From Plazaster borealis (lineage: Eukaryota > Echinodermata > Asteroidea > Forcipulatida > Labidiasteridae): a stretch of 64,000 bases of DNA. The notes under the pieces were generated by a model, which worked only from the letters and a program-made list of their open reading frames with translations, was not told the DNA's origin and searched no databases. Shown one piece after another: positions 1-64,000 of this stretch (its first letter is position 1; every line of letters starts with the position of its first letter). The position numbers were made by a program, and so were the translations under genes. The stretch is from contig CM037472.1 of NCBI GenBank assembly GCA_021014325.1, forward strand, positions 18,895,063-18,959,062. The letters run 5' to 3'.

Positions 1-330
1 GCTTTTAAAGGGTGTGCACAACGCTGGTGAGGTTGAAAATAAAAATGTTCACAGATTTGCACATAACTGACATGGTTTAAAGATGGTCATGGTGGAAAAC
101 TTCCCTTAAATTATTTTTGCTTGAAATGCTGTAGTTTGTGAGAAATGAGTGAAACAATTAGTTTTCAATCTCGTAAGACCAAAACTCAATGTTTGAAAAC
201 AGTGATAAACATGTAATGTGGTTTTTCACTATTTTCTTGTGAATCCGATGACAGATTGAGCCTAAACTTTCACAGGTTTGTTATTTTGTGTACAAGTTGG
301 ATAAGTCGAAATACTGGTTTTTTGTTTTAC
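1..330. mobile_element. MITE B-like partial copy
   Basis: GAAATGAGTGAAACAATTAG through GATGACAGATTGAGCCTAAA recurs at 640-787. The tail CTTTCACAGGTTTGTTATTT is the reverse complement of the family core. Confidence 0.55.
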
Positions 331-402
331 TATTACTAATGTTGTTTGCGTGCTTAAAGAAGTAGAAGACAACATATACAAAAATCACCATTGCTTATTT
401 AG

Positions 403-610
403 GATTTTCCCTTAACCTTGTTAACTTTTTCAGTGACTGGCCAGCAGGACCATTAAGCTTGTCATTTTACTAATCTGTCAGCTTTTTTCACTATTCTACA
501 CTTTTATTAAATAAGGATGATTTTAAACACTGAACTAGCCAGCAGGACTATTTTGACTGGAGTTTTAACTGGCATTTTGCCAGCGGACCAGTGTTAAGGG
601 AGAACACTGT
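403..610. mobile_element. MITE family C copy
   Basis: It is marked by CAGTGACTGGCCAGCAGGAC, a mirrored GCCAGCGGACCAGTGTTAAG and ends of the CCCTTAAC/GTTAAGGG type. The same order occurs at 3316, 18645 and 20152. Confidence 0.75.
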
Positions 611-636
611 TATTTGAAATGCCAGGCATGCAACTT

Positions 637-787
637 TGCTTGAAATGCTGTAGTTTGTGAGATTGAGTGAAACAATTAGTTTTTAATCTCGTAAGACCAT
701 AACTCAATGTTTGAAAACAGTGAAAACATATAATGTTGTTTTTTCACTATTTTTTTGTGAGTCCGATGACAGATTGAGCCTAAACCG
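637..787. mobile_element. MITE B-like partial copy (second of pair)
   Basis: About 150 bp nearly identical to 121-271. Confidence 0.65.
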
Positions 788-792
788 GCAAA

Positions 793-935
793 TTCTAGTA
801 ATATTTCTTTCAAGTAGAGTTGAATTTCTCGTATTGTGTTTTTCTGAAGAGCTTTCAGGGTTTTGTTTTCTGTCTCGGAAGTACTTTTAGATTTCAACTT
901 TTTTGATATTGTATTTCGCATGCTTTTGTCTTTTC
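793..935. repeat. Dispersed duplicated segment, copy 1
   Basis: AGTAATATTTCTTTCAAGTA … TTTCGCATGCTTTTGTCT recurs at 1452-1590. Confidence 0.88.
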
Positions 936-1451
936 TCTTTCGCTGATTTTCTCTTTTTTTGCTTTTATAGTAGTCCAATAAAAAAACTGAAAAACAATCC
1001 GCAAAGTTAAGTGTGCTGGGACATTTTACTCCTCTTTTCCCCCCTCAATTACAAAGTTGCATGTCTGAAATTGGGTACAAGCACAACATCCTTGGGAGAA
1101 CATAAACAAATTTCCAGTGCAAACACGGAGTTTAATCATTTAAAGAACAATTTTTCATGTTGGTTAGGTGGTCACGATACTGTTTTTTATTGAAAATAAA
1201 AGTGGATTGAAACTCCTCAACAATTCAATGATGTACTATATACTTTAATTGATTTTCTTTTAATAAAGTTTTTTTAGATACTGCTTTTTATTTTGGGAAA
1301 TATCTGCAATACTGAATGAACTTTTAAAGGTAGCGTGTACATAACATTACAACAAAGATGACACTGGAAAAGGTACCAGTGCATAAAAACAAAGAAAAAC
1401 ATGATGAACAATTTGACGCTTTGAGATTGATTTGCCCTTTAATTAAAATCC

Positions 1452-1590
1452 AGTAATATTTCTTTCAAGTAGAGTTGAATTTCTCGTATTGTGTTTCTCT
1501 AAAGAGCTTTCAGGGTTTTGTTTTCCGTCTCGGAAGTAATTTTAGATTTCATCTTTTTTGATATTGTATTTCGCATGCTTTTGTCTCATG
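1452..1590. repeat. Dispersed duplicated segment, copy 2
   Basis: More than 90% identical to 793-935 by eye. The minus-strand open frame of copy 1 is broken here. Confidence 0.88.
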
Positions 1591-1764
1591 CTGCTTAGTT
1601 TGCATATGGATTGTTTTAATTAAGTCATGAACAATGTAAGAGTTACAGTGGATGGTATTGATTTTCCAGCATACAAATCTATACACCAATACGTGATGAA
1701 GAAATGCACAGTCCAAATTACGTTGGAGTTTCCTTGACTGTTCTGAGGACTAGAATTATAACTG

Positions 1765-1925
1765 CATTCAAGTCAAGAGAGGGCGCTATTGTAACTTTGT
1801 ATCACACCCCTATTTTATTGTACTGTAAATAAATAGACAGGTTCCCATTCAAGTCAAGAGAGGGCGCTATTGTAACTTTGTATCACACCCCTATTTTATT
1901 GTACTGTAAATAAATAGACAGGTTA
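1765..1925. repeat. 81-bp tandem duplication
   Basis: CATTCAAGTCAAGAGAGGGC … AATAAATAGACAGGTT occurs twice in a row (1765, 1846) with almost no difference. Confidence 0.92.
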
Positions 1926-2516
1926 CCATACATGTGTGAGTTTTAGAGCAAGTCCTTCCTTGCTCTATGGTTGTATACACAATAATTGCTTGGGACACAG
2001 TACTGTTTTGGTTCACAAGCTTAAATTGGATACAACTCTTACAACAAGTATAAGGAAGGCAAGTGGCTTTTTAGTTACCATAGTTGTTGGTGACAATTTA
2101 TCTGTTTCTTGAATTTTATTTTGTCCTCGGTGGTGTCGGTGACAATCCCACCAAAGGGATTGTGTTTGGTAATCTAATTGGAACCCACTGTTTGTTTCAA
2201 TCCTATGATAGTTGTAGATATATACCATAAAACTAACCTGTGAAAATTTCATTTCAAAAGGTGGTAGCATTTTTGAGATATTGCCGAAAATCTGGAGCGG
2301 TATGTCCACGCAGGAAGAATAATAATCTGCAATTGGAATACACAATCTGAGAAACCTTACTGCCAGATACGCTTCTCAGATTCAAACTTTTGGGGATAAA
2401 AAGTGATATCTTTTTCCATAACCGCAGTACTTCGAAGTCAAAAGTTTCTCAAAATGCTCTTACCAAGTAAGTTTTTATTGAAATTAATTTTCACAGTCAT
2501 TACCAAACGTATACAG

Positions 2517-2775
2517 ACCCTCTAAGCTCTGCTGTTTCTGATCAGCAGAGTGTGGGTTCGAGTCCCAGTCTTGGCACTTGTGTCCTTGAGCAAGATACTT
2601 TACCACAATTGCTTTGTCCTTCCAATGGGACATTAAGCAGTAGGTCCCACATGGTCCCATCTACATAGGATTGGTAGTTCCTCATGCATGCGAGCCACAG
2701 TGATTAGGTTGACAAATGAGTCATTCTTGGTTTCATTACCGGAAATGTATAATAATTGATCTTCAAAACCCTTAA
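2517..2775 (+). mobile_element. tRNA-derived SINE, head truncated
   Basis: The B box GGTTCGAGTCC (2555-2565) and body (TTGTGTCCTTGAGCAAGATA, TTGGTTTCATTACCGGAAAT) match the SINE at 55883. The A-box part is missing. Confidence 0.82.
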
Positions 2776-3315
2776 TTCCCACAAATTTTGTCTGACTCAC
2801 GACATGAAAAAGTAATATTTTACACAGTGTCACATCCTTTCATGAGTATAAAGGTTTGCAAAGTGCAGTATGGGCTAACAGTAGGTGCGCTCCAATTCCC
2901 AGAGACAGTGTGTGTACACTCATGACTGTACTATATGTAAAACGTGTACATGTGACACTTGCATCATGTAGTTTAAGTGTTTTAAAACAGATGGAAACGG
3001 CACATTTTACAAAAACAACAACATTTATCTGTACACATTTATTTGTATACATTTTAACTTGTCTTCCATTTTTTAGACGTAGATTAATACTGAATATTGT
3101 TTTAATAATAATTATGGTCCACACATGGAATGTACGCAATTATTTTAAAGGTGTTTTTGTCATCACTGTTTCGTCAATTTCATGAAGCTATATAGGCCTA
3201 GTGATTTTTTTCCTTTGGATGGAGTACATTGTACATTCGCACACTTGCATCCGTCTATGGGTCAAATAAGTCGTTCTGTACTTACAGTACATGTTAGCCA
3301 GGATATAGACGGGGT

Positions 3316-3500
3316 TTGCCCTAATAACTGTTTCAGTGACTAGCCAGCAGGACCAGTTAGCTTGTCATTTCACTATTCCCCCAGCCTTTTCACAAGTCCA
3401 TATTTCAATTTTAAACAAGTATGTTTGTCAACACTGAACTAGCCATCAGGAGAGAATTTTGACTGGTCCTCAGGTGTTTTAACTGGCATTGAAATAGAAA
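3316..3500. mobile_element. MITE family C copy
   Basis: It contains CAGTGACTAGCCAGCAGGAC, CAACACTGAACTAGCCATCA and GTTTTAACTGGCATT, collinear with 403-610. Confidence 0.75.
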
Positions 3501-3559
3501 AAGGTCAACAAAATTGTAAAAAGGGGTATCCTGGATGCTCACATCCCTAGTGTCTGCGG

Positions 3560-3725
3560 CCGGCTAGCAGCCGCTGGAATCCTCCAATATCCTCCACTCT
3601 GTGGCAACACAACATTAAACATTGGACTTTGATAAGATTGCATTTAAGCATGGAGGTAGGAATTAAATGAATTAAGTATGCCTGGCTCAGTGATAGGCAA
3701 TTGTTATTTGGGCCTACTGTCCTCA
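3560..3725. repeat. Dispersed repeat G, copy with a palindrome remnant
   Basis: CTCCAATATCCTCCACTCT, GGACTTTGATAAGATTG and TGCCTGGCTCAGTGATAGGC recur at 22600-22740 and 41075-41200. The half palindrome CATGGAGGTAGGAATT at 3649 is absent from those two. Confidence 0.65.
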
Positions 3726-5477
3726 ATCCCTCTGCAATCAGACAACTTCATTTTTGGGTAGGTATAAAGGAGTAACTTACAATATAATAGTATCCTGTGC
3801 AGAAGGACACAGGGGCACAGTAGTTGCAGTGTGAAGATTATTCCACGTTGTGAAGGTTGAGCAAACACAACACAAGGCTTTAGAAAGTGGAGCTAAAAAG
3901 AAAACAGGCTGGGGGGGGGGCGAGTTGTTAGCATTAACGTGTAAAGAAAGAATACAAAGCTACAGGGGGAAGCCTCCACTATTATCTAGCAGTCATCACA
4001 GTGTGAAGGAAAGCAATAGTCCTCAATGATCAGCCCTTGAAAAGGGGCAGGTGGAGGTACGTTGGGGGTGGGCGGGAGCGGGGAGGGTAGAGGCTCACAA
4101 AAGGACATGGGTTACAATTGCATATGTCTTGTTATGGACAAAAATAGAATCAATCTAACTAATGAGGTTGACTCTAGGTGAGTTTTAACAGGGTGCAGTC
4201 AGGATGCTGTGTGTGTTCATGGTTCAATGGACAGTGCATACAGAGAGAGGTGGGATGTTGACTTGTGTTTGTCAATACTTTGTTAAGTTTAGTGTGTTTG
4301 GAAACGGGCTGATGTTTTCCTTGGCTGAGGTTGTGTTGGTGTACAACACGGATGTAGTGTAGGCCTACACCAGTTGTCCTGCTTTTGTCCTGTCTAGCCA
4401 GCTTTAAAAAAAAAGGATTATATTTGAAGTTGAAGTACCCTAACCAGGTCTACCATCATTGCAAGTATGTATGAATCATGATCAGTCTAGGATTCACATG
4501 TAAAAAACAATTGACAGAACATCCTTAACCCCAATTCAGTTTTTGCTGGTTACTGACATTGCAAAAGTTTGCATTGGCGTGTGCAAATAACTGGAATTAT
4601 ACATTGTACTAATTGCGCTATCCCATGGTGAGAACCGATGTAAGCATTGCATTGGGGAACATAGTTTTTGATCATAAATTGCCTGCATACAACTTACAAG
4701 TAGTACAATTAAAAACAAATTTGTAAACTATACAGTAATTGTCTTGTACCACTTTTTAAAACTGTTAAAATGTATTCCTGTTACAAGCAGTGTAACGCAC
4801 ATAGTACATGTACCAGTTTGACATCTTTATCATCTATCAAATACCTCAGATTAATGATAAATGCTGCCTGCCATTGAGAGCAGTTTATTTCTGCAGGATA
4901 TGACCTTCAGGTACATGTACATACAGTGTAACTCCATTATCACAATCACACGTAGTAAACTGCTCCCCATTGCTTTGGAATTCCGAGCCAGTTCCACATG
5001 TATTTAAATGTCGCCCTCTGTTGACAGAGGGCTCAGTTACATGTGCACGTTCAGTGTTGTTGTGAAATGAGTATGTTCTTTTAATCTTTGGTGTGAATGT
5101 GAAACAGTAAGGTAGAGGTTTACAAATGAAGTTATGTGCTGCTAATAAGCGTTATTATTACAATGTATGTAATTTTGGCTGTTTAGAAGTTGTAAACAGC
5201 TTTAAATAATCTGTTTCTTTGGTGTTTACATATCCTGGTATGTTAGATAGGTTCAGAATGGTTGGTTCTTAAAATCTAAATTGAGAAAACAAATGATCCC
5301 TCTGATGGATGTATTTTGCTTTAAACAACTGTTTCCCACATTATTTATGGAAATACTATAATTTTGCAGTGTTTTTGCTAATACAAAGGAACCTTTCTCA
5401 AGCAAGGCACTTCTCTGTGGCAACAAAATATTCCTGAAATGAAACCAAGAGTGTAAATAGGGTCGTTCTAGCACTAG

Positions 5478-5940
5478 TAAACTGCTCACAAAAAGTTAGG
5501 AAACTTTTTTTAATCATGTATATTTTTATTATTTATTACCCTCTTGTATTATGTTGCATATCAATAGAAAGCTGTTTTTCTTTAAAATGATACCAAATGT
5601 GCAATGATGACATGTTGTTGGACTTGGCCACATTAATGAGAATGAGACAAAGTCACAAATCAAATGTGCCAAAATTAGCAATTTTGGGTTACTCTGTGAA
5701 CAAACAAATTGACACTGTAATTCAAACATGCGGTAATTTTGGCACATTTGATTTGTGACTTTGCCTCATTGTCATTCATGTAGCCAAATTCAGCAACATG
5801 TAATCATTGCAAATGTGGTATCATTTTAAAGAGGAACACTTCAGCTTTGCATTGATATATAACATAAATACAAAGAGAGTAATAAATAATAAAAATATAC
5901 TTGATTAAAAAAAGTTTCCAAACTTTTTGTGAGCAGTTTA
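5478..5940. mobile_element. Long-arm palindromic MITE with TA ends (Tc1/mariner-like)
   Basis: A roughly 200-bp arm (5480-5676) starting AACTGCTCACAAAAAGTT is repeated in inverted form at 5733-5938, about 85% identical by eye, around a spacer of about 55 bp. The element is bounded by TA on both sides, as expected for Tc1/mariner-type insertion. A transcript would fold into a long hairpin. Confidence 0.88.
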
Positions 5941-8464
5941 TTTGAAACTCCCTTTCACACTGCATTTCCTGAGAAATTTTTTTCACTCTTGAGTTGCTAA
6001 CCCTGGCAAATTCCTGGGGAATGGGCATTTCCCGGGAACGGCTACCCCTACGGAGTGAGGTTTTTAAGAGATAACCCGGGGATTAGCACTGGGTGCTCAT
6101 TTTCTCAAGGAAAATTGCATCAAGTGTGAAACGAACATGGGTTGGCGTTGGGGTTTAAATTCCCCAGGAATTGCCTGGGGTTTTATTTTCTGGGAATTGG
6201 CTCTGTAATTTGAAAAAGGGCTTAGAGCTGAAATGAGTCGGTTTGAAGGTGTCTTTTTAAAAGAGGTATGTATCTGTATGTTTATACATGTACAACATCA
6301 CAGATTGTATCTGACATTATGGTCACAAAGCCTTGCAGTACCCTGTATTTTTGTGTAATGCCATGGATGTATTTTAAGCTGTTAACCTTTTTTCAATTTT
6401 AGAAATTGCAAATAAAAATCCTATAAACATGGACCGCAGTCAGGGCATGCAAGTTATTTTGGGTCATAACTTGAACTGCCACAAAAGTCATTTTAAGGTC
6501 AAGTCGGTGTGTCGTAACCAATACAAACGCATTATAAATAGAAGTAATTTAACTGACCCTGCCAAAACAGTTCGAAAAGTTGTACAATTTAATCGTTCTG
6601 AGACACATGGTTGCTAAGGTTAAGGTTAGGACTTGAAATGTGCGTAAAGGTCACACTATTATTAGTAATATTTTGTTTCTCTTCACACAAAACACATTCA
6701 AATGAACTAGGACACAAGGAACAAGTAAAGACCATCACATTAAAAATAAATGCAGAATAAACAACAGTAAATTGACAATGTGGAGAGGGCTAGACTGAGG
6801 AGGCAAAACATGATCTTTTCTGCATCAAAAAAGGTTCAGTCTGCCAATTAAAGGTAGGATCATACTTAGGTAATAGACTGTGCAAGTCTCGTGCGTATTC
6901 GAACATAGGGACCCGTTAAAGCGCGTGAGTTTGTTTCCTTCACGCGTTAAAGCAATGTGCGTGGGACCATAGTGGTCCCAAAAATGTTTGAATACGCGCG
7001 AGATTTGCACGGTCTAAAAAAAAAAAAAAAAAAGTAATTTCTATCCGAAAGCTTACAATTTTACAAAAGATGGTAATGATGGTAAGCATCCTGCAAAATT
7101 ATTTTGTCTGAAATGCTCCCGTTGCTTTAAAAAAACAGCTCTTTGAAATTGGGTCCTGGTGTTGTTGGAGCTTGTTTGTTGATGTCTGTACTACAGTGTA
7201 TACTCTGGCTAAAACCATCATCATATTTATTACTTTTACTGATATTTTTTTTTAATGTCTTTTTATGGTTTATGCAAAGCAGCTTGGAGTATTTTTATCA
7301 ATGGATCGTGGCACTATTACTTGTTGTTGTAATATTATTATTATTAGAACACACATGACCTTTTAAAAACAAGTTTTCAGTCTTTAAATTTTTGGTTTTC
7401 CGTGGTCAGTGCTTTGCAGTCAGTAATTCCAAAAGCCATGAATTGATTTGAGACTAGATTTCTGTTAGGTATAAGGCCATGTCCAAGTGGATGGCTTTGG
7501 TAGTGGCTATGGCTGGATTGCTGAAAAGTCCTATTTTTTAGCGTTGTCGCTGCAACCAATGGCTGTAGCTGTTGCCAAAGTGGCTAAATTCAGTTGTGGC
7601 ATTATTATAGACCGAGCATTTACGACTCTAGAGAGATTTCCACACTATGCAGTTAATAGCCTGGTGACCTTTAACTATCCCAGGCACTGGCTGGCCCAAC
7701 CCTGTATTTTAGTCTGCTTGTGTTTATAGAGTCTATTTGAACACTGTGTATAAAGTATTATGTACTTCCTACCATACAAAAACCCACTGCTTATTTATAA
7801 ATGTTATATGCTGGCAGGGCAGAGAACAATTCTGTTTGACCTTCTGCCAGCGATTGACGTCATACTCAATAGTATCATTCAAGTATGTGAAACGGTAGGC
7901 CCTGCATCCTTTTGTGCCCGGCTGCATGGCTTTTGTCAAAAAAACACATCCTTTGTGCACAGAAAGGGATTTCTGTATATTGTTGTTGCTTTTTTTTGTG
8001 AAGTATGTGCATGGTGCATAGTTTTGACTGCAATTTCAACTTTTGTTATGTGTGCACTATGCACACACTTCTTACTTTTTGCAGTGTGTTTTTCTGTAGA
8101 CTTCTGTGATGTAGGTGGGACAGATTACACCTGAAATGTGGCCACAACCGCCTTTTTTTTCTTTGTAAAAAAACTCTCAAATTTCCATTAAAAATACCAA
8201 ACCTAGTCAATGCTTTCGTTATGGTCAATGTTAGGGTAGAAATTTCAGTGGATATAGGCATATTTAATTTTAAAAAGGCCTTTTTATTTGTATGGTGCCA
8301 TCTTTTGAATCAAAATATCACTTGATGGGCAAATCAAGGACATATTTGGTCCAAGACCTTTATCACTAAGTGTCATTTCTTGGCTTCTCACTTAAATTAT
8401 TTTGAGGAAAATACACTACTTCCATATGCAAAGGTGCAAAATGGTTTCCTGGTTGGGTATTATC

Positions 8465-8746
8465 CTTTGGCACGTTTAGAGAAGTTGGGTACCAGTCAGA
8501 ATTGTTGTCTATCCCATTCCAAATCACGAAAGTCCTATACCCCCCCCCCACACCTTACTACATTCAGAGAAGTTGGATACCAGTCAGAATTATTGTCTAG
8601 ATCCCATTCCAAATTGCGATTTATAGTCTTGATTATGTCTCGATTATGCCCCCCCCCCTTACAATTGGGTACATTCAGGGAAGTTGGGTATCAGATTGTG
8701 TATCCTATTCCAAATTGCGATAGTTTTGATTATGCCCCCCCCCCCT
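8465..8746. repeat. Three-unit tandem repeat with poly-C tracts
   Basis: Units of about 90-110 bp share AGAAGTTGG(G/A)TACCAGTC and ATTCCAAATTGCGAT, and each ends in a run of 9 or more C. Confidence 0.82.
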
Positions 8747-11029
8747 GCTGTCTGAAATTCCTTCTGCATATCATTGGTCAGTAACTGTATTCTTTGTGTG
8801 AATGTTTAATCTATGATTACTGTAACAAACAAACCTTGAACCCTGAAGTTAACAATCTAAGGGATTGATTACACGTCACCCTCAGCAAGCAAACCCCTGT
8901 ACTGTGCAGGTGGACACCTTTTCCTGTCACTCCACGTCCACTAAAACATTCAACCTTTTTCAGCATCTGGCATTCCATACGAAGAAAAAAATTAATTGAA
9001 TTTGTGAGGACTATTTATAGTTGCCATTGTGGACAATTTTTTCTGCCATTGCAATGCAATGTGCACAACACTGAGAATTATAATTTTTTGTTCTTGCCAA
9101 TTTACCTTGATCAGTTTTTTTTACCCTCACACAATGCCCGTCATCATGCAATAATGAAATGATTTCAGTTTGAGGGGTAGAACTGACTCAGTAGAATGAG
9201 CTGATAAGTGAAAATAATTAATTAATTATTTTTACACATTGGTTGTTCTTTGTTTTGGTTGTTTATATTTATACATCATGCACAATGCTGTGTATTTGTA
9301 GGTCAGTATAGAAATGTACACATCTAGAATGCAAGTGTTATTTTCCTAACCTGCCCTCAGTCATATAATGGTACAGCCCTGATGCTGTTGTGAAAAGCTC
9401 TCAGAACTAGAATAGTAAAGTTGTGTGTTTTTGTGTTGAGTTTGTTTGGCGTTGACATTGTAGTCGTGCATATGGAAGTCGTTGTGGATTTCTAACTGGT
9501 GAATGAAAAGGGAAGTGTAGGCGTTGATCTGAGGAGTGAGGGGAAGTTAAACACTGTCCACTGGGCACAACTCCTTTATACACAGATCAGCAGCGGTCGA
9601 AGAGTACGTATGAACATACACACGCATCTAGAGTCATGGTTGTTACGGGTTCACATAGAAACCACCACTCAGCGATCCGTACCAGCGTAGTGAGCCTGCT
9701 TGTGTACTAGTATAGAAATCATCAGACAACTATCATCATCAGATCATCAGTACACTGCAAAGAAATGCTGAGGTGAACTTGTCAATGCTCACAGTTTGTA
9801 TTTAACTGCAATATATGGTTTATTAACTGCCATTTTACCGCCACCATTTTGTTAACCACTACCAGTACATCTAGTGGATATGATCACAGGCCCCTCTTGT
9901 TTGAGGTTCATATGTCACTATCGCTTGAGTGTTGTAACTGTCGAACGGGTACAGTAACGAATGGCTCAATGGCACTGCAGCTCGTCATAACCACTTGGTT
10001 GAGTACAAATGAATGCCAAGCATACTTGTAATGTAACATTATTTTACATGGGGCGGACTGGACTGAGAACACGGCAAAGTACATTAAATGTAAAAGTCCA
10101 CAAAGTCTGCTGCATGTGGAACATTAAGTGTGATTTACTTAGTGTCATCGTCTCTCAAGGAATCTGTCACCAATTTTCTCCTCTAAGGCTACAAAGCTTT
10201 TGATGTGAATGCACAATTTTGACTACAAGGATGTACAACACCCCCCCCCCCCTGGTGTTGTGCTCAGTGCCTCATTCATCATTGTCTGCAGTGTCACACA
10301 TAGACTAAGCTTTTGTTGTGGCTGCTGTATTGTTGCGTGACCCCATACATGTTCATTGGCTCCAACAACCTTAGCCAACCTGGTGCATCCTGTATTTAGT
10401 TAAACCAACCCAGTGCTCTGTGTGCCAGTTGAACACATTGGGACAGAATTATTGATTGTGGGGTTTTGGTTGTTGCGATGATCAACCAGTAGAATGATAG
10501 CGACAAGTTGAGGTTTTGTCAGTGCTCACAAGTTGATGTATAGGCCTACTGATGTTACCGACGGTATCTTCTACTGTAAACATCATGGGCGGATAATCAT
10601 GTGGACAAACTCTCTCTGCGAGGATACCCTTCGGTCTGTGAATCATTGCAATTAGGAGTGGACGTAACAAATTTGACAGTAAATGTTTGTATTTAAAATA
10701 AACGCATTGTCAGCTTTACAAGCATTGATGAGTGGGATGGAATGAGTTTCTGTGGCTGCATTTATTGAAATGTAAAGTGAGTTGATGATATCTACATTGG
10801 AACTGGACCACTGTGTTGACTTCACTTCGAGAGAAATCCTTAAATCTTTGAGATTAAATGTTGAAGTGTCTACAATAATTGGCGTATGAGCTGAATGACT
10901 TTACGCATTGGTGTGATAACCAGCATGACTTGATGTGAAGAGTCAAGCGAAAGCGAAAAAGGTTCTTACTGACAAACATTTACAAAAAACCCTCGCATCA
11001 CACTCGGTTAGACCTTCATCCATATCAAG

Positions 11030-11164
11030 ATGCAAGAGAGTGAAAATGGAGAAATGGTTGCCATGGAGATAGTGGATGATGATAGCGATTCCCCGTTGGA
11101 GGATGAGTGTTCCCGCGTCTGTTTGTGTGAGAAATGCGTCCCGGAGAAAAGCACTCCCACTAAG
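11030..11164 (+). CDS. ITPK: ITPK coding exon 1 (residues 1-45)
   Basis: The ATG at 11030 has an in-frame TAG 18 bases upstream (11009-11011), so the frame cannot extend further within this exon. It encodes 45 acidic, Cys-containing residues, with a C-x3-C-x-C-x2-C cluster at residues 27-36, and ends at AAG|gtaaaa in phase 0, which matches exon 2. The kinase fold does not require this segment. The stretch just before the ATG (…tatcaag) could also act as a splice acceptor, so the exon might be internal with a different start. I see the open frame, donor and phase match; the assignment to this gene is inference. Confidence 0.6.
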
Positions 11165-14100
11165 GTAAAAAGAGGGTTTGCAGTTACTTATAAATAAAGG
11201 GGCAGAGGAAACTTTTGGTTGTCTTTTTTTTCCATATTGTTTAAACCGTTTCATTGTCATCGTCTACAATTCATGTGTCATGGTACAGTTTCGGTTTGTC
11301 TTGAAATTGCAGTGTTTATTCCTTGATTTTAAAAACAACAACAACTGTACATTGTGTGGTTTTTCTGTGAATATGACACACCTATCTTGATGGTTTGGTA
11401 CAAACAGTATCATTTTCCAGGTGCTCCGTCATCTAGTTGTGCTTCCTGGAGAATTCTGACAAATTGTCAGTTTGGTCTTTCTTCAAGTTAACCAAAAATA
11501 ACCCTAATTTATGTTGCACCTTGGCTCGGGGAGAACGTACTTTCCATGTTCAGTGTCATGTGTACTGTAGTAAGTCTTTTCAACTTAATACACACAAGTG
11601 CATGCAGGTTTCTTTCCATGCACAATAAAAGTTGTCAGACTGCATTAATATTACATAAACTGCGCATTGCATACTGTAAGTCATAATGATGTTTTCTACA
11701 TTTAAATACAATTCTACAGAGCTACATTATGGCTAAGTTTGTATGCATAGATACAGTATGTATTTTGATTTGTACACTTAGAGAGATCCAGGAAGGCAAT
11801 AGCCAGTGTTTGGTAAAAGGGTGTCCAAATTTGCTGGAAATTTAAAAACTTGGTGTCCAAATTGTTCACTTACAATATGTAAATGACAGATAAAACAGGG
11901 TGTCCAAATTTAAAACAGGGTGTCCAAAAGACACCCATACACACCCCTCTGGCTAATGTAACACTATGCAGGAAGGTTTCATTGTTGAATCATGGCTGAA
12001 TAAACTTACGTCCATTTTGTTCTGATCTCAATTTTAAAATGTGTTGATGCACATTGAGCATGGAGGAAGGAAATCGGACCATGCATATAGCTTTGGATGA
12101 TACTACAATAACTGATGAATCACATTACAATTCTGTGCATTCAATGTTTGTGGATGTGTGTATGATGTATGTAGGCCTACAGTTCAAACACATGTGCAAT
12201 TTGTTATTTATTGTAGCTTGGCAGGCAAAAATGTACAACCATGAAGTAACAACGGACTCTCTCCAAGCCAATGTGCAATATTTACGGTTATTTTTTGTTA
12301 ACTTGAATGAATATAGACTAAACTGACAATGTCAGAATTCTCCAGAAGGCACAATAGTACATATGTTTTTAAAAGAAAGGTGTACTTGTAGAATATGGGA
12401 TACCCCGAATGCTAATCACATAATGTGAATTCACTGAATGTACATGATATCTAGGCCTACAGGCATATTTGTGGGTATTGGTTGTCTGTTTTCATAACAT
12501 ACATTATACGTACACAATGTACATTTAGGTCCAGCACGTATGTAGGGTAGTTTCCATAGCATGTATGTGATTAATCAATCTGTAAACTTGATGAATAGGA
12601 TTCAATTTTATATCAGCTTACAGTTTGTTTCACAATCACAATGTACCCCCATGTCACCATGGTGTACACTCAGTAGTTATGACGTCAATCGAGGTTGGGT
12701 TTATTGTTATTGTACACATACATACATTTATATGACGGGTGTGAACTGTGGTGTACTGCATTGGATTTTAATGTGACAACCAGGAAATTACATACACTGG
12801 TATGTCAGTACTATAGAGTGACCTTGAGTGAAACTGATGGCTAACTATATGGTCTAACCCTAATTCTCCATGGTCTAACCCTTTGCTCTAGTAGGCGTTA
12901 CCAATTCCTAAAACCAGTTAAGACAATAAACTTCAAACTTACAAATCGTCTGACCCATGACTGTAAGCATAAGCTTGTATAGATAGTGCAGTTTTGTATG
13001 GATTTTCTAAAAACTGGTCTTGCATTAATATTTTGGAGCTCGTGGTAAATGGAGTTTATTGATCGAGAGTGGTCTCCAAAGTAATTGTTCATGGCAAAAA
13101 AAACATTCAGATTCTATGAAAAACCTTTGTTTGTGGATTTTGATTTATCGTGTTAACATTTTTATAAATGCATTTTTCATTTAATGTCCTTTTGATCCCT
13201 ACGGGTATGAAATTGCAATTAACGACAAGTAGTAGCCTTATTATATTTTTGGCAATGACAACAAAACCTCAAAAAACACATTCGTCTATATAATAGGAAA
13301 AGATTTCAGGAAATGTTTTGACTGCGCACAACAAATAAGCCTAGCCTATATTTAATTGTGTTTATTTTATTTTATTTTTTAATTATTTTGTTTTACTAAA
13401 AAAAAATTGTATACTTGCAAGCACATATTCATTCCATTTCAAGTCACAGATTTATGAACTATAGGCTATGTGAAAGAACCAGGCTGTAAAATATTTCATA
13501 CGTTAAAATGGCATTTTTAATCATTTTAAATTTGGTCTAGTAAAAAAGGGTTCTGGTCCAGTATCAATGTTTAGCAACAAGCCCTGCTGTCTTTTTTGCA
13601 CAAATTGTCAAGCAAGTTCCATAAGTAGGGTGAAGTAAAAAAAAACATGTTTAGTGTCCCCGCCCGCTTCTTTTTGGGGGGACGCATTGATTTTCTTTCA
13701 AAATGAGATTTAAAAACCATAAAATGTCAACTAATACATCAGAAAATAAAATACTTGCAAGTCAGAACTTAGCCTGTGACGGTTACACGCTTAAAAACAG
13801 ATCGTTTAGTTACACATTTGCATTTATTCATGTGAAAGTGAGCTACAGTGCTCAGGGTTTTTAATACTGTTATTAACAAGCCAAAAATTCATAAAACCAC
13901 TGTAAATTATGTTCAATGTCTTGTCTAACACGTTTCTTCCATTATTGTGTGTTGAATAGTGGAAAACCAAGGGTTGTTTCGAAATTTTAAAAAGAATGGC
14001 GGCCGTCTTGAAAATAAAAAATAAATGCCTCTCCCGCTTCCTTTTTTTTCAGGAACCCGGACGCTAAACCTGTTTTGTTTTTTACTCGGCCTAACACATG

Positions 14101-17100
14101 TCTGTCAAGGAGGTTTTAAACTGGCGTCACACAGTTGGCTAATGTCTGCACATGGTCTGACATTTTTTCGGAGTTAAATTACATGTAAAGATATGGTACG
14201 CGTCTAACAGCGCATGCTTTTTTCTAAAATGCACACTGAGCAATAGAAAAAGAATCTGAACCCCAAAATGGCGTAATCAAGATTATCATGGGGTTAATAC
14301 ATCAGGGCCCAATTTCATGGCGCTGCTTATCGCGGGATTCTGTGCTTACGGCGCCCTGTAAAGCGTGTGATTCTATGGGCCGTAAGCGCAGAATTGTGCG
14401 GTGAGCAGTGCTACAAAGGGCCCAGGGTGATTTGGTCCAATACCTTTGCTATGACCATCTTGCATTGTGTTTAATTTCACACACATTATATATTAGTACA
14501 ATTTTGTTCAGGTTTCCAATTATCACAGATGGATTAGTTCTAATTAAATTCAAGGATTCTACCAACTGTAAATGCTTCTGTTCCATCCCAACAACATCAT
14601 GGTTATCAAGATAAATTCACATAATATCTGATCAATAAATCTTCCATCTTTATGGTCTTTACTTATTGATATGAAATCAACCCCCCCATGTTGGTCATGA
14701 TTGACATTGCCTGGTAACACTGTGATGTTTGTTGCAATTTAATTAGTTTTCATTGTTTGGGACGCTCTCCAAGTTTTGTTTTTATTGTTAGCGGAGACTT
14801 GAGCTTGGTTTCCCAGCAGCAACGTTGCACCATAATGTGCCATTTTGTGTTTGTGTGGTTGCCGACTATGTCCTCACCTGTTTTACTTTGCCTGTTTGAG
14901 GATGGATTTATGGACTGTCGGATGGGAAGGCGCACTGCTAAATGCGTAAAGTACATTAGTAGAGTTGGAACGATTACATTGTACCGTAGTTCCTTTTGGG
15001 AATTGAATAATTTGTTGAAATCTTATGGGGAATATATGCTGCAGGTTGCAGCTTACAGCTTACATAATGCTGCCTCTTTCCTCCATGCATAATGTGCAAC
15101 AAATATATTCACATTTCATGGAACATTTGCATCTTTTTAATGTAAAACGCTGGACAAAAAACACATGCAAAAATGGTCATTCAGTTTTAAAATAAAGTCT
15201 ACATAGCATGCGCATGCTATGTATGTTCATGGTATGAGATGCAATCTCTTTGTATAGGTTGAGTACTGGGTCCTTTCCGTACCTTTTTCATGCGTATACT
15301 ATACATGTGCACCGAGTCTGAAACATGATAAAAAGGTATGTTACAGAAATGGTACAGCTGACAAAATAGTCGGAGACACTGTTCATGTTTTATGTTATCA
15401 ACCATATATACATGAAATAACAAACCTGTGAAAATTTGGGCTAAGTTCGTTGTGTAAGTCTAGAGAACAAAAACGGGAAAAAAACATGCAACATTTTCAG
15501 CATGTAAACACATGAACAACCAAAATCAGCATCGAGTTTTTTAGGATTTCAGAAAAAGTTTTCTTTAAGTTTAAAATACTATGACTTCATTTCAGATGCA
15601 AATATTTCACAGAACAAATGGTTCTAGTACTTCAGTAATCAGTAAGCTTTCAGGCTAAAATTAAACAATGGTGTTTTTAATCCATACCTGTAGGTCCTAT
15701 AATACATGTACCTTTAAGGAGCTAACGTTTATATGGTTGTACAAGTATGCGTTTACATACTTGTACATGTAATGTACATGTACGGCACATGTCGTCTTCA
15801 AGATTACATGATATTCATTGAGATGTTTGTTTAGATGGTCTTCCTGACAAGGGAATTTGGCAAACCTCCAACACGGGAATATACGTGTAAGCGCCAAGTT
15901 GGAAACAGCCAATTTCTCTCTAACAATCATTGGTTTAACATCTACAGATGATTACGAACTGCACAAGTCAATAAATTGTGATTCATTAACTACATGTAGA
16001 CGACAAATTTTACTCATTGTGAAATCAGCAGTTAGCTTGGCTGGGCTCCAACCCACAAACTTCACACCAGTCATCCTTTGCACTGTTTTAAAGATAAACA
16101 AAATGGAGGGGGTGGGAGTACGGGGGGGGGGGGGGGGGGGACACAAGGGGACAAGTACACCCCAGGCATCTCTTAACCACATACATGTACAAACAAAACT
16201 TTCACAGACACAGAAACTGAGTCCTGATAAATCCTTTTTGAAAATGTCAATGCGATGCCGCCAGCAGATCTGTACATGCACGGAACATTTGTTTGTGGTG
16301 CGAGGTTAACAGTGGGTGACTTTCTCAAATTCTCCCTTTTACTTGGAATTACTGTGTAATCTCCAATTCTAGATCTCTGTCCTTTTTGCTTATTACAAAC
16401 AAGGATTACGAGTTGATAGGCTACCATGGTTGTTTTCCTGTTTCCTTTCGTTTTCAACATGGGAGGTACATCATCCGAAGTTATTGGCCTTGGCTCACAG
16501 CCGAGGGTCTGGCCGAGTCTTAAAAAACTTTTCTCGAAAGATAGTGGATTATGATTGATAGCCATTTTTTTTTTTTTTTTACTTAATTTTTTTTTTTACT
16601 TTACTTGGTTACATGTAAGTCATACATGTAGTTTCATTTTGACGATATTCACAACAAAAATGTTTGCTCTCCCTGGATGTTCCAAAAAATTTATCCCACA
16701 GTTGGGCCCAGAAATTGTTTTGGGAATCCCGTAAGGCCACATAAAATTATAAAATTGTTGATCGTCCTTTTTTGTGTGATTTTGATGTTTTTAATTGTTT
16801 TGTTAAACCCATTTAACTCCTAGATGACATTTTCTGTGAACCTTTTCAGTGAACATTTGCTAAAGTAAATATTTGAAGAATTGTTCTTGTTTTTGAAGAA
16901 AAACAAAATGGGGTCGGGGTTTGGTAGGGTCGGGTGGTGATGATCAACAATTTCTTTTTTTTATGTGGCCTAACAAGAAACTATTCTTGCCTCTAGAAAC
17001 AGTAGATACATGGTTATGTTGCATCTGCCAACCCGGCTTCTTTGTAGCCAATGATAAAACACTTGAACAGTAAAATTATTGACTAACAATCAACTCCACT

Positions 17101-20100
17101 GACAACGCGTTGGTAGAACACCCTGATTGCCCACCTCATCAGGAAAACACCGGTGAAAAAAAACCTGCGTCGTTTTGTCAATTGTAGAAGGTAAACAATT
17201 TCTATGGACGGGTTCCTGTAATTGATTTTGTGTGATCATCAAACGAGACAACCGTACAGGTGGTTTCTTTCAAAACAAAAGTTAAATAAATCTGTAATCG
17301 ATGGACGTTTTTTGGGGGAGAGGATCCTTTGTGAGGCCTGGAGGCATTGAGCATTGTTTCCCCAGGTACTTTGAATTTCCCTGGTTGGAAGCTGTTAAGG
17401 CTAAGGGCATACATTTATAAATTGCCAGGCTTTGCGCTTAAGCTTTTTGTAAAGGAGTAAACTATGCGGTTTACTTGCCCGAGGAAATGTTTAGTTGCCT
17501 AGATGTTAAACATGTATTGTCATAAATGTATCTTTCTGATGCATATTCACACACTCAAAAATAAATTAGCACATTTTAAAAATGTATTATTCACATCTGA
17601 AAAGGAAGAATTATGAGCATTGTAAACAAGTAGATTGCACAGTTTTTAGTATTCCACAGGACAGTGTATTCCGGGCTAGTGTTAAAGAGAGGGTATAATA
17701 ATAATAATAATAATAATCATGGCCATTTGTACCGCGCCATATCTGTCAACTTGACACTCCTGGCGCATGTTATGAGAAAAAGATGTTGTATAAAATCTAC
17801 AATACAGTCTTGGCATAAAACAAAATATGCAAAAGAGTTATCCAAACACTAACAGAGTTAATCCAAACAGTTGTCAAAAAGAAAAGTTTTCAGTTGTGAT
17901 TTGAAGTTGGTAAGGGAGCTTTCCTGCCGAAGGCTAGGAGGAAGCGAGTTCCAAAAGTGCGGCCCTGAAACAGAAAAGGATCGGTGCCCCCATGAACGTT
18001 GTGTTCGTGGAATGTGCAAGAGCCCGGTAATGGTGGAGCGAAGCTCTCGTGTAGGTTGGTACGGATGAATTAGTTCTTGGATGTATGAAGGTGAAGAGCC
18101 ATGAAGAGAATGAAAAACGAGGAGAGTCTTGAGTTTGGTAATTTCTCCAAAAATTAATGACCATACAAACTTACTTGGTAAGAAGCACTGCAGTTGAGTA
18201 TTTATTGATTGATTTATTTTGTTTTATTTAGCCAGGGTAGCCCCATCCGTTTTCTTCAGTGGACTGTTTTCCCTGGGGTCCCTGGATGCAGTCCTCATGG
18301 GAATAAATGTGCATCTTGTGCGTGTGAAGGTGTGACCACATGCCTACATCACTTACCGTTTACTACAATCGAACACTGCTTTCACAAGCCCTAGGCCAAA
18401 TGTGAAAGCAAAATTGATGCTTTTTTCATGAGAAGAGTAGCATTTCCAAACAAAAATAAGTTATTGACTAGAAATGTTGTGTACATTCAAAGAAAACCGC
18501 TGGTGGTTAAAAAAAAAATTATATTCAAAGGGCCATTTGCAGCCAGACACCTAGGCCTATCCTTCATGGCGCTGTTTACTGCAAAATACTGCGCTTTTGG
18601 CCTATAGTATTACAAGCTTTACAGGGTGCCGTAAGTGCAGTGCATTCAACCTGGTCTGCTGGCTAAATGTTAGGACTTGTCAAAATTCACTCAGAGTGGT
18701 CAGGCTTGCTAGTTCAGTGATGCAAAGCTTCCCTATTTCATTTGAAAGATGGACTGGTGAAAAAGATGATGGACTTGTGAAAATGACGACCTTAATGGTC
18801 CTGCTGGCCAGTCACTAAACAAGTTTTTAAGGGCAAACCCTGCGCATAATTCTGTGGTAAACAGTGCTATGAATTTTGGCCCTATTTTTTATTCTGGTAA
18901 TTTCTGTTAATGTTCCATAGAGATTGTGCTGTTTCAGTGCCCAAAGTTTTCTTTTACTAAATAGCAAGGAAGTTAACCACAACAACATCCTCGCTTAGAG
19001 GTCATGGCAGGATATTTTCACTTTTTTCAACTTTTTTTTCCCCTGTAAATAACCATCGGTGAAGGTTATCATGACGTATCATCTTAAAGCTAAAAATGTG
19101 TACTCTTAGTAACGTCATAGGGTGGTTGACGTAGTGCCAACGTAATCTTGAGGAAGCATTTGTTACTTCTAATTGCTTGTTAAAGGTGGATTTCATGCAG
19201 ACAGGATCTTCCAATAATTGCCAAGCTCAACTCTCAAGTGTCCGTTATGGGAAGCGTTTTATTCTCGTATGGCGTAGATAGATGGAAAGCTGTGTGTAGT
19301 CAGCGTATTGTCTGGGATTTCGGTTCATTTCTCTGAGAGTTGTAGATTGGTTCGGTTGCCTTTATGATTTTTGTCCTCTCAAGATGACGGGATCGCAAAA
19401 TGCTGCTCTGACAGTGGCAACTGATTGTCTTTGTTACCACGTTGAGCATCAACCTAACTACCAAGTAAGAAGAAGGCATAACTCATTCTCTTTAGTCTAC
19501 AGTGTGTAGTGGTGATTCAGATCTAACTTCACAAGTTTCACTTTTGATTTTTCGTTATTAGTGTGTACTGTTCATTTATTTACTTTATTTTATAACAAAG
19601 TTTGACTTTAGTTTGAGCTGATGTACTTTAGCAATCATTATCCGTTTCATTTTACCTGTTTTACTTTGTAGAGACTTGTGTACATGTTGGAGATTTTTTT
19701 TTTAACTTCCTTTTTTGCAATTGTTGTTGTTTCTTCTTGTGCAGGCGAGTTCATGGAGAAAGATCCGCAACATGGTGCACTGGTCTCCTTTTGTTCAGTC
19801 TTTCAAGAAGAAATATCCCTGGGTGCAGCTTGCCGGCCATCAAGGTAATGATTTTTTAAAACTTAATTTGGGGTTGAACAAATACAAATTTAGTAGAGCG
19901 GGATTTGAACCTGCGACCTCTGGATTAACATGCCGTCACTTTACCAACTGAGCTATCTGTCTAGCCCTATGTTGGCGGTCTCCCTGTTCTGTCAATATCT
20001 TTGTTTTGGGGTGCCAGGCTTCTCATTCTAACCCTAACCATCAAAATGCAACGCAGTTGAAATTAAAGCCCTTCTAAATGCAAAAGCGGATTTCGGTTGC

Positions 20101-23100
20101 ATTGTGGAGTGAATTGGTTTACGCCAGCCTTGTCGCCGGGCATTTACATGTTAACAGCGTTCTCGCTTAACAGTGGTCCGCTGGCCAAATGCTAGTTAAA
20201 ACACCTGAGGATCAGTCAAAAGTCTCTCCAAGTGGTTCGGCTGGCTGTGTTGAGAAGCATCGCTATTTCATTTGAAATATGGACTATTGACAATGCTGGT
20301 GGACTTGTGAAATGACAAGCTAACAGGTCATGCTGGCCAGTCACTAAAAATGTTAAGGTCAAACACTGATTTACCCCGCTAAAATGCACCAATATGCAGT
20401 GACGCTTGCTGGGGACTTCACTTTGTACATGAAAGAACAACCCTGCTAAATGCAGCACAGTGCAGCAGAGTACAACATGTGATTTAAGTTGACTTCCAAA
20501 TGCAACAAAATACAACATTTCCTTTACCATTTGTGGTGCATTTTGTTGCATTTTGCAGGGTCAGGGTTGTAATTAATTTTGTTCCGATTTGTATTACAGA
20601 GACTTTAAAAGCTTGTAGTGCTAAAATAGACCAAAGTGACAACTATGTACAAATGTTGGTTCACCTTTAAAAATATATAGATTGTCCATACTAGGAGCCT
20701 TGCATTCCTTATGAACATGACAAACAAGCAACTCTATACAGGAACAACCTTCGGTTGTATTGTACAGTTGTACAGGCATGCATGACCCGCTTCAGAAAGA
20801 TGAGATTAATGCTTGGAAGTACGTGTTCTTCTAAGAGTACGTGTCAAGCCTAACCATGTCAAACACGTGAATGCGAGTGAATGCGAGTGAATGCGAGAGG
20901 TTCTCAGGCTCTGAGTATCCTTAAGTGCTGGTTATCATAAGAGGGATCTTTTCCTGCTGGATCCAGAAATAATAACACCATGGCAGAAACGCGTCTTTTA
21001 ATGGAGCATGTCGTGATTGTTACCATTGGTAATTTTGACCGACATGTACTATTAAAGGGAGGGTATACCTTTGGTTGTTACTTTAAAAAGTGTTGACCAT
21101 AAAAACTTACTTGGCAAAGAGCACTGTAGAGCTGTTGATATTATAAAACATTGTTAGAAACGACCCCCTTCAAAGTAATTTAGTTTTAGAGAAAGAGTTA
21201 ATTTTTCACTAAAACATTTGAATCTGAGAAAGGCTTCAGGCATAAAGCCTTTCTCATGCATCCAAAAGCACACAATCCTATGTAACAATAGTGTTTTTTT
21301 GCTCAAATTAATTTCTTGCAACTTCGATGACGAATTAAGCCCAAATGTTCACAGTTCTATGCATACATGTATGTTGGGATACACCAAGTGAAGATAGTGG
21401 TCTTTGCCAATTACCAAAAGTATACCCTGCCTTTAGAGACCATAGCGGCCACAAGCGGCTTGTACCAAAATGCCCATGCGGCCGCAAACAGCCGCAAGGT
21501 TTGACCTACTTCTTATTAGCAATGTCTGGGCGTTTCGTTATGATTATACAGAAATGAATGGTCTCTAAAGAGTTAAACATGCAAGCAACTTGATTTGGCA
21601 TTTTTGTTTATTTTTTCAACAGCCCTGCACCCTACCCCCTCCACCACCCCGGTAATGTACATTGACAAAACTTGTTCACTAAACCACTATATCGTTCTAT
21701 ACACTGTCTTCAATACAAAGTGTACACAGGCTTCGTTCAAACATTGCTTAGAGGTTTTTCCAATTTGACCTCGGCAGTTTGTCACGTTCACAGCCAGATG
21801 CTGTGTGGAATTTCATTGATTTAAGTCTCCTGGATGAGCTCGAAGTTCACATTTTGTATTTGTTTAATTTTGTCACTGGGAAAGGCAGTAGAACGGGCTG
21901 CAGTAGAGACCTGTGGGTTGTTCATGCTCAGAAAAAAGGGTGCATTTGTAGGAGTATATATATTGGATTTGTCAATTTACCTAAAGGGGATGCATATTCA
22001 TTGAGCAATTGCCTGTGAAGTTTTTGCAAAGAGCGTTTATTATTAGGCTTGTGTACAAAAGACAAACAACTTGTGAAGTGTGGTCTCACTGATGCAAGTT
22101 CAGTACCTATATGTTTGTAAATGTACATGGCGGTGTCTACCCATTGAAACCGAGGACTTTAACTTAAAGGGGCTACGTCTGTGGTTGTACATGGAATTAT
22201 AAACTCTCATCAAGTTACTGCACGCTCGTCTTCCCTCCGTATCATATGTATGGAGAGCGCGCAGTTCATAATTGCATGTACAACCACAGGCCTGCTTTGA
22301 TCATGACGACACAGCCCCTTTATAACAAAAAGGGAGTCGGGTGTTTTGACAAAGCGAGGACGTCCTCGCTTTGCTTTCATGTACAAAACCAACTGGGATA
22401 TCGTTAAAACAAAATTTAAGTCCAAACAATGGGAGAACAAAGAGAAGTCCTCAATTTGAGGGGTCAACAAACATGTGTAATTGTACATATAGTTTGTATA
22501 AGGGATTTCCGAAGCTAATGTATTGTTCTGATGCACAACAACATATATTTTCATACATTCTTTTATGCCTTAGGCAATTTGGCTAGCATTTGGCCTAATT
22601 CCTCCAATATCTTCTTCTCCCATGTCACTCCACTCTAAATTGTTTGGACTTTTAGATAAGATTGATATGCTTGACCCTGTGATAAGCACTTGTTGTTTGA
22701 ACCATGTTTGAACCTGCTGACCCCAGTCCTTCTGATTCATTCACTTTGGCAATAGGATGTAGAAGGAATTTGGACTGTAATTAAGGGTTATTTAATTAGT
22801 AACACATTTTTTTAATGACTTTATTTCAAGGCATTGGACTCTCAAAACATTGTGTTCTTAATTCCTGGATGACCAGTGGAGACTTTGTCTTAAAACACAT
22901 GTTTCTGTGAGGTTTCTTTTAGGCATTTATGAAGAAAGCTCAGTTCTCAATAAGACATTTTTCCCCACGGACATCATACATGTATATGTAGCAATAATTG
23001 CCTCCAGGACACATCAGTGTCTTGTACAAACATTTATACAATATATATACAATGTACATGTACCTCCAAATTAGAATTCCTCATCTGCCAGACCAGTAAT

Positions 23101-26100
23101 TTGTTTAACCATGGAGTCCAGAAGTGAATTGTGTTTGATTAGTTTTCTTCCCCCCACCCCCCCCCCCCACTCTTGGGCTGTGCAATGTTTGTTTATCCAG
23201 GGTTTGAAAATTACATTAAAACCTTGTACATTCGATTTTTGCAATGTATCAATAACTCGACCGGGTTCATGGTATATTACCAGTGATGTCAACATGTAGG
23301 TTTCTGAAGGAAGGAGACATTTCCAAGGAACCTGTTGTATTGATCCATACTGTAAGGCGAACTGACAAAAACAAAACAAAACACTTATGTTTCCTATTAT
23401 CCCACCCAACCTTGAAAACCACACAGAAGCTGTATCTTTTTATTACAAAGATACAAAAAAGTTAAACTTATGTTGCGGGCCCAAAGCCTAAGTTTTTTGT
23501 ACATCGTCCTGTTTTTGTTAAAAGTTGGTCAGCGCTGCATTCTTAAACCATTCAACCAATGAATGTACAATGCTGATAGGTAGCAGACCAGGAATTTCAT
23601 CTTTGAGAGGGCAGGTTTTTTTTCATTTTGCAAAGGGCACTTCCACTGGAAAAGTCAATGGGAAACTTGGAAGAGTTGCATGGCATCCGTGGCCTCCTTG
23701 TAATATCCAGGGCTGAGGTAGTCCACTTTTAAACCTGACGTTTTCTCTAGTTAGCTGTTACAAATGAGTGCGCAACAAAATAATAACTGCCCACCGAAAT
23801 AAAAAGTCAGTGTAATGGGAAACACAGCTGTCTTTTTGTTTGGCCTATTAATGTAACTAATTCTGTAAACTTATGTGAGGCAGTGTTTAACATTTTTATT
23901 TAAAAAATTTGTCCTTTTATAACCAAAGGTAACTTCAAGGCAGGAGAGTTTGGTACCATCTTGAAGAAGCACACGCAGAAAGAGCAATGGGCCCTGAGGA
24001 AGCTGATGGCTGACATTCTAAGACCGTACATCCCTGAGTACAAAGGGCTCGTCGAGAAGAACTCAGAGAGTATCCTTTTCAAATGTTGCTGCTGCACAAA
24101 GATTCCTGTAAAGCTCTTGATTGCTTTTGCTAAGAGTTTCAAGCAGAAGATATTGTAAAAACAAATTTGTTATGTGTTGAGTTTAAGATACGTGTTACAA
24201 AAAGCCCATTAGCACCAACAAAAAATAACTTTTCCAATCTGTTAGAGATTCAGAATCTGTTATTACGGATCGTAACAGCTTTTTTGAAAGTGGGTCATGT
24301 GGTATATATACTCATTTTCACTGGTTCCCGCTTTGCAAATGAATTGAAGCAATAGATGTCATGTGCAGATTGTGAATACACTTTTATTTGAACTAGGTTT
24401 TGTTTTGGGATCCACACAGTTCAGACTTTTCCTTAATCCAAGTTGTTACCTTCAGAATATGTTCAAATGCAAGATCTTCTGGGTGATTTTGACAACCCGT
24501 CAGTGATGGACTGTAAAATCGGAACCAGGTGAAGTAATCTATTGTACTTGTTTAATTTAAGGCTAGACAAACTCAACGAAAGACGACACAAGAATGTGTT
24601 TGTCCCTATAAACAGGCTTTAATAATGATAGTAAAAATAATAATACTAATAACGATATGAATGTGTATTTATTATGCACCCTTTCAAGCCAAAGTGGGCC
24701 CCTCATAGCACCTCACAGTATTATCAACTGGCCCCTCAGCATTCCTAAACCCATCTGAACTCCTTAGGAGTATGCTGCACCGGCAATGGAATGGGCGCAC
24801 AGGTTGGTTATCATTCACAACAATAATCGCTACCCTCGCAGGTACCCAGTTACACCTGGGTGATGAGAAGCAATTGTAGTAAAGTTTATTGCTCAAGGAC
24901 TCAAGTGTCACGACCGGGATGTGAACCCACACTCCGGTGATTAGGCCACCAGAACCTGAGTTCAATGCTCTAGACCGCTCGATAATGACACGCCAGCGAT
25001 TATACACGAAATCAGTTGTATAAATTCAAAATGATTTAAAAAGTTAATATAATAACCAATTGCCCAGAGAAGTTTACCCACCTGAAGTTGCTTTCTTTTT
25101 TGAGAAAATGATGACCTAATGTGGCAAGTTAAAAATACCACCTTCAAGCGAAAGGCTTCTTTAAAGATGCAGAAGAAACTATAATAATTATATATTGTCT
25201 TATATAGCTCATGCATCTACCAATAAGGGACTCAAGGCACTTGAACAAATTGAAACACTTTAAGACAAGTTTTTAAATTAAATTTTATTTTATGAGAACC
25301 ATTTATGTAACACCTTATAAGGATCTACAAGGTGCTGCGGCGCATTTAGCAGCCACTGCCAAAGAACCCAGGGGCAAACTCCTTCTCTTAGCGATAAGAG
25401 TAACTGGGTTCTTTTACGTGCATTACACAACACACGGGACCTACGGCTTTTTCATCCCATCCGAAGGACTAAGCTATAATGGTTAAGTGTCTTGCTTAAG
25501 GACACAAGTGTCAAGACTGGGACTTGAACCCACACTCTGCTTGTCAGAAACACCAGAGTGTGAGTCCAGTGCTCTTAACCGCTCGGCCACGATGACTATG
25601 TCGTCGTTAAAGGCACTTGGAAATTGTCAAAGACTAGTGTTCTCACTTGGTGTATCCCAACATATGCATAAAATAACAAGCCTGGGCTCAATTGGTCATC
25701 GAAGTTGCAAGAAAAAGATGAAAGAAAAAACACCCTTGTTGTACAAATTTGTGTGCTTTCAGATAGGAATAAAAACTTCTTGCAAGACGTTTTTATTATT
25801 TTAGTGAGAAATTAGCTCTTTCTCAAAAACTACGTTACTTCAGAGGGAGTCCTTTCCTACAATGTGTTATACTATCAACAGCTCTCCGTTGCTTGTTACC
25901 AAGTAAGTTTTTATGCTAATATTTGTTTTGAGTCATTACCAAACGTGTACGATAACTTTAAACTCCATTTACTAAATGACAGGGATCTAAGAATTTAAAT
26001 ATGTGGTCATTCAGGGGTTTTTTTTCTGGAGGACTTGAACAGGCTTCCTTTTTTTCCCTCTCCCTGAGTTGGATCTGATCATCAGCCAACCATTATGTAA

Positions 26101-29100
26101 ATACCTTTGTGGCCAAAAAATGCTTCCATGCATTTTATCACATGCATTCATTGGGTTTGGTTGTTGACTAATTCACATAAGCTACAAGTACGCGCGTACT
26201 TTCCCTATTACAAACAATTCAAAGAAAACAAATTGCAAGAGATCATTTCAGCACTGTAGAGTATTAATCCAAGCACATTCATTCCACTGTCTGGCTGGCA
26301 ACAAACATGTTTTAAAATAAAACAAACCTTTGGAAATGTTATTTAACATCTACAAATATTAAGGGTTTTTTCTTGTTTTCCCCTTCATTTTTATTCAGTG
26401 CTGTCTTGTATGTTTTGTTCTGTATACTTAATTTGGTAGGCAGGAGCTATAATATCAGGTAGCAAAGATGGCAGTATTTCAGGGGGAAGTTTTTTGGTAC
26501 CAAGTTCTTGCCAGCTGGGCTTCAAAGGTTCATTTTACCCCGGATAATAAAAGCAATACCATGACTTTCTTTGTATGTATTCTGTATATGTACATGTATG
26601 TATATTCAGTTTGCAGTAACACCATGTGTATATATCTGCTTTGCCATGTAAATTTGTTCTTTGAGAACTTGTCGTGCTGTTTAGTCTACTGTCGCGGAGT
26701 AGATTTCAGTATTTGGGAGACTACTTTGTTCTGAAAAGAACTTTCCTACTTATTAAATACTACCGGGGGGGGGGAGGTAGGAAATTGGCTGGGACTACTA
26801 TTTTTGCTTAGTGGATCGAGGGGACTTTTCGCTATTAACTTCACTGCGGAGTGAGTTCTTAATTGGTCTCAACATTCCGACTAGCTTGCTCTAGTCATCC
26901 TCAGGAGACTTTTCTGTATGTGCCTCCACAATAAATTGCCTGTGTTTTTATGAAAGGAATAAAACAAGTTAACTTTCACAAGCGAACAAATTTAGAAAAT
27001 TTACCATGTGTGTGTAATTGAAAAATATAAGAAATAAAGATTTCTGATGGTGGAAACTGTAGATACAAGGAGTTTTGTTTTATAACTGGATTCATTCTGA
27101 TTGGCTGAACCGCAGCCAATCACTACACACATACACGTTGGCTGTACATTGTACATACAGTACACATAATTTATGATATGCTCATCCTTTGTAGCACGTA
27201 TAGATCTAATGAATATTCATATGCCGGACTACCGCAATGTGCAAATTATGTATGCAATCAATTTGAGGATCGGAAGGCTGACCAAGCCTTTTATTAGGTG
27301 TTTGAGCATCAGGTTTTCAGGCGTTTAGTTTTTCTTCTTCTTCTTCTCCACAAACAAATACATAGTTGCGAAACTTGTACCAACTTCAAACTTTAATTTT
27401 TGTTTTTAATTAAATGCCACTAATCCTTGATGGATTTTTTTGTTTAAAGTATAAAATGGAACCTAATAAACATTCCTACCCTGTTAATATTGCAATTTAA
27501 CATTTTAAGTAATATTTTACTGTCAAATCGGCCTAGAATTGGGCAATGCGTCTTCACCTTACTTTACCTATCCTCTTCTTTTCACCTGACACGTAAGGCC
27601 TCTATGCTCTTTTTCCATTTCCCTCTATCCTTTGCATAGCCGCATGCCGAAGCCATAATGCCGAAGCCATAATGCCAAAGCCATAATGCCAAAGCCATAA
27701 TGCCGAAGCCGTAATGCCGAAGCCATAATGCCAAAGCCGAAATGCATCTTTAGCTTCATCAAAATCAAGATCATACTGTAGCTAAATTACCGAGGATGAC
27801 AGGTCTTAACCTGAGGGCAGTGCTTTTAATTTTGCAGGACGTAAAGGCAGTGTTTGATACGATCAATCCCTTGTTGACATACTTGATAGAATCATCCAAG
27901 TCTGACACTTCTATGAAAACCTCAGCGATGATGAAGTTGCCGTTGGGTGGTCCCAGTAATCTAGACACCAACCGACCGTTCTGATATCATCAAGCCACTA
28001 AGCAAACTAGTTTTGAACTTACAAAATAGTTTGCTCAGCGTAGGCAGTAACAAGTACCAGCCAAAATTCCATGTGAAATATATTGTTTGTGACTGGTGCC
28101 CACTAGTATGTTTTGTTCAAGAGGTGGATCATGGGAAACCGTCACAGGGGTAACCCCACAGCCCTGTGTTGCAAACACCATTCTACACCTCCCTTGGAAT
28201 TTCACACAGACCATGACTTTCAATGGTGCTATGTTGGTAATAAATTTGAAAATTTCTCATTAGTTTCAGTGGGCTTGTCGCGATGCAGAGCTCTAGTTGT
28301 ACATTTGTTTCTGATCAAGATATCTCACAGAGAAAATGAGTCAACTTATAGATCAATTTTAGCAGTTGTTTACTTTGGAGATTGTTTTGTAACAGTCACA
28401 GTCATCAGGGAATTGTGTTGTGATTATTTGGGCTGTAAGAATTGTCTTTCATTTAAGTCCTACAGAGCTTGAGTTTAATGTTTGTTGTTTCTGATGAGAA
28501 TGTCTCAAGGAGAAAACGAGTCAACTGAAAGATCAATTTCCGCAGTTGTTTACTTTGGAGATTGATTTTGTAAAAGTCGAAATCATCAAGGAATTGTGTT
28601 GTGATTATTCTGGCAGTAAGGATTATCTTATTATCTGAACCTTGGATGTCTCTGCCCTAGAACTCTGTCGAGTGGGAAAACTTGTCGTACAAGCGAGAAA
28701 CATCTCGTCCTAGGCCTTGTGCTTAAGCTTTTTGTAAAGCAGCCCGGCGGGCTAGAAAACAGTGCTTTTTTTCTTGCCCCTAGGAAGTTTTAGTAGCTCA
28801 GATTTTATAAATATGTACTGTCATAAATGTATCTTTCTGATGTATGAATGGTAGCGATCACAACCAGTTTATTGGTCAAATGAAGTTACATTCACTCACT
28901 CAAAAAAAAAAAACATCAACAAGAAGGTTGCACAGTTCTTACGTAGCCCACAGGGCAAGTTGACAAGTGGTGCTTACTAGCCCATACCAGTTTTCACTAG
29001 ACGATGTATGCTGGACTAGTGTTAAGGGCAAGCCCTGTCATCTCTTCAAGTAATTGCATACTGACAGTGAAGACATGTTGGGTTGTGAAGATGAGTAATT

Positions 29101-32100
29101 GTACTCTTGCAAATGCCACTTGTTATTAAGTGGGTTTTTTAATGTAAATTCCCTCGCTTTGATTTATTCCTAGTATTGTCTCTTCGTTGGTGGAGATCAG
29201 GGAAGAAGCCCAGGCTACATGAGACTGCATGGCAACCAAATGATGATGGTGATTGCCTGGGAATAGGAATTATCATGCATGACAATGATGAATGCATGCA
29301 GAGAGTAATTGCAGCGATTAATTTTGTGATCATCTACACTGGGCGTAGTGTTCTATTTTTCAAACCTGGAAAGTGTATTGACATCCACTCCTTTTACAGG
29401 TCGGCTAAAAAAATACGCACTGAAAATAGAGAGCTGGCACCGATGATCGTGGGTACCCTACACCGTAGTTCCGATTCTCAACTTGGGTTGGAACTGATGG
29501 AAACAGTCGAGGGATTCGTATAGAGTTCAAGTTCTATTTGTTTGGAGATGGATATCAATGAAATGAGCTTCTCCATGTTTTGTTCGGGAGATTCAGATTT
29601 TGACCTTGTATTAACCCGACATGGAACAGTTTATTTGCTTATCAGAGACTAAATTGTTCATTATAGACCTTAAAGGTATTGTACACGTTTGGTAATGACT
29701 CAAAAAAAATATTAGCATAAAAACTTACTTGGTAACAAGCAACGGAGAGCTGTTGATAGTATAAAACATTGTAGGAAACGACTCCCTCTGAAGTAATGTA
29801 GTTTTTGAGAAAGAGGTAATTTCTATCTAAAATAATAAAAACTTCTCGCAAGAAGTTTTTATGCCTATCTGAAAGCACACAAATTTGTATAACAAGGGTG
29901 TTTTTTCTTTCATCATTTTCTTGCAACTTCGATGACCAATTGAGCCCAAATTTTCACAGGCTTGTTATTTTATGCATATGTTGGGATGCATCAAGTGAGA
30001 ACACTGGTCTTTGACAATTTCCAAACGTATTCAGTGCCTTTAAGTCTGCACTAAATGCAGCCAGACATTTTATAAAAATGGTGCTGGTACTAGTCACCCT
30101 GTATTTGTCTGAAAAACTGTTGAGAAAACATGGTTAAATCATATTTTGCAGTAGGAGTATCTCATAGCATCAAAACACCTTTAACATATGCTGCTTTCTA
30201 AAAGGCAATAGCGCCTAAATGTACATTGTACCATTACTGAATAAATGAATTTTTAGGGATCAGCATCATCAAGAGATGTATTGGGTGACGCGACCCCCAA
30301 ATGTATGCACATGTATGTAGCACGCGAAACCAATCCCTTTTTAACAGTGACCGTATGTGACCAGGAGTGCGTAGTTGCAGTCTCTGACAACAGGGCGTTA
30401 ACACGTTCTGATTGAAATTGCTAATGACACACGGCCAGCGATCTAAATGCAGCGAGGTTAGTTGTCCCGTTTGATTTATGCGTACATTGTGTGGATCATA
30501 GTGTGATGAATCATTGATCACAGTAATTACTGATGGCACGGACTCAAGTGGGCTTTTCAATCATCCTAACTTGAGTGTATTATCGCAGGTACCTGCAATT
30601 TCCCATGCTTTATCGTTCAATTAAGGCGTGCAACACTGAGATGAACCTAGTGCATATTGACCGTGTAACCTGTGACATTAGGAGCCACAGAGCCTAGGCT
30701 TTCTGGAGGCACACTTTGTAAACAGCTCCTGAAGAGCCATTAAGTCTTACCTTTTGTTTTCTGGAGATGTGTAATGTGTGTTCGGGAATCTGTATTTTAA
30801 CCTGTTTACCTGTACATTTGGACACGTAAATAAATAGATAAATAAAGGTAAACTGACCGGGTAAATTTTTAAATGATTTTGGTTTGAACAAAGAAAAATT
30901 TACTAGAGCGGGATTTGAACCAATGACCTCCGGTTTAACGTGCCACGCTCTACCAACTGGGCTATCTAGCCCTATGTTGGTGGTCTCCCTATTATTATTA
31001 TTTTTGTTATGGAAACTTTTTCCCCTATTCTATTGAATGAAATTCTAAATGTCTCCCTGAGTGTTGTACAAAATCTCCCTGAATGAAAGATGCAAATGTT
31101 GGCAGCTCTGTCAACTTAGGAGAAAGAAAAAAAAATCCTTAATATTATTGACTTTTTAGTCGATGCTTTTAGCAATGTAAGGCATAAAGATGATGTTCCG
31201 ACGATAAATGCAAACTGAAGAAAACTACCATTGAAATCATCCTGAGGATATTTTCTTGGAACGTTATTTAATAAATTTGAGACAGACATCTTCAGACCCG
31301 AGGGTATTTTTTTTTTTGATGAACAAAGCTCTCAAGGGCTTTTTCTGACGTCACTGTCTGGAGCCTTTTGTTTGGGAACCTTATGCAAGGACAAGTAAAA
31401 ACTGAGGACGAATGAGAAGTGCCCCGTCTCTTCACAATCAAAAGTCATAAAAGAAAGTTTTGTGGACGTCAGAGCAAAATGTTGTGTCTTTCTTGTGACT
31501 TGACACTTTCTGACGGACATTATTGGACTGTTCTTGCCTTTTTTGGAAAACATGTGTCATGTCATGTGTCATATTATCTGATAATGACATGGCAGGGTTC
31601 TCCCCATGCACAAGCTAGCTTATCGTGCCGATATGCACGAATTGCGTGCTGATATGTGCGAAGTGCGACCGATACGCAAAACACAAAATATATACATACA
31701 ATAATTTGTATTTGTTTATTTTTTAAACTTCATATCAATTTCCCCAAGATCGTCAAGATAAAAACTATTTAGAATGCTCCATATTGCACAATAGGGCTTT
31801 TAAAACCAAAGATAAACACCAAATCAAAACATTCCGAGGACCTTGTTTCAATTCATCGTGCTCTGGCCAAACTTCCACAAATTTGGGTCCAGAATGCCCC
31901 ACAGTTTTGAAAAATCCTGGGGAGAACCCTGCGTAGACTTATTGCAAGCACCCGAGATCCGTAACTCCAAAGCGTCGAATTGCATGCTCTTTGTATGAAA
32001 TATGAGGAATGATGCACGCCATGGCAATTTGGCTCCAAGGCGCAATAAGGCGATCATGTCATTTACAGGAGGAATTATAGCAAGACACTTGAAATCTGAA

Positions 32101-35100
32101 GACGCTTCAAGATTGTTTCCTTGAGCCAAATAGCTCCCCCCCCACACTTTTGTTTTTTTGTCCTCGCCTTTAGATATGGGAGCTTCAGAAGGGAAGAGAT
32201 TGTCCTTGTACTTGAATTGTCTGCTCAACCAGCCGCATATACGAGCTTGGTATCATCCCTCAGACATTTCTAGGGATGCATTATTATTATTATGATAATA
32301 AGATTTGTAGCTTTCATAGCACACTTATTCCAGTAAACTAGATCAAGGTGCTGTACAATGTATTTGGAATGTCGGTCAGGGGAAGGACAAGGGAACTATC
32401 AGGAATGAGCTGTTGAGCTTGAGTGAGGGAGCTGTGCTCCGAGACCTAAACCACTCTTCTTACTCCACCTCATCCTGATTTTGACGGATGCAGAACTTCA
32501 TAGCCGACACTGGCATGCTTAGGCATGGGGCCAGGTGTACCAAATACAAAAGTCCAACGGAAAAGTTGGACCAACCTGATCCCTTCCTTCTTTTCTTCCT
32601 TCTGTCCCAAAGCGTTACGGCCCTAGGAGCGATGTTTTGATGGTATTTGTCAAACAGAACCTCCATTTGTGTCGGTCTTTTGCTGCCCAATTAAGACCTG
32701 GGCCCAATTTCATAGAGCTGCTTAAGCAGAAAATATTGCTTAACAATTTCCTGCTAGGCAGAAATGAGCAGGATACCAGTCACAAATTGTACATGTGATA
32801 TGGTAGTTTGGCTGGTAACCTTATTCTGGTAAGCAAAATTTTCTTGTGCTTAGCTACTTTTTATGCTTAAGCAGCTCTATGAAATTGGGCCCTGATGACC
32901 ATGACCATTCCTGATCCCAAATATTTAATGTTCATTTTATTTTATTTATTCCTCGTAGAACATACTTGGAGGAGGAGCTGAAGAAAGCGAGAGAGAAACC
33001 CAAACTTCGTAAGGTAAGTTCCACTTCAGTCATGGGGAACTGTGATACAGGCTTGTATCCAGGTCTTGAAACTTTAAAAAGGTAACTGAAAGGATGTGTG
33101 CCGTGCTATCTTGTCCATATTCCATGTTAAAGTCTGTAAAGAATAAATAATGAATCAGCTGAAAGTATACTTCATATTTATTTCATTTAAAGAGGGGCTC
33201 CAAGGTTAAATTTAGTTTTGTGATCCTTTCGTTTTCCAATAGATAGAGTCTATTTGAAAGTGGGAAATAAAATACAAGTCTCTAACCTCTGGTTAAAAGG
33301 TGTAAAATGCAACTGTGTTTGGTACCCTAAAGTGCAATTTTTGTCAAAATCCAAAAACGTTTGATGACGTCACATTTCAAATATATTTTCTGTACATTTT
33401 TGTACAGAGAATTTTTAGTTCATTCCTGATTTTTGATGATATTCAATCAAAATTGCATTGAATTCGACCTTTTGACTGGTACAACAAAATTCCTCTTTGA
33501 AATGTACAGCCCTTTTACACCATTTTAACATGAGGTTAGAGACAGGTAATTTTGTCCTCACATTGATGAGGTCTCTATCTGTTATAAAATGAGTCCGTCA
33601 CAAAACTGAATTTGATCTTGAAGCCCCTCTTTAAAATAAAGCTCTCCACAAAAACAGGCCTTGGCCAAAATGTGATGTCAATGGTGGAACGAGAAAAATT
33701 AAGAAATGCCTGTGCTACAACAGAAGTACGTGCAATGTACATGTATGGTAGCAATGGAAGTCAGGCATTTTGGTTTATGTTCCTTGGTCCACCAGTGATG
33801 TCACCTTGTGGCCAAGGCCTGTTTTTGCGGCTGTTCCCGAAGAGCTTTCTTTTAAAATTAAATAAATTTTGAAAGATAGATATATAGGGGGATAGTAACG
33901 GATATATTTTCAGGTGATTCGTTATTTTATAAATTACAAACGTTTACATAGCATATGGACAAGGTAGGTTGGGCACACATCCTAGGTCAAGAGGATTGTC
34001 CGTGCTGATGGCAAAAAACTTGTTGATCCTTTTCACAACCAAACCCCATATATAATGCTCTATACTTAAAGGCACTGCACACGATTGGAAATTGTCAATG
34101 ACTAGTGTTCTGTCTTGGTGTATCCCAACATATGCATAAAATAACAAGCGCCTGTGAAAATTTGGGCTCAATTGGTCATTGAAGTTGAAAGAAAATGATG
34201 AAAGAAAAAACACCCTTGTTGTACAATTGTGTGCTTTCAGATAGGAATAAATACTTCTTGCAAGAAGTTTGTATTATTTTAGTGAGAAATTACCTCTTTC
34301 TCAAAAACTACGTTACTTCAGAGGGAGTCGTTTCCTACAATGTTTTATACTATCAACAGCTCTCCGTTGCTCGTTACCAAGTAAGTTTTTATGCTAATAT
34401 TTGTTCTGAGTCATTATCAAACGTGTACGATACCTTTAATGCAATAATTGCATCTGGGAAAGAGAATATTAGTTTGGGTGTATCCTTTATAACAGCATGT
34501 GATGGATAACCACTGTCTGATCAGTGCTTTCCAAATGGGCAGGGCCCTATTTCATGGCACTGCTTACCAAATGATTCTGAGCTTACGCGCATTGTAAGGT
34601 GTGTATTTCTATGGGACGCAGCTGGGCTTAACTGCAGAATTCCGCGGTAAGCAGAGCCATGAAATTGGGCCCAGATGTCTTAACCACCCCTAGACCACTC
34701 ACTGCCTATTTGACTCATGTAATTAGCAGCGGGTACCGCAAACAGTTTAAGTGATATGATTCGCGTAACAGAGCTGCCAACTCTCCCTGATTCTGCAGAA
34801 TGTCCCTGAAATTAATCCAGTCTTTCCATGTTCTGATGACCAAATTTGAAAACTTCCCTGATTATGGAAATTGTTCCCGTATTATGTTGCATGTACCAGG
34901 GGTAGTTCTAAAAAACTCCCTAATTGCAAGATGCAAATGTTGGCAGCTCTGGGGTAAGGGCAAAACCATAATTACTTTTGAATGCTCTTCTTAAAAAAAC
35001 AAATCCACCCACAAATCTTTATTGCCATAAATCTTCTTCTTTTTCTACTGAAGTCCTACAATTTTCTTGGGGAAAATGAAACAGGATCGGAATTACAATG

Positions 35101-38100
35101 TCACAGACTTCCCATTGCAGCCTTGACGTTCGCCTACGCACATAGTGAAATGTAGCAATTATAGAATTATCTGCTCATCAGACGTCTTGATCGAAGGATC
35201 TCTGTCTACTCAAATACATTCTTATCCATCCATGACGACAATTCGATAAAGATCTGCCTCTGGATATTATAGATCTCTAGGCGCCTCCAATGATTCAGCC
35301 TTTTTATATCATGGAAAGAAAATAAGCAAGATGTTTTGTCACTACATGTATCTTATGTTTAGGTGGTTTTTGTTTTTTTGTTTTTATGTGGCACACAAAT
35401 ATGAGATGGATGGATGGATAAAATTTACCATCCCACAGAGGAAATTATAATGATCTTGAACAAGATTGGTTACAAAATGGTAAACACAATACAGTTGAAT
35501 TAAATAAGACCTGACGTTTCGACCCTAGCAGAGTCTTTCTCTAAAAGACTAGCTGAGTCTTTCTATGAAACGTCGGGCCATTAACTATTTTTGGCATTTA
35601 TACCATCTATAGGTCCTTTGGGTTGTTAAGCAGTTTGCAACAGCAATTCTATTTTTTTTTTTTTAAGAAGTGAAATATAGAGCACTGAGTGAGGTAAAAA
35701 GCCTTTTCGCTATAAACAAATAAATAAATAAATAATGTAATATAAAAAGATAATAAAAAGAACAATGAGTAAAATTTAATTTAATATTTTTTTTAATCTG
35801 GCACCACCGCTGTGGTTTATTATCAAAAGAGTACTATGCTATTTTTTACCTGTGCTTCCTTTCAGTTATACAGTTATTCAGGAGCTCATTGAAATTAAAA
35901 AAAACAGGGAAATCGTTCTTCAATAACAAGCTCACAGAAATCGGTCAAAGTAAAATATAATTGCATTCAGCCTGTCCATACACAGGATGTTATAGCCGTT
36001 ATGCGGAAGTGAGATCTAAAATTATGAATTCATTTACATTGCGTGGTTGACGTCATTCAGCACAAAACCCTCGGGGTGTTTTTTATCACACAATGGAATA
36101 GAACCGAAGAAGAAAAGCTTTTTGTCATTATGGGCAATTACAAGTTTTTGTGATGGAATAGATCACTAAAAAATACACAGTTTCAGTCGATCAGTGAAGG
36201 CTAGGGGATGTTGTTAGTTAGCTATGTGTCCCTCAAGGGGCACTTTGGGTGGACCAGATGTTTGGAAGTTAATTCTAACAAATCAAGGTTGAAAATACTA
36301 AAAGAAACGAAACTGTATTGCATTAGTGAACATTAGTGACAGGGTATGAACTGTGTGTTGGTTGAATTGGGGAGACCTAACCACCACCCCTCGCCCCATC
36401 AAAAATGTCCATTTGAAATGAATAATTCACTGCTTTATGGAGAGGGACAGAGGAGAGGGAAAAAAAACTGGGGGCTGGAAAAAGTTAAGATTTAGTCAGC
36501 TTAAGCTTCGAAAAAAACTGTAGTATTGTTACTTGAACCTCTTGAGTAAAACATTGGGTTTTGCTGACTTTATTCCGTTTTGCATTCCAGTGTTTTATAA
36601 CTGTGTTTTGTTTTTGTAATGTTTACTAATGCAAGACCTTCCATACAGAATCGGACAAGCCGCCTTCTCAAAGTAATAAAACAAGATATCTAGTGCAGGA
36701 TCATTCTGGAAGGGAACTTTCTAATTTTTTGAGAAACCATTGACTAAGTTTGCCAAATCAAAAGAGCTACTTGAAAAGGCACAGAAATACAGTAGAAAAT
36801 CTTATGTGTGCTGTTTTTTAGGTGTGAGTGCAATATGTGCACGAACACCTCTTGATTTTGTTCTGTTTTTTTTCTTCTCCATCTTCTTCCACGGAACTCT
36901 TCTCTACAACATAACTCAAGATTGAAACTGAATTGAACCCTGAAACTCATCAGACATTTGAACCTTAATATAAAGACGGCTCAATAGTCTTGACGTAATG
37001 ATGACGTCATCAGGTGTCGAATTACAAGGTTTTTAAAGTTGAAAAATGACCATTTGGTATTTGCTGTATCTCATTGAATATGAAAGCTAAGATGTTCATA
37101 ATTGGGCATGTGATAGATCAAGACTGGGGCTACATTTCAAAAGTTAACGTCAAAATCGTATGACCTTTTCTTCAAGGTCATGCCCCTAGGTCAAAGTTTG
37201 CCTTTGGTTTTTTCTTGAAAAACATCATTTTCGGGCTTATCTACGGCATAACTCAAGATTGAAATTGAATTTTACATTGAAACTCATCAGACATTTGAAC
37301 CTAAATATCAAGACGACACAAACTTGATGATGTCATGATGACGTCATCAGGTATTGAATTACATTAAATCAAAGTTTAATATTTGAAAAAAATCATAACT
37401 CATGAACGACATGTTGGATTTTTACAATCTATACATCATCGGAAAGTTCGTTAAAGGTCCAACAGACGCTGCACAGAAAGTGACCCCATTTGACCTTGAC
37501 GTCCGGTTCAACCCGGAAATTTAAAATTTCACAAAATTTGTATCTCAAAATCTATTTATCATTTCAGCATAATTTTTGCATCAGGTTGTAGAACGTTGAG
37601 CCTGCTCAAACTTTTGCACAGAAATAACAACATTTTGACATTTACATCTTGTCTTATAACCACCGGCATTAAAGCGCACGTTTGTGTTGACCCACTTTGA
37701 TAACGCGAGATAGTGTAATAGCACGTGTACAGATACGACTACATTGAACGTGTAGTTCGGTTTACATCAACTACATGTAGGAATACATTTAGCATCGCTG
37801 TTACCTTGTGTATTGCGCACCGCGGCATAAAGATAATCCATCTAATACTTGAAAAATTCGTAACTCCTGAACCACACATTGGATTTTTACAATCTATACA
37901 TCATCTGAAAGGTCTATATAAAACCTAAAATACGCTACACTTATTGTGACCCGTTTGACCCTGACTTCCGGTTGAAAACGGAAGTTGAAATTTAATGTTT
38001 CAAAATTCATAATTCCTGAACCACACAATGGATTTTTACAATCTATACATCATTGGACAAGTAAGTAACAACTTAACAAACGATATACAGAATGTGACCC

Positions 38101-39841
38101 CAATTGACCTTTACTTCCTGTTCAAACCGGAAGATAAAATTTAATATTTGAAAAAATCAGAACTCCTGAACCACACATTGGATTTTTATCATCTATACAT
38201 CATCAGAAAGGGCTCCAAAGATTTAAGAAACGCTACACACTGTGACCTCATTTGACATTGACTTCCGGTGCAAAACGGAATTTGAAACTTTATAGTTGAA
38301 AAAATCATAACTTCTGAACTAAATATTGGATGTTTACAATCCATCCATCATCTAAAAGGTCTTCATAAACTAATCCCGCCTACACAAAATGTGACCCTAC
38401 TTGACCTTGACCTCTGGTCCAAACTGGAAGTTGATGTATACGTTTTGTAAAATTCATAACTCTTGAACCAGGCATTGGATTGATAATGTTAAATGTCGTT
38501 ACGTATTCAATCAGTCGCTCACCACGAACACCTTGTTTTTGTAGTAAACAAAAACTCAATGTCTAGTTTTTTTCTTTCTTTACTCAGACTGTGAACAGCC
38601 ATTGTGATATTGTATCCCGAGGTTCGTTCTGCAATATGCTTCCAAACATTATTAGTTATTTTATTTGAAAACTCCTCTAGCAGCAGGGGACCCATACTGT
38701 CTGTATAAATCAAGTGGATTTATTTCTTTATTGTGGCTCCAGGACATGTACCAGAAGATGATTGAAATTGATCCTAAAGAGCCAACGTCCGAAGAGAATA
38801 GACTGGGAGCCATCACCAAGCCACGTTACATGCAGTGGAGGGAGTTTATGAGCTCCTCGGCCACCTTAGGCTTCAGAATTGAAGGCGTCAAGGTAAACCA
38901 AACCCCTCGCAACCCCCTCTCCCTGTCCCCCCCTCTTAAATGTAGATTGTTATTAGATTGGATTCAGGCATTGTGTCTCCATTGCAATGATTTAGTGAAG
39001 CTGCCAGTGTAAACACAGCTGTCCGAATTGGCGGTAACGGCTACGGCTTGATCACCGCATCATCATGCGTTGAAGTATAGGACGTCTTTATCAACACCCT
39101 TAGCAACAGTCGTAGCCTTAGCCATAGCTGCCAATTTGGATACTGCCTTACTCTTTGTAGGTAGTGAATAATGAAGGTACTCTGTCCTGCCGTCTAAAGA
39201 GACCACAAGAAAATAATGAAAGAAAAAAACCACACCCTTCTTGCATAGAATTGTGTGCTTTCAGATGCCTGAGAAAGGTTTCATGCCTGAAGCCTTTCTC
39301 AGATACAAATTGTTGGGTTAAAATGACGTCTTTCTCTAAAACTACATTACTTCAAAGGGGGGTCGTTTCTAATAATTTTTTATATATGAACAGATCTCTA
39401 GTGCTCTTTACCAAGTAGGTTTTTATGGTCATTAACTTGTGGAGTAATTACCAAAAGTACACCCTGCCTTTAAATGACTATGAATTTGAATATTGGTTCA
39501 GCTTGTGTTTTTGACAATAGTCATCGCTTTTGTATTTACCTGTTTGCTTGGACGCAGTATCTACATGTATAAACTTGACTCTCTAATGGCTCTATTCACA
39601 ATAAATCCCATATGGTGTATTTAATGCTTATTTGTTTTATGATGGTTTGCCCCGTGTTCCTGGTTTGATCGGCAGCATATTGCACCACAGCACCTTGTAA
39701 ACCATTACATGATGCTATGTAAAGGAATTGGTCTCATACTTCAAAAGCGTAGCTCCATATTACCTTGCAGGAATAATACTAAATGTATAAGCGCCTTGAG
39801 CGTCACTGAGTGACGGATATGAGCGCTATATAAGAAGCCAC

Positions 39842-39911
<70 letters not shown>

Positions 39912-42603
39912 ACTCTTCTTTTTTTTTCAAATGTGGAAATATTTCTTGTACATGTAAATTTACTTAAAATTGTTATACATTCATGTGCAATGAATTAATT
40001 AATGTGTAAATTGAACAAAATATGAGTTTTGTGCACACCAATTATGCACATGTTGGTGTCAGTTAAAAGTTATTAAAATATAGTCTTTTTAACCTCAAAT
40101 ACACTAGTCTCAAATCTAAGAATAAAGCTGATACACAAGTTTACTAAGGGATATAGGCATTTGATTTACCCCATTTAAAAAAAGTTATCGCCCATGAGTG
40201 GTCAATGTTTATGCACATGTATTGTATGAGGTGATCACAATGTAGCATCACTCACTCACTCACTCTACCGCATAGCCCTCTGGGGTCCGTCGTGCTGATC
40301 TCCTATGTTGGCAGTTAGTAGCTTGATTCTAGAGTCTGTCAACCTTGCTGGGTGGACCCAGTTGCTCGATCCAAGATGTCCTCAGGGCGGCCTCTTGGTC
40401 TTGACCATCCAGGTGGTGGGGGATTCTGCCTCTGCAGTTAATGGCCATGTATAGTGATGTAGTGCCTTCTTTGCCAGGGTGCTGTCATCAAGGCGGGCAA
40501 TGTGGCCATAAAGAGCATCTATGCATTGACAGATAAAGGGTGTTCAATAGTGGCAAGCCTGGTTCTTTGGGCGACCTCTGCGTTGGTGATGTGATCGTGC
40601 CAGTGGATGTCCAAGATGGTCCTTTGGCATTGTTGGTGGAAGGCCTCAAGTCTTCTATGTAGCATGTATTAATCAAATAAACTTTGGGACTTTTGAACTA
40701 GTTGCACTAGATCTACCTGTATACAGTGTATGCATTCAGGTCTTATATTTTAAGTAGACAAGAATCAGAAGCACATTCAATAAGAAGTATGACCATTGAC
40801 TTGACTGATATTATCTTTGGTATTCACAGAAGGGTGACGGACATTCGAGTCGAGACTACAAGACGGTACGTACAAAAGAACAGATCAGCGAGAGTTTCAA
40901 CTTCTTCATTGATGGGGATCCCGTCCTCCAGGCTAAGTACATCCGTCGCTTAAAGGCCATCCGGGCCACGCTGGAATCCTCAGAGTTCTTTGCACTACAT
41001 GAGGTATATTCATTTGTTTCTTTTTTTGTTAAAAACCTTACTCCCTTACCCACTTACCTGCAGGTGACCCTCAAACCTCCGATATCCTCCTCTCCTATGT
41101 CGCTCCTCACCGACATGTTTGGACTTGGATAAGATTGGAATGCCTGACCCAGTCATAAGCAATTCTCAGTCCTTCTAAATCCGTCAATTCGGCAAAGAGG
41201 ATATGAATTGATATGGGAGGTTTGGGGTTAAAATTGTTGTGACTCAAGACAGAGCATTACTTCCATCGGCGCCTAGCAATTAATCAGAAATATTTGTGTA
41301 GTATGTTACCTTAGCCAACGTCAAATGTGGTGGGGGAGCGGGGAATCCACAAGATCGCAGGGGCTTCTTGTTGTTCAACATTTTTACTTGACCACATGTT
41401 TTTGTTTACAAGTCCAGAATCAAAATTTGAAAAAGCTTTCTACACAGTTTACCATATAAATTGTTGATATTTGAACAAGCACTATTAAGACAAGTTAGAG
41501 AAGATTGATCTCATTTGTCATGTTGAAAGACATTTATCAGACTCAAAAGTCAATATTTGAACATGATGTTTTTGTTCAAGATAATTGCAGTCAGGTATTA
41601 TTTTTCAATTGGACTTATCCGGTCGTGAGTTTACTGGCCTGATACTAAAATCACTGGCCTATGGCCTGCTGTCCAGTGAAAATTACAAGCCATGTTAGGA
41701 TAGAATAAGAAAAATTACAATTTGTCATGGAAAATGCAGCTTTTCTATTGGAAATGAAAATAACAAAGAAAGGACAAACATTCAAGAGATGAATAGGACG
41801 AGTGTCAGCAGCAGTTTCTAATTGTTTTAACTGTTCGAAAACAAAGTGACTTGGTACATTATGTAATTAACTTGATATTTAAAGAGTTTATACTGGATAT
41901 GTCATGTGTAATATAGAAACTTCATAACAGTGCAATCATCTCTGTAAGTCTCCCAGTATGATAGTATGATAGTTGATGGTTACTTTGAGTTGGGAAGAAA
42001 AGCAAGACGATTTCTCCTCATGTGAAGTCCATCAGTTGTATACTCCACTCACAAAGTTGCAGTAATTTTTCCAACAAGTACAGGCATGTTCCCTTAGTAA
42101 AAGAAAATAAATTATCAAATCATAAATTTTCCCTTAAATTGTTTCCTGTACAGGTCATCGGCAGCTCCCTTCTGTTTGTGCATGATAAAGCAGGAAAGGC
42201 AAGTGTGTGGATGATTGACTTCGGCAAGACCACTCCTCTTCCCCAATCGGAGACGAATGACCACCGCACCCCATGGGTAGAAGGGAACCATGAAGATGGC
42301 TACCTGTTTGGACTGGATATGATGATTGATGTATGGTCGAACATGAAGCCCAGAGGACCTCCTGTTGAGGTTAACTCTGTGAAACCTTCTGTCAAAAGTA
42401 ATCCCACTTCTGACACCACTCCAACTGCATTGAACAATGATCCCACTTCTGACACCAATCCCACTACATTGAACAATGATCCCACTTCTGACACCAATCC
42501 AACTGCATTAAGCACCTCCTCAGGATCACCAAGTGTCTCTTCTTCCATACTCCCTGCTGCCTCCTCCACACAACCTCCCATCATCACAGCAGCACCCTCG
42601 TAG
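11030..42603 (+). CDS. ITPK: Inositol-1,4,5-trisphosphate 3-kinase, eight coding exons
   Basis: The enzyme phosphorylates Ins(1,4,5)P3 to Ins(1,3,4,5)P4 and so shapes calcium signalling in the cytosol; family members are activated by Ca2+/calmodulin. Joined exons are 11030-11164, 19745-19844, 23929-24069, 24456-24528, 32959-33013, 38743-38892, 40830-41003 and 42154-42603. All junctions are GT/AG with compatible phases and give 425 codons plus stop. Residues 48-78 ([14 protein letters not shown] onward) match the calmodulin-binding segment. P140-S-V-M-D144-C-K146-I-G148 is the family P-x-x-x-D-x-K-x-G motif. G279-S-S-L-L and I297-D298-F-G-K-T carry the late catalytic and metal-binding residues. 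The N terminus is very short beside vertebrate ITPKA (461), ITPKC (683) and ITPKB (946 residues), so longer isoforms may start upstream. The C-terminal tail (about 351-425) is not part of the usual kinase fold. The family call is firm; which vertebrate paralogue it matches is not. Confidence 0.95.
11815..11945. repeat. Cluster of GGTGTCCAAA motifs
   Basis: GGTGTCCAAA occurs four times within about 120 bp, two of them as AAAACAGGGTGTCCAAA. Confidence 0.7.
14305..14423. mobile_element. MITE family D copy
   Basis: GGGCCCAATTTCATGGCGCT at the left, AGTGCTACAAAGGGCCC at the right, and CTTACGGCGCCCTGTAA inside. Confidence 0.8.
15201..15222. repeat. 22-bp perfect palindrome
   Basis: The half-site ACATAGCATGC is followed by its exact inverse. 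I see no flanking direct repeat. Confidence 0.88.
15330..15717. mobile_element. MITE family B copy
   Basis: It contains ATAACAAACCTGTGAAAATT and the AGTAAGCTTTCAGGCTAAAA tail shared with 50540-50910, and ends GTACCTTTAA. Confidence 0.75.
16122..16140 (+). repeat. G19 homopolymer
   Basis: Nineteen consecutive G in ITPK intron 1, flanked by further G runs. Confidence 0.85.
17695..18130. repeat. (ATA)n microsatellite followed by a dispersed repeat
   Basis: (ATA)n at 17695-17717 is followed by CATTTGTACCGCGCCATATC and a body with GGAAGCGAGTTCCAAAAGTG. This layout resembles a repeat common in marine invertebrate genomes, which I know only by pattern. Confidence 0.5.
18566..18883. mobile_element. 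MITE family D copy, split
   Basis: The left half CATGGCGCTGTTTACTGC and right half AAACAGTGCTATGAATTTTG are the two arms; family C occupies 18645-18842 between them. Confidence 0.75.
18645..18842. mobile_element. MITE family C copy inserted in a family D MITE
   Basis: It runs from CTGGTCTGCTGGCTAAATG to GTTTTTAAGGGCAAACCCTG, in the opposite orientation to 403-610. The flanks 18566-18644 and 18843-18883 together make a family D element. Confidence 0.75.
19384..19464 (+). CDS. ITPK: Candidate alternative first exon of ITPK (27 residues)
   Basis: An ATG at 19384 opens 27 codons ([10 protein letters not shown]… to …HQPNYQ) and runs to a consensus donor CAA|gtaaga at 19465 in phase 0. That is the phase exon 2 needs, and exon 2 starts only 280 bp later. 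An in-frame TAG sits upstream at 19297. An alternative promoter here would give a kinase with a different short N terminus (407 residues). Both this exon and exon 1 contain a C-L-C tripeptide, which may be chance. No transcript evidence is available to me. Confidence 0.45.
19745..19844 (+). CDS. ITPK: ITPK coding exon 2, calmodulin-binding segment
   Basis: The acceptor is ttgtgcag| and the donor is CAAG|gtaatg, leaving phase 1. It encodes [17 protein letters not shown]… through …[10 protein letters not shown], nearly identical to the calmodulin-binding and start-of-kinase segment of vertebrate IP3 3-kinases, whose key Trp sits in S-W-R-K. A tRNA-like SINE (minus strand) begins about 25 bp past the donor. 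Confidence 0.95.
19868..19985 (-). mobile_element. tRNA-like SINE of a second family
   Basis: The reverse complement reads ATAGCTCAGTTGGTAAAGTG (A box) and GCAGGTTCAAATCCCGCTC (B box). The acceptor arms do not pair, so it is not a working tRNA. A second copy is at 30880. Confidence 0.75.
20152..20368. mobile_element. MITE family C copy
   Basis: AACAGTGGTCCGCTGGCCAA … CATGCTGGCCAGTCACTAAA, ending AAGGTCAAACACTG. Collinear with 18645-18842. Confidence 0.75.
21052..21435. mobile_element. MITE family A' copy
   Basis: It begins TTAAAGGGAGGGTATACC and ends GTATACCCTGCCTTTA, with the family core (CATAAAAACTTACTTGGC, GAGCTGTTGATATTATA, GCAACTTCGATGACGA). It lies in ITPK intron 2. Confidence 0.85.
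21431..21567. mobile_element. Small TIR element
   Basis: The ends CTTTAGAGACCAT and ATGGTCTCTAAAG invert perfectly. The interior AAGCGGCTTGTACCAAAAT is also found at 44451-44470. It overlaps the end of a family A' MITE. Confidence 0.65.
22128..22540. repeat. Dispersed repeat (copy 1, interrupted)
   Basis: TCTACCCATTGAAACCGAGG…, AGCGAGGACGTCCTCGCTTT, AACAATGGGAGAACAAA recur in order at 52565-52720 on the same strand. Confidence 0.75.
22164..22323. mobile_element. Palindromic MITE nested in another repeat
   Basis: The ends TTAAAGGGGCT and AGCCCCTTTA and the inner arms TGTGGTTGTACATG/CATGTACAACCACA invert. Direct TAAC lies on both sides. The copy of the host repeat at 52560 lacks it. Confidence 0.8.
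22600..22740. repeat. Dispersed repeat G
   Basis: CCTCCAATATCTTCTTCTCC, GGACTTTTAGATAAGATTG and CCTGTGATAAGCACTTGTTG. Confidence 0.65.
23929..24069 (+). CDS. ITPK: ITPK coding exon 3
   Basis: It begins after accaaag| and completes the split Gly codon at residue 79. It encodes [15 protein letters not shown]… [15 protein letters not shown]… SE, the N-lobe of the kinase. It ends at GAGA|gtatcc in phase 1. Confidence 0.93.
24456..24528 (+). CDS. ITPK: ITPK coding exon 4, IPK signature motif
   Basis: The acceptor is ccttcag| and the donor is ACCAG|gtgaag. It encodes [20 protein letters not shown] and IGTR. The P-x-x-x-D-x-K-x-G signature of inositol-polyphosphate kinases is complete (P140, D144, K146, G148); D144 and K146 are expected to contact the inositol phosphate. 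The intron before it is only 386 bp. Confidence 0.95.
24672..25000 (-). mobile_element. SINE-like unit, minus strand, diverged
   Basis: The reverse complement has GTGTGGGTTCACATCCCGGT and CTTGAGTCCTTGAGCAATA, a diverged version of the same head and body. It is adjacent to a second SINE. Confidence 0.65.
25290..25605 (-). mobile_element. tRNA-derived SINE, minus strand
   Basis: The reverse complement shows the same head (CGTGGCCGAGCGGTTAAGAG, GTGTGGGTTCAAGTCCCAGT) and body. The distal part differs from the 55883 copy. Confidence 0.82.
25607..25962. mobile_element. MITE family A copy
   Basis: It runs from TTAAAGGCACTTGGAAATTG to GTACGATAACTTTAA. It shares more than 350 bp of alignable sequence with the copies at 29670, 34066, 53171 and 62967. 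It abuts a minus-strand SINE. Confidence 0.88.
27646..27743. repeat. 14-bp minisatellite, 7 copies
   Basis: The unit GCC(G/A)AAGCC(A/G)TAAT is repeated seven times without gaps. Confidence 0.93.
27780..27971 (-). other. Unidentified open stretch, possible gene or transposon fragment
   Basis: A minus-strand frame reads (M)[17 protein letters not shown]… [14 protein letters not shown]… and ends in TGA. Codon use looks protein-like, but the opposite strand is also open and no family is recognised. It follows directly on the 14-bp minisatellite. Confidence 0.2.
28303..28632. repeat. Tandem duplication, unit about 177 bp
   Basis: GAGTCAACT… AGATCAATTT… GCAGTTGTTTACTTTGGAGA… GGAATTGTGTTGTGATTATT occurs in both halves. 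Confidence 0.85.
29670..30044. mobile_element. MITE family A copy
   Basis: Complete copy from TTAAAGGTATTGTACACG to TTCAGTGCCTTTAA, in the opposite orientation to the 25607 copy. Confidence 0.9.
30880..30990 (-). mobile_element. tRNA-like SINE of a second family
   Basis: The reverse complement has AGATAGCCCAGTTGGTAGAG and GGTTCAAATCCCGCTC. It shares flanks with the 19868 copy (TTGAACAAA, CTATGTTGG(T/C)GGTCTCCCT). Confidence 0.75.
31593..31931. mobile_element. 339-bp element with CAGGGTTCTCCCCA ends
   Basis: CAGGGTTCTCCCCA at 31593 and its exact inverse TGGGGAGAACCCTG ending at 31931. The CAGGG ends suggest hAT, but I see no clear 8-bp duplication. Confidence 0.7.
32700..32892. mobile_element. 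MITE family D copy
   Basis: Long perfect ends: GGGCCCAATTTCATAGAGCT … AGCTCTATGAAATTGGGCCC. It ends 66 bp before ITPK exon 5. Confidence 0.92.
32959..33013 (+). CDS. ITPK: ITPK coding exon 5
   Basis: This 55-base exon starts after cctcgtag| and ends at AAG|gtaagt. It encodes [18 protein letters not shown], the conserved segment after the signature motif. A family D MITE ends 66 bp upstream of the acceptor. Confidence 0.94.
34066..34439. mobile_element. MITE family A copy
   Basis: Complete copy from TTAAAGGCACTGCACACG to GTACGATACCTTTAA, in the same orientation as the 25607 copy. Confidence 0.9.
34542..34672. mobile_element. MITE family D copy
   Basis: GGGCCCTATTTCATGGCACT … AGCCATGAAATTGGGCCC. 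Confidence 0.88.
34769..34951. mobile_element. TIR element with CAGAGCTGCCAAC ends
   Basis: CAGAGCTGCCAAC … GTTGGCAGCTCTG are perfect 13-bp inverted ends. A fragment with the same right end lies at about 31031-31113. No clear target duplication. Confidence 0.8.
36909..37366. repeat. Two repeat units, 337 bp apart, each with a 14-bp CRE palindrome
   Basis: CATAACTCAAGATTGAAA … AAACTCATCAGACATTTGAA … occurs from 36910 and from 37247. Each unit ends with TGATGACGTCATCA (36999-37012, 37336-37349), which contains the full CRE TGACGTCA. Confidence 0.85.
37380..38490. repeat. Diverged tandem array, period about 149 bp
   Basis: The anchor TTGGATTTTTACAATCTATA (variants) recurs with GGAT at 37416, 37881, 38030, 38180, 38328 and 38477. 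The last five spacings are 149, 150, 148 and 149 bp. Most units also hold TTGACC(T/C)TGACTTCCGG and a mirrored CGGAAGTT. An unrelated stretch of about 300 bp separates unit 1 from unit 2. Confidence 0.88.
38743..38892 (+). CDS. ITPK: ITPK coding exon 6
   Basis: Exactly 50 codons lie between gtggctccag| and AAG|gtaaac. They encode [15 protein letters not shown]…, [13 protein letters not shown] and [12 protein letters not shown], the lipid/inositol-binding insertion typical of IP3 3-kinases that gives specificity for Ins(1,4,5)P3. Confidence 0.95.
39200..39472. mobile_element. MITE family A' partial copy
   Basis: It keeps the GAAAATAATGAAAGAAAAAA… core, the AAGCCTTTCTCAG hairpin and the end ACCCTGCCTTTAAA. 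The left end is lost. Confidence 0.75.
39784..39911. repeat. Repeat tail GAGCGCTATATAAGAAG plus (TTA)n
   Basis: CGCCTTGAGCGTCACTGAGT … GAGCGCTATATAAGAAGCC is followed by about 23 TTA units (39842-39911). It is probably the mirror form of the family at 17695. Confidence 0.8.
40255..40660 (-). pseudogene. LINE pol C-terminal fragment, degenerate
   Basis: On the minus strand one reads [20 protein letters not shown], then [13 protein letters not shown], and after frame breaks [10 protein letters not shown]. This is the end of an animal non-LTR reverse transcriptase (L-x-x-F-H-x-x-C-x-R-x-I-L-x-I-x-W). Stops and frame breaks show it is inactive. It sits in ITPK intron 6. Confidence 0.75.
40830..41003 (+). 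CDS. ITPK: ITPK coding exon 7
   Basis: Fifty-eight codons lie between attcacag| and CATGAG|gtatat. They encode [19 protein letters not shown]…, [18 protein letters not shown] and ALHE. An internal GTACGT at 40863 is not used, because the frame and homology run through it. Confidence 0.95.
41004..42153 (+). other. ITPK intron 7, 1.15 kb
   Basis: Apart from a repeat G fragment (41075-41200) I see only unique AT-rich sequence. Confidence 0.6.
41075..41200. repeat. Dispersed repeat G
   Basis: CTCCGATATCCTCCTCTCCT, GGACTTGGATAAGATTGG and TGACCCAGTCATAAGCAATT. Confidence 0.65.
42154..42603 (+). CDS. ITPK: ITPK coding exon 8, catalytic C-lobe plus low-complexity tail
   Basis: It starts after cctgtacag|. 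It encodes [12 protein letters not shown]…, [14 protein letters not shown]…, [16 protein letters not shown] and a 75-residue Thr/Ser/Pro/Asn tail ending at TAG 42601-42603. D298 in I-D-F-G-K-T is the expected Mg-binding catalytic Asp. Vertebrate enzymes stop soon after the segment aligned to DMMIDVW, so the tail is extra. Confidence 0.94.
42400..42516 (+). repeat. In-frame 39-bp coding tandem repeat, 3 copies, in the ITPK tail
   Basis: Three consecutive 39-bp units encode 13-residue repeats of the form (N/D)-P-T-S-D-T-(T/N)-P-T-(A/T)-L-(N/S)-(N/T). They are close to identical at DNA level, which points to recent expansion. The repeats lie outside the catalytic fold and look disordered. Confidence 0.93.
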
Positions 42604-45600
42604 CAGACAGCCGGACACTGCTCGGCTTAACCTTTCACTAGTTGCTGCAACAGCTTCATTGGTCATTGCAGATCTTTGTAATAGCTCAGTGATTCTCTCT
42701 GGATCTAGCTGACAATTTTCTAGCATGGCATAGACATGCCAATACTTTTTCAGGTGGGTGTCCATATGTGACCCATAGTCTTTCAAGCTGCACATTGGTG
42801 AGGTGTACATGTAATGCACGGATTTTATATTGTAAAATTACAGTTTTAGTGCTTCTTGTAATTTTTCCCCAATTTGGAGTGAGACGTAATGCCAGATTCT
42901 ACTTCTTTATCCAACTCCAGTATCAAAACAAGTAAATACACTGACTTTTTATGGAATTGTTCATGGGATGTGCACCAACCTTGCAAAAGCTGCATCACTT
43001 TGGGGAGTATGTTTTTCTTTCTTTGCTTACCCTACAGGGGAAAATTTGTAAGAACAGTTGATTTAGGGGCCGTCAAAAGTTTTCAACAATCTCACAGTCA
43101 TACAAAGAGTACAAGGGGTGGGGGCAGAGGCTGTGTACAACTTTAAAAGTTGTTAAAATGTTGATATTTACACAGTAGAATCAACAGAGGAAACAAAAAC
43201 AAATTGCCGAGTATCTTGCAGGTACTCGAGTTGATTTTGATTTATAGTTTTTGGTGTTTTGGGGTTTTGGGTGGTTTTTTTTTTGGGGGGGGGGGCGGAC
43301 TGTAGTATATGGACACACTAAGTACTACTTTGAGGGAAGGAGGGGTCTTAAAAAGTAGTACTCTCTGGACAACCTGAACAATTTTGATAATTTTGGACGA
43401 TCCCTAAGTTGACTGAATTAACTGTTTTTCTCATTGGGTGTGGGATGGGGATTTATCCAATCAGCCCTCAGTTGACAATGTAATAGCAGTGATTTACACA
43501 AAAACACAAAGACTTAAATTGAGAAACAAAACTATGTGATACACTTTCAAGCCCCTTTGAGCATCCAGTGTATCGTCTGTTTGCAAGCACCAACATTATA
43601 AAACCTTATAGAAAACTTACTGCTGAATATTATTCTAATTATTATTTTTAATCATTTCGGTTCTGACTGAGTAGAAATGTAAGAAGTGACTGCAGGTAAA
43701 ACGTGCAACCCTTTTCCCTGGTTAACCTGTGGTCGACTTTATATTTCAAGCTGTTAGTGAAGAATTTGTTCAGAAAGACCTGAACAATTTTGAGTATACT
43801 TTGAGCATTTTGTTGTTGTTAATTTATTATTGTTTTGAAATAGTCCTTAAGAGTAGCTTGACTCCAGTAAGTGCAAGTAATTCACCCTAAATGGACTTGT
43901 CTCAACTTTGAAATTTTAGACTCAAACAACTGTTGAGAACCCTTCAGCTTGGGCCGTTAAGCCATGTCAAATTTCACTTTGCGTTTTATTGAAGTGTATG
44001 TCAAAACAAATTATTTATCCGCTTCATGTCTTGATGTTATTTTTAGCCATCTCCAATCTAACCTCAAGATTTTTGTTTTCATGGTCTTATCCCCATTCTC
44101 AATATTGTTTAATGATATAATTTTTTTAAATTTCAATGAAAGTTATGGTTTCTGCAAAAGCTGATTATGTAGAAAGCCTTTTAGACGATCTTAAGTATAT
44201 GTTGGTCGTTTTATTTATTTTAAACTTCAATCATTTTGGCAATTAGATGTTTTTGTTGGTTTGTTTGGTTGTGTTCCTCTGTTTATGTTGTGTTGTTATT
44301 TGTTTGATGTTTCCTTTGAAATCAGCCACTCCATTAGGCAGTTATTTTGGCTCATTTTATCAGGTTTTTAAAAACGTAATTGCCTTGTTTTATTCATTTT
44401 ATTCCCTTTCTTTAATAAAGTAATAATGACCTGCCCATTGTGGCCAAAAGCGGCTTGTACCAAAATATTCATAACAGCTGCAAATAGCTATCACATTTGA
44501 CCTACGTCCACTCAACTCAAAAGCTCAAAGTAGAACCTAATGTCCTGAACATAGTATCTACATTACTAAACTAAACCAAATTTCTTTTTCGTATTATTTT
44601 TCTCTTACATTTTCACTGGGAGAAGTTTAGTCAAAAATCAACAATATAACAGTTGTTATCTTCAAGAAAACTTGAATCTTCAATTCTGATTGGTCGATCC
44701 ACGTAAACAATAGTGTATGAAACAAATTGCCCGTCCACATCCTGCGTATTGTGCTATTTTAAGCTGTGCATCGTGTTTGCTTGAAGATAAATTTGTTACC
44801 ACACACGTGCTCATGGAATACGGAAAAATGTAGCATGTCTACGTCCCGTATCCATCTCGACCTTTGACCTCGTTGGACATGAGACGCAGAAGTGATATAT
44901 TTTTTCCGTATTTCACTCACGTTTGTGTGATAACCAATAACGTCTGGGTGTGCGGTGATGAATCACAGAAATTAAGGGTTATTCAAGTCAAGTCTTAAAG
45001 GTATGAAACACAATTGAGTACAATCATTCATAGCCTCTAGTTTGCTACCAACGTACCAATACAACCCTGCAAACATTGTGGTCATGTTTTCCAAGAATAT
45101 TATGTTATGTTAGGGATTTTGTGCACACTTATATAAATGCAAATTTAGATTTGGGTATTAAACAAAAATTGTTTGTTTGAGGGATAATTTTCTTACACAT
45201 GGCAGTATTTCAGGATAATTGGTGAGCGTATAAAGTTTATATAAAATAACCTTTCATATTAAAATCAGTAAATTCATGGGATTCCCCCCTTTTTTGTATC
45301 ATTGCCAATTGTGTATTATACCTTTAACATGTCTAAAATGTATTGGAATTGTTTTGGTCTTACTTGAGCACAAGCGTACATGCTTTTAGGTGATGTGTTT
45401 GATACCACTGGAAAGCTGGAATTCTAATGAATTCTTTGGTGAGAGCAGGCGACAAGTCTTGAAGGGGAAAACCTTAACTTTTGTTCTGGAGTACCAATAA
45501 ATATTTTCACTTCCTTGTAAAAAAGAAAAATGGCTTGAGATTTTAAACCATATTGTAGATATTTTTATTTAAGAGAGCATGAATAAGATTATTGTAAACG

Positions 45601-46700
45601 TCTTTGTTTGTAATTATTATGCGCATATATATTTAAGGTTAATTCAGTTATGATGAAACTATGTTGGTGTATTTTTAGTTTTGTAATCATGAATACTTCA
45701 TTTCCTCATTCCATTTCTATTGTTGGTATGATTTTATTGTTAAGGGTGCTGAAACATCAAAGGATTCCCCTAAGGATTACTGGCCTAAAAGGTGTTCATC
45801 TTGTTGGACAACTATTTATGAGTAAATCGGGGGGTTCCTAAAGAAGTTGTGTCCTGAACTCATTGTTGCATCGGTTTGGGGATTTTCAAAAATATATTTA
45901 TTTATTTGTCTTTTATTATTCCAAAATAATTCAATACTTCTGCTCAATGAATTCAGTGACTTGGATGCAGTACCTTTCAACTCGAGCCTATGCAAAATCG
46001 GCCACCCGTGACCGATACAATAAATAAAATATCAAATTGAAAAATGGCCGCACTTTTCCCCAAAAAATCTTGTGGGATGTAAACAATTTGATATAAAGGT
46101 AGCCCTAAATGTAAGCTTTAAAATGGTGTATAATGTTAACCGGGTTATGAGAAGTAAAACCAGTTGTTTTAAAAAATAGCCTGAGCACATAATGCAAAAT
46201 TGCCCAAAAAGGGTCGAGTTTAAAGGGGTTTACAGTAGTCCTCTGGACAAATGCCAGTTAAAACACCTCGGGTCAGATTCCACTTTTTACAAAGGGGCCT
46301 TGACAGATTTCCAAACCTTTTTACCAATGTGTTCACAACCTTTTGCTTAACATGCTTGGGAAAAGTTAATGATTTTGTTTTATCATTGAGCGTTGTGTCT
46401 TTTATTTCTTCAAAGAAAGTGAACACTTGTGAGTTTTGGCAACTTGCAAAAAATGATTATCCATCTAAGTTGTTTTATATAACGGATGTTTTCTACGAGG
46501 ATGTTGAATTTATTAAGTTTGTACAAAGTCAGCTTCAAAATGCACTTCATTGAGCCTAATAAGAATTAAGAGTTCTACCTTTTTTTGTTGAATCTTTACT
46601 ATGCAGTTTAGGAAAAAATGATGGAATGAACATTTCACAGTTAAATCAGTATTTTGCTACTATTTCCTTCATATTGTGTACAGGAAAATAAAATATTATG
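42604..46700 (+). other. ITPK: Probable long 3' UTR of ITPK
   Basis: After the TAG the sequence is AT-rich and largely free of MITEs, unlike the introns. AATAAA signals occur at 44414, 45496 and 46687, and a Pumilio-type TGTAGATA lies at 45554. Which signal is used cannot be told from sequence. Two small repeat fragments occur (44440-44500, and 46232-46275 from MITE C). Confidence 0.45.
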
Positions 46701-49481
46701 TGGTCTGTTTATTATGTATACTTTATTGATTATGTTGCAAATGGATTCCACACGTGCTCTAATATTCCATCTATGTAAACTCACGTTCTGTAAAAAATTA
46801 TTTTTAAAAAGGGATAAGAAATGATATCAGTTTTTTGCAGCACTTAATTCGTTGTGTTTCACTTAGCAATGCTATTCAAAATGTGAGACATTGAAGTGCA
46901 GAGAGTATTTGGCAAAAACTTATATTTTTTTGTCGAATTGATTGATATTTTCAGATTTAAAACTCCGTTGAGATTAAGAAAGTATATCTTCCTGTGTTTT
47001 ATCTCTGAGAAAAGAGAAAAAAAGGTCTTCGTTAGAAATTAGCTGATTTCAGTGGTGTTAAGTCTTAAAATTGAAGACATTTGCTGTTCTTGGGATTAGG
47101 AAATGTACATTGTTGTACCAGAGTTCAGGCATGATATTTGTCGTACCTCAATCTGATTTCAGATTGTTTTGCCCTTGGAAAAATCAGGGGAAATAATGTT
47201 ATTAATAAGGCCTAAAAAAAGTTTATTGGAGCCTACACCATGTGTACATGCATGTAGGTCAACCCTGTACTCGGTAACATGTTCCTACTTTTTTCCAAGG
47301 ACCAAATATCATGCCTGAGAGACTGGTAGATGTGAATTTTTTTTTTATGAGAACAAGTATTTTCTAGGATTTACATGTCAACACACATGAGTACAGAATA
47401 TTTCCCAAGTACAAGTATAATGTAATTTTTCTCCTGTCACTTACGAGTCGTTTCCATGAGTAGGAATACAGAAATTAGACCTGAAGCTAGATTCCCTTGT
47501 TTCTTCTGTGTGGACAAATAACAGTAAATAATTGATCACAAGTTTAAGAAAAGTAACAACAAAACATTGACTTAAATACAAGAGGGGAGACACGAACTCT
47601 CTTTGAGTACCAGTATAGGTAGTTCCCACTTGATGTCTCACAATGTGAAGTCAGCCATCTTTATCGGCAATGACAGTCACTTTTTGAAATCCTGCTAATG
47701 CGTTTATACCGGTATTCTGCACACGGGAGTTCCATCAAAATTCCATGCATGATTGGTCGGTGAACCACTTGGCTGCGTGAAAAATAAAAACGCTTGAAGT
47801 GGCCCAAAGCCCCCAAAATCCAAGTTGCCCGTGAAGATGGCATCTATTGGGAACTATCTATGCATTCATGATCTCCATGAGAACACGAAATGGAGTACAG
47901 ATAATGTTATCCCCTAAATCAACTGAGAGAACAACTTCATGAGTGCTAAGATAACAGGGAAGTAATCTACAAGTACGGGTTAAAAGAAATTTCCCCACAA
48001 GAATTAGTAAAAGTTAACTTTCATTTGTTGGCTCTACAAGTACTTCCAACTATGAACATTCTCTCACTAAACACACAAGTTAATGGTATAGTGTTAAGTT
48101 AGTGTAAAGTTGGTGCAAAATTAGCAGTTACACGTAGAGTCAATAACACTTCTGTAATAGGTGCTATGATTATTATTCATTCAACTCTCTAACCTATTCT
48201 CTCATCAGTTCAGCATTTCAGTTGAAATTGATTAAAGACATTTTTATTTAAGTAGAAACAATTTTGCTAGCATCATCAAGATTTTACTTTCTAAAGCGAG
48301 GGTATAGCATTAGAATTTGGGACCGATTGTTCATTGCTCTTTAGCTTTCAAGAAGTACATATATCGTAAAAGTTTCATCACAGCAGACTGCAATTTTTGT
48401 TTGTCTTGTAAGCAACTAAATCTAAGTACAATGTCAGTATGTTTTAATCTTTTTATATTGCCATATGGCAGCCATTTTTTAGTTTAACAGGAACCTTTCA
48501 ATTTCTCTTAAATAGAATACTAATACATTGTTTGGTACTCGTACCAACTTTACTATATGACTTTCAGATTTGTATTAATGTGTTATTTGGGTGTTCAGCT
48601 GACTTTCCCTTCTCAAAATGTACATATACCGATCAGTAACACATGGAATATGTCGTTTGTATTTATACAGTGTTCATAGATGTTGCAAAGGGATGGTGCA
48701 TCGTTATTTTTAAGAAAGGGTACCTTTGTTTCAATATTTGTTTGTCCTCCTGTGTAAACACTCCGTCAGAAATGGGTTCTCACGTTTTTTGAGACTACAG
48801 TAATGGTTTAGCAAATTGCTCTGTTTAGTCATGTTTTTCATAAAGAACGATGAGAGTTCATCAAGCAAGAAATTTTTCTCAGGGTGATTGGGCCTTGTAC
48901 AAACTGAACATCAAGTAATCTTTCAAGTACTTTCTAGTTTGTTTTGTTGATTGTTTTGAAATTTACGTTGTTACCAATGCTGCATCATCCCTTTAAGTTG
49001 GAGGTAAAAAAGGTGGTCCGGGAGGAATAATCATTAAGTGCACTTCAAAATGACTTCAAGCAGGTTTAATTTACTGCAGATTGTAAAAAGAGGAACCGTA
49101 TAGGGACAGAGGCTGTGAGATTTGGGGTTTTTTCTTATGCCAGTTTGTATGATACAAATTTAACTTTCATCAATGACATTTTACCTGTACCTCATTATAC
49201 ATGGAACCGTAGAGATAATTTTTGCTATTGTATCATTAGTTTGTGAAGTTGAGGTAAATTAACTTCAGGAAGCATTGATTTAGTCATCAACGACGTATTA
49301 ATTGTTTCACCAGGTGAAAACACTATCACTTGCCATTCTTTGTAGAGTTATATAGCGAGTAGAAACAATTACATGATAATTCAGAGATAGATCAAATGCG
49401 TCAAATGTCTTTTTGTTCTTGTATTTTGTCAAAATTTTAATTTCCAATTTTCTTTTTTTAAAGGGGTCTTTCTATTGGCCT

Positions 49482-49588
49482 TTTTGAGATATGGTGGACA
49501 CTATAGGAGTGTACTGTGGGATTTGGGTGTATTCAGACAAATTTACCCAAATCAAACAGTGTTACAGTGTGTCCGCCATATCTCAAAA
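49482..49588. repeat. Hairpin (foldback) of about 107 bp
   Basis: TTTTGAGATATGGTGGACAC at the left inverts with GTGTCCGCCATATCTCAAAA at the right, and the TTTGGGT/ACCCAAA inner arms also pair. Confidence 0.8.
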
Positions 49589-50480
49589 TGGCTACACGGA
49601 CACGCCTTTGCAAACTACGCGTCTACTTGCGTAATTTTTTTTACTCCAATAATTGCAGACAGGATAGGCGCGTGTAGCCTAAGTGTGTTTTTGTGCATCG
49701 TGAAATGGCTCAATAGACGTACCCCTTGCACGTGATGTCACATGACCCAAACAGCGCCCTCACTGAGGTCAATGAAGACCTATCATTGGCTGAGGGTTGT
49801 GTGTGGCGCATGCATGTTTCCATTGTTTGACCTCAGGCGATGGCAGCCAATGCAAGGGGGTCTTTACACTGTCTGACTTTCATTCACTTTTGTCATCCTG
49901 TATTAGAGTCTGAAGTTGCTTCTGAAACTCTTCTGTGGTTGAACACAAGCAGTTCAAGGTCAAGCTGCTCACACACATAATGGGAGATTTTTAGGGCTCT
50001 TCTGTGACTGTTTTCTTCACAATCTGTAAGTATAGGCCCTACCTTTACTTGATAATCTTTCAAAATGATGAAGGCCTATCATTGCTAATCTTAACAATTT
50101 TCATTTGAATCCTCTCATGAAATCTTTTGTCCTTTCCAACAATTTTCAAATAATATTTGAAGTAATCTGGCCTCCTGTCACCGGGTAGGATTGATGGTCT
50201 ACTGATAAGACATTCACACCAGAATGGCAGGGTTCATGGGTTCGAATCCCACTCGAGTAATATGCATGTGGATATTTTTTGTGCTGCAGGACCCTTGAGT
50301 ATACAGTGCTTATCACACATAAGTGTAAGGTGAAAATCAAAAATAAAACTTGAACCCCCTTGCAATTATCACATCATTCTATGAAAGGTATTTTACAGGA
50401 TTGGTAGATAAGAAGTATTTAAAATTAAATAGTAAACTTGCAGGTACAACCATGTGTAAAAACTCTTTTGTGGGAGTGTT

Positions 50481-50496
50481 GGCTCTGAAAAGAGCC
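50481..50496 (-). promoter_or_regulatory. Histone-type mRNA stem-loop within a dispersed repeat
   Basis: The minus strand reads GGCTCTTTTCAGAGCC, which is exactly the replication-dependent histone 3' stem-loop consensus. No histone coding sequence lies nearby. The surrounding repeat recurs at 58225-58330. Confidence 0.6.
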
Positions 50497-50539
50497 GGTG
50501 TGGTCTCAACGTTTCAAACATTATACTCTGCTCGTCTTC

Positions 50540-50910
50540 AGGATTGGTAGAGCTGAAAAATAGCTGCAGACAGTGCTCATTTTTGTGTGATCAACCATAT
50601 ACATAAAATTACAAACCTGTGAAAATGTGGGCTTAATCCGTTGTGTGAGTCGGGAGAAAATGGTGAAAAACCATGCACAATTTTCAGCATGTTAACAAAT
50701 TATCCTTAATTTTGGTTGTAAAAATCGAAATCAGCTGTTGCGTTTTTGAGGTTTTCAGAAACAGTTTTCTTGAATATGACTTTATTTCACAGGGAAATAT
50801 ATTTCCAAGAAAAAAAATTTCTAGGATGAACTTCATAATCAGTAAGCTTTTAGACTGAAATTAAACAATATTGTTTTTTATCCTTGCCAATCCTGTATAA
50901 TACCTGTTAA
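50540..50910. mobile_element. MITE family B copy
   Basis: It is collinear with 15330-15717 (ATACATAAAATTACAAACCT, TTTTCAGCATGTTAACA, CAGTAAGCTTTTAGACTGAA) and ends TAATACCTGTTAA. It touches the histone-stem-loop repeat on its left. Confidence 0.75.
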
Positions 50911-51201
50911 TATTTCAAGACTAACCATTTTGGTAGGCATGTCCAAGCACAAACATGCAGAAATCCATTTAATAAATATAAACACAAAATATAAAACGGC
51001 ATGTTCTTTGCTGTACATGTATAGTAGTATATCTTTTTCCTTGTTTGCGGTGATATAATTTTAAAGAAAAGTTTATTTGTTTTCCAGTTAGAATATCCTG
51101 GAAAAACCAACATGCAGTAAACTTTCCGACTAAATTTGTGCATTTTTCCATGCAATGCCAACAACAGCACAGCAATTTGTTTTTATTCCAACTATCTTGC
51201 T

Positions 51202-51556
51202 TTAAAGGCAGGGTGTACTTTTGGCAATTACTCTACAAGTTAATGACCACAACAAACTTGGTTGGTAAAGAGCACTGGAGAGCTGTTGATATTATACAAC
51301 ATTGTTAGAAACGACCCCATTTGAAGTAATGTAGTTTTAGAGAAAGTCTTCAGACATGAAGCCTTTCTCGGGCATCTGAAAGCACACAAGTCTATGCAAC
51401 AAGGGTGGGGGTTTTTTCTTTCATTATTATCTTGCAACTTCGATGACCAATTGAGCCCAAATTTTCACAAGTTTTTTATTTTATGCATATGTTGCGAAAC
51501 ACCAAGTGAGGATACTGGTCTTTGACAATTACAAAAAGTATACCCTGCCTTTAAAG
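51202..51556. mobile_element. MITE family A' copy
   Basis: Complete copy from TTTAAAGGCAGGGTGTAC to GTATACCCTGCCTTTAAA. The sub-family ends differ from family A (GGCAGGGT rather than GGCACTG). Confidence 0.9.
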
Positions 51557-52139
51557 ACATGTATTATAAGGCTGTAAAAGAATTTCATTACATTGACTAC
51601 ATCTGTCGTTGAGGTTTTAGGAATTGCCTTTTCGACAATTTATTTGCCATACTTTGTCACCCCTTTTTTTCTTCAGATGTGAGTTGTCAAAGCAAATCTC
51701 CTCGAAATGTTAATGAGCTTTTAGAAATTTAATTTGTAATTTTGAAATTGGGATATCGCTGTAACACAGAAGAAGGAAATAGACTCCATGACTGTACCAT
51801 CCCTTTAGAAAAACTGCCTTGTTGACAACTTGCCATACTTTGTCATCCTTTTTTCTTTGGATGAGAGCTGTAAAGCAAAAACTCCTTTAGTTTAAACATT
51901 TGAAATTGAGAGATACTGTACCATCCCTTTAAACACAAAGGAAGTGATGATCTGTTTTTATCTGTTGTTCTGATACTTATTCCGACCCAAGAGCACATCA
52001 TTAGATGACAGTTTATCTTCCGGAACGTAACCGCTTCAATATAATGTATTCCACACATCACTTGTCATAACACTTTGTCATATTTTTTGTTACATGTCAG
52101 TTCTGTGTAGTGTAAACACCACAGGAAGAGGCTCGCTGG

Positions 52140-52330
52140 TATCAGAGACGGCACACTTAGGCTGTTTGTGGTTGTGATTTCCTTCCTTCATGTGATAGCC
52201 CGAGCCAACTTTGCTGCATTGCTTGTAGATTGCTGTCACTCGATACGTCCAGGATGGACAGTTTGTACCAAGTGACTGTGGACAGCTACTTCAATTAGCG
52301 GTTTGTATCTGTGGAGACAACTGCGTTAAG
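52140..52330 (+). other. Possible 5' non-coding exon of the sulfotransferase-like gene
   Basis: A consensus donor GCGTTAAG|gtaagc stands at 52330/52331, and a strong acceptor (pyrimidine tract then cttttag|) at 53841/53842 precedes the coding exon. The left boundary is a guess. The stretch has no long open frame, which fits untranslated leader. This is inference from splice sites alone. Confidence 0.35.
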
Positions 52331-52564
52331 GTAAGCACACTTTAATCAAACAATTGTATTATTGGTTAATAACCACATTTGGTACTCAATACGTGGCATG
52401 ATTTACGCAACATACCCCTCCCCATTATGTCTTTATTCTGGTCTGAGAACCTCAGGAATTCTTTAGAGGATTTTCGGGGGGTGGGTTGGGGAGGCACTTC
52501 CCATTTGGTGCTCGATATGTGGCATGGTTTGGTGTACACCCACCTATTGTGTCTTCATTGTGGG

Positions 52565-52720
52565 GATGTCTACCCATTCAAACTGATGACTTTAACAAAA
52601 GGGTTCCGGGTGTTCCGACAGAGTGAGGACGTCCATGCTTCGCTTTCGTGTACAAAACCGATGGGGTTGTCTAAAAAAAAACAATGGGAGAACAAAAGGA
52701 GAACTCCTCTATTTACTGGA
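52565..52720. repeat. Dispersed repeat (copy 2, uninterrupted)
   Basis: TCTACCCATTCAAACTGATG…, AGTGAGGACGTCCATGCTTC and AACAATGGGAGAACAAA are collinear with 22128-22540 minus the insertion. Confidence 0.75.
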
Positions 52721-53170
52721 TTGACAAACATGTTTGTTTTGGGAATCTCAGGAATTCTTTAGAGGATTTTAGGGGGGTGCTTCTGAACAAGAGGAAAAGA
52801 GTTTGTTAGTATTTGAACATATCGGGTATGGTACGGGCACTTCTGTACAAGAGGGGAAGAGTGTGTTAGAGGACATGAGCATTTTGAGGGGTGGGGGACT
52901 CCCTCTGCCGAAGGAGGGGGACTCCCTCTTGGGCAAGGTATAAATAACCGATGGAACAGTGGTCCTTCCTGTTGACTTGCTGATACATCACTATTACAGA
53001 AAATTTTATCTGCCCAGAGTGTGATCATGTCGATATTGACAAAACTGTTCATGCCAGGGTGAATGTACATAAATGTACCTTGAAGTTGTGGGGTAAATTT
53101 ACAAAGAAATGTCATTGAAATAAGCAATCAAGGTTTAGATGGTACCAAACGATCTTTAGGGCATTTCTGT

Positions 53171-53546
53171 TTAAAGGCACTGTAAACGTTTGGTAATTAC
53201 TCAAAATATATATTAGCATAAAAACTGACTTGGTAACGAGCAACAGAGAGCTGTTGATAGTATAAAACATTGTGAGAAACGACTCCCTCTGAAGTAACGT
53301 AGTTTTATAGAAAGAGGTAATTTCACACTAAAATAATAAAATACTTCTTGCAAGAAGCCGTTTATTCCTATCTGAAAGCACACAAATTTGTACAACAAGG
53401 GTGTTTTTTCTTTCATCATTTTCTTGCAACTTCGATGACCAATTGAGCCCAAATTTTCACAGGCTTGTTATTTTATGCATATGTTGGGATACACCAAGTG
53501 AGAACACTGGTCTTTGACAATTACCAAACGTGTTCAGTGCCTTTAA
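53171..53546. mobile_element. MITE family A copy
   Basis: Complete copy from TTAAAGGCACTGTAAACG to TTCAGTGCCTTTAAA. It lies in the presumed 5' intron of the sulfotransferase gene. Confidence 0.9.
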
Positions 53547-53841
53547 AAGAGACAATAGATAGTGCTGTAAATACGGATTTCCACAAAATAAAGTATAAAG
53601 AAAACCTAAAAGACTTGTTTGTTTCCCAAGAAATTAGCTGATGTATTGATGTTTGTTTTAAATGTGCAGCATGCGTTGAAAATGTTTAATAATTGATGTC
53701 ATATCAGATGATGTCAGTTTGGAATTATAGTTCAATTTTGATCAATAAGGTCCGTAAATGCTCAAATTTTGTTGAGTTCAGTCAAACAAGTTGATTTCTC
53801 CATACTTAATTATATTTCACTTTGCCTATTGCTTCTTTTAG

Positions 53842-54024
53842 AGAAACACACTTCTGTGAAGGACGGGTTGATGCTACAAGCTGAGAAGAGACACGCACTG
53901 GAAAGCACTATTTCCAACTTTGCAAATTCTAACTTAGGCAGTAGTCTAGCGCCAAGGCTGGAATTAGCATTTCTGTTCTAGCCAAGTGTCCTTAACAACA
54001 CAGAGCGCAACATCCCATGGTATT
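53842..54024 (+). other. 5' UTR portion of the sulfotransferase coding exon
   Basis: It runs from the predicted acceptor at 53842 to the first ATG of the long frame at 54025. The frame has an in-frame TAG at 53965. The codon at 53986 is GTG, not a normal eukaryotic start. Confidence 0.45.
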
Positions 54025-55143
54025 ATGAGGCCGAAACGTGTTTTTATGTTAACTGCAGGGTTTCTTATGAGCCTCACCTCAATGTTATTTCTGAGACATG
54101 ACGTCTTAGGCGGTAACTTCAAAAGAAATGTGAGTTTTAACAACATGTTCAGCCCAAAGGTTGAGAATGTGTACCATGGCCGTCAACCGAGTTCAGTTGA
54201 GCTGAGTTGTTACAGACTCAATAACTCGTGGGCCATTGAGGAACTCAATCAAGTCAACCTTAAATGTCGTAAGCACTTCCCACAGGCTCTCATCATCGGA
54301 GCCAAGGGCTGTGGATCTTGGGTTCTGAGGAACCTCCTAGCCGTGCATCCAGGGGTGGCGACCCCAATGCAAGACACTAACTTCTTCTCTACTTACTACT
54401 ACAGAGATTTGGCATGGTACTTCAACCGAATGCCTCACGCCACTGAACTGCAACTCACAATAGAGCAATCCTCTGAATATCTCACCTACCCAGGTGCAGC
54501 GGAAAGGATCTCGAAAGACATCCATGACGTTAAGATTATTGCGTTGTTGTGTAACCCAGTAAAGCGTGCCTTCAATGAATACTTCCAAACCAAGGGAGAT
54601 GAGTACCTCTTAAACCGCACAGACAACACTAAATTAACTCCCAAACAAGCTAATGATAAAGTTGCAGTCCAAAAAGCATGGGATGATTATGCGAGAGGTA
54701 ACCCCTCTCAATTCCTAAGGAAGAGCACTTTTCAGAAGACAGTACTCGACAAAAGAGGAGAAATTGTACAAGATTCTCTTTATATTGACAAAGGGATCTA
54801 CGCTAAGCATGTGAAACAATGGCTTCATCATTTCCCGAAACAGCGTATGCTTTTATTGGATGTAGACGGAGACTCTATTCTCAAACATCCTGTTCCACTG
54901 CTAAACAAAGTCGAGAAATTTCTTGGATTGTCTTCATTCTTTCATGAGGACAATTTCCTTGTTGATAAACAAACTGGCATGAACTGTTTGGCAAAACCCT
55001 TCAGCGCCTGTATCGATTTGAACAGCAGAGGGCGCTCTAAACAACAGATGACCAAAGAATTTCAAGAAAAACTTACAACTTTTTATATGCCTCATAACAA
55101 GGAGCTAGAAAAGTTATTAAATCTAACACTGATGTATCATTAA
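54025..55143 (+). CDS. Golgi type II membrane sulfotransferase-like protein (HS3ST/NDST-like)
   Basis: This 372-residue single-exon protein starts at the first ATG of the frame. R2-P-K-R5 followed by a hydrophobic stretch (6-23) is a type II signal anchor, and a short stem with N-linked sequons follows. P86-QALIIGAKGCGSWVLRNLL occupies the PAPS 5'-phosphosulfate loop, and L174-LCNPVKRAFNEY the 3'-phosphate site. K-G-I-Y-x-K-H-V-K-Q-W-L-x-x-F-P, D-V-D-G-D-S-I and V-E-K-F-L-G-L follow, as in glycosaminoglycan sulfotransferases of the heparan sulfate 3-O type. The late Cys pair (M-N-C-L … S-A-C-I) matches the conserved disulfide. Against my memory of that family, the loop Lys is displaced, R-D-P is C-N-P, the following Ser is Asn, and the E-K-T-P Lys is Gln. 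It may be an altered-specificity enzyme or a pseudoenzyme. Substrate unknown. Confidence 0.88.
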   Translation: MRPKRVFMLTAGFLMSLTSMLFLRHDVLGGNFKRNVSFNNMFSPKVENVYHGRQPSSVELSCYRLNNSWAIEELNQVNLKCRKHFPQALIIGAKGCGSWVLRNLLAVHPGVATPMQDTNFFSTYYYRDLAWYFNRMPHATELQLTIEQSSEYLTYPGAAERISKDIHDVKIIALLCNPVKRAFNEYFQTKGDEYLLNRTDNTKLTPKQANDKVAVQKAWDDYARGNPSQFLRKSTFQKTVLDKRGEIVQDSLYIDKGIYAKHVKQWLHHFPKQRMLLLDVDGDSILKHPVPLLNKVEKFLGLSSFFHEDNFLVDKQTGMNCLAKPFSACIDLNSRGRSKQQMTKEFQEKLTTFYMPHNKELEKLLNLTLMYH

Positions 55144-55218
55144 GGAAATGTTGTACAATTCCTTAATATATTTAATGCGGGTTTCAAAATCGCGTATCGT
55201 GATTAATAATTGTTACCT

Positions 55219-55401
55219 GGACCCAATTATAGAGCTGCTTAAGCAAAAAATATTGCTTCACAATTTTCTGCTATTAGCAGAAATGAGCAGGTTACCAGTC
55301 GACTGCAGTCGTAAATTGTACATGTGACATGATAGTTTGGCTGGTAACCTCATTCTGGTAAGCATCATTTTGTTCTACTTTGCCTCTATGATATTGGGTC
55401 C
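55219..55401. mobile_element. MITE family D copy
   Basis: GGACCCAATTATAGAGCTGC … ATGATATTGGGTCC. The core GCAGAAATGAGCAGGTTACC matches 32700-32892. Confidence 0.85.
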
Positions 55402-55882
55402 TGAGCGGATGTAAATACGATAATCTTGTACCTTTAGTAATGGTCTATGTTTACTTAAAAATACATTATTAATTGGGTTTTTTAAACCAGCACTACTAAT
55501 TTAAATACTTTAATTGATATGATATCTGATATAATACTTTTGGTAATAAGTCAAAGACTGTGTATTCTCACTTGGCGTATCCTTGCTCTATGGCGTATCC
55601 TAGCATATCTGCATAAAATAACAAACCTGTGAAAATTTGGGCTCAATGGGTCATCGAAGTTGCAAGAAAATAATGAAAGAAAAAACACTCTTGTTGCATA
55701 GAATTACTTGCTTTCAGATGCCTGAGCTGAAGCCTTTCTCAGATTAAGATTGTTTAGTGAAAAATTTCACCTTTCCCAAAAACTACACTACTTCAAAGGG
55801 GTTTCGTTTCTAACAATGTTGTATAATATCAACAGCTCCCCAGTGCTGTTTACCAAGTAAGTTCTGTATGGTCATTAACTTT

Positions 55883-56227
55883 AGTGGCGTGTCGTGGCCG
55901 AGCGGATAAGAACACCGAACTCAAGCTCTGGTGTTTCTGATCAGCAGAGTGTGGGTTCGAATCCCAGTCGTGACACTTGTGTCCTTAAGCAAGACACTTA
56001 ATCACATGCTTCGTCCTTCGGATGGGACGTAAAGCCGTTGGTCCCGTGTACTAGGATTGGTAGTGCACGTAAAAGAACCCAGAACACTTATCGTGGAAGA
56101 GTAGGGGTTTAACCCCGGTGTTTCTGGTTCACATTGCAAGCACCCTTATTTACAGGTTTCCTCAGGCTTGCGAGCTACAGTGATTAAGTTCACTTGTGAG
56201 GCATCCTTGGTTTCATTACCAGAAATG

Positions 56228-56272
<45 letters not shown>
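55883..56272 (+). mobile_element. tRNA-derived SINE with A and B boxes and (ATA)n tail
   Basis: The A box TGGCCGAGCGG is at 55895-55905 and the B box GGTTCGAATCC at 55954-55964, the layout of a Leu/Ser-type tRNA head. A body with GTCCTTAAGCAAGACACTTA and an ATA microsatellite tail follow. AACTT flanks both sides. It is inserted in a family A' MITE. Confidence 0.88.

Positions 56273-56273
<1 letters not shown>
56230..56273. repeat. (ATA)n microsatellite, SINE tail
   Basis: About 14 ATA units form the 3' end of the SINE at 55883. Confidence 0.9.
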
Positions 56274-56275
<2 letters not shown>

Positions 56276-56314
56276 TTGTAGAGTAACCAAAAGTATAACC
56301 CTGCCTTTAAGCAC

Positions 56315-56356
56315 TGATTACCATGGAGGTAGGAATTCCTACCTCCATGTGATTAC
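56315..56356. mobile_element. 28-bp perfect palindrome flanked by 7-bp direct repeats
   Basis: The palindrome occupies 56322-56349; its left half is CATGGAGGTAGGAA. It is flanked by TGATTAC at 56315-56321 and 56350-56356. Confidence 0.85.
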
Positions 56357-56425
56357 AAAGTCATGCAGGGAAAAATACAAATAGGCCTACATTATATTCA
56401 TAACACCACAATGAACATTCTCAGC

Positions 56426-56796
56426 TTAAAGGAACATTACAAAATTGGTTTTTGCTAACAAAACAGTTAAGCACTTTATATAATCCACCATATACATAAA
56501 CTGACAAACCTGTAGAAGTTTGAGATCGATCGGCCATCTGTGTCACGAGAAAAAAGTGAAAAACCGATTACACATTTGCATGTGTTATACAATGGATGAA
56601 TTAAAACGCTCATGAGCGATAAACTCCAAGTCCAATCGGAAATTAGTTTTATTTATTTCTCATCAAATATGGCATTTCAGATAGAAATATTTCTAGGGAA
56701 GTTTTCTACTATCATCATCATTAGACCGTGTAAGTTTTATGTAAATCTGTGATCTTAAAGAAAATTTTAATTTCCAGTTCTGTAACGTTCCTTTAA
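56426..56796. mobile_element. MITE family B variant
   Basis: The ends TTAAAGGAACATTACA and TGTAACGTTCCTTTAA invert. The core has CCATATACATAAACTGACAA and CACGAGAAAAAAGTGAAAAA. Confidence 0.85.
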
Positions 56797-57398
56797 CATT
56801 ATAATTGTTTTCAGTTATTCTGGAACTGCATACTTTGTGGATACCCTTCGAATCAACGCCAACTAACGCCCAAGTAGATCCTTCATTTTGATTGGAGCTA
56901 GGATTGTAAGTCACGCGGCGTTCACTATCAAAACCGTGGCCTACGTCATCATAAACATTGCATTGTGGTACTATTCACTCTGTATTTTCGCCCCATGTAA
57001 TAATTATACACAGCAGTACAACATGCCCACGCTAGGGGATGCCAGAATACATGCGATATTGTACAATTTGTTTATTGGTTGACTGTGCAGTTTTATATTC
57101 TAATCTATTATGATAAAGATCTGCTTATGTTCGGAATGTTTTGCATTCGTGCAATATGAAGAGAAAATGTTTATTCTTTGAAAGATGGAATAGTTATTTC
57201 ATTCAATTCGGCTTTACCCTCATTGAATTGAATGGAACATTCCACATTAATGACCTCATGAAAATATTCTCATCATTACATTCATAAACATTCATCATTA
57301 TTTGTTTAACATTTTTCTGGAAATATTGTACAAACAGGAAACGGCTAGGATTATTTCAATGAGTCACATGCGGGTATGTTTTCGAAAAATACTCATTA

Positions 57399-57450
57399 GG
57401 CCTAGCATGGAGGTAGGAATTAAATTTAATTCCTACCTCCATGGGCCTAG
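57399..57450. mobile_element. 38-bp perfect palindrome flanked by 7-bp direct repeats
   Basis: The palindrome occupies 57406-57443; its left half is CATGGAGGTAGGAATTAAA. It is flanked by GGCCTAG at 57399-57405 and 57444-57450. Confidence 0.85.
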
Positions 57451-57659
57451 TATTGAAGACTGGCCGCAAACACAGTTTTCAAGAAAAATGACTAGTATAT
57501 TTTAGATATTTTCTTAGAGTAGAGTAAGCTTTCAGAATAAAAGTCGGGAATTTAATGTTCCCTGACCATCACGATGCTTTTAATCTGTCTCGCCTGTATC
57601 CCTTTCAACATGGTGCAGTTGCTTCGTCTCATCATCAGACCACTCTAAACAATCTCCAC

Positions 57660-57880
57660 TAGATTTGCAGGGCTCTGCTAATCAGGGAACTGCTATCGGC
57701 AAGCTTGTGCTTTGGGAGCCCAGGTCGAGGTCACCTGACCTACGTGGACATAATCTACGCAGGGACACTGGCTTTTTGACAACAGATGAAATATTTACAT
57801 GCATGAAGGACAGGGAGATCTGGGGACACTTCTCTCGTGACTTCATTGGCCGAAAGAATACGATTTCTATGTGGCGGTAG
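57660..57880 (+). pseudogene. LINE (non-LTR retrotransposon) pol C-terminal fragment
   Basis: The frame reads …GTAIGKLVLWEPRSRSPDLR…, HNLRRDTGF, then DEIFTCMKDREIWG. The KLxLWEP…, xRDTGL and MxDRxxW spacing is the C-terminal end seen in many animal LINE reverse transcriptases. No reverse transcriptase core is present upstream, so it is a dead 5'-truncated fragment. Confidence 0.65.
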
Positions 57881-58007
57881 AATACGATTCCTTTATTTTT
57901 GCCTTGAGGACATCGTTCAGTGCTTTGTGCCAAAAAACATATTTTCTTATATTGTGAAATTGTAGTGTAGTGTTTGGAAGTTTTGGGTCCACACTCACTT
58001 AGTTATG

Positions 58008-58039
58008 TTGTACGGGTATTACATGTAATACCCGTACAA
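58008..58039. repeat. 32-bp perfect palindrome
   Basis: The left arm TTGTACGGGTATTACA inverts exactly with TGTAATACCCGTACAA. Outer ACTTAG/CTAAGT arms extend the hairpin with small bulges. Confidence 0.9.
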
Positions 58040-58248
58040 ACACTAAGTATTTGTGGTGGCGGGGTTCTATCGTTCTAATTCCCTTTTTAAAGAAATCATT
58101 TAGTGAGGGATACAATGAAATCGAGGAAGGAAATGGTTATTACGTCATGGAGGTTACGCTCAAACATCAAGATAGAATGCGAAATTTGCATGGTGGAAAT
58201 AGTAATTCAATCTAGTAAGGTGTGCAGTAAATCTCTCTTGTGAGTTGT

Positions 58249-58265
58249 GGTTCTGAGAAAGAACC
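58249..58265 (-). promoter_or_regulatory. Histone-like stem-loop in a second copy of the repeat
   Basis: The minus strand reads GGTTCTTTCTCAGAACC: a six-pair stem, with a loop one base longer than the histone type. ACAAGAGAGA follows about 8 bases later, resembling the purine-rich histone downstream element. Confidence 0.5.
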
Positions 58266-59202
58266 GGTGGTGAAACAACTCGAAGTTTGAGTCGATCAGT
58301 ATACTCTGAATCTGATTGTCATCATGAGAATTCTGTTACCGAAAAAACGCAGATGTTTTTGTATCGTTCGTGTCACCAGGTCCACGGCGTGAATGGTGAC
58401 CTGACTTTAACGGTGGGCTTAATCGGCGCTCATCTTGAAGGTTGAAACAAATCAATTGCAAACGTTCAGCGCACTTTGGTGACCGTACCTTGCATCCGAC
58501 ACCCACAGACCATGCACAGACATGACCTTTTTGTCCGGCCGGATATGCGAACCCTAATTATTGACAAAATGACTTCGATTATGACTGCACGTACTTCCTA
58601 TCTCCAGCTTTCAGCAAATCTCCGGAAAGGGCACTGTTCTTACAATGCAGGTTGTTCAAAAAATAAAATAAAATAAAACATTTCATTTTACAACTCCTTA
58701 AGTTTTATCATATAGTTTGTTTTAATGATTTTAACGTTATACACCACTTTCGAACAAACTCAGTGTTTTATTACACATTTTTCTTTCAGTTTTCTAGATT
58801 GTTTTCTTTGTTCGTTTCAACCCTTCGGGATAATGTTTCGTTTTTAGTAATTAGTGTTTTATGGTTCGTTTTTTTAGATATTGTTCAGAGTTGGTGCAAA
58901 CAATAACCAATCAATGAAACTTTGATAAGTCCCAATCCAATCCAAATCACATTTCATAACACGTTTCATCATTGGTGCCACCAGGCATTGTCAAGTCATC
59001 AATTGGTTTGGTATTGGTTTCCCCTCCATGGTTTTCCTCACAAGCCAAATTAGTTTTATGGTGGATTTTCAGCGGTTCTGCGGTTGTACGACTTGTCTCA
59101 TCCTCCATCTACATGTAAATGTAATACGTTTTCCAGCCTCTCACATGATAGTTTGCGCCATTTGGTTTATGGTTAGGCGTACGCCACAATGAAGTTTGGT
59201 TC

Positions 59203-59533
59203 TTAAAGGCATCGTACACTTTTGGTAACAGCTCAAAATCATTGTCCACATTTTGTGTGATTCAACATATGCATGAACAAACCTGTGAAAGTTTGAGGTC
59301 ATTGAGATCACGAGAAAATAGTGAAAAGAGACCTTATGTGTTTTCTGTTTTTTCAAAATATCGCGCGTGATAAAAACTATTGTTTTACTCTTTTCTCAGA
59401 AACGATAGCATTTTAGGCAGAAATATTTTAAGGAACCCTTTTTACCATTACTTACTTTAAATCATGTAAGTTGTGTGTGAATCTGTGAACATTTGTGTTT
59501 TTCGATCTTACCAATAGTGTACAGGGCCTTTAA
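59203..59533. mobile_element. MITE family B variant
   Basis: It runs from TTAAAGGCATCGTACACT to AGTGTACAGGGCCTTTAA, with the core GATCACGAGAAAATAGTGAA. Its right end truncates the minus-strand open frame at 59520-59817. Confidence 0.85.
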
Positions 59534-59817
59534 GGGTCCCTGGCGTAGGTTTCGATCAAGTACTAGGTTATAATATCGCGCCATGGCTTTCTGTGCACAG
59601 GAAGTCTTCCTTCTTGCCTGTTGAAACCGCAAGGTTGTATCTGGTTCTTTCCTGGCATTATCTCTAAGTCTGTCGTCGGCCATGGTATCTCTGACAACAT
59701 CATGTTGGTAGGGTGTTCGTGCAAGTGATCATATAGACTTGGTTCAAAGTCGGGTCTCGTGCGTGCTAATCGAGTCAGTAATCTATGAGTGTTGTAACGC
59801 GCGCCCTCTAGTGTCAT
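59520..59817 (-). CDS. Possible small minus-strand coding exon, unrecognised
   Basis: Two overlapping minus-strand frames are open. One begins at ATG 59817 (MTLEGARYNTHRLLTRLART… 84 residues). The other begins at ATG 59683 in excellent context, ACCATGG (MADDRLRDNARKEPDTTLRF…, about 50 residues before it runs into a MITE end at 59533). The second is rich in Arg/Lys/Asp and looks like real protein, but I recognise no family. Two CCAAT boxes lie upstream at 59888 and 59921. It could be a first exon, an exon cut by the MITE, or chance. Confidence 0.3.
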
Positions 59818-59887
59818 TTATTTGCCATCCAGTGAATTTTGGATCGCGACACCCGACTTGGTGAATCCGCCAGAAGTTTGTACACGG

Positions 59888-59925
59888 CCAATGGAGCTCA
59901 TCTACCGATTTGGGTAGCAGCCAAT
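59888..59925 (+). promoter_or_regulatory. Paired CCAAT boxes, possible divergent promoter
   Basis: CCAAT occurs at 59888-59892 and 59921-59925, 33 bp apart, between the minus-strand ATG (59817) and a plus-strand ATG in good context (AAAATGGCG at 60035). The hAT-like element interrupts the plus side at 60048. Promoter function is inference. Confidence 0.3.
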
Positions 59926-60047
59926 GAGATTGCAGCATTCAGAATACATTACTGTTATGTACACTTTGACCTGAAAAATTGATGAATATTCAAGACTTCC
60001 TTGGAAACTCTGCCATACAACTTTGTTTTGAAAAATGGCGACTATTG

Positions 60048-61356
60048 CAGCGGCGTAGCTAGGAATTTTTCGGTGGGGGGCACAGGGGGGGCATTGCTTC
60101 CAAGTGGGGGGGCCCAGGGAAAATGGGTGTGTCAGTGGTGGTGGGGGTCATGTACTCCTAGCCCTAGAACTATGAGGTTTGATCCGCTATCGTCTCCACG
60201 AACCTCATATAGAGGGCCATGTACAATATCCTATTAGAAACTTTTTGCCCTTCACATTTAAATGCACCTGGAGTTCCTCTTTTGAAACCGGATCTCGCGA
60301 AAATTAGTGTTTTTGTTCTCACAGTGAGCTCGGCGCGGGTCCAGAAAATCCACCTCAAAAACCGGTTAAAATCTCACTGTTTTTCAGAATCCTCGCCTTC
60401 CGGTAGCAATATGGCCGCCCGCCGTAATTTATAAATGGTATGCTGCGTGCTACGCTGGTAACGACCATCGTTGCGCGTACGCGTAGCATAACTTTTGGTC
60501 CCTCCGGCATGTAGGGCGCACCCACTAATTCCACTTCCATAGCATTCAGTGCAAAAGGCTAAATATTCAAAAATACACGAAAAATACTTAAAAGTCTCAC
60601 AGCTTTTTACAGTAAAGGAAAAGTATATATTGACTCGTGAACTTTTATTCTCTGCTCAATCTAATATGGGGAGTCCCTGGTACCGGTCACGTCGAGTTAT
60701 TCTCCCTCAAATAAAAACACCCCTACACCGGTGTAATTTTCCAAACGTCCGAGCATCAATCTTGAAAAATGTCCCTACACCTCTCGGCAAATAGGACCAT
60801 TTTTTCAGGGCCTATGTCATCAAAAATACCTCAAGTTGGAAGTCAACAACCCCAGGTTACAATTGGGGAATTTTTGCACTCTACCCTTTTGTTGGGCTCT
60901 CAAATGTTACAAAATATTCATGAGCTCGACGCTCTGTTTTCTCCATATTTAGTGGGGTGCACCGTAGGCCGTATATACCGGTAATCAATGGTTTGCAGCG
61001 CGCAACGCTGGTCACAATTACCAACGGCTTATGTTTATACACGTGAACCGTTGGTTATCGTTTACCAGCGTAGCGTGCAGCACACCAACTGTTTTCATTC
61101 CGCTGCATTGCATTGATCAACACGTGGGCGCGCGCGCTCAATTCCCACAGCGTAAGTTAAACAATAATTATTGGCTTTGAAAACAACTAAAGTTTGTTTT
61201 ACTTTATTGTAAATGAAGGCCTACAAATAGCAGATGTATTTTGTTTCGTAATGTTTTGTTTTCATTCTTTGAACTTTCTTTTGTGTGGGCACTATTGCAA
61301 TTTTTCATGGGGCACCTGGGGGCACTGGAAATTTGTGGGGGCACGTGCCCCCGCTG
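60048..61356. mobile_element. hAT-like non-autonomous DNA transposon with 8-bp TSD
   Basis: The element starts CAGCGGCGTAGCTAGG and ends …CCCCCGCTG, so the terminal CAGCGG/CCGCTG inverts perfectly. It is flanked by the 8-bp direct repeat GACTATTG at 60040-60047 and 61357-61364. CAG-type ends plus an 8-bp duplication are hallmarks of the hAT superfamily. No transposase frame is visible. G-rich tracts lie just inside both ends. Confidence 0.85.
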
Positions 61357-61364
61357 GACTATTG

Positions 61365-62960
61365 GTGGTGAAGGTACGATGTGCATTAATGGTTGTTTCA
61401 TGACTGGATGGTGGATGCTTTGGTTCTCAAACGTTAGGGCTCATCGTGATCATGAACAAGGTCTTTAGATTCTGTCTTTCCGCCAGTATATCAATATTTA
61501 AGTGGGGTATTGTTCAGTTGTTAAAATCATAAGATATGACGACCGTTTGGGGCTCAATGAGTCAACGGATCGGTTTTGCATTGACGCCGTGTGAATCTCG
61601 TGGGGCTCCGCGGAGCTGCAGCTATGCGGAGCAAGGTCCAGCCCCCACGAACTGGCAGCGGGACCGGAAGGGTCGGGAGTCCGAGGGGATTGGAGAAGCA
61701 TGATGCAGACCGGGGCAACGTCGTAGTTAATACGTACTATCCATTGTCACACCCTCACATGTCTTAAAAATACCAAAATATAAACGGAAATTCTTCAAAA
61801 CTTGGAAATGTATTTATTAAGAGTTTAGCTTGTTGAAGAATATTTTTCATAATTTTTCTTCCCATAATTGGCAACTTATTCAAAGTTTAAAATCACGTAA
61901 TGTTTGTGGTTTAACGGTTCATTGTGCAGTAAGAACAGTCCATTGTTACACCTGCACAGAACCCCTCTTAAAAAAATATATAGGCCTAAACATAAAACGG
62001 AAATTCGTCAACAAAGGGAAATCTATCTAAAAGACTAGACTGGCTTATATTAAATATCGATTCTTCACATCACATACATATTAACCTGATTGTAACGCCG
62101 TGGAGTTATTGTGAACACCTACTTGAACGAGTCCTCATAAATTGAACTGATCTCATTGGTCAGCAGCGGACGCGTGCGTTGCTTATTTAAACTATTGCAT
62201 ATGCATAATGAATAACTACATATCACGCAGGGGGGTGCCTCCTGGCAGATTCATCAAGTCGGACTTTCGAATCAAGTTGATTTGCACTTTCCTGGCGAGT
62301 GAGGGCGCACAACAAAGTGGTGAAATAAAGCTGCGATTCTGAGTTAAAGTGCATTCAGTGTATTAATCAGACGACGAAGGACTCGACGAAAGTTCGACTT
62401 GGGTCAAGTCTAGTGATCATAGGCTTCGTCCATCCATAACTGACGGGCAAAGAGACCCACCCATGACTAGAGCCTATGTTTCTTCCGTTTGACAGTTTCA
62501 CTGGGTATAAATTAAACAATATCACATCACTTCAGTTTGTTCTCTTGCCAGGTTGGTGACGCAGAGCGAGCATATTTCAGTCTGTTTGGAACTAGGCCCA
62601 GAAAATAACATAATTATTATTGTTGGATGTCGGAATGAATTATTGTGAACTATGATCGATGTTGTGAAATTCCATCGCTATGGCTCATTTTGTATAGTGA
62701 CGACAAACGGGATTTTTTTTCTTGGGCCGGGTACTGCTATACGCTTGTTGCATGTGAGCCTCTAATCAGCGTCTGTGGATGTTTTTGCTTTTTTTATTTT
62801 ACCTTGAACTGCTTGATATCACTCGTCTGGGAATTCAAATTAGGCCTGTTATCAACTTTCAAATTAAACTTGTATAACGAGCGACACTGGTCCTTTCCCA
62901 CAGACCAATACTACGACGTCCTGGAAGGAATCTGTGAACATTTATATTTATTCACTCGAT
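61365..62960. other. No gene recognised
   Basis: The region contains a GC-rich patch (61590-61690) with nested palindromes such as CTCCGCGGAG and AGCTGCAGCT and with GTGGGGCT/AGCCCCCAC arms. The rest is AT-rich unique sequence. The open frames have no recognised domain. Confidence 0.5.
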
Positions 62961-62966
62961 GGGAAT

Positions 62967-63296
62967 GACTCAAAACAAATATTAGCATAAAAACTTACTT
63001 GGTAACAAGCATCGGAGAGCTATTGATAGTATAAAACATTAGGAAACGACTCCCTCTGAAGTAACGTAGTTTTTGAGAAAGTATAATTTCTCACTAAAAT
63101 AATAAAAACTTATTGCAAAAAGTTTTTATTCCTGTCTGAAAGCACACAAATTTGAACAACAAGGGTGTTTTCTTGCAACTTTGATGACCAAATTGAGCCC
63201 AAATTTTCACGGGCTTGTTATTTTATGAATATGTTGGGATACAAGTGAGAACACTGGTCTTTGACATTATTTCAAAACGTGTTCAGTGCCTTTAAG
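62967..63296. mobile_element. MITE family A copy, left end missing
   Basis: It starts inside the element (GACTCAAAACAAATATTAGC) and ends GTTCAGTGCCTTTAA. The internal order matches 53171. Confidence 0.85.
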
Positions 63297-63540
63297 TTCA
63301 GTCTAGAAATTTGACTTTTGTCAATCAATTCCCATAACACAATCCCCATGTACCTAATGTACAACCTGCTGTGCAGTGCATTTCTCTATGATTTAACAAG
63401 TGTGAAGCTTGTGATAATCACCCTTCCATTCCGTTCATGTTCAAGCCATTATCCGCTGATGTGTTGAGACTTGACACTCAATTATGTTCAATCAATCGAT
63501 ATGCACATCTTATGACGACTCTGGGGGACTGGGGGCGAGA

Positions 63541-63640
63541 TTTTTTCCTACGAACTTGTTGTCCCTCATACGCCCTCTTTTGAATCATCCTCCTCCATGT
63601 TAATTTCCCGTATGGGGACAACAAGTTCGTAGGAAAAAAA
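63541..63640. repeat. Foldback hairpin, arms about 32 bp
   Basis: The left arm 63541-63572 (CCTACGAACTTGTTGTCC core) inverts with 63609-63640 (GGACAACAAGTTCGTAGG core) around a loop of about 36 bp. Weaker pairing continues outward (GGCGAGA/TCTTGCG). Confidence 0.9.
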
Positions 63641-63874
63641 AACTCTTGCGACCAGGGGATCGGTTACCATACTCTGTAGCGGACTCTGGTGTGGTGAAGA
63701 ATACTCGCCAATGTCTCGGTCTTAATTATGCGTTGATTCACTAATATTCTACTAAAATTGAAATGTTGAGCACTGGATTCGTTTCAAGAAGTAGGCCGAC
63801 TATAACTTTATAAATTCATCTGCCATGCTTGGAGATACATTCTACAAAATCCTTGATAGAGTCGATGGTGTACT

Positions 63875-64000
63875 TTAAAGGCACTGAACACTTTTGGAAA
63901 TTGTCAAAGACCAGTGTTCTCACTTGGTGTATCCCAACATATGCATAAAATAACAAGCCTGTGAAAATTTGGGCTCAATTGGTCATCGAAGTTGCAAGAA
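63875..64000. mobile_element. MITE family A copy, cut by the window edge
   Basis: It begins TTTAAAGGCACTGAACAC and continues through CAACATATGCATAAAATAAC to the last base. Confidence 0.88.

What the first reader, a model, noticed from the sequence alone, without database searches (positions are those of the whole stretch)
56315..57450. Ultra-short palindromic insertion family with 7-bp direct repeats
Two perfect palindromes about 1.1 kb apart share the arm CATGGAGGTAGGAATT (28 bp at 56322-56349, 38 bp at 57406-57443). They differ only at the centre: one has an added AAATTT-type core. Each is flanked by its own exact 7-bp direct repeat (TGATTAC; GGCCTAG), so they look like true insertions, not duplications of one locus. 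At under 40 bp they are far smaller than ordinary MITEs. Who moves them, and how, is unclear.
Basis: partly seen in the sequence, partly recalled or inferred. Interest (0 to 1): 0.82.

Follow-up and report, generated by a model that had tools for sequence, protein, structure and literature searches.

The report
Scars left by departed jumping genes
The tiny palindromes look like repair scars, left where a larger P-type transposon once sat and was cut out, rather than the smallest of mobile elements; this animal genome keeps hundreds of copies of their shared arm, a natural record of how broken DNA was mended.

Summary
In detail: perfect 28-bp and 38-bp palindromes sharing one arm, each inside its own exact 7-bp direct repeat. 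A third, lopsided copy lies at 3649-3669. The genome (560.6 Mb) holds 358 exact hits of the 16-base arm, against 1 for the reversed control. I read 137 distinct sites: 69 have an exact 7-bp duplication (shuffled control mean 1.3, max 5), but only 6 of those 69 are perfect palindromes. What lies between the duplications varies from 13 to 80 bp: overlaps, blunt joins, small and large inserts, one holding a 33-nt inverted copy of its own flank. This is the pattern of end joining after P-element excision in Drosophila (PMC2895639), which leaves 17 nt of each end; here about 19. Two sibling P-superfamily families in this genome have similar termini; one shows 32-45-bp scars besides surviving copies. 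No intact donor was found: all 83 hits of the 19-nt end were read. Conclusion: excision scars of a P-type transposon, not self-mobile ultra-short elements.

The parts
56315..56321 (.). left 7-bp target-site duplication TGATTAC of scar 1
56322..56349 (.). scar 1: 28-bp perfect palindrome; two transposon ends joined through the self-complementary AATT (4-bp overlap)
56350..56356 (.). right 7-bp target-site duplication TGATTAC of scar 1
57399..57405 (.). left 7-bp target-site duplication GGCCTAG of scar 2
57406..57443 (.). scar 2: 38-bp perfect palindrome; two 19-nt ends joined without loss
57444..57450 (.). right 7-bp target-site duplication GGCCTAG of scar 2
3642..3648 (.). left target-site duplication ATTTAAG of scar 3 (6/7)
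3649..3669 (+). scar 3: lopsided 21-bp scar, about 19 nt of one end and 2-3 nt of the other
   Evidence: the same 21-mer with exact duplications at L075 and L113
3670..3676 (.). right target-site duplication AATTAAG of scar 3 (6/7)
12059..12083 (+). candidate old scar of sibling P family B: first 16 nt identical to the terminus of the transposons in L184 and L186; flanks match only 5/7, and its bases 17-20 differ from that terminus (they match an arm in L048)
52177..52192 (-). candidate one-sided remnant of family B: 16 nt identical to the terminus of the copy in L183; no duplication seen

Best explanation
Each palindrome is an excision scar. A P-superfamily transposon with termini CATGGAGGTAGGAATTAAA... 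inserted and duplicated 7 bp of target. Its transposase later cut it out with a long stagger, leaving about 19 nt of each transposon end as 3' single strands on the two chromosome ends. Because both ends carry the same sequence, they were joined head to head by end joining: through the self-complementary AATT (28 bp), through other short overlaps (32, 33, 25 bp), end to end (38 bp), after losing most of one end (21 bp), or with templated filler (45-80 bp). SHOWN: insertions with 7-bp duplications; identical outer ends with variable centres; a retained arm of about 19 nt at most, apart from bases that repair could supply; templated filler at one site; sibling P families with similar ends, one of them with its own scars. 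INFERRED: that the donor was itself a P element, the stagger length, the repair pathway (alternative end joining, perhaps polymerase theta), and germline timing.
For: (1) Products computed from two identical 3' overhangs of the arm before any genome copy was seen included 25-, 32- and 33-bp sequences unknown from the window; all three were then found. The six predicted sequences of 21, 25, 28, 32, 33 and 38 bp occur with exact 7-bp duplications at 2, 2, 2, 2, 16 and 2 sites. (2) 69 of 137 distinct sites with exact 7-bp duplication, control mean 1.3, max 5. (3) Junctions of those 69: 30 overlap, 14 blunt, 9 with 1-3 nt inserted, 16 with more, the classes tabulated for Drosophila P excision in Rad51-deficient (spn-A) flies, with the same shapes, e.g. 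CATGATGAAATAAC(AT)GTTATTTCATCATG and CATGATGAAATAA(CAT)G between 8-bp duplications (PMC2895639, passages). (4) After the 19-mer the next base is not fixed: T 40, C 13, A 13, G 5 of 71 sites. (5) L122 carries between its arms a 33-nt inverted copy of its own left flank. (6) Empty sites: L050's scar lies in a repeat whose copies at window 32852-32732 and 55380-55249 lack the insert. (7) Duplication consensus [G/C]TNNNA[C/G], palindromic (T at position 2 in 52 of 69, A at 6 in 55 of 69); Galileo, P superfamily, makes 7-bp duplications of consensus GTAGTAC (PMC2775673, passages). (8) Same-genome control: L042 is 5704 bp with 42-bp inverted repeats CATAGATATAGAATTAAAATAAC... and an 8-bp duplication, with THAP, Tnp_P_element and RNase H domains. 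Its 18-nt end occurs 88 times, many as pairs 1.0-5.7 kb apart and six as pairs spanning 38-45 bp. Of 8 short scars read, 6 have 8/8 duplications. (9) Three P-transposase loci (L183, L184, L186), about 99% alike, become alike at or within 6 bp of CATGGAGGAAGGAAAT (CATGAAGG... in L183); 14 of 16 bases equal the arm. (10) Sites cluster: 11 neighbour pairs within 100 kb, 3.95 expected, p 0.0015, as local hopping (PMC7776569, passages) would give.
Against: No intact donor with this exact end was found: all 83 hits of the 19-nt end were read (50 + 33) and no 12-mer outside the arm is shared after it by three or more different sites, so the transposase that cut is unknown. 37 of 137 sites lack even a 6/7 duplication nearby, and the 6/7 class has a high chance background (control mean 18, max 33). 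43 of the 69 clean sites are not among the six predicted sequences; the predicted 16- and 18-bp products were not seen, though the 16-mer probe could not find them. Up to 198 of the 358 arm hits were never read. Of three long CATAG pairs checked, two have 8-bp duplications and one (L172/L173) has none; 2 of its 8 short scars lack 8/8. The clustering includes a duplicated locus (L021/L022) and one 88-bp pair (L101). The inferred stagger differs from the 17 nt of Drosophila. No relative's genome or second individual was available.
Confidence: 0.91

Rival explanations
1. Ultra-short mobile palindromes: the 28-38-bp units are themselves transposed by a transposase that needs only the ends.
For: True insertions with 7-bp duplications, identical outer ends, hundreds of arm copies. 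The 33-bp form recurs at 16 sites with exact duplications.
Against: No constant unit: 63 of 69 clean sites are not perfect palindromes and lengths run 13-80 bp; lopsided scars have lost one end almost wholly; one insert is copied from the local flank; P transposase binds internal 10-bp sites (PMC7776569, passages), for which a 28-bp palindrome of two ends leaves no room (inference).
Confidence: 0.03
2. MITEs of a P-type family that later lost their middles by replication slippage at the hairpin, not by excision.
For: Palindromes are prone to internal deletion (recalled); some sites carry mutated arms.
Against: Among the 83 hits of the 19-nt end no shared interior was found. Retained ends stop at about 19 nt at many unrelated sites, which slippage does not predict, and filler copied from a flank points to a break.
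Confidence: 0.04
3. Excision scars, but of a transposon from another superfamily with a long stagger.
For: The donor itself was not found.
Against: Ends resemble two P families in the same genome; the palindromic 7-bp duplications fit Galileo's; the 17-nt stagger is called unusual and atypically long in P elements (PMC7776569, passages).
Confidence: 0.05

Closest known systems
Drosophila P-element excision junctions repaired by end joining (Chan et al. 2010, PMC2895639; passages read)
   Same: Target duplication + up to 17 nt of each inverted repeat, joined by short overlaps, bluntly, or with templated filler; same one-sided product shape
   Different: There induced in laboratory (Rad51-deficient) flies; here natural, in a genome assembly, 7-bp duplications, about 19 nt retained, many sites
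CATAGATATAG... P family in the same genome (L042)
   Same: Terminus aligns with the arm (3 mismatches and 2 single-base gaps over 19 nt); short scars in target duplications
   Different: Long copies survive; 8-bp duplications; scars keep about 18-24 nt of an end
Family B in the same genome (L183, L184, L186)
   Same: P-superfamily RNase H domain; terminus 14/16 identical to the arm in L184 and L186
   Different: Two copies stay about 99% alike for over 7.5 kb; right end not reached, inverted repeat and duplication not shown
Galileo (P superfamily, Drosophila; PMC2775673, passages read)
   Same: 7-bp duplications with palindromic consensus GTAGTAC
   Different: Long inverted repeats, surviving copies; no scar family in the passages read

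Membership tests
P superfamily (as the donor of the scars) | Transposase with THAP, HTH, RNase H-like and GTP-binding domains | tested here: inconclusive
   Not found next to this arm; present in families with similar ends. By comparing listed coordinates, no PF21787 match on C1-C7 lies within 100 kb of a listed arm
P superfamily (as the donor of the scars) | 7-8-bp target-site duplication | tested here: met
   7/7 in 69 of 137 sites, control mean 1.3
P superfamily (as the donor of the scars) | Palindromic target preference | tested here: met
   [G/C]TNNNA[C/G]
P superfamily (as the donor of the scars) | Inverted repeats starting CAT (seen in some members, not universal) | tested here: met
   CATGGAGG here; zebrafish Pdre2 CATACCTGTCAAC (PMC10983969, passages), Drosophila CATGATG; Galileo's ends not checked
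P superfamily (as the donor of the scars) | Long stagger leaving about 17 nt of each end at the donor site | tested here: met
   About 19 nt retained, inferred from scars only
MITE | Inverted repeats and target duplications | tested here: met
MITE | Copies share one unit with a constant interior | tested here: not met
   Lengths 13-80 bp, centres vary; no non-arm 12-mer shared after the 19-mer by three or more different sites
MITE | Mobilised in trans by a related transposase | not testable with these tools
   no second individual or species

The most novel reading that the evidence does not exclude
A ghost transposon: a P-superfamily family cut out of essentially every place it occupied, so that it is known in this genome only from an estimated 270 or so scars; either its last copies were lost after a burst of excision without replacement, or the host or a sibling transposase cleared it.
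Probability: 0.4. Interest if true: 0.75.

Novelty: new variant of a known kind. Interest (0 to 1): 0.62.

Why it matters
A dispersed repeat family here seems to be made of repair junctions, not of mobile units, and could be filed as tiny MITEs. Each copy records one insertion and one repaired break, so natural junctions by the hundred could show the stagger of an unseen transposase and the end-joining habits of an animal germline without an experiment. My searches for such a genome-wide set of natural P-type scars listed none that I could tell from titles and abstract starts (at most 20 shown each); most subscription papers are not held.

Tried and rejected
Searches that led nowhere: the arm as text in papers, 0 papers; palindrome and arm-gap-arm patterns in viral contigs, 0; the latter in prokaryote contigs, 1 hit in Arenibacter algicola between two ORFs, terminator-like and without a 7-bp duplication, judged unrelated; Rfam, 0 at gathering. 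Inverted repeats (12 or more) with 7-8-bp duplications: none at L046 nor L181-L187; one weak case each at L047 and L048 (arms 11-12, duplication 6/7). I first modelled a 20-22-nt overhang; later data favoured about 19. L048 (721-aa THAP9-like frame; PDB 6p5a, E 1e-39) has no convincing inverted repeats in 10 kb and was not taken as the donor. The palindrome at 58008-58039 was considered another scar and dropped: no duplication. Slippage was considered for scar 3 and set aside when the same 21-mer turned up at L075 and L113 with exact duplications.

Full report
WHAT IS THERE. A third copy at 3649-3669 was missed; it keeps 19-20 nt of the arm and the last 2-3 nt of the other side, between ATTTAAG and AATTAAG. 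A 6/7 match at a 21-bp offset occurs at 217 of 63965 positions, so that duplication is only suggestive alone; the same 21-mer with exact 7/7 duplications was later found at L075 and L113.

A MODEL MADE BEFORE THE GENOME DATA. P transposase cuts 17 bp inside one strand (PMC7776569, passages), so each chromosome end keeps a 17-nt single-stranded piece of the inverted repeat (PMC2895639, passages). Treating the arm as such an overhang, I enumerated the products of joining two identical overhangs by at least 2 bp of overlap. With 20 nt there are 13; they include the three window sequences and 25-, 32- and 33-bp products not yet seen, besides 4-, 16- and 18-bp ones. The overhang was taken from the window copies, so the fit to those three is partly circular; the other lengths were real predictions.

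THE GENOME. When the genome search answered, the arm had 187 + 171 exact hits and the reversed control 1 + 0. Only the first 100 places are listed; paired hits among them spanned 33, 32, 38 and 28 bp. I read those 100 places, then the other hits of the 20-mer (50 in all; 31 new stretches, 21 of them with 7/7 duplications) and of the 19-mer plus A, C or G (33 in all; 22 new stretches, 9 with 7/7). Reduced to distinct 15-bp left flanks there are 137 sites; 69 have an exact 7-bp duplication and 100 at least 6/7; with partners shuffled 1.3 and 18.0 on average, at most 5 and 33. Some of the 137 lie in repeated host sequence and are not independent. An earlier count on 87 sites gave 41 and 61, control 0.66 and 6.9.

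JUNCTIONS. Of the 69 clean sites 30 are overlaps, 14 blunt, 9 have 1-3 extra nt and 16 more; some of the last are mutated arms, as one search shows. Lengths run 13 to 80, the commonest 33 (18 sites), 32 (8) and 28 (7). By exact sequence the predicted products of 21, 25, 28, 32, 33 and 38 bp occur with exact duplications at 2, 2, 2, 2, 16 and 2 sites, 26 in all; those of 16 and 18 bp at none, but these lack a full 16-nt arm and the probe could not find them. Only 6 of 69 are perfect palindromes. After the 19-mer the next base is T 40, C 13, A 13, G 5 of 71: no fixed twentieth base, so the retained end seems to stop near 19; where the base is T it can come from the other arm, and a twentieth A is not excluded. 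At seven further sites the arm runs straight into the duplication (lengths 11-14), like the long-overlap class of the Drosophila table. L128 holds 19 nt of TTTAA-like filler between two full arms. L122 holds, between its arms, a 33-nt inverted copy of the DNA just left of it; of the 15 inserts of 6 nt or more tested it is the only one with a long flank copy. Templated filler is reported for P-element breaks, partly polymerase-theta dependent (PMC2895639); that polymerase theta acts here is inference.

EMPTY SITES AND TARGETS. Flanks joined without the insert match uninterrupted copies of the same host repeats, for example L050 against window 32852-32732 (86.8% over 121 columns, one 2-base gap beside the junction) and L074 against copies in L008, L093 and the window without a gap. 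The duplicated 7 bp follow [G/C]TNNNA[C/G].

THE KIN. PF12017 has 9 matches in the genome and PF21787 35. Six of the nine lie in five stretches of one family; its best copy (L042) is 5704 bp with 42-bp inverted repeats and an 8-bp duplication and P-type domains. Its first 19 nt align with the arm with 3 mismatches and 2 single-base gaps; 31 of 60000 random window 19-mers, and 8 of 2723 starting with CAT, score as high, true copies included. Its 18-nt end occurs 43 + 45 times: pairs 1.0-5.7 kb apart, six pairs spanning 38-45 bp, one of 180 bp, and single hits. I read 18 stretches: of 8 short scars (32-45 bp) 6 have 8/8 duplications; of three long pairs two have 8-bp duplications and L172/L173 none. 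So long copies and scars of one family stand in one genome. A second family (L183, L184, L186; about 99% alike over 5.6 kb, two of them over 7.5 kb) becomes alike at or within 6 bp of CATGGAGGAAGGAAAT (CATGAAGG... in L183), with differing flanks, and may explain the weaker arm matches in the window at 12059 and 52177. Besides the eight stretches, seven more P-transposase loci were fetched; the others were not.

WHAT IS MISSING. After the 19-mer no 12-mer outside the arm is shared by three or more different sites. So no intact donor with this exact end was found in the assembly, which has 717 contigs and may be incomplete; a donor whose end differs by a base is not excluded. Up to 198 of the 358 arm hits were not read; lacking the 19-mer, they cannot be intact copies with this end. 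At 85 sites per 175.8 Mb (C1-C7) the genome would hold about 270 sites.

WHERE. Sites cluster within 100 kb (11 neighbour pairs against 3.95, p 0.0015) and within 5 kb (4 against 0.21), some of them duplications; within 300 kb the excess is weak (16 against 11.2, p 0.08). Local hopping of P elements over about 50-150 kb is described in PMC7776569.

JUDGEMENT. These are most likely excision scars of a P-superfamily transposon.

Noticed in passing
window 58008-58039: Another large perfect palindrome (32 bp, TTGTACGGGTATTACATGTAATACCCGTACAA) without target duplication; the hairpin continues imperfectly outward (ACTTAGT / ACTAAGT).
   Followed up: partly
L122 (G000:C14:13729228-13729378): A scar whose 45-nt filler contains a 33-nt inverted copy of its own left flank: a natural templated repair insertion.
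   Followed up: yes
L048 (G000:C18:31088800-31098799): A 721-aa uninterrupted P-transposase-like (THAP9-like) frame without convincing inverted repeats in 10 kb: perhaps a domesticated gene.
   Followed up: partly
L183, L184, L186: A P-superfamily transposon family, copies about 99% identical over more than 5.6 kb, apparently young; right end not reached.
   Followed up: partly
L045 (G000:C5:16155500-16165499): A 1.2-kb segment with 16-bp inverted repeats CAGTGGCGTCACCAGA in an exact 8-bp duplication CATTTAAA sits inside a P-element copy.
   Followed up: no
window 25508-25596 and 55886-55976: The two ARAGORN tRNA calls overlap the two arms of one inverted repeat (25480-25592 / 55892-56004), so probably tRNA-derived repeats, not tRNA genes.
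   Followed up: no
window 53986-55143: Open frame of 385 aa, sulfotransferase domain, closest solved structures heparan sulfate 3-O-sulfotransferases.
   Followed up: partly
window 5573-5838: Long hairpin: 105-nt arms, 89% complementary, 56 nt apart.
   Followed up: no
L013, L014, L078: The same left flank with scar centres that differ: a scar apparently copied along with a host repeat.
   Followed up: no
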